A program made the position numbers and the translations under genes. DNA of 20,183 nt from a virus. The notes below the pieces were generated by a model, which saw only the letters and a list, made by a program, of their open reading frames with translations, was not told the origin of the DNA and did no database searches. Shown piece after piece: positions 1-20,183 of this stretch. Each line of letters begins with the position of its first letter. The stretch's first letter is position 1. The stretch is taken from IMG/VR virus record IMGVR_UViG_3300037585_001658, positions 1-20,183 of that record; one strand, 5' to 3'.

Positions 1-102
1 CTTTAGAGTCTGTCCGTTAGCACTAAATGACGCAAGAAGAAACACTCCAAGCATTATTAGAGCGTATACAACTGAAGATAAATCCTTTCTTTCTACCATC
101 AT
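1..102 (-). CDS. Small exported or membrane protein, C-terminus cut by the window edge
   Basis: The first 34 codons are visible on the minus strand, beginning with two consecutive ATG codons at 102-97. The N-terminus has charged residues (MMVERKD) followed by a hydrophobic stretch of about 20 residues ending ASFSANGQ, which reads as a signal peptide with Gln near the mature N-terminus, as is common in Bacteroidota, or as a single membrane anchor. The start overlaps the stop of the upstream gene as ATGA, which supports translational coupling. The rest lies left of the window, so no function can be given. A membrane-anchored lysis protein (for example a spanin) is one possibility but nothing specific supports it. 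Confidence 0.55.
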   Translation of the reverse strand, partial: MMVERKDLSSVVYALIMLGVFLLASFSANGQTLK

Positions 103-248
103 ACCTCGAATCCGAAATTCAAAATCATAAATCTAAATGATTTACCAAAACTTATTTCTAAAACAGTAATAGTGCCGAGTCTAAATGAAAGCTCATACAC
201 TTCTTTTTTGTTGCCAGCGTTCCAGCTGTTTATCCAATCTATCTTCAT
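99..248 (-). CDS. Small hypothetical phage protein (49 aa)
   Basis: A 49-residue ORF starting MKIDWINSWN and ending NFGFEV. Its ATG overlaps the TAA of the upstream gene (TAATG) and its TGA overlaps the ATG of the downstream gene (ATGA), so both junctions have the coupled architecture used throughout this operon. It has a mixed hydrophobic/basic composition with no signal peptide, no cysteines and no recognised domain. It is accepted because of the tight coupling on both sides. Function unknown. Confidence 0.55.
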   Translation of the reverse strand: MKIDWINSWNAGNKKEVYELSFRLGTITVLEISFGKSFRFMILNFGFEV

Positions 249-448
249 TACGCTAAAATTACACGGTTATAAAATTCTAAATCTATATCTTTAATAGGAT
301 TGATAAAGTTAACACGACAATACCTATTAATTTCTTGCCTCTTTGTCTTGCTATTTGTCACGCAGACATTAGCAGCTTGGTATTGAGCATTCTTCGTTAA
401 AAGATTGTCAACACGCTTTTTAGTTGTTTTGTTTGTTTTGTAACTCAT
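248..448 (-). CDS. Small basic hypothetical protein (66 aa)
   Basis: A 66-residue, Lys/Arg/Asn-rich protein starting MSYKTNKTTKKRVDNLL. Its ATG overlaps the TGA stop of the T9SS-sorted protein gene (ATGA) and its TAA overlaps the next start (TAATG). The basic N-terminus and two cysteines are visible, but there is no CxxC zinc motif and no recognisable domain. It belongs to the downstream end of the fibre operon. It could be a small nucleic-acid-associated or virion accessory protein; this is only an inference from charge. Confidence 0.6.
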   Translation of the reverse strand: MSYKTNKTTKKRVDNLLTKNAQYQAANVCVTNSKTKRQEINRYCRVNFINPIKDIDLEFYNRVILA

Positions 449-2655
449 AATTTAATTATTTTTTTAATTGTAGTTCTTTCGTTATACCTAATTGCAACTT
501 GATAGAAACCTTTAGGGAGGTCCTTAAGATCAATTCTTTTTTCTCTTGTTCCAGCTACCACAATCTGTCCTAATGAATTATACACCTCTGTGATTATGTC
601 TAAAGATGTCTGTATGTTTAAAACATCTGTTACTGGATTAGGATATACATTATATACATCGTGTATACTATATACACCAGTAGGCCATCCAGACTCACAA
701 TAATCATAAAGCTCAACACACGCTCCGTCCCACTCAACCTCACAGCAATAAGGATCAATATCAATAATCCAAGCATAGCATGAATCGTTTAGCCAGTAGG
801 GATTCCCAGCACCAGTAACACATCCAGCATCATATAAGCATGCATCTTCATTAGAAGTGTTTGCTAACTCATTGTAATTAAACGCATTAGGGTCCATGCA
901 GTCAACCACTACTTCAACACAAGAATCTTCAAGCTCTGTATTTGCGTCTGGGTTGTAGTTGAAGGCATCTGGATTCATGCATCCGTACACAAAAGAAATA
1001 CAACCACCATTCTCTGTATTTGCTTGAGGATCGTAGTTGAACTGTGTAGGGTCAGTACAACCAAATATTACTGGGATACAATCCGCAGGATCTGTAGCCG
1101 CCGCATTGTAATTGAACGCTGTTGGGTCCTGACAACCCTCTACTTCAAGCTCGTTACATACTCCGTCACTATCATCATCGTTTACGCAAGTGTTGTTGCA
1201 GTCGTAGTACTGAACTGGATAACTGCAGCCAGAATTTGTGTTAGCGCTGATGTTGTAATTACAAGCTGCTTCGTCAGTGCAGCCATATATATAAGGTATA
1301 CAACTATCACCACAAGAGGGGGTAAAGCTGTATGTGCTCCAATTTGGTGCGCTAAATGGCTGTAACGCTTCTTGACCATTATTTAAAAACGGATTACTAC
1401 CTTCAGACAATAAAGTGTCCCCTGCTTCATTAAGAACGTGCACGGAATTATGTAGAGTTTGAAAAGCAAGCTCTTGAGCTGACTGCTGTTGATTGCCAGC
1501 TTGAAAGTAGTATACATCAACCTCCTCATCAGAATCAAGGACGATATTCCAAGATTGGGAAAACTGATTAGGTCCTACAGTAAATAACCACTGCTGATCA
1601 CCCTGTACCATACCTATCTTAGAGTTACCCCATCCATCTGCAGCATCATCTTCTAGAATAATCTGTATACTGCATGGGCTGTTTAAGTCGTTTATGGTTG
1701 CTGTACTGTCATAATTTAAAGCCTCTGAATCAGTGCAGCCCCATGTATGTAATGTCATGCATGTGTCTTGAGCTGTTGCTTCTGGGTTATAATCTACATA
1801 GTCGTCATCCATGCATCCATACACATCGGGTGTAGGAGGACACGGTTCTGGAAAGATAGCTCCCGAATACATTACACCACCTCCAAACTCTTCAAATGCT
1901 AAGTCCTCCAACTCCCAAAGAACGGTGTCGCAAGCAGTGACAACACATGCTCCATCTTCTCCACCTGAAACAAAACCATTAAGACCGTCACCAAACTCAT
2001 CTACTAAAATTAACTCAAAGCCTAAAGAAACGCAAAAGTCATATGTATATGTAACTAGCTGATCACCAAAGTCAAATTCTAAAGGTAGTACTTGGTGGTA
2101 TGGTTCACCAGTAGCTATATTAACTAAAGTAAACCCAGTCTCATTAGGCCACGTATCAAGCGTTAAGCTCATAGAAACAAAAGCTTCAAGTGAGTCGCAA
2201 TTTACAACCTCACAACTGCCGTCATCTTGAGTGGCCCACGGATTGTAATTGTCAGCAATTTCATTAGTACAGCCAAGCAATACAGGTAAGCAAGGAATAA
2301 GTGTAAAAGGTATTGTGTCTGTAGCTGAACTAAACTCATAGTTAGACTCCTCTAATCCACAAGTATTTGTCAATGCAAAAAACCCTTCACCAAACGAACA
2401 GCATATCCCGTCACCAAAAGCATCATATGCAATAAAATTATAATCTCCTGATGGAAGGTATATAGTGTTATTGTGTAATGTGCTGTTTTGATAAGGTGGA
2501 CTTACAGCCACTACTTCCCCGTCATGTATAATCTCCCATGATGTTTCTCCAGCATAGTTGTCTGTTTGCACTGTTACATTTAGCCAGCTTGCATTATCTG
2601 GTTGAGCAAATAAAACATAAGGAATTAAAAACAGAGCGAGTAACATTTTTTTCAT
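445..2655 (-). CDS. Secreted Cys-rich repeat protein with C-terminal T9SS (type A) sorting domain
   Basis: This 736-residue protein starts at the ATG at 2655, because MKKMLLALFLIPYVLFAQ is a clean Sec signal peptide (cleavage before Gln18); the longer frame would need a TTG start. Three divergent beta-rich segments carry acidic DGDG/DGWG-type loops (GDGICC near residue 80, DEFGDGLNG, DDAADGWGNS). Eight repeats of the form GCxDxxAxNYNxxAxxxxxC follow the pattern common in secreted marine Bacteroidota proteins; five are contiguous in the second half. A Cys-rich DPYCCEVEWDGAC segment precedes the last 70 residues (about 667-736), which match the type A T9SS sorting domain: YPNPVTDVLNI, then VYNSLGQ, LPKGFYQVAI and a final KKIIKL. 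It should therefore cross the inner membrane by Sec and the outer membrane by the host T9SS, then be anchored or released. It lies in the tail-fibre operon directly downstream of a fibre gene, with its own TATATTTG box. Confidence 0.9.
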   Translation of the reverse strand: MKKMLLALFLIPYVLFAQPDNASWLNVTVQTDNYAGETSWEIIHDGEVVAVSPPYQNSTLHNNTIYLPSGDYNFIAYDAFGDGICCSFGEGFFALTNTCGLEESNYEFSSATDTIPFTLIPCLPVLLGCTNEIADNYNPWATQDDGSCEVVNCDSLEAFVSMSLTLDTWPNETGFTLVNIATGEPYHQVLPLEFDFGDQLVTYTYDFCVSLGFELILVDEFGDGLNGFVSGGEDGACVVTACDTVLWELEDLAFEEFGGGVMYSGAIFPEPCPPTPDVYGCMDDDYVDYNPEATAQDTCMTLHTWGCTDSEALNYDSTATINDLNSPCSIQIILEDDAADGWGNSKIGMVQGDQQWLFTVGPNQFSQSWNIVLDSDEEVDVYYFQAGNQQQSAQELAFQTLHNSVHVLNEAGDTLLSEGSNPFLNNGQEALQPFSAPNWSTYSFTPSCGDSCIPYIYGCTDEAACNYNISANTNSGCSYPVQYYDCNNTCVNDDDSDGVCNELEVEGCQDPTAFNYNAAATDPADCIPVIFGCTDPTQFNYDPQANTENGGCISFVYGCMNPDAFNYNPDANTELEDSCVEVVVDCMDPNAFNYNELANTSNEDACLYDAGCVTGAGNPYWLNDSCYAWIIDIDPYCCEVEWDGACVELYDYCESGWPTGVYSIHDVYNVYPNPVTDVLNIQTSLDIITEVYNSLGQIVVAGTREKRIDLKDLPKGFYQVAIRYNERTTIKKIIKL
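835..1284 (-). repeat. Five contiguous Cys/NYN repeats within the T9SS protein gene
   Basis: Five consecutive units of about 22-30 codons encode GC(T/Q/M)(D/N)xxAFNYNxxANTxxxxxC (the last begins with DC). Three further, more widely spaced copies lie upstream in the gene, at residues following the first, second and third beta segments. The repeats are conserved as protein but diverged as DNA, so they are old rather than a recent slippage expansion. The two Cys per unit probably form disulfides, which fits an exported location. Confidence 0.85.
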
Positions 2656-2659
2656 ATTG

Positions 2660-2667
2660 CAAATATA
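2660..2667 (-). promoter_or_regulatory. Bacteroidota -7 box (TATATTTG) before the T9SS protein gene
   Basis: TATATTTG on the minus strand fits the Bacteroidota -7 consensus TANNTTTG and lies in the 16-bp gap between the fibre gene stop and the ATG at 2655. Only four bases (CAAT) separate it from the ATG, so a transcript from here would be leaderless or nearly so. No good -33 TTTG is seen at the usual distance. The same octamer precedes the genes starting at 8131 and 17549. Confidence 0.5.
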
Positions 2668-2671
2668 ATCA

Positions 2672-3412
2672 TTAATCAACGCTATTTATTTTGCCTATAC
2701 TAGCAGTAGCTACAGAATTTACTTTACCTATACTTGCTGCTGCTACGCTGTTAACGTCATGGGTATATCCAGCTGCCGCTACTTCATATTCTATATACGG
2801 ATCTTTGTCTGTGCCTGTGTTGTCAGTAAAATAGGCCCCATAATTTAAAAATCCATTAGAGGTTAGAGCTGAGTTTAAATAATCATTAGTGTAATCCATA
2901 AAACAGATTATCACTACGTTATTATTTTGCATGTCAGCCCTAAGATCAGCAGTTCCAGTAAAATCGTTATAACCAGATGTGCTATAACCAGTGGTGGTTA
3001 TTGCGGCACTATAGTCAGTTGCTAGTCCAGCTAAACTACTGCCAGACGAAAATCCAACTATATTATTCAAATCTGTAGCAGCTAACGCTGTTCCACCATC
3101 TCCACCAAAAGCCGTGCTCTTTACCGCTATAGCACTACCATCATTTGAACTAGTTCCATATATTTTTATAGTAGCAGAACTTACTGTCCCTGTAATACCA
3201 GAAGTATCAAAATACATAAACGCTCTATATACTGCATAAGCACTCCCGCCGCCCCTAGTTGCAGATCTATTAACTCCGAGTGCTGCACCTGATAAAGAGG
3301 AACTGGTGAGAACTGTACCGCCAGAGCCACTGTGATCTCTAGCGTCAGCCCACGAACTTTGACTAGTTATTGAACATGTCCCGTCACCAGTATTTGTGTA
3401 CAAGTCTGACAT
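2672..3412 (-). CDS. Phage fibre/adhesin-type structural protein with KVNSV tail repeats
   Basis: A 246-residue Gly/Ser/Thr/Ala-rich beta protein. The middle (YRAFMYFDTSGITG...SSATIKIYG, about residues 60-86) resembles the DNRLRE-like beta-sandwich modules of surface and carbohydrate-associated proteins. The C-terminus carries an imperfect repeat, VNSVAAASIGK-VNSVATASIGK-INSVD, of a kind seen at the ends of many environmental phage virion proteins. There is no signal peptide. Its ATG overlaps the methyltransferase stop (TAATG). It is most likely a tail fibre, tip or decoration protein used in host-surface recognition. The fold assignment is by eye. Confidence 0.75.
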   Translation of the reverse strand: MSDLYTNTGDGTCSITSQSSWADARDHSGSGGTVLTSSSLSGAALGVNRSATRGGGSAYAVYRAFMYFDTSGITGTVSSATIKIYGTSSNDGSAIAVKSTAFGGDGGTALAATDLNNIVGFSSGSSLAGLATDYSAAITTTGYSTSGYNDFTGTADLRADMQNNNVVIICFMDYTNDYLNSALTSNGFLNYGAYFTDNTGTDKDPYIEYEVAAAGYTHDVNSVAAASIGKVNSVATASIGKINSVD

Positions 3413-3975
3413 TAGAATTGTTTTTTAGGGAGGTGATATGTATTAGATTGAAAATACATATTACTGTCTGGATTAACACTTATCGCTTGATACGTAGTTC
3501 CATTTATATACAAAACATCATCCGTGTCTGTATAGTTATTCCACCACGTAACTCTTGTACCAACTTTTGTAAAATTAGGTAATTCGCTTACAAAGCTTAA
3601 TGCATTATCATCACCCCAAGTATCGTAAAATACTCCGTCATAAGTAGATAACGAATCTTTAACATCATACCAGTCCCCCTCTATTATTGTAACATTAGTC
3701 TTATTAGCAGCCCATGCTTTAGCCTTTTCAATCATCTGCGGGTGGTTTTCTACTATAGTATGAGACGATATAGAGTTAGCTTGAATATACCCAGCAGAGA
3801 TTCCCATACCGAATCCTATCTCTAGTATATCCCCAGCTCCTTCACAAACGTAATCAGCTGAAGCTTTCATAATAGAATCCTCCCAAGACATCATCACTTG
3901 AAACTCTATTCCAAAATCGTCTGTGTAGCACACTTTATCAGATTCAAATACCAGTGTTTGATCTATATAAGCCAT
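3412..3975 (-). CDS. GAMT/RMT2-like class I SAM-dependent methyltransferase
   Basis: This 187-residue protein shows the Rossmann methyltransferase motifs: ILEIGFGMG (50-58, SAM-binding motif I), an acidic residue E76 in TIVENHP at the end of strand 2, IIEGDWYDV (97-105) and GVFYDTWG (114-121). The exact forms, especially EIGFGM and FYDTW, resemble guanidinoacetate N-methyltransferase and the fungal arginine methyltransferase RMT2; D118 aligns by eye with the active-site Asp of GAMT that contacts the guanidinium group. The leading MMSWEDSIMKA also matches the segment before motif I in GAMT. It is shorter than GAMT (about 235 aa). It is coupled by TAATG overlaps to a collagen-like fibre gene upstream and a second fibre gene downstream. 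Modification of a virion protein or a small guanidino compound is inferred, not shown. Confidence 0.8.
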   Translation of the reverse strand: MAYIDQTLVFESDKVCYTDDFGIEFQVMMSWEDSIMKASADYVCEGAGDILEIGFGMGISAGYIQANSISSHTIVENHPQMIEKAKAWAANKTNVTIIEGDWYDVKDSLSTYDGVFYDTWGDDNALSFVSELPNFTKVGTRVTWWNNYTDTDDVLYINGTTYQAISVNPDSNMYFQSNTYHLPKKQF

Positions 3976-5240
3976 TACGCCGTTACTTCTACGAATGCGC
4001 CGTCTGGGTTAAACCAAATCTGTCCGTTAGACGAGTGTAAGCAATACCCTATGACTCTAACTACATTGTTATTACCCGAAGGCGCTATACTTGTAATTCC
4101 ACCAGCAGCTGCCCTTGCAAACATCACATCTCCAAGATTGCCAGAATCGCTGTCGTGAGTTACCATCCCTCTTAATAGCATACCGTCAGTGTCTGAAGCT
4201 GCTCCCAAAGCTATAGCTAAAAGCCCGTCACAAGTAGCAGCTGTACTTGCGTCGGCTTTCTCCCATGTTCCATCAGACTTATAGTGATATAGTTGTCCTA
4301 CGTCCATACTTGTAGTCCCTCCAAAATATACAACATCACCTTGATATTCACCGTCCGTATCTCCCGTGACTCCAAGAAATCTAGTGTCAGCTCTTAGTTT
4401 ACTTGTTACGGTCATACCACCAGATACAGTTACCATGGAATCAGCTCCATTAGCTAGCGTGACATCGACCTCATCTTCTAAGGATCCATCCTCTATAATT
4501 AAACCAGCTTGTGATTCTCCATCATGAGAAGCAACGCTAATAGTTATTTTACCCCCCTCAGCATTATTATCAACCTCTTCTATTTCGCATTTAATAGTAC
4601 CAAACTCTTGGCTGTTACCAGCTCCGTCTTCTCCAAAAAAAGTTATATAACCAAGAGCCTCACCATCCTCAGTATCATCTGAGTCTTTTAGAAACTTTAA
4701 CTCTCCAGCTCTACCAGCATGTGTGTGCGTAGCTTTAATAGTAATCAACGGCTTTGATGCGGTAGAGCTTTCTAAAATTAAATCATCACCGTCCCACGTA
4801 AGATTCGATTCAGCTGTTATAGCGCTAGTTCCAGTGCCAGTAAGAATAGAGTTGTCTGCAAGACTTGTAGCTCCTGTACCACCGTCGTAAACAGCTAAAG
4901 TTCCCGTAATACCTGAAGCTCCTAGATCAACAGCTAATTCTGTAGAATCTATAACTAACCCCCCCCTGAATTTTAAGTCAGCGCTTACTTCTCCGCCAGC
5001 AATATCTATTCCATCTCCTGCTGTTACTGTAGCTCCCGTAGCGCCCGTCGCACCTGTTGCACCTGTAGCTCCTGTTGCTCCAGTATCCCCCTTAGGGCCT
5101 TTGCTTGTTACCGATATTGAAGACGATGCTGGTGGAGTTACAGAAACAGAAGATGAGCTAGAAGAAAAACTAACCGATGTACCTCCAGTAGATGTAGCGG
5201 TAACGCTATTGCCAGTTGTTGTTGTAACGTCTACGCTCAT
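3975..5240 (-). CDS. Collagen-like phage tail fibre protein
   Basis: A 421-residue structural protein. The first 45 residues are a Ser/Thr/Val low-complexity stretch, followed at 48-71 by eight collagen-type Gly-X-Y triplets (GPKGDTGATGAT and so on), which form trimeric rods in phage fibres. A long beta-rich region follows, including GGTGATSLADNSILTGTG, a common fibre motif. The C-terminal third (GDVVYFGG...GQLYHYKSDGTWEKADA...GLLAIALG...MLLRGMVTH...IGYCLHSSNGQIWFNPDGAFVEV) is a head domain of the type found in many marine phage fibres. The stop overlaps the methyltransferase start (TAATG). Role: receptor-binding tail fibre, probably trimeric. Confidence 0.88.
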   Translation of the reverse strand: MSVDVTTTTGNSVTATSTGGTSVSFSSSSSSVSVTPPASSSISVTSKGPKGDTGATGATGATGATGATGATVTAGDGIDIAGGEVSADLKFRGGLVIDSTELAVDLGASGITGTLAVYDGGTGATSLADNSILTGTGTSAITAESNLTWDGDDLILESSTASKPLITIKATHTHAGRAGELKFLKDSDDTEDGEALGYITFFGEDGAGNSQEFGTIKCEIEEVDNNAEGGKITISVASHDGESQAGLIIEDGSLEDEVDVTLANGADSMVTVSGGMTVTSKLRADTRFLGVTGDTDGEYQGDVVYFGGTTSMDVGQLYHYKSDGTWEKADASTAATCDGLLAIALGAASDTDGMLLRGMVTHDSDSGNLGDVMFARAAAGGITSIAPSGNNNVVRVIGYCLHSSNGQIWFNPDGAFVEVTA

Positions 5241-5249
5241 ATGTAAAAA

Positions 5250-5666
5250 TTAAAGAGATTTAGAAACGTCAGAATTAACGGTAAAAGTACCCCTCAGTAT
5301 CGTGGTATGAGCATCAACCCCTCCAGTTGTTGGTTTTATTTGTTGAAGATCATAAACATACCTTCCAGCAGAAATATTCCTCATAGTCGCTGGAGTAGCA
5401 GTAATCGTAACATTACCACTGTCGTCAATAGTAAAATTTTCAAAAACATTGCTAACAGCCTTACCTAGGTTTTTGCTACCCAACACAGGAGTTTGAGCTT
5501 TTTTATCAGCAGACCAAACCTGCATAAGGAATGAGTAATTATCAGTAGATAGCGTAAGGGCCGTCCCAGAAGAATCCTTCAGGGTTAAGGTAAGATCAAA
5601 GCTGTCTCCTTGACGGCAAGTTATATCTAGCCTTTCTGATACATCTAAATTTACTTTACTAGCCAT
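5250..5666 (-). CDS. Beta-rich phage structural protein, BppU-N/Ig-like type (138 aa)
   Basis: A 138-residue protein with the pattern ITCRQGDSFDLTLTLKDSSGTALTL...YSFLMQVW near the N-terminus and ISAGRYVYDLQQIKPTTGG...LRGTFTVNSDVS at the end. This arrangement (a polarised linear term, a GxYxYDLQ strand and a final GTFTV strand) is typical of small baseplate or fibre-attachment domains such as the BppU N-terminal family. It lies between portal and fibre genes and overlaps the portal stop by TAATG. It may connect the fibre to the tail; this is inferred from position and fold impression. Confidence 0.75.
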   Translation of the reverse strand: MASKVNLDVSERLDITCRQGDSFDLTLTLKDSSGTALTLSTDNYSFLMQVWSADKKAQTPVLGSKNLGKAVSNVFENFTIDDSGNVTITATPATMRNISAGRYVYDLQQIKPTTGGVDAHTTILRGTFTVNSDVSKSL

Positions 5667-8131
5667 TATTGTTGTAATATATTTTGAACGGTTTCGTCTA
5701 TTTCTGGTGTTTCACCAATATCTATAGCTTCTGTTATTTCACCACGCTGACCCTTTCTTTGAGAAATTAACTTGCTCTGCTCTGCAGACTGTTTCTTAAC
5801 TCTTGTGTCTTTTCTGTCTTCTTTGAGAACTTCAATCTTTTCCTTAAACTCTTGGTCATCAGTCTTAAAGCCTAAAGTTGCTTGTGCTCTTATCATCTCT
5901 ATCTCCTTCTGCATCTGATGACGAGCTTGAGCAACCTGAACTTCTAATTGAGATTTAAGCTGTAGTTTTTGACCTTCCAATTCAGCTTCCATCTGTAATT
6001 CTTGCTGTCTCGCCTGAGAAGCCGCTTGAGATGCTTGTTGAGCCTGTTGAGCTTGCATCTCAGAGTTTTGTAAAGCCTGAACCTGCATCTTATCCATTCT
6101 TTTCTTTCGGCGAAGAATAAGAAGTCTTTCAGCTTGATTAACATCTTTAAGGTTTCTTATAGCTATAGCATCCTCTAGGTCTATTTGCTGCTGTTGAATT
6201 GCCATTTGTATGTTCTGCTCAAGAAAAGCTCTCTCAGCGTCCTCCATCTCCTTCTGTACAGAAACTCCAAAATTAAACATAGGTAAGTCATTAAAAGAAG
6301 TTAAAACCTCCATATTAGATTCGCCTATTGCGTTCTGATATATACCCATAAGAACAGACTCTGGTGGAATAATCTGCAAACACTTAACTACATCTTCACA
6401 AACTTTCTTGAACAATATCATAGCAGCGTTTGTGATATCATATATAGCATTGTTTCCAGCTGCTATAGCTTGCTGCTGAACTCCAACCAAAGCATCTCCT
6501 TTAGGAGTCGAAGCATCCATAGCTTCGTTAATGCCTGTTGTGTCTCTTATTAGTCTTAAGTAATGATTGTATATATTTATAAGCTCATTGATGTTTCTTA
6601 TACTATTACCAATCTCTCTAATTGGTGGGTTCTGATGACCTCCCTCTGGGTTTTTAGACCTGTAGTAGAAAACTCCTGTTTGCTCGTAAATATCATGAAG
6701 CTCTAGTGGCTGAAGTTCTCCGCCTTTTCCAAGCTGTACATTTTCTAACCCCTCTATATCAATCATTAACCCATCTGGCTTTGCTTTAGCGATGGCCTGC
6801 TGGATTTTCAAATGGGTGATCTGGAGCATATCAGCAAATCCAATACAACTATCAACCATAGACTTAGGCATCATATTCCTGAAGTTGGTAGCAACAACAG
6901 AATAGCCCATACGAGTTCGCCCTATATCATGAATATTTCTAGGGACGTTTGTTTTTAAACCGTAATTAAAAATATGCTTAGTTCCAAGAATATATAAACC
7001 TCCATAAACAGTAACTAAATCCATTCTATGAGGCTTGCGCTCAAATACACCACCACTCTTCTCTTTGTAATTAAAGCCCTCATAAAAAAAGTTTTTATTA
7101 CCGTGTCTATTCTCTTTTTCTTCAAAGTGCATGCAGTCTACAGACATAAACTCAAAGTCTAATAAATCTACTGAATAGTTATCATAGCCATAAATGTTTT
7201 TATTCAATGAGTTGTCGTACTTAGTCATTGAAAATTTAGAGGTGTCGTGAGACTTAGATTTAGCAGAAGAGGTTGCAATTTGTTGATATTCTTCTTCTGT
7301 AAAAGAATCACCCGCTAATCGCTTAAGTTCCTGAATAGTTATGCTTTTCACATGGCCAGCATAAACTAAATCATCAAAATTAGGGTTTTCAGTTTGACTG
7401 TGTATAAAAGAACAAGGGTCAACATAGTCTGTCTTTATCCCATAACTAGGATCATTTGTGCGTCTTACAACACACATACCTAAAGCAACCAAATCATTTA
7501 CGCACCTTCTATACGTCCCATCATTAAAGTCGTTCCACTCTAAGGTCATGTTCGTACCTATCTGAGCTGCTATTTCAGCATCAGTCTTAATGTTGGTGTC
7601 TAGGAATATTTCAGCCTCCTCCAAAGTATCTGGCAGCAATTCTGGATCTTGATCTAAAACAAGTCCTTGAGTGTCAGCTTTAAGTTGCATTAATTGCTCT
7701 TTAAGCTCAACTTGAATTTTTATTCTTTTTTTCTGCTTATTCTTTTCGGAAGAAGACAGGGGATCTACAGCCTCTAAATTTGGATACGGCTCCCTAGATA
7801 AAATCTTATTTGAAACTATTCTAGCAAACTTCGGTAAAACTGGGACTGGAGTATAGTCTAAGTTTACAAGACTACCATCGGCATTATTAGGATCTAGATT
7901 CGTTAAAATCTGTTTGTATAAATTTGTGTTCTGAGTACCATTTGCATAATCTCTATTTCTTTCAAAAACATGATTACGTTTGTAATACAGAGATCCTGCA
8001 TCCTGCACTTTTCCCCACTGGGATTCAATAGCCTTAGCATACTTTAACCCATAGGCTTTACTTTCTTTTATCTGCTGAGAGGCTAAAGGATCTGGAAAGC
8101 TGCCTGAACTTTTATTATTGCTGTTGTACAT
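5666..8131 (-). CDS. Phage portal protein
   Basis: An 821-residue protein directly downstream of the terminase. It begins with a helical region (LKYAKAIESQWGKV...KRNHVFERNRDYANGTQ, about 28-66), then a clip/wing-type region with YDNYSVDLLDFEFMSVDCMHFEE, GGLYILGTKHIFNYG and SVVATNFRNMMPKSMVDSCIGFADMLQ, and a stem/crown part with LIRDTTGINEAMDASTPKGDALVGVQQQAI, a typical portal motif. The last 180 or so residues are a Gln/Glu/Ala/Lys-rich coiled coil, long for a portal and perhaps forming a barrel. It should form the dodecameric DNA portal at the capsid vertex and dock the terminase. A TATATTTG box lies 19 bases before the ATG. Family subtype (crAss-like or P22-like) is uncertain. Confidence 0.88.
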   Translation of the reverse strand: MYNSNNKSSGSFPDPLASQQIKESKAYGLKYAKAIESQWGKVQDAGSLYYKRNHVFERNRDYANGTQNTNLYKQILTNLDPNNADGSLVNLDYTPVPVLPKFARIVSNKILSREPYPNLEAVDPLSSSEKNKQKKRIKIQVELKEQLMQLKADTQGLVLDQDPELLPDTLEEAEIFLDTNIKTDAEIAAQIGTNMTLEWNDFNDGTYRRCVNDLVALGMCVVRRTNDPSYGIKTDYVDPCSFIHSQTENPNFDDLVYAGHVKSITIQELKRLAGDSFTEEEYQQIATSSAKSKSHDTSKFSMTKYDNSLNKNIYGYDNYSVDLLDFEFMSVDCMHFEEKENRHGNKNFFYEGFNYKEKSGGVFERKPHRMDLVTVYGGLYILGTKHIFNYGLKTNVPRNIHDIGRTRMGYSVVATNFRNMMPKSMVDSCIGFADMLQITHLKIQQAIAKAKPDGLMIDIEGLENVQLGKGGELQPLELHDIYEQTGVFYYRSKNPEGGHQNPPIREIGNSIRNINELINIYNHYLRLIRDTTGINEAMDASTPKGDALVGVQQQAIAAGNNAIYDITNAAMILFKKVCEDVVKCLQIIPPESVLMGIYQNAIGESNMEVLTSFNDLPMFNFGVSVQKEMEDAERAFLEQNIQMAIQQQQIDLEDAIAIRNLKDVNQAERLLILRRKKRMDKMQVQALQNSEMQAQQAQQASQAASQARQQELQMEAELEGQKLQLKSQLEVQVAQARHQMQKEIEMIRAQATLGFKTDDQEFKEKIEVLKEDRKDTRVKKQSAEQSKLISQRKGQRGEITEAIDIGETPEIDETVQNILQQ

Positions 8132-8150
8132 CAGGGGGATTCTATTTATG

Positions 8151-8158
8151 CAAATATA
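8151..8158 (-). promoter_or_regulatory. TATATTTG -7 box before the portal gene
   Basis: TATATTTG on the minus strand lies in the 42-bp terminase-portal gap, 19 bases before the portal ATG, leaving a short 5' leader that contains a run of C rather than a Shine-Dalgarno sequence. It fits the Bacteroidota -7 consensus TANNTTTG; no clear -33 element is visible. It suggests that portal and fibres can be transcribed separately from terminase. Confidence 0.5.
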
Positions 8159-8173
8159 CTAAATAACACGTTT

Positions 8174-10297
8174 TTAAGATATAGGCTTATATCTCCTAAA
8201 AAACTTCTTTTCGGTAAAATCAGATTGCTTCTTTTTAAGCTTGGCTTTTTGGGCCGCCAATAAAGCAAGACCAGAGCTTATAGTAAGGTCAAATTTAGTT
8301 CTGTTGTTTATATTAAAACCAATCCAATCCTCTAAAGTATTGTTAAAATACATTGTGCCAACTTCTCCAGACTCTCTGTGCACGCCAACATGGTTATGAA
8401 TATACGCTTCAATAGCATGTGCGTGAGCTTGAATAACGTCTTGTGAGTTTGAAGGTATACCTTTAGTCTTAACATTAACCTTAGAGCTAGAAGAATTTAG
8501 GTGAGCTGGCCTACTCATTAAGTATCCATCATAACCTCTTGATTCAAAGTGCCTTGCAATACCGTACTTATTGTTTTCAATTAATATAGAGTAGCCGTAA
8601 AACACAGCCGCCATAAGAACGTCTTCATAAAAGATTTTAGCTAAAGGTGGGCGTGACGCATATTCTAACACAAACATGTTAGATGGGTGCTCCATGTGAA
8701 ACTTATTATAAAGATGCAAAGCCCCTTTAGATCCTCGACCATCTACAGTAGCGTCAAGATCATAAGAGTCGACTCCACCAACACCTAGCTCTGCATTGGC
8801 TGGTAAAAGCTTTCCCCTTTCAGTTATTTTTTTATTTCTTAATTCTGGTGGGGGCATCCAAGCTACATTAAACCTCCCTTGAGGGTCTGGCTTAAACACA
8901 ACCTCAGTATCTTTTTGACCATTCTTCCATACGAAATTCCCAACAACTATAGGATTTGGGAAAAGCTCATCATTGTGGTGGATTTGCTCATATATCCTTC
9001 CTATATTAAACAGACTACCATCTATGCTGTCTCTAAAAGCTTCGTCCGTAGTAAAAGGGAACTGTCTTGTCACCTCGTTTAATTCAGAAGGATCGTCCTT
9101 TAAGCTTTCCCTTTCGTTTCTTAAATACGATTTTGCACCAAAAATTACATCTTCTCCATCTAAGCCGTCTACGACTTTCAAGGGGTCCTCTATAACTGGA
9201 TTGCCATATTTGTCAAAAAACCCTTCTAAGGATTCATATGCAGGAATAAACAATCTATACAATCCCGTTCTAGTTCTACCATTCGCATTCCTCTCTGTCG
9301 GATCCGAATCCTTCCAAAGCTCCTTGTACTGTTTTCCACCTTTGTCCATTGGATTTACCGTGCTTCCCACCAGAGCTTTTCCTACGATTCTTCTTCCCAC
9401 TATTAGGCATGTTCTCTGAATCCTCCATGCGTCTCTTATGTCTGTAGGTCTTTCCCATTTTCCTGCTTCGTCTAAATACAACAAGTGTAGTTTCTCACCG
9501 TCATATGCGTTGTTAGTTGTGTTTTTCCAATTAATAACCGTATTAAGAGCTTCACCTGTTTGAGATGTTTTATTGTTTTTAGTGATCCTCTTTGAAGGTT
9601 CTCTAAAAGCTAGCTCCATACGTGGATTGGTTGTACCGTCTTGTATAGGTTTAAAGAAGAATGGGTAGTTTCTAAACATATACACCACCTTCTTCATAAA
9701 TATGTTTTCTTGAGCGTCTTTACCTGTCTTGGACTGTATCCCCATAAGCTTATCCTTAACCTGTGTAGCTTCATCAACAAGTACAGCAGAACAAATATTG
9801 GTGTACCCAGAACGACGGCACTTAGTATAAAGCTGACCAATACAACGAGGGTCAGCCTCGCAAGCAGCCATATGTAAAAATATTTCACGCTGAAAGTTAA
9901 GAAAATATGGGTAGCCAATATCCAGTTTGGTCCACTGTAGCATCATATAATGCCGCCCCGTAATATATGTAGGTGTACCGTTGTTATAAAACCAAAAGCC
10001 CTCACGCCTACGCCGAAACTCCTCTTCGACATATGGACGAAACTTTTCTCTAAACTGCCTTGGCATTTCTGCCCACTCATCCATAGATTTAATACGAGAC
10101 AATTCCTTGGGCATAGGTGATCTTTCCCACATCTGCAAAGAGTCTGTCTTCTTATATCCGACAATGTTTTTCTTCGGCGGCCTTTTAGGAAGGCAAATGA
10201 GTAACCCACCGAGTTCGGTAATTTCACCCTCCGTACCGTTGGGGCAAATCTTAATAACAGGTTCATTATACTCCTCTAAATTTAATAATACAGACAT
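8174..10297 (-). CDS. terL: Terminase large subunit (packaging ATPase/nuclease)
   Basis: A 707-residue protein that packages DNA into the procapsid. The ATPase half shows an adenine-site-like FYNNGTPTYITGRHY...PYFLNFQRE (about 103-138), a Walker A region reduced to LYTKCRRSGYTN (157-167) without the classical GKS/T, a clear Walker B LHLLYLDEAGKWE (270-282) and a coupling motif GSTVNP (311-316). The nuclease half shows the RNase H-like acidic residues in GGVDSYD (D510), ILIENNKYG (E575) and NRTKFD (D670). The C-terminus is basic. The ATG overlaps the stop of the zinc-ribbon gene upstream (TAATG) and the portal follows after 42 bp. The overall shape resembles terminases of Bacteroidota crAss-like podophages. 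No small terminase subunit is recognised with certainty. Confidence 0.93.
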   Translation of the reverse strand: MSVLLNLEEYNEPVIKICPNGTEGEITELGGLLICLPKRPPKKNIVGYKKTDSLQMWERSPMPKELSRIKSMDEWAEMPRQFREKFRPYVEEEFRRRREGFWFYNNGTPTYITGRHYMMLQWTKLDIGYPYFLNFQREIFLHMAACEADPRCIGQLYTKCRRSGYTNICSAVLVDEATQVKDKLMGIQSKTGKDAQENIFMKKVVYMFRNYPFFFKPIQDGTTNPRMELAFREPSKRITKNNKTSQTGEALNTVINWKNTTNNAYDGEKLHLLYLDEAGKWERPTDIRDAWRIQRTCLIVGRRIVGKALVGSTVNPMDKGGKQYKELWKDSDPTERNANGRTRTGLYRLFIPAYESLEGFFDKYGNPVIEDPLKVVDGLDGEDVIFGAKSYLRNERESLKDDPSELNEVTRQFPFTTDEAFRDSIDGSLFNIGRIYEQIHHNDELFPNPIVVGNFVWKNGQKDTEVVFKPDPQGRFNVAWMPPPELRNKKITERGKLLPANAELGVGGVDSYDLDATVDGRGSKGALHLYNKFHMEHPSNMFVLEYASRPPLAKIFYEDVLMAAVFYGYSILIENNKYGIARHFESRGYDGYLMSRPAHLNSSSSKVNVKTKGIPSNSQDVIQAHAHAIEAYIHNHVGVHRESGEVGTMYFNNTLEDWIGFNINNRTKFDLTISSGLALLAAQKAKLKKKQSDFTEKKFFRRYKPIS

Positions 10298-10497
10298 TAG
10301 TAACTACTACCACTCTTATTCATCCTCCCAAGAGAAGCAACCCCATCTTTTGTGTAATTTCTTTTCTTTTTAGGGGTTGTCATGTATTTACCGCACGGAC
10401 ACTTAACATCATGTATAGCTTTACCGTCAATTACTCTAATAACTACGTTAGAACACTCTATTTCGTGATCATTGCATTCGCATTTATACTTAGCCAT
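10297..10497 (-). CDS. Small zinc-ribbon-like protein (66 aa)
   Basis: The chosen start is the ATG at 10497 (MAKYKCECNDHEIEC); a TTG three codons earlier is less likely. The protein has C6, C8, H11, C15 and a later CPCG knuckle at 33-36, enough ligands for one zinc-binding site, followed by a basic tail (TPKKKRNYTK). It is TAATG-coupled to terL. Small zinc proteins next to terminase genes are common in phages and may assist DNA handling during packaging, but no direct function can be read from this sequence. Confidence 0.7.
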   Translation of the reverse strand: MAKYKCECNDHEIECSNVVIRVIDGKAIHDVKCPCGKYMTTPKKKRNYTKDGVASLGRMNKSGSSY

Positions 10498-10507
10498 TTC
10501 ATTCAAT

Positions 10508-10747
10508 TTATTTTCTTTTAGATCCTTTTAGTCTAGATTTTTCAGACATACCTCTATTTTCAGAAGCCTTCATTACTTTTATTTTACCTCCCTTATGGTG
10601 TATGTCTTTCCCGTCTCCTTTTTTTACCACACCCATTTTAAGAAGCTTTCTTCTACGTTTATTTCTAGCAGCTCTGTTTCTTTTCTGCTTTTTAGAAGAT
10701 TGGAATTTTTTATATTCCTTTTTATAGTTTCTTTTTTTTACCCTCAT
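10508..10747 (-). CDS. Small basic HNH-like protein (79 aa)
   Basis: This extremely Lys/Arg-rich protein starts with ATG at 10747. After a basic helix (YKKEYKKFQSSKKQKRNRAARNKRRRKLLKMG) it has GDGKDIHHKGGKIKVMKASENRGMSEKSRLKG, which matches the core of the short phage HNH-like proteins (usually DxDHxxGNPxNNxxxNLRVxxxxxNR). Here the loop is shortened and the first His/Asp pair reads IHH, so nuclease activity is uncertain. It sits between a full HNH nuclease and the zinc-ribbon/terminase genes, suggesting a role in DNA processing for packaging. Confidence 0.7.
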   Translation of the reverse strand: MRVKKRNYKKEYKKFQSSKKQKRNRAARNKRRRKLLKMGVVKKGDGKDIHHKGGKIKVMKASENRGMSEKSRLKGSKRK

Positions 10748-10759
10748 GACTACCGCAAG

Positions 10760-11107
10760 TTACAACTTAATTCTTCTTTTGTATGTTACGGATCTATGAC
10801 AATTGGCGCACCTAACTTCGCACTTATCTATTTCTTTCTGTATAGTTTGTATAGAGTAGGATTGATTACTCATATCTGATATGTTAGATTTTTTTTTACC
10901 TCTAATATGATCGAACTCTAAAAGAACAGGATTGCTTTCTCCGCAATCTATGCAGCTGTTAAGACTTTTTACAAACTGAACATACGCTTTGTTTCTTTTT
11001 CTCTGCTCTCTATTTCTTTTTTTACTACGATCTTTTATTTTTTGTTTGTTAGCCTCGTAGTGACGCTTTGCTGCAGCTGCCTGATCTTTAGCGTCTTTGT
11101 AAGCCAT
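10760..11107 (-). CDS. HNH endonuclease (CxxC/DH/CxxCH type)
   Basis: A 115-residue protein: a basic N-terminal helix (residues 10-45), then CIDC (C52, C55), LEFDHIRGKK (D66, H67), a middle segment and CEVRCANCHRSVTYKRR (C100, C103, H104). This is the zinc-stapled beta-beta-alpha-metal HNH fold, with H67 the likely general base and H104 a metal ligand. The start overlaps the upstream stop (TAATG). HNH nucleases encoded beside terminase genes act with the terminase in DNA cleavage during packaging in several phages. A free-standing homing endonuclease is the alternative; the tight coupling argues for an integrated phage role. Confidence 0.85.
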   Translation of the reverse strand: MAYKDAKDQAAAAKRHYEANKQKIKDRSKKRNREQRKRNKAYVQFVKSLNSCIDCGESNPVLLEFDHIRGKKKSNISDMSNQSYSIQTIQKEIDKCEVRCANCHRSVTYKRRIKL

Positions 11108-11391
11108 TACTTTGAAAATCTTTCAGCAAACCCTCCAGTATAATCTTTAATTTCGTTTATTTCTCCACTAGATTTTAAGTCTTTTACCATCTGCTCTAAA
11201 CGCTGCCTTTCTATAATTAACTCTTTACAGTCAGTGGCTGTTTGTTTAATAGATTGAAGTTCAGCTTTTCTAGCGCTACCGTTAATGTCTGGATCAACGG
11301 GCTTCTTTATCTCTTCTATCATGTTATCTATAGCGTCCTCCATACTTTTCATAAGTCTCTGAGAAGCAGATATGGTAGTGAACTTACTCAC
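11107..11391 (-). CDS. Helical hypothetical protein, possible small terminase subunit (94 aa)
   Basis: The frame begins with GTG at 11391 and overlaps the upstream gene by eight bases; an internal ATG (MKSMEDA, at 11352) is an alternative start. The protein is almost entirely helical and charged: MEDAIDNMIEEIKKPVD, SARKAELQSIKQTATDCKELIIERQRLEQMVKDLKSSG. The helical hairpin, size and position just upstream of HNH/terL would fit a small terminase subunit oligomerisation core, but no helix-turn-helix DNA-binding domain is evident, so this assignment is tentative. Confidence 0.65.
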   Translation of the reverse strand: MSKFTTISASQRLMKSMEDAIDNMIEEIKKPVDPDINGSARKAELQSIKQTATDCKELIIERQRLEQMVKDLKSSGEINEIKDYTGGFAERFSK

Positions 11392-11644
11392 TTATATCAA
11401 AGTCGTACACCCATATAGGTGTTTTTTCCCCTACATATCCCCCAGCCACATTGTACTCAAAGTGCTCTACAGCATCGTCCATTTCCATGCCTTCTTCTAC
11501 AAGGATTCTATAGCATTCATTCACACTATATACAGCTTTGGCTTGTACACCAAACGTAATACCTATAACAGCATCATCAAATCCATCGGCCAATAAGCAT
11601 TCATGATCTTCTAGCTGCACCCATAATTCTGATTTATCAATCAT
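11384..11644 (-). CDS. Conserved acidic phage protein of unknown function (86 aa)
   Basis: An acidic protein, MIDKSELWVQLEDHECLLADGFDDAVIGITFG, with the segments CYRILVEEGMEMDDAVEHFEYNVAGGYVGEKTPIWVYD. I recognise the type (EDHECLLADGFDDAVIGI with a later AVEHFEYNVxGxYVGExTP) as a small protein recurrent in phage genomes, without a known function. The ATG is at 11644, three bases after the GroES-like gene stop. Nothing suggests export or DNA binding. Confidence 0.75.
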   Translation of the reverse strand: MIDKSELWVQLEDHECLLADGFDDAVIGITFGVQAKAVYSVNECYRILVEEGMEMDDAVEHFEYNVAGGYVGEKTPIWVYDFDISE

Positions 11645-11647
11645 ATT

Positions 11648-12235
11648 TTATTCAATTACATACATTAAATCTTCTGCACGAGTACGGTAGTACTCATTCC
11701 CGTCTATTTTAATACGGTAGTCTCTATTTTTTTTAAACCCTACGATATCACCCTTTTTAACACCCAGATCTTCTAGCCAAGGTGCATCAAAAGCAACTTC
11801 TGCTCTAGTTGGTAGTTTTTGATCATCCGTACTAACAACTTCAATAATTTCAGAAACAACTTCTGCCTTTTGATCTACTGGCTTCAAAAGAGACCATCCC
11901 GCCAAAGGTCTAATCTCTCCCGTGTCTTTGCATTTGTATCCAATCGCCTGATTGTTTATTGTATTCTTGTTATTGTATTTAATCAGATAATGATTGTCAC
12001 AACCAGTTAAAGCCTGACCTTCATTAACTACGACTAAATGATGAAAGTAAAGAGTATCTCCCTTTTTAACCCCTGTGTTATATTTAGAAGGGGCGCACAC
12101 TACTGGGCCTTCTGTTACCCTATGCTCAAATTCATTGAATCTGTTATCTACATAAAGTTCTAAACCACTGCTGGTTTTAATAGTGTCATTAATAGTGTTT
12201 TCTAGCTCGACAACGAACAAGTCTAAAGTTTTCAT
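11648..12235 (-). CDS. Phage GroES-like co-chaperonin (195 aa, enlarged)
   Basis: The N-terminal part (LFVVELENTINDTIKTSSGLELYVDN, 6-31; then GPVVCAPSKYNTGVKKGDTLYFHHLVVV, 43-70) matches the first strands and mobile loop of GroES (the loop normally reads TSGGIVL), followed by the KxGDxVxF strand. The C-terminal part (LEDLGVKKGDIVGFKKNRDYRIKIDGNEYYRTRAEDLMYVIE, 154-195) matches the end of GroES, including IDGxEYxxxxxxDLxxVIE. At 195 residues it is twice the usual 97, apparently from a long insert or a second incomplete GroES-like half. Phage co-chaperonins such as T4 Gp31 cap the host GroEL during folding of the major capsid protein. The position among head/packaging genes fits that role. Confidence 0.8.
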   Translation of the reverse strand: MKTLDLFVVELENTINDTIKTSSGLELYVDNRFNEFEHRVTEGPVVCAPSKYNTGVKKGDTLYFHHLVVVNEGQALTGCDNHYLIKYNNKNTINNQAIGYKCKDTGEIRPLAGWSLLKPVDQKAEVVSEIIEVVSTDDQKLPTRAEVAFDAPWLEDLGVKKGDIVGFKKNRDYRIKIDGNEYYRTRAEDLMYVIE

Positions 12236-12249
12236 TTATTTTAATTAAT

Positions 12250-12546
12250 TTAATATCCAGACGATCCAGAAGATCCAGAGGACCCAGAGGAAGCAGAAGT
12301 AGTCGCTCTTGGCCTACGAGAACTCCTGTTTCTTGCTGCAGCTTCATTAGAAAGCTGCTGTTGTATTGTTCTTATTTTTGATATAGCTGCAGAATTAGCT
12401 GGCGTTAAACGGTCATGAGCTTGTGTTTTGTGAAACCCGCCCACCATAGCGCCTTTATCTATATGTACATGATACGCTCCAACATAATTTGTACCATCTG
12501 GTAAATTAAGCTCTCCTCCTGATGTATATAATTCTGTTCTTACCAT
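12250..12546 (-). CDS. Conserved phage virion-type protein with Ser/Gly tail (98 aa)
   Basis: The first 50 residues, LYTSGGELNLPDGTNYVGAYHVHIDKGAMVGGFHKTQAHDRLTP, follow a motif I recognise from many environmental phages (GGEFxLxDGxxYVGxYHxHxxKGxMVGxxHxxxxHDxLTP), usually among structural genes. The three His-containing segments could form a small beta structure or metal site. The C-terminus is a Ser/Arg-rich stretch ending in a repeated SSGSSGSSGSSGY low-complexity tail. Function unknown; a virion role is inferred from context. Confidence 0.75.
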   Translation of the reverse strand: MVRTELYTSGGELNLPDGTNYVGAYHVHIDKGAMVGGFHKTQAHDRLTPANSAAISKIRTIQQQLSNEAAARNRSSRRPRATTSASSGSSGSSGSSGY

Positions 12547-12547
12547 T

Positions 12548-12787
12548 TTAAAAGTTACAGTCGTATTCTACAATACAAGGCATGTTTTCTACAGCCTTCC
12601 ATAGAACTTGAGATTCATCTTCAGTCCTTAAATATACTAAAAATCTTTGCTTATTGTACTTAAATAAATGTTTTTCATCTAAAACTATAGTTGAAACTTT
12701 ATTTTCTCCTGCCCTCATGCCTATATAATAAGCCATGGCATCCTTCGGGTCTTGCCCGATAATAATTTTTCTAATAATACCTTCCAT
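12548..12787 (-). CDS. Conserved small phage protein of unknown function (79 aa)
   Basis: MEGIIRKIIIGQDPKDAMAYYIGMRAG...STIVLDEKHLFKYNKQRFLVYLRTEDESQVLWKAVENMPCIVEYDCNF. The pattern (IRKIIIGxDxKxAMxYxVG near the start, a central I(V/Y)xD strand and VLWKxxxxMPxxVEYD at the end) is recurrent in phages but has no assigned role that I know. It looks like a compact alpha/beta fold. The ATG is one base after the upstream stop and the next gene follows directly. Confidence 0.75.
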   Translation of the reverse strand: MEGIIRKIIIGQDPKDAMAYYIGMRAGENKVSTIVLDEKHLFKYNKQRFLVYLRTEDESQVLWKAVENMPCIVEYDCNF

Positions 12788-12788
12788 T

Positions 12789-13121
12789 TTATTCTAATTC
12801 TATACCAGTGCCGTTCAGCAGGTCATCTATATCTTTATAATATCTACCTTCTGTAAATCCATCTTCATACGGATCGTACCAAGTATTATCTACAAAAGAA
12901 ACCACACTATCTAATTCTTCTTTTGAGTCTAATGAATAACTATATATAGCCTTGAGCCTTATGTTACCAATTATATCTTCATCTATTAATCCACAAACAA
13001 ATACAGATAAAGCCCTTTCTCTCATATTATACTTATCAATAATAGCATCCATCTCCATAGATAGACGTTGAATTTCTAAGAAAAAAGACTGTTCCTCCAT
13101 ATCTTTACGTAATAATCTCAT
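12789..13121 (-). CDS. Hypothetical acidic protein (110 aa)
   Basis: An acidic, mostly helical protein (MRLLRKDMEEQSFFLEIQRLSMEMDAIIDKYNMRERALSVFVCGLIDED) ending in a DDLLNGTGIELE tail. No domain is recognised. It is the first minus-strand gene of this cluster after the plus-strand winged-helix gene; the two start codons lie only four bases apart and point away from each other, so its promoter must lie inside the other gene, or transcription reads through from the SNase gene. Confidence 0.7.
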   Translation of the reverse strand: MRLLRKDMEEQSFFLEIQRLSMEMDAIIDKYNMRERALSVFVCGLIDEDIIGNIRLKAIYSYSLDSKEELDSVVSFVDNTWYDPYEDGFTEGRYYKDIDDLLNGTGIELE

Positions 13122-13125
13122 TTTA

Positions 13126-13545
13126 ATGCCTAGAAGTAAAGTATCAAAAAAGAAACTATTTAGAGACTTTTCTAAACTTAATCAAAGATACATAAAAAGA
13201 AACTTTCTTAAGAACTTAAGAGTTAAGCTTTTAAATTTCTGTAAGAAACACGACTTATTTGAAAAAGAAATGATGTTTATGCTTTGGGCTTATGACTTAG
13301 AGTTTTGGACACTTAAGTACGCTTCAGAAGAATATCAATACTCTAAAAAAAAATTATCTGAAAGAATAGTATACCCTCTTGCTAATGAAGGTTATATATA
13401 CAAGCACTTTGATAAACTGACACCATCTCAAACTTTAGAAGATCATATATTCAGAGACGAGACAAAAACTAATTACAGAGTAAGGTACGCTTTATCACAA
13501 AAGGGAAGACTGCTAGTACAATCTTTTTATAGGGAGTTAGAATAA
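13126..13545 (+). CDS. MarR-like winged-helix DNA-binding protein
   Basis: A 139-residue basic protein (MPRSKVSKKKLFRDFSKLNQRYIKRNF). The region from about 45 to 137 reads as a winged helix: a helix EKEMMFMLWAYDLEFW, the helix-turn-helix YASEEYQYSKKKLSERIVYPLANEGYIYKHF, a beta wing (about 92-123, ending NYRVRYALS) and a final helix QKGRLLVQSFYREL. This matches the MarR-like proteins found among virion genes of marine phages. It is oriented against all neighbours: four bases separate its ATG from that of the gene at 13121, and its TAA abuts the TAG of the SNase gene. It may control late genes or be a virion DNA-binding protein; its target is not known. Confidence 0.8.
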   Translation: MPRSKVSKKKLFRDFSKLNQRYIKRNFLKNLRVKLLNFCKKHDLFEKEMMFMLWAYDLEFWTLKYASEEYQYSKKKLSERIVYPLANEGYIYKHFDKLTPSQTLEDHIFRDETKTNYRVRYALSQKGRLLVQSFYRELE

Positions 13546-13905
13546 CTATCTTTTACCGCCAAAATACTCTACGGCGTGACCCTCCTCTATAAGTTGTTTA
13601 TTTAGATTCTTCATCGTAAATGAATCTGGACAAGTAAAATCTATTTCTCCTAAACACCTACCAAATTTCCCTACCCCATGAGATATAAGCTGTACTTCTT
13701 CCGCTGTATCAAGTAACTCTGCTACCCTAGCTTTTGCTGCCAAACCTCTTTTCTTTTCTTCAAGATCACGAGTTCTAGATTCTGGAGTATTAATACCCAT
13801 AAAACGAATACGTTTCTTTACAGATACATCAAACCCTAAGTCTATATTAGCGTCGATGGTATCTCCGTCTATAACTCTAAGTACATCTATTTTATATGTA
13901 TACAT
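13546..13905 (-). CDS. Staphylococcal nuclease (SNase/thermonuclease) homologue
   Basis: The start is the ATG at 13905 (MYTYKIDVLRVIDGDT), two bases after the DUF5675-like gene; the longer frame reading into that gene is not supported. The 119-residue protein keeps the SNase OB-fold motifs: VIDGDTID (D15), KRIRFMGINTPES (R34, T40, E42, matching R35, T41 and E43 of the S. aureus enzyme, with Asn39 in the place of D40), GLAAKAR and GKFGRCLGEI (R83, matching R87). The catalytic Arg-Glu-Arg set is present, so it should be a Ca2+-dependent nuclease. There is no signal peptide, so it acts inside the cell or in the virion, perhaps degrading host DNA or entering with phage DNA. Confidence 0.87.
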   Translation of the reverse strand: MYTYKIDVLRVIDGDTIDANIDLGFDVSVKKRIRFMGINTPESRTRDLEEKKRGLAAKARVAELLDTAEEVQLISHGVGKFGRCLGEIDFTCPDSFTMKNLNKQLIEEGHAVEYFGGKR

Positions 13906-13907
13906 AA

Positions 13908-14435
13908 TTAATGTGGTTGTGAGGCTCCTACAAACGAAGCTACATCTAGAGGAGTTAATAGCAAGCACTCAGCAAAGTCCCTATAAACAATAGTTACCTC
14001 CTCCTCAGCTTCTAAAGCCTTTGCTATAGGTGGGTATACACGCATATACGCTGTAGTGCTCCTACCTATAAAGCCGTTTTTCTTTATGTTGTTGTTTTCT
14101 TGCGTGTCACCCAGTAGTAAACATCCCGCAGTGTCCTCATCAGTATTACCACAATGAAGAAGGATATATTTAAAATTAGGGACATCACACACCTCAAGCA
14201 TTCCCATATGTATATCAGAAAATCTTTTGTTGTACTTGGAGTGGTATCCACCTTCTCTTCTAAAGTTGATTTGATACTCTCCTTCAGGTATACAAGTTTC
14301 TCCGTAAACCTTTTCTTCACGGCTCTCATCTTCGAGAGTATAGCATAAAAATTTTCTTTCATCGTTAGTTATGTCGAATAATATACCATTAGTTGAATCC
14401 ACCCCTTTGTTGAATCTTATTACTTCTAGTTTCAT
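13908..14435 (-). CDS. DUF5675-like protein, possible cell-wall/lysis enzyme
   Basis: A 175-residue protein with FLCYTLEDESREEKVYGETCIPEGEYQI (29-56), MLEVCDVPNFKYILLHCGNTDEDTAGCLLLGD (79-110) and RVYPPIAKAL. The order TLED...KV.G.T.IP.G.Y.I...V..F..ILLH.GN...DT.GCLL.G is that of DUF5675, found in phages and prophages. The H94-x-GN-xx-D...GC105 spacing recalls the HG...SxGC active site of L,D-transpeptidases, so a peptidoglycan role is plausible but unproven. The residues after 153 (YRDFAECLLLTPLDVASFVGASQPH) appear to be an extension. It is coupled to the SNase gene downstream and has a 150-bp intergenic region upstream. Confidence 0.75.
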   Translation of the reverse strand: MKLEVIRFNKGVDSTNGILFDITNDERKFLCYTLEDESREEKVYGETCIPEGEYQINFRREGGYHSKYNKRFSDIHMGMLEVCDVPNFKYILLHCGNTDEDTAGCLLLGDTQENNNIKKNGFIGRSTTAYMRVYPPIAKALEAEEEVTIVYRDFAECLLLTPLDVASFVGASQPH

Positions 14436-14520
14436 TTTTGATTTTATTGAGCCTAATTAATTCCGCTTGTTTGGCGTGATCCCTGCGTTTTTTCTTCGTG
14501 TTAAAATAAAACCTCTTCAA

Positions 14521-14580
14521 GTTTTTAACATTTTTTTAACATTTTATTTGGAATTGTCAATTTATTTATTTTACCTTGAG
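14521..14580 (+). promoter_or_regulatory. Bipartite promoter/operator element, copy 1
   Basis: TTAACA (14525-14530), TTAACA (14536-14541), then TTTATTTGG (14543-14551) followed by AATTGTC and, 20 or so bases on, TACCTTGAG. The same order occurs at 18825-18893, upstream of the early operon. TTTG plus about 20 bases plus TANNTTNG resembles the Bacteroidota -33/-7 arrangement, and the paired TTAACA motifs look like a regulator site or upstream element. Confidence 0.5.
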
Positions 14581-14590
14581 ATCAGTAATT

Positions 14591-14598
14591 CAAATATA
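14591..14598 (-). promoter_or_regulatory. TATATTTG -7 box, leftward
   Basis: TATATTTG on the minus strand with a TTG 16 bases upstream. It would drive the DUF5675-like/SNase pair from a leader of about 150 bases. This is the weakest of the four TATATTTG sites because of that distance. Confidence 0.35.
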
Positions 14599-14631
14599 CG
14601 AATTGAATTTTAAACAATTAATTTATACACT

Positions 14632-15006
14632 ATGAAGAATTTATTCCTACTTGTAAGCTTTGTTCTTACATCTGTTGCAGTAAACGCACAAAAAACTGCA
14701 TGCTCTGTTGATTTTTATGTAACTCCACTAAACTGGGAAGAAGATGTATTCCAGTATGGAATGGACATGGTAGTAGATGGAATTACATTAGAAGCTATAA
14801 AACCTTGGGATACCGAAGCAATATTTAACCCAATAAACTTAAGGTCGGGAGATACGCAATACATTATTAATGCGATTCAAAACGATGTAATAGTTGATCA
14901 ATACACTATTACAGCTGTAAAAACAGGAAAGGGTTGTTTAATTGAGTTTACACCAGATATAACTGTAGGTAATAAAACTCAACTTAAAATTAAAGCTAGA
15001 TTATAA
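14632..15006 (+). CDS. Small exported protein under its own promoter (moron candidate)
   Basis: A 124-residue protein beginning MKNLFLLVSFVLTSVAVNAQK, a textbook Sec signal peptide with predicted cleavage before Gln20, the usual Bacteroidota form. The mature 105 residues look all-beta (CSVDFYVTPLNWEEDVFQYGMDMVVDGITLEAI...RSGDTQYIINAIQND...GCLIEFTPDITVGNKTQLKIKARL) with two cysteines that could pair. There is no lipobox, T9SS domain or membrane segment, so it should be periplasmic. It is the only gene in this stretch on the plus strand besides the winged-helix gene, has its own promoter-like element, and its end overlaps the opposite gene by six bases. This is how phage morons that alter the host envelope or block superinfection are usually arranged; the function is unknown. 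Confidence 0.8.
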   Translation: MKNLFLLVSFVLTSVAVNAQKTACSVDFYVTPLNWEEDVFQYGMDMVVDGITLEAIKPWDTEAIFNPINLRSGDTQYIINAIQNDVIVDQYTITAVKTGKGCLIEFTPDITVGNKTQLKIKARL

Positions 15007-15672
15007 TTCTCCTTTTAGCTTGTATTGGCTAAGAACCTCCATTAAACCTTTAATACCTTCTGACTCTTCAAAGGTTTCTTTGGATTCTACTCTTGATCTT
15101 GTTTGAGGCATCTTATGTTTTGGTCCCATTCTTTCGTCGAAATATTGCTCCATATAGCTTTGAACAAAATCATTAAAGCTTCCACCTCCTTGAACCCCCT
15201 CTTGAGACATCTTATACGATTTAGCAGCCTGTTGAGAGCTTACGGGTTTACCATCTAAAAAGAATTGAGTTGATGTTTTAAATATAGGTTCTCCTGAAAC
15301 TTGATCCCTTCCTACTTGTACATCTCTTTGTTCTATATCAATTTTAGGGAACTCTTCACTTGACCCACCTGTATCGTATGCAGAGTACTTACGTGACTTC
15401 TTAGGGTCTGTTTCTTTCATAACTCTCATGCCATTATCGCCTCTACCTGTAGAACCATCATCAACAGAAGCTCCTTCGTATCTCCCGCCACCCACGTATT
15501 TCATGCCACTTTCACCTCTAGCATATCCTCTTTCCTCGCCATCCATTTTTCCACCCTCAGCATAACCTCTGCACTTAGCGTCTCCAGAACACCCACCAGT
15601 CCTACCGCCACCCATGTATTCTTTTATCATTCCGCCTAAAGCGTATAACATATTTTCTTTTTTAGTTTTCAT
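15001..15672 (-). CDS. Gly-rich putative virion protein (223 aa)
   Basis: The N-terminal half is Gly/Arg/Lys/Met-rich with repeated glycine pairs: YALGGMIKEYMGGG, YAEGGKMDGEERGYARGESGMKYVGGGRYEG. The second half is more ordered (FPKIDIEQRDVQVGRDQVSGEPIFKTSTQFFLDGKPVSSQQAAKSYKM) and helical at the end (FNDFVQSYMEQYFDERMG...IKGLMEVLSQYKLKGEL). Proteins that start MLYxLGGMIKEY with MKYxGGG repeats occur in many environmental phages, generally as small virion proteins of unknown role. No enzymatic motif is seen. Confidence 0.7.
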   Translation of the reverse strand: MKTKKENMLYALGGMIKEYMGGGRTGGCSGDAKCRGYAEGGKMDGEERGYARGESGMKYVGGGRYEGASVDDGSTGRGDNGMRVMKETDPKKSRKYSAYDTGGSSEEFPKIDIEQRDVQVGRDQVSGEPIFKTSTQFFLDGKPVSSQQAAKSYKMSQEGVQGGGSFNDFVQSYMEQYFDERMGPKHKMPQTRSRVESKETFEESEGIKGLMEVLSQYKLKGEL

Positions 15673-15684
15673 AGTTTTTTATTA

Positions 15685-16110
15685 TTAAGCTGTAGCAGCA
15701 TAGATTTCGCAATCAACAGAAGCTGAATCTGCATCAATGGTTATTTGTGATATTGTTTCAAAAGAATTAAAAGCTGCTCCGTCACCATTAGCTTCCATTT
15801 CATCGTCACATAACATCCAACTACTTAAAGCAGGAAGTTTAACGAAGTAAGCTTCAGCATCAGCTATAACCCTTATGGTGACAAAGTTACTACTATCTAA
15901 ATTGGTAATGCGAAGGTATTTAAGATCTCCGTCCTTTAGTTGGCCAGCTGCAACAGCAGCACCAAACAATAAGACAGTTTGTTCTGTAGTAGTTGCAGTT
16001 ATTATTCTACGATAAATATCATTTACCGAATATGTTGCTGTTGTTATACCATTAATAGTTTGGCCGTTAACAACGAGGGTTTCTTCTATATTTACGCTTA
16101 AGGTTGCCAT
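15685..16110 (-). CDS. Beta-rich phage structural protein (141 aa)
   Basis: MATLSVNIEETLVVNGQTINGITTATYSVNDIYRRIITATTTEQTVLLFG...LKDGDLKYLRITNLDSSNFVTIRVI, ending AFNSFETISQITIDADSASVDCEIYAATA. The pattern of alternating hydrophobic strands, with YLRITNLDxSNxVxIxV in the middle, is that of a small conserved virion protein of marine phages. The start overlaps the stop of the 479-residue gene (TAATGG), so the two are translated together. Probable tail or head-surface component. Confidence 0.78.
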   Translation of the reverse strand: MATLSVNIEETLVVNGQTINGITTATYSVNDIYRRIITATTTEQTVLLFGAAVAAGQLKDGDLKYLRITNLDSSNFVTIRVIADAEAYFVKLPALSSWMLCDDEMEANGDGAAFNSFETISQITIDADSASVDCEIYAATA

Positions 16111-17549
16111 TATGCTCTTTTTATTCTACCCCCTTGTTTGAGGACTTGTTCTGGATATTCTGTTTTTGTTTTTACTCTTCCTCCTTTTTCAGCATACAGG
16201 TTTTGCATATCTGATGGATTCACAAAGGTACTTAAATCATAATTATCTTCTGATCCAGCCCCTAAAGCTGATGCGACCCCTTGCATCTGTTGATCTGGCA
16301 TTCCAGAAGACATCCCCGATAGCGATTGTGGTGGTTGATACTGGGTTGGCATTTGCATTTGAGTAACTGGGGAAGCCTGCACAATTTGACCTCCACTCAA
16401 CGGCATTTGGGCTGGGACAGTAAGGCCACCTTGAGGCTGTCCTCCTCCTCCTCCTCCAGTTTCAAATGCTCCTGCTACGGTTTGAGCAGCTTCTATATAT
16501 GGTTTTGCTTTGTCGTAATATTCTTTAGCTTCTCCAGCGCCCTTGACTATCTTTTCACCTAGGGTTAAAGCGCCAGTTGAAGCTGGGGCAGCTACAGCGG
16601 TTGTACCTAAAGCTGATCCTCCTGCTGCGCTTGTAGCCCCAGCAGGGATTGATCCTGCAGCTACTGTCGATCCTCCTGTAAAGGTTGCACCTCCACTTAC
16701 CATAGCTGCCGAAGAGCTTCCTGCAGCAGCAGTAGCCCCTGAAGCCCCTGTAGCCGCTGTTGCACCTGCGGGAACACTTCCTGCAGCTAATGTTGACCCT
16801 CCTGTAAAAGTTGCACCACCAGTTGTCATAGCGGCTGAAGAACCTCCTGCAGCAGCTGTAGCACCTCCTCCTGAAGCACCTGCAGCAGCTGTAGTTCCGC
16901 CTCCTGCACCACTTACGGCCCCTGCCCCTCCGCTAAAAGCCCCCAAAGCTCCTGCTGTAACAACAACAGTCGCTACCTCCATAACTTTTTTTGCAGCTAT
17001 TTCCTCTCTATCTGAATTTAACTCTTCAAAATACTGTTGTACTTTATAGTCTTCAGAGGTCATCTTACCCCCCGCACCTGTAGCTATCGCTGATTTTTTT
17101 GCTTCTAACTTTTGTTTTCTTGTAGATCCTCCACCAAGCGACTTGTAAGTGCTTTGTTGACCTTCCTTATATCCTTTTCTTCTGGCTTTGTTTCTGTCTC
17201 TTTCCTCTATCCTTTCTAACCTTCTTTCAGCTCGTCGGGCTTGTGCGTGAGTTTTTCTCAAGTCCTTCCATTCATCACCCTCCATCTTTTGACCTGCCTC
17301 TATTCCGCTTCTTTCTCTAACTAAAGCTCTTGATTCAGCATCACCAGCATCCCACTTACCTCCACCCTGATCCATACCAAAGAATCCAGTACCAGTTCTT
17401 TTGCCTTCGTCGCCAGAATCCATTAACCTTCCTTCCTGCGTCACATAAGTGGCCTCAGAAGCCATAGCTCCAGCACGACTTGTTCTTTCACCAGTCCTAG
17501 CGTCTACGTAATACTCCCTACCATATATATCTGTATGTTTAGTCGCCAT
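16110..17549 (-). CDS. Ala/Gly-rich protein with internal duplication, possible DNA-ejection or internal virion protein
   Basis: A 479-residue protein in three parts. Residues 1-165 are charged and helical with a strongly basic stretch (KTHAQARRAERRLERIEERDRNKARRKG). Residues about 190-330 are very Ala/Gly/Ser/Thr-rich and hydrophobic, starting with VMEVATVVVTAGALGAFSG, which could cross a membrane, and including two 42-residue repeats that each contain GGATFTGGST. The C-terminal third is Gly/Gln/Pro/Met-rich and ends with two GG-R-(V/I)-K motifs (EKGGRVKTK, KQGGRIKRA). Amphipathic Ala/Gly-rich internal proteins are used by podophages to make an ejection channel, and the lytic transglycosylase gene lies immediately upstream, so an ejection role is inferred. 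No homologue is recognised with certainty. Confidence 0.65.
   Translation of the reverse strand: MATKHTDIYGREYYVDARTGERTSRAGAMASEATYVTQEGRLMDSGDEGKRTGTGFFGMDQGGGKWDAGDAESRALVRERSGIEAGQKMEGDEWKDLRKTHAQARRAERRLERIEERDRNKARRKGYKEGQQSTYKSLGGGSTRKQKLEAKKSAIATGAGGKMTSEDYKVQQYFEELNSDREEIAAKKVMEVATVVVTAGALGAFSGGAGAVSGAGGGTTAAAGASGGGATAAAGGSSAAMTTGGATFTGGSTLAAGSVPAGATAATGASGATAAAGSSSAAMVSGGATFTGGSTVAAGSIPAGATSAAGGSALGTTAVAAPASTGALTLGEKIVKGAGEAKEYYDKAKPYIEAAQTVAGAFETGGGGGGQPQGGLTVPAQMPLSGGQIVQASPVTQMQMPTQYQPPQSLSGMSSGMPDQQMQGVASALGAGSEDNYDLSTFVNPSDMQNLYAEKGGRVKTKTEYPEQVLKQGGRIKRA
16600..16865 (-). repeat. Two tandem 126-bp direct repeats inside the Ala/Gly-rich gene
   Basis: Both copies contain SSAAM, GGATFTGGST and AAGS(V/I)PAGAT at exactly 42-codon spacing (the Met codons are at 16829-16827 and 16703-16701, 126 bp apart). 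DNA similarity is visible too, for example CCTGCAG at 16654 and 16780 (plus-strand coordinates), so the duplication is fairly recent. Confidence 0.85.
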
Positions 17550-17553
17550 ACTA

Positions 17554-17561
17554 CAAATATA
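17554..17561 (-). promoter_or_regulatory. TATATTTG -7 box before the Ala/Gly-rich gene
   Basis: TATATTTG lies in the 56-bp gap between the transglycosylase gene and the ATG at 17549, with four bases (TAGT) between the box and the ATG, exactly as at 2660-2667. It implies a leaderless transcript. No clear -33 element. Confidence 0.45.
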
Positions 17562-17609
17562 CTACTTCTTTAATACTCTTATTTTGCCGCCTTGATTCTT
17601 CACTTTCAC
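17562..17609 (-). other. Micro-ORF of 15 codons (GTG start)
   Basis: GTG at 17609 overlaps the TGA of the transglycosylase gene as GTGA and encodes MKVKNQGGKIRVLKK before a TAG. The peptide resembles the last residues of the downstream 479-aa protein (KQGGRIKRA). It may be a translated micro-ORF, a remnant of a lost gene end, or a -1 frame extension of the transglycosylase, but no slippery heptamer is evident. Confidence 0.2.
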
Positions 17610-18187
17610 CTAGAATCTCTACCAGATCTGTATATATCTAAATATTCTTCTACTGGCTTATTTACACCAGAAGGCTTGTATTCTGTATTGTCCCTTATTG
17701 ATGCAAAATAGTTTCTTGCACCCTGCCTGCCTAAATAGTTACTTATAGCAGCTACCTCATCTAAAGTATAGTTCCAACTATCACCCAACTGAGGGGCATA
17801 CTCATCCGTTAAGTCATATGCGTTTTTTTCTAATGAAGGTATGTTTGGTAGGTTTCCATCAACCCTCATCTTAAACACCTTGTTCTGTAGATCTCGATCC
17901 TTAGCAAATGCATCCCTGCTAACACCCTGCATAAATTGTAAATCCTTTATCTCGTTATAAAGCTGTCCATATTCCCCCGTTGCAGAACTATATGGGTTCA
18001 CCATAAGCTCTCCACCAGCACTCTCCGCTTGTGAAACACCCCTCATGAGATCCTCTATGTTTAAATTGTTCTCCTCATGGAACTCGCTAAAGTCTATAGG
18101 GACTAAGTTGCCAGCATCGTTGTACTTGTAACCCTTCGGTGGATCTTTATCGACCATACCACCCACATTAAACTTATTTATCTTCAT
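17606..18187 (-). CDS. Virion lytic transglycosylase-like peptidoglycan hydrolase
   Basis: A 193-residue protein. Residues 47-80 (DLMRGVSQAESAGGELMVNPYSSATGEYGQLYNEI) match the core of SLT-type transglycosylases: the catalytic Glu in AESAGG (E55), then NPxSSATGxYGQ, which corresponds to the substrate-binding GxYQ segment. Later LEKNAYDLTDEYAPQLGDSWNYTLDEVAAISNYLGRQGARNYF matches the C-terminal helices of the versions encoded by marine phages. There is no signal peptide, so it is more likely carried in the virion to open the cell wall during DNA entry than a secreted lysin. It heads the leftward late region and is followed by the putative ejection protein. Confidence 0.83.
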   Translation of the reverse strand: MKINKFNVGGMVDKDPPKGYKYNDAGNLVPIDFSEFHEENNLNIEDLMRGVSQAESAGGELMVNPYSSATGEYGQLYNEIKDLQFMQGVSRDAFAKDRDLQNKVFKMRVDGNLPNIPSLEKNAYDLTDEYAPQLGDSWNYTLDEVAAISNYLGRQGARNYFASIRDNTEYKPSGVNKPVEEYLDIYRSGRDSR

Positions 18188-18709
18188 GGCACAACTACCC
18201 TTGCGTTTAAACTAATAACAGACTATTTAGTACATACAAAAAACCCATCTATAATGCTTATTTGTGTTCTACTGAACAGCAGATGCCGTAAAGGTATAAA
18301 CTATTTTCTTAAAAGTCAATAGTAAAGCAACGCTTTAAAAGACAGCCTGTAAAATGCTGTAAATGAACAGAATAAACGCATTTAAGCTTGCATAGTTGTT
18401 TTTTTTTGAGTGCAAAACACGGAGAATTTCAGCAGATCTGAAGTTAATTTGAAAAAAAATGCCAGAAATGTGTAGTGTGGGGATTATATATATTATACCG
18501 CGCCAGACTTTGCAACCCGAAACCATAATATTTGACCCCCTCCCCTAACAAATCCCAGCTTTTGCGCATACTTTTTAGCTTTTTGCCTGTACCTTGATAG
18601 TCAATAACTTAGCGCCAGTTTGTTAAAGAACAGCGTTAAGCAGTTTTGTTAACGTGTTATGTTTCAACCTCGAACAATCCCCCCCAACACACTAGAAGAA
18701 ATATATATC

Positions 18710-18723
18710 CCCCTTCTAAGGGG
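18710..18723. repeat. CCCCTT-CT-AAGGGG inverted repeat
   Basis: A perfect 6-bp inverted repeat with a two-base centre, following ATATATAT. No T-run follows on either side, so it is not a typical intrinsic terminator; it may be a protein-binding site or a structural element. Confidence 0.5.
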
Positions 18724-18759
18724 TTACATTTCTGTTAATATTTTAATCCTACTAAATTA

Positions 18760-18774
18760 ATCGGCTTACCCGAT
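18760..18774. repeat. ATCGG-CTTAC-CCGAT inverted repeat
   Basis: Perfect 5-bp arms with a five-base loop within the strand-switch region. It could be a small operator half-site pair or chance; it lies about 150 bases upstream of the first early gene. Confidence 0.3.
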
Positions 18775-18813
18775 CACGTTAGGAGTGTATAAAATACCAC
18801 ACAAGAAAAAAAG

Positions 18814-18853
18814 CCTTTATAAGGTGTTAAAATCGTTTTAACATCTGTTAACA
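18814..18853. promoter_or_regulatory. Clustered palindromes (operator-like) upstream of the early promoter
   Basis: Three symmetric sites stand side by side: CCTT-TAT-AAGG (18814-18824), TGTTAAAA-TCG-TTTTAACA (18825-18843, perfect 8-bp arms) and the palindrome TGTTAACA (18846-18853). They end a few bases before the -33-like TTTATTTGG (18857-18865). A repressor or activator binding here would control the rightward operon. Similar TGTTAA motifs occur at 18619-18655. Confidence 0.6.
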
Positions 18854-18856
18854 CTT

Positions 18857-18893
18857 TTTATTTGGAAGTGTCGAAATGATATTGCAATCTTAG
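18857..18893 (+). promoter_or_regulatory. Early rightward promoter, bipartite element copy 2
   Basis: TTTATTTGGAAGTGTC (18857-18872) matches copy 1 (14543-14558) except for one base, and CAATCTTAGC (18885-18894) stands where copy 1 has TTACCTTGAG. TTTG followed after about 20 bases by an A/T-CTT-G box fits a Bacteroidota -33/-7 promoter with a weak -7. It would start the early transcript about 25-30 bases before the ATG at 18924. Confidence 0.5.
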
Positions 18894-18912
18894 CACCAAC
18901 AAACAAATTAAA

Positions 18913-18929
18913 ACCTTTCAATTATGAAA
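18913..18929 (+). promoter_or_regulatory. Repeated translation-start context ACCTTTCAATTATGAAA, copy 1
   Basis: This 17-base string spans the start codon of the first early gene and is repeated exactly at 19498-19514 across the start codon of the fourth. Both are preceded by TTAAA. It is probably an AT-rich ribosome-recruiting leader of the Bacteroidota kind. Confidence 0.5.
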
Positions 18930-19103
18930 TTTGATAAATACAACCAAAATTTAAGATTTGAACACCCCTTTGTTATTAGCTACACTACAAAAGTGGCGGA
19001 AGTCAAAGGCGACGAATTGCATCAACTAGGCTACTGGTCTATGACAACGCAGAAGCATATCAATTATGCAGCTAAAGAGTTGAACCTAAAACTAATTAAA
19101 TAA
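18924..19103 (+). CDS. Small early phage protein (59 aa)
   Basis: MKFDKYNQNLRFEHPFVISYTTKVAEVKGDELHQLGYWSM, ending in TTQKHINYAAKELNLKLIK. The type (FxxSYxTxVAxxxGxxLxxLGYWSxTTxKHINYAAxELxLxL) is recurrent among small early ORFs of environmental phages; the function is unknown. It is the first gene of the rightward operon. The start is preceded by AAACCTTTCAATT rather than a Shine-Dalgarno site, and the same 17-base start context recurs at the gene starting at 19509. Confidence 0.75.
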   Translation: MKFDKYNQNLRFEHPFVISYTTKVAEVKGDELHQLGYWSMTTQKHINYAAKELNLKLIK

Positions 19104-19107
19104 CATC

Positions 19108-19251
19108 ATGAGCAAAGAACTATTCAAAACAATAGAGGCGCAGGGTAGACTGATCACAGAAATAAGAGCCAAAAACGAAAAACTACAAAAAGAACTAATT
19201 AAATTCAAAAGAATTAGTGAAGAGTTACGCAAAGAAATTATAAACCAGTAA
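19108..19251 (+). CDS. Small coiled-coil early protein (47 aa)
   Basis: MSKELFKTIEAQGRLITEIRAKNEKLQKELIKFKRISEELRKEIINQ is a single charged amphipathic helix with a leucine/isoleucine heptad pattern, so it likely forms a coiled coil or a docking helix. It starts four bases after the preceding stop, in the same operon. No family is recognised; small helical peptides like this are common in early phage regions, where some bind host enzymes. That role is only a possibility here. Confidence 0.65.
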   Translation: MSKELFKTIEAQGRLITEIRAKNEKLQKELIKFKRISEELRKEIINQ

Positions 19252-19263
19252 AATATTTATATC

Positions 19264-19482
19264 ATGAAAATAGTAAACGACAACCTAAGCTTAAGAAACT
19301 TTGAAGCGTGGAGCGGTGCAAAGGACACAAAGCAGTTAATACTTGACAACGGCAAAGAATCAGACTTTGAATTTATGTTAGAGGATTTATACCCTGACGG
19401 CATGACGGACACACAACTAAATGATATCTTATGGTTCGAGGAAGATTGGATTTGTGAAATGCTTGGCATCGACAACGAATAA
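19264..19482 (+). CDS. Conserved early phage protein of unknown function (72 aa)
   Basis: An acidic protein: MKIVNDNLSLRNFEAWSGAKDTKQLILDNGKESDFEFMLEDLYPDGMTDTQLNDILWFEEDWICEMLGIDNE. I recognise the pattern NLSxFxxWSGAxDTxxxL...LExLYPxGMxxTxLNDxLWFExDxIxEWLG from small early proteins of many phages, and some phage-host genomes, with no assigned function. It is preceded by an AT-rich 12-base gap and followed by a 26-base gap. Confidence 0.8.
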   Translation: MKIVNDNLSLRNFEAWSGAKDTKQLILDNGKESDFEFMLEDLYPDGMTDTQLNDILWFEEDWICEMLGIDNE

Positions 19483-19497
19483 AAATATATAAATTAA

Positions 19498-19514
19498 ACC
19501 TTTCAATTATGAAA
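19498..19514 (+). promoter_or_regulatory. Repeated translation-start context ACCTTTCAATTATGAAA, copy 2
   Basis: Identical 17 bases to 18913-18929, spanning the start codon of the gene at 19509. The preceding gap (19483-19508) is AT-rich (AAAATATATAAATTAA). Confidence 0.5.
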
Positions 19515-19631
19515 AACCTAAAAACATCACCAGATCAAATTTGCTCACTATCATCATTTGACAACATCGCAATGCTTCAAGCTGTTGCGGACATGGGCGG
19601 AGAGTACGAACTCATAAACTTTGAACTATGA
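19509..19631 (+). CDS. Small early ORF (40 aa)
   Basis: MKNLKTSPDQICSLSSFDNIAMLQAVADMGGEYELINFEL: a 40-residue acidic protein with no signal peptide, membrane segment or known motif. It is supported by the duplicated start context before it and by an ATGA overlap with the next gene. Function unknown. Confidence 0.6.
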   Translation: MKNLKTSPDQICSLSSFDNIAMLQAVADMGGEYELINFEL

Positions 19632-19774
19632 AAGAGTACAACCAATTCAACGAATTTTCAATAGAAGAGTTAGAACTAGCTTATATACACTTTGCATTTC
19701 TTAACGATTCGGAGGCAATAGATTTAGTATCTGAGGCGTTTTGTAAGCAAGCAATACTAACCCTAGAAATTTAA
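19628..19774 (+). CDS. Small acidic early ORF (48 aa)
   Basis: MKEYNQFNEFSIEELELAYIHFAFLNDSEAIDLVSEAFCKQAILTLEI: a short helical acidic protein whose ATG overlaps the preceding TGA (ATGA), implying translational coupling. The pattern SxEELELAYxxFxxLxD may form two helices. No domain is recognised. Confidence 0.6.
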   Translation: MKEYNQFNEFSIEELELAYIHFAFLNDSEAIDLVSEAFCKQAILTLEI

Positions 19775-19778
19775 TAAC

Positions 19779-20009
19779 ATGAAGAAATTTGAGATAGAAG
19801 TGGTGCGTACATACACCACAACAATCGAGGTAACTTTACTTGACAGTCTAACGCCAGAAGACGTTAGAACAATAACACGTGGAGAAATGCCTCATGAAGA
19901 ATGGCTTAAGATTCAAGGTACGTATAGCGATATATGGGATAAGCTAGGCGAGGCAGAGCTTGAGCAATGCGATACCGATATGCTATCCGTAAAAGCAAAG
20001 GAACTATGA
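19779..20009 (+). CDS. Small early hypothetical protein (76 aa)
   Basis: MKKFEIEVVRTYTTTIEVTLLDSLTPEDVRTITRGEMPHEEWLKIQGTYSDIWDKLGEAELEQCDTDMLSVKAKEL. An N-terminal beta hairpin (FEIEVVRTYTTTIEVTL) followed by helices, a layout seen in small phage proteins of the type KKxxVxVxRxxxxxxxxxVxAxxxxEA. The gene starts four bases after the previous stop and its TGA overlaps the next ATG (ATGA). Function unknown. Confidence 0.7.
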   Translation: MKKFEIEVVRTYTTTIEVTLLDSLTPEDVRTITRGEMPHEEWLKIQGTYSDIWDKLGEAELEQCDTDMLSVKAKEL

Positions 20010-20183
20010 ACACACGAGAACAACTAACGTCTATGGAAGTAGGCGAAATGAAAGACGTGGTATTCTCTAACGGAATACTACGCTCAACAAAAGAACTATA
20101 CAAAGAGTCGGACAATGAGTTCGAGGTGCATAGTTTCAGCTGTGGGTGGCATACTGCTACACTCACGTTAGATGAGGCGGTGC
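20006..20183 (+). CDS. Early hypothetical protein, C-terminus cut by the window edge
   Basis: The first 59 codons are visible: MNTREQLTSMEVGEMKDVVFSNGILRSTKELYKESDNEFEVHSFSCGWHTATLTLDEAV. It is ATGA-coupled to the gene before it. The visible part appears mixed alpha/beta, with no motif that identifies it. The gene continues to the right of the window. Confidence 0.65.
   Translation, partial: MNTREQLTSMEVGEMKDVVFSNGILRSTKELYKESDNEFEVHSFSCGWHTATLTLDEAV

Follow-up and report, generated by a model that had tools for sequence, protein, structure and literature searches.

Why should a phage carry, next to its fibre genes, a gene whose product appears built to leave the cell through the secretion machinery of its host? 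The question is raised by a 20,183-base fragment from IMG/VR (hereafter the window, meaning the whole stretch that was analysed), in which one gene, here termed T, had been described from its letters alone. That sequence-only reading assigned to the product a Sec signal peptide, eight Cys/NYN repeats and a type A C-terminal sorting domain (CTD) of the type IX secretion system (T9SS), and regarded the gene as a fibre-cluster member that is out of place. Here we report that all three sequence features are confirmed, on the minus strand (a point previously unstated), and that T belongs to a cassette of envelope genes that recurs in a large number of phages. We describe T and its sorting domain, the predicted outer-membrane barrel c2 with which it is paired and the two small genes, c3 and c4, that usually accompany them, and discuss the role that such a cassette may play on the surface of the infected cell.

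Phage neighbourhood, host and distribution

The terminase, portal, BppU-like and fibre-type genes all lie upstream of T on the same strand (Table 1), and the plus strand over 445-2655 is full of stops when read for open reading frames (ORFs). The nearest fibre-type gene ends 16 bases upstream of T and lies outside the cassette. The neighbourhood is thus that of a phage, as proposed, with one qualification: T is no lone fibre gene and instead opens an envelope cassette located beyond the fibre genes. The possibility that the gene is a chimera or an assembly artefact had also been raised, together with a search for the same gene in the same position elsewhere, and is ruled out by the recurrence of the same terminase/portal/BppU-like junction in dozens of independent contigs. 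The methyltransferase-like gene of the fibre cluster adjoins collagen-like and CBM96-like genes in four other loci as well (L002, L009, L012 and L053; handles of this form denote individual loci).

Table 1. Features of the window around T, with their positions, strand and the evidence for each
Feature	Position	Strand	Evidence or remark
Start of c2, outer-membrane beta-barrel gene (first 34 codons, including signal peptide)	102..1	minus	runs off the window
49-aa ORF of family c23, lying between T and c2	98..247	minus	sequence; family in 9 loci
Small ORF, 66 aa, overlapping the T stop codon	248..448	minus	homologues after T in some loci
T, T9SS substrate gene, 736 aa	445..2655	minus	signal peptide, CTD profiles, model, homologues
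T type A T9SS sorting domain, residues 669-736	448..651	minus	TIGR04183, PF18962, fold match
T Sec signal peptide, residues 1-17	2605..2655	minus	sequence, homologue conservation, crude rule
Fibre-type gene, weak CBM96 similarity	2672..3412	minus	PF24517 1.2e-4, below gathering score
Methyltransferase-like gene in fibre cluster	3412..3975	minus	PF13649 2.6e-6
Collagen-like fibre gene	3975..5240	minus	GAT repeats; phrog_10972 tail fiber, weak, 0.008
BppU-like / fibre-assembly gene	5250..5666	minus	phrog_1084 4.7e-15, phrog_3304 4.9e-5
Portal gene	5666..8131	minus	phrog_6547 7e-196
Terminase large subunit gene	8174..10297	minus	phrog_6681 8e-206

The host of the window phage is very probably a flavobacterium, because the relatives of its portal in deposited phages (about 30% identity) come from phages of Flavobacterium, Cellulophaga, Tenacibaculum and Maribacter, all Flavobacteriia, with the single exception of an uncultured record. 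Flavobacteriia are a group that possesses the T9SS. The hosts of the cassette-bearing phages at large are Bacteroidota, probably marine flavobacteria.

A search of IMG/VR with the window protein recovered 62 loci with relatives of T, and a profile search recovered at least 541 stretches that encode them. T is absent from the INPHARED records, no cultured phage was found with T or c2, and a search with the CTD alone gave nothing beyond weak matches in uncultured records and unrelated Bacillus phage genes. Among about 85,000 species genomes, cellular similarity to T is confined to the repeats or the tail and no close orthologue was found, which disfavours the earlier suggestion that T might be a recently captured host adhesin.

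A separate ORF of 124 aa at 14632-15006 of the window, on the plus strand and thus opposite to its neighbours, has a predicted signal peptide of its own (MKNLFLLVSFVLTSVAVNAQ) with Gln at +1. It had no family match in profile searches of NCBIfam, Pfam and PHROG, and is possibly another exported phage protein.

Architecture of T

The domain order of T is a signal peptide, three beta domains, eight Cys/NYN repeats, a helical Cys mini-domain and the type A CTD. The signal peptide (MKKMLLALFLIPYVLFA, followed by Q) is predicted to be cleaved before Gln18 (..VLFA/QPDN), and Gln at +1 fits the Q-rule for Bacteroidetes signal peptides (PMC5837995); a motif of small residue(s) and Gln occupies the cleavage site in 30 of 30 aligned complete homologues. 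A crude rule assigns a signal peptide to 78% of the T proteins, 90% of those of c2 and 88% of those of c3, compared to 4% of other ORFs. The mature protein of 719 aa contains 113 acidic (D/E) and 11 basic (K/R) residues together with 37 cysteines, none of which lies in the CTD (the last 68 residues), and its Cys-rich body is suited to an oxidising compartment. Six repeats match the strict pattern GC...N[YF][ND], and their number becomes eight once a DYN variant near residue 280 and a DC variant near 585 are counted, while a D-x-x-[GA]-D-G motif is present in each of the three beta domains. The Cys/NYN repeat is also found in a 'virion structural protein' of Synechococcus phage S-CAM3 (NC_031906, about 36.8 kb) and in a 1532-aa phage protein that has no signal peptide (L052:506-5104), and therefore does not by itself imply export.

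An AlphaFold2 model of T, computed with 31 homologues, reaches a mean pLDDT of 73 with a pTM of 0.28, and the arrangement of the domains is therefore not given by the model. A fold search with the whole model returned no trustworthy match beyond the CTD (TM scores < 0.2); likewise, Pfam and NCBIfam recognise the CTD alone, and no enzyme, toxin, known adhesin or PA14 domain was found with them. Homologues vary in length from about 610 to 1400 aa. The gene is under purifying selection (median dN/dS 0.076), which is relaxed in the signal peptide (0.44) and the CTD (0.22) relative to the body (0.05), as is expected of targeting sequences. The Bacteroidota -7 box (TAnnTTTG) was considered as a further signal before T, where the window has TATATTTG, and was rejected, the box preceding 14% of the homologues and 9% of other genes.

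A type A sorting domain and an alternative tail

Judged by sequence profiles and predicted fold, the C-terminus of T is a genuine type A T9SS CTD, far beyond a chance match. The profile comparison of the last residues that the sequence-only reading had called for places it above the cut-offs of both models: TIGR04183 matches at the very C-terminus with 1.4e-10 and 41 bits (curated cut-off 23), and PF18962 with 3.5e-12 and 46.9 bits (cut-off 27). In the AlphaFold model the region 668-735 forms seven strands of a C-terminal Ig-like beta-sandwich with a pLDDT of about 78-89. Its best confident structure match is the CTD of NucA in a T9SS complex (8glk_D; TM 0.76, rmsd 2.3 A, 31% identity); the CTD of mirolase (8qb1_A) is matched as well, and CTD-bearing chains were also recovered when the PDB was searched with T by sequence profile. 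TIGR04183 matches 88 of 98 distinct phage T C-termini, and where phage records were searched whole it matches exactly once in each of 35 out of 49; the other 14, without a match, belong largely to short-tail lineages.

In the remaining ten of the 98 C-termini the place of the type A CTD is taken by another tail, about 42 aa long (..VTDILGRPTKIIKNKLLFFIYNDGSVEKK), which carries the motif TD-[IL]-LGR ... LF-x-IY-[SD]-DG-[ST]-x-EK and is missed by TIGR04183. It occurs in the T proteins of L049-L063 and, on the host side (loci L149-L176), in 112 of 199 sampled Flavobacteriales genomes; in the host loci read it ends no more than five residues from the stop codon, mostly on signal-peptide proteins of many sizes. 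Its derivation as a shortened type A CTD is unsupported by profile comparison (hhalign probability 1%, E 0.056), and it is therefore treated as a separate, unlisted host-type tail. From its sequence and distribution it looks like a second host-type tail, perhaps a sorting or anchoring signal, that is used by one phage group.

Linkage of T to a predicted outer-membrane barrel

Seen from T, c2 lies within 3 kb in 78 of 80 loci, and both exceptions are cut by contig ends. Loci found by c2 contained T in 76 out of 76 cases, a set that is biased to close c2 relatives (the best 80 were kept) and overlaps in part of its contigs with the first T set. The linkage held despite this bias when a distant c2 served as the query: T was present in 77 of 79 c2 loci, a count that includes a few fragmentary T matches where contigs end and a weak one in L267 that lacks a CTD, and two loci had no T nearby. 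Where T and c2 are direct neighbours, 45 of 52 pairs share a 4-nt overlap of their reading frames, and the same overlap is found in 54 loci of the second set, which suggests that the two genes are translationally coupled. In the window they are separated by two small ORFs, and in some lineages T stands several genes away from c2. The start of c2 in the window is near-identical to that in L004, and the 66-aa ORF has counterparts of 72-98% identity in L002, L004, L010, L013, L034-L037, L046 and L047.

According to the gene maps, c3 and c4 usually accompany T and c2. The core genes beside the cassette vary: some of the phages have the phrog_6547 portal, others are larger and carry genes for ribonucleotide reductase and of ATPase/helicase type, and others again encode a protein of 2,500-3,000 aa containing phrog_586. 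A correlation between the T and c2 tree distances (r 0.63) was set aside, being confounded by shared descent. Three loci (L104, L110 and L117) hold a second gene between T and c2 that encodes a signal peptide and a type A-like CTD on a different body (411-521 aa); in L117 (8457-10022) it has 4-nt overlaps on both sides.

The c2 protein, about 350 aa long, has Leu, Phe or Tyr as its last residue, and a lipobox-like Cys is present in the signal peptide of 8 of 30 aligned members. In its model, which is of moderate confidence (mean pLDDT 70), about 12 strands form a beta-barrel. Compared to the PDB, the model gives 105 matches at E<=0.001, those listed being outer-membrane barrels or related outer-membrane proteins, with NanC, EstA, KdgM and FapF as the best fold matches; by sequence no relation to solved proteins was found. 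Membership of c2 in PorP/SprF or PorV was considered, and neither Pfam nor NCBIfam gave a match, even a weak one. The family has at least 595 viral members, and c2 was found in none of 399 sampled Flavobacteriales genomes in a search run without a positive control. A signal peptide is also predicted for the c3 protein (about 112 aa, for example L008:13744-14082), which resembles thioredoxin weakly: the best match is at 4.4e-6, and of two members tested one exceeds the Pfam cut-off. It lacks the catalytic CxxC, the W-C-x-x-C site reading [WF]-N-x-x-N, and one other Cys is nearly invariant. The highly conserved c4 (94 aa, for example L006:12864-13148) combines a single membrane segment with a tail that resembles a coiled coil, and has no match among known families and no similarity to holins or spanins. 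All three partners are under purifying selection, with median dN/dS values of 0.05 (c2), 0.10 (c3) and 0.10 (c4).

Comparison with known systems

Type A substrates such as RgpB, mirolase and Flavobacterium johnsoniae NucA share with T a Sec signal peptide and a type A CTD of the same fold. T differs from them in being encoded by a phage, in its late-gene context and in its phage barrel partner, and its secretion is predicted. Substrate genes that are followed by a barrel gene are known from F. johnsoniae and P. gingivalis, where in SprB/SprF and PG1035/PorP the barrel serves its substrate as shuttle or anchor (PMC12618676, PMC9143113). T is likewise followed by an outer-membrane barrel gene, directly in many loci; however, the known pairs have type B CTDs (TIGR04131) and 14-stranded PorP/SprF barrels of FadL type, whereas T is type A and c2 gives no match to that family. 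The T-c2 pair can therefore be likened to them by analogy at most and is not counted among them.

The sequence-only reading had seen in a phage-exploited T9SS a new type of host-surface remodelling. Use of the T9SS alone was described earlier: three variable T9SS-tagged genes (endoglucanase, GH39 and PA14) were found in one phage population, Cryophage, and called a unique occurrence (PMC7468147), and T9SS sorting domains have been noted in BACON-bearing gut phages (PMC6949934). Like the Cryophage cargo, T is a phage gene with a type A sorting domain that is presumed to hijack the host T9SS; unlike it, T is one conserved, enzyme-free family, present in hundreds of phages and accompanied by a partner that looks obligate. 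The gut phage genes, which also have T9SS sorting domains near structural genes, differ from T in their BACON domains, and no barrel partner has been described for them (PMC6949934). For the use of the T9SS by itself, the earlier claim therefore goes too far. Compared to the openly licensed, non-preprint literature, the single conserved T family, its near-obligate pairing with an unlisted barrel and the varied core genes beside it appear to be new. In a passage on Porphyromonas gingivalis phages, proteins with Q-rule signal peptides adapted to Sec and signal peptidase I (SPI) are proposed as outer-membrane modifiers; they resemble T in fitting the Bacteroidetes Sec/SPI route and differ from it in that this passage mentions no T9SS domain (PMC10367356).

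A model for T and c2

On balance we favour, as the best explanation of the whole, that T is a surface protein of the infected cell and that a T-c2 layer remodels the host surface. Its parts are more secure: the export of T to the surface via the host T9SS is highly likely, and it is likely that T and c2 act together. Export by Sec and the host T9SS had already been proposed and is strongly supported by sequence, predicted structure and conservation. Of the refuting outcomes named beforehand, those open to computation did not occur: the profile match is strong, and many independent contigs have the gene at this position. The notion of an isolated oddity gives way to a conserved pair. From the features, predicted folds, linkage and purifying selection reported above we infer the dependence on T9SS, the contact between T and c2, the timing and the purpose in the following scheme.

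Expression of T would probably coincide with that of the late genes; the protein would be exported by Sec and cut by signal peptidase I, exposing Gln. It would fold in the periplasm, where its 37 cysteines are probably disulfide-bonded, and the host T9SS would carry it across the outer membrane via the type A CTD. There it would be displayed near c2, which by analogy with SprB/SprF is probably its partner, anchor or docking site, while c3 and c4 may help folding or envelope insertion; for c3, this could mean assisting the Cys-rich T to fold. The known shuttle of type A CTDs is the host PorV; a dedicated barrel is therefore not strictly needed, and this counts against the explanation that pairs T with c2. 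Further points against it are that c2 matches none of the known T9SS barrel families and is modelled, at moderate confidence, with about 12 strands instead of 14, that T stands apart from c2 in some lineages and is missing near it in two loci, that neither gene was found in a cultured phage, that a cyanophage virion protein shares the Cys/NYN repeats, and that c2 is represented in the window by its first 34 codons.

The T-c2 layer would block further phage adsorption, and would thereby exclude superinfection or keep progeny from being lost to debris and to cells already doomed. Phage proteins placed in the host outer membrane include lambda Lom, the PA-2 porin Lc and the T5 lipoprotein Llp; PA-2 Lc and T5 Llp block superinfection, and to our knowledge none of the three involves a T9SS substrate. 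SprB and RemA, two adhesins exported by the T9SS, have been suggested as phage receptors (PMC13288928). Because T9SS adhesins are suggested as receptors and phage outer-membrane proteins elsewhere block receptors, we tentatively rank superinfection or adsorption exclusion first among the purposes, as the likeliest of them; a role in egress is ranked second because endolysin genes adjoin the cassette in some lineages. More generally, T and its partners may form a mobile and widespread two-part surface system, a generalisation that we put forward with reserve, in which a substrate travels via the host T9SS to a barrel that receives or anchors it, aided by a thioredoxin-like helper, and excludes rivals or protects progeny.

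Alternative explanations

The same genes could form an egress or lysis cassette, in which T, c2, c3 and c4 loosen or break the outer membrane late in infection, replacing spanins or acting beside them. The neighbourhood offers some encouragement, with an endolysin/amidase gene directly after c3 in L033, L040 and L043, an endolysin-type peptidase (c24) near T in L049, L058, L061 and L063, and a membrane segment and coiled coil in c4. T, being large, disulfide-rich and tagged for the T9SS, would, however, be an odd lysis factor, no endolysin adjoins the cassette in the lineage of the window, and c4 is without similarity to holins or spanins; we consider a lytic function rather unlikely. It is also unlikely that T is a released or displayed effector, by which infected cells are made to adhere to their neighbours or to particles, or by which competitors are hit, instead of phages being blocked. 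The near-obligate barrel partner would be left unexplained, and Pfam and NCBIfam recognise in T neither an enzyme or toxin nor an adhesin domain of a known kind, although the protein is long, repeat-rich and variable in length, and inter-strain competition was proposed for the Cryophage T9SS cargo by its authors (PMC7468147).

That T is a virion component, structural or receptor-binding, with a signal peptide and CTD that are vestigial or reused, or that it coats virions after lysis, would suit its position between fibre genes and other late genes and the occurrence of Cys/NYN repeats in the S-CAM3 'virion structural protein' and the signal-peptide-free L052 protein. We hold this to be very unlikely: hundreds of homologues keep the signal peptide and the sorting tail, which is even swapped for another host-type tail; virions assemble in the cytoplasm, so a Sec-exported protein cannot join them; and T is linked to the barrel gene, not to one tail module. 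Host genomes are rich in CTD genes (one Flavobacteriales MAG has 71 matches), which would suit a chimeric assembly or the passive capture of a host adhesin that plays no part in the phage. Such an origin is extremely improbable given the shared junction, the purifying selection on T, the lack of a close cellular orthologue among the species genomes searched and the count of zero c2 genes in the Flavobacteriales sample, the last with the reservation on its control made above.

Implications for phages of Bacteroidota

If T and c2 do remodel the surface of the infected cell, many phages of Bacteroidota, a major marine phylum, use the T9SS to redecorate the cell they occupy and not for entry. A phage substrate that shares its exit with the adhesins proposed as receptors would then constitute a testable route of superinfection exclusion. 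In addition, c2 represents an undescribed family of outer-membrane barrels, and the alternative tail is a candidate for a second host sorting signal.
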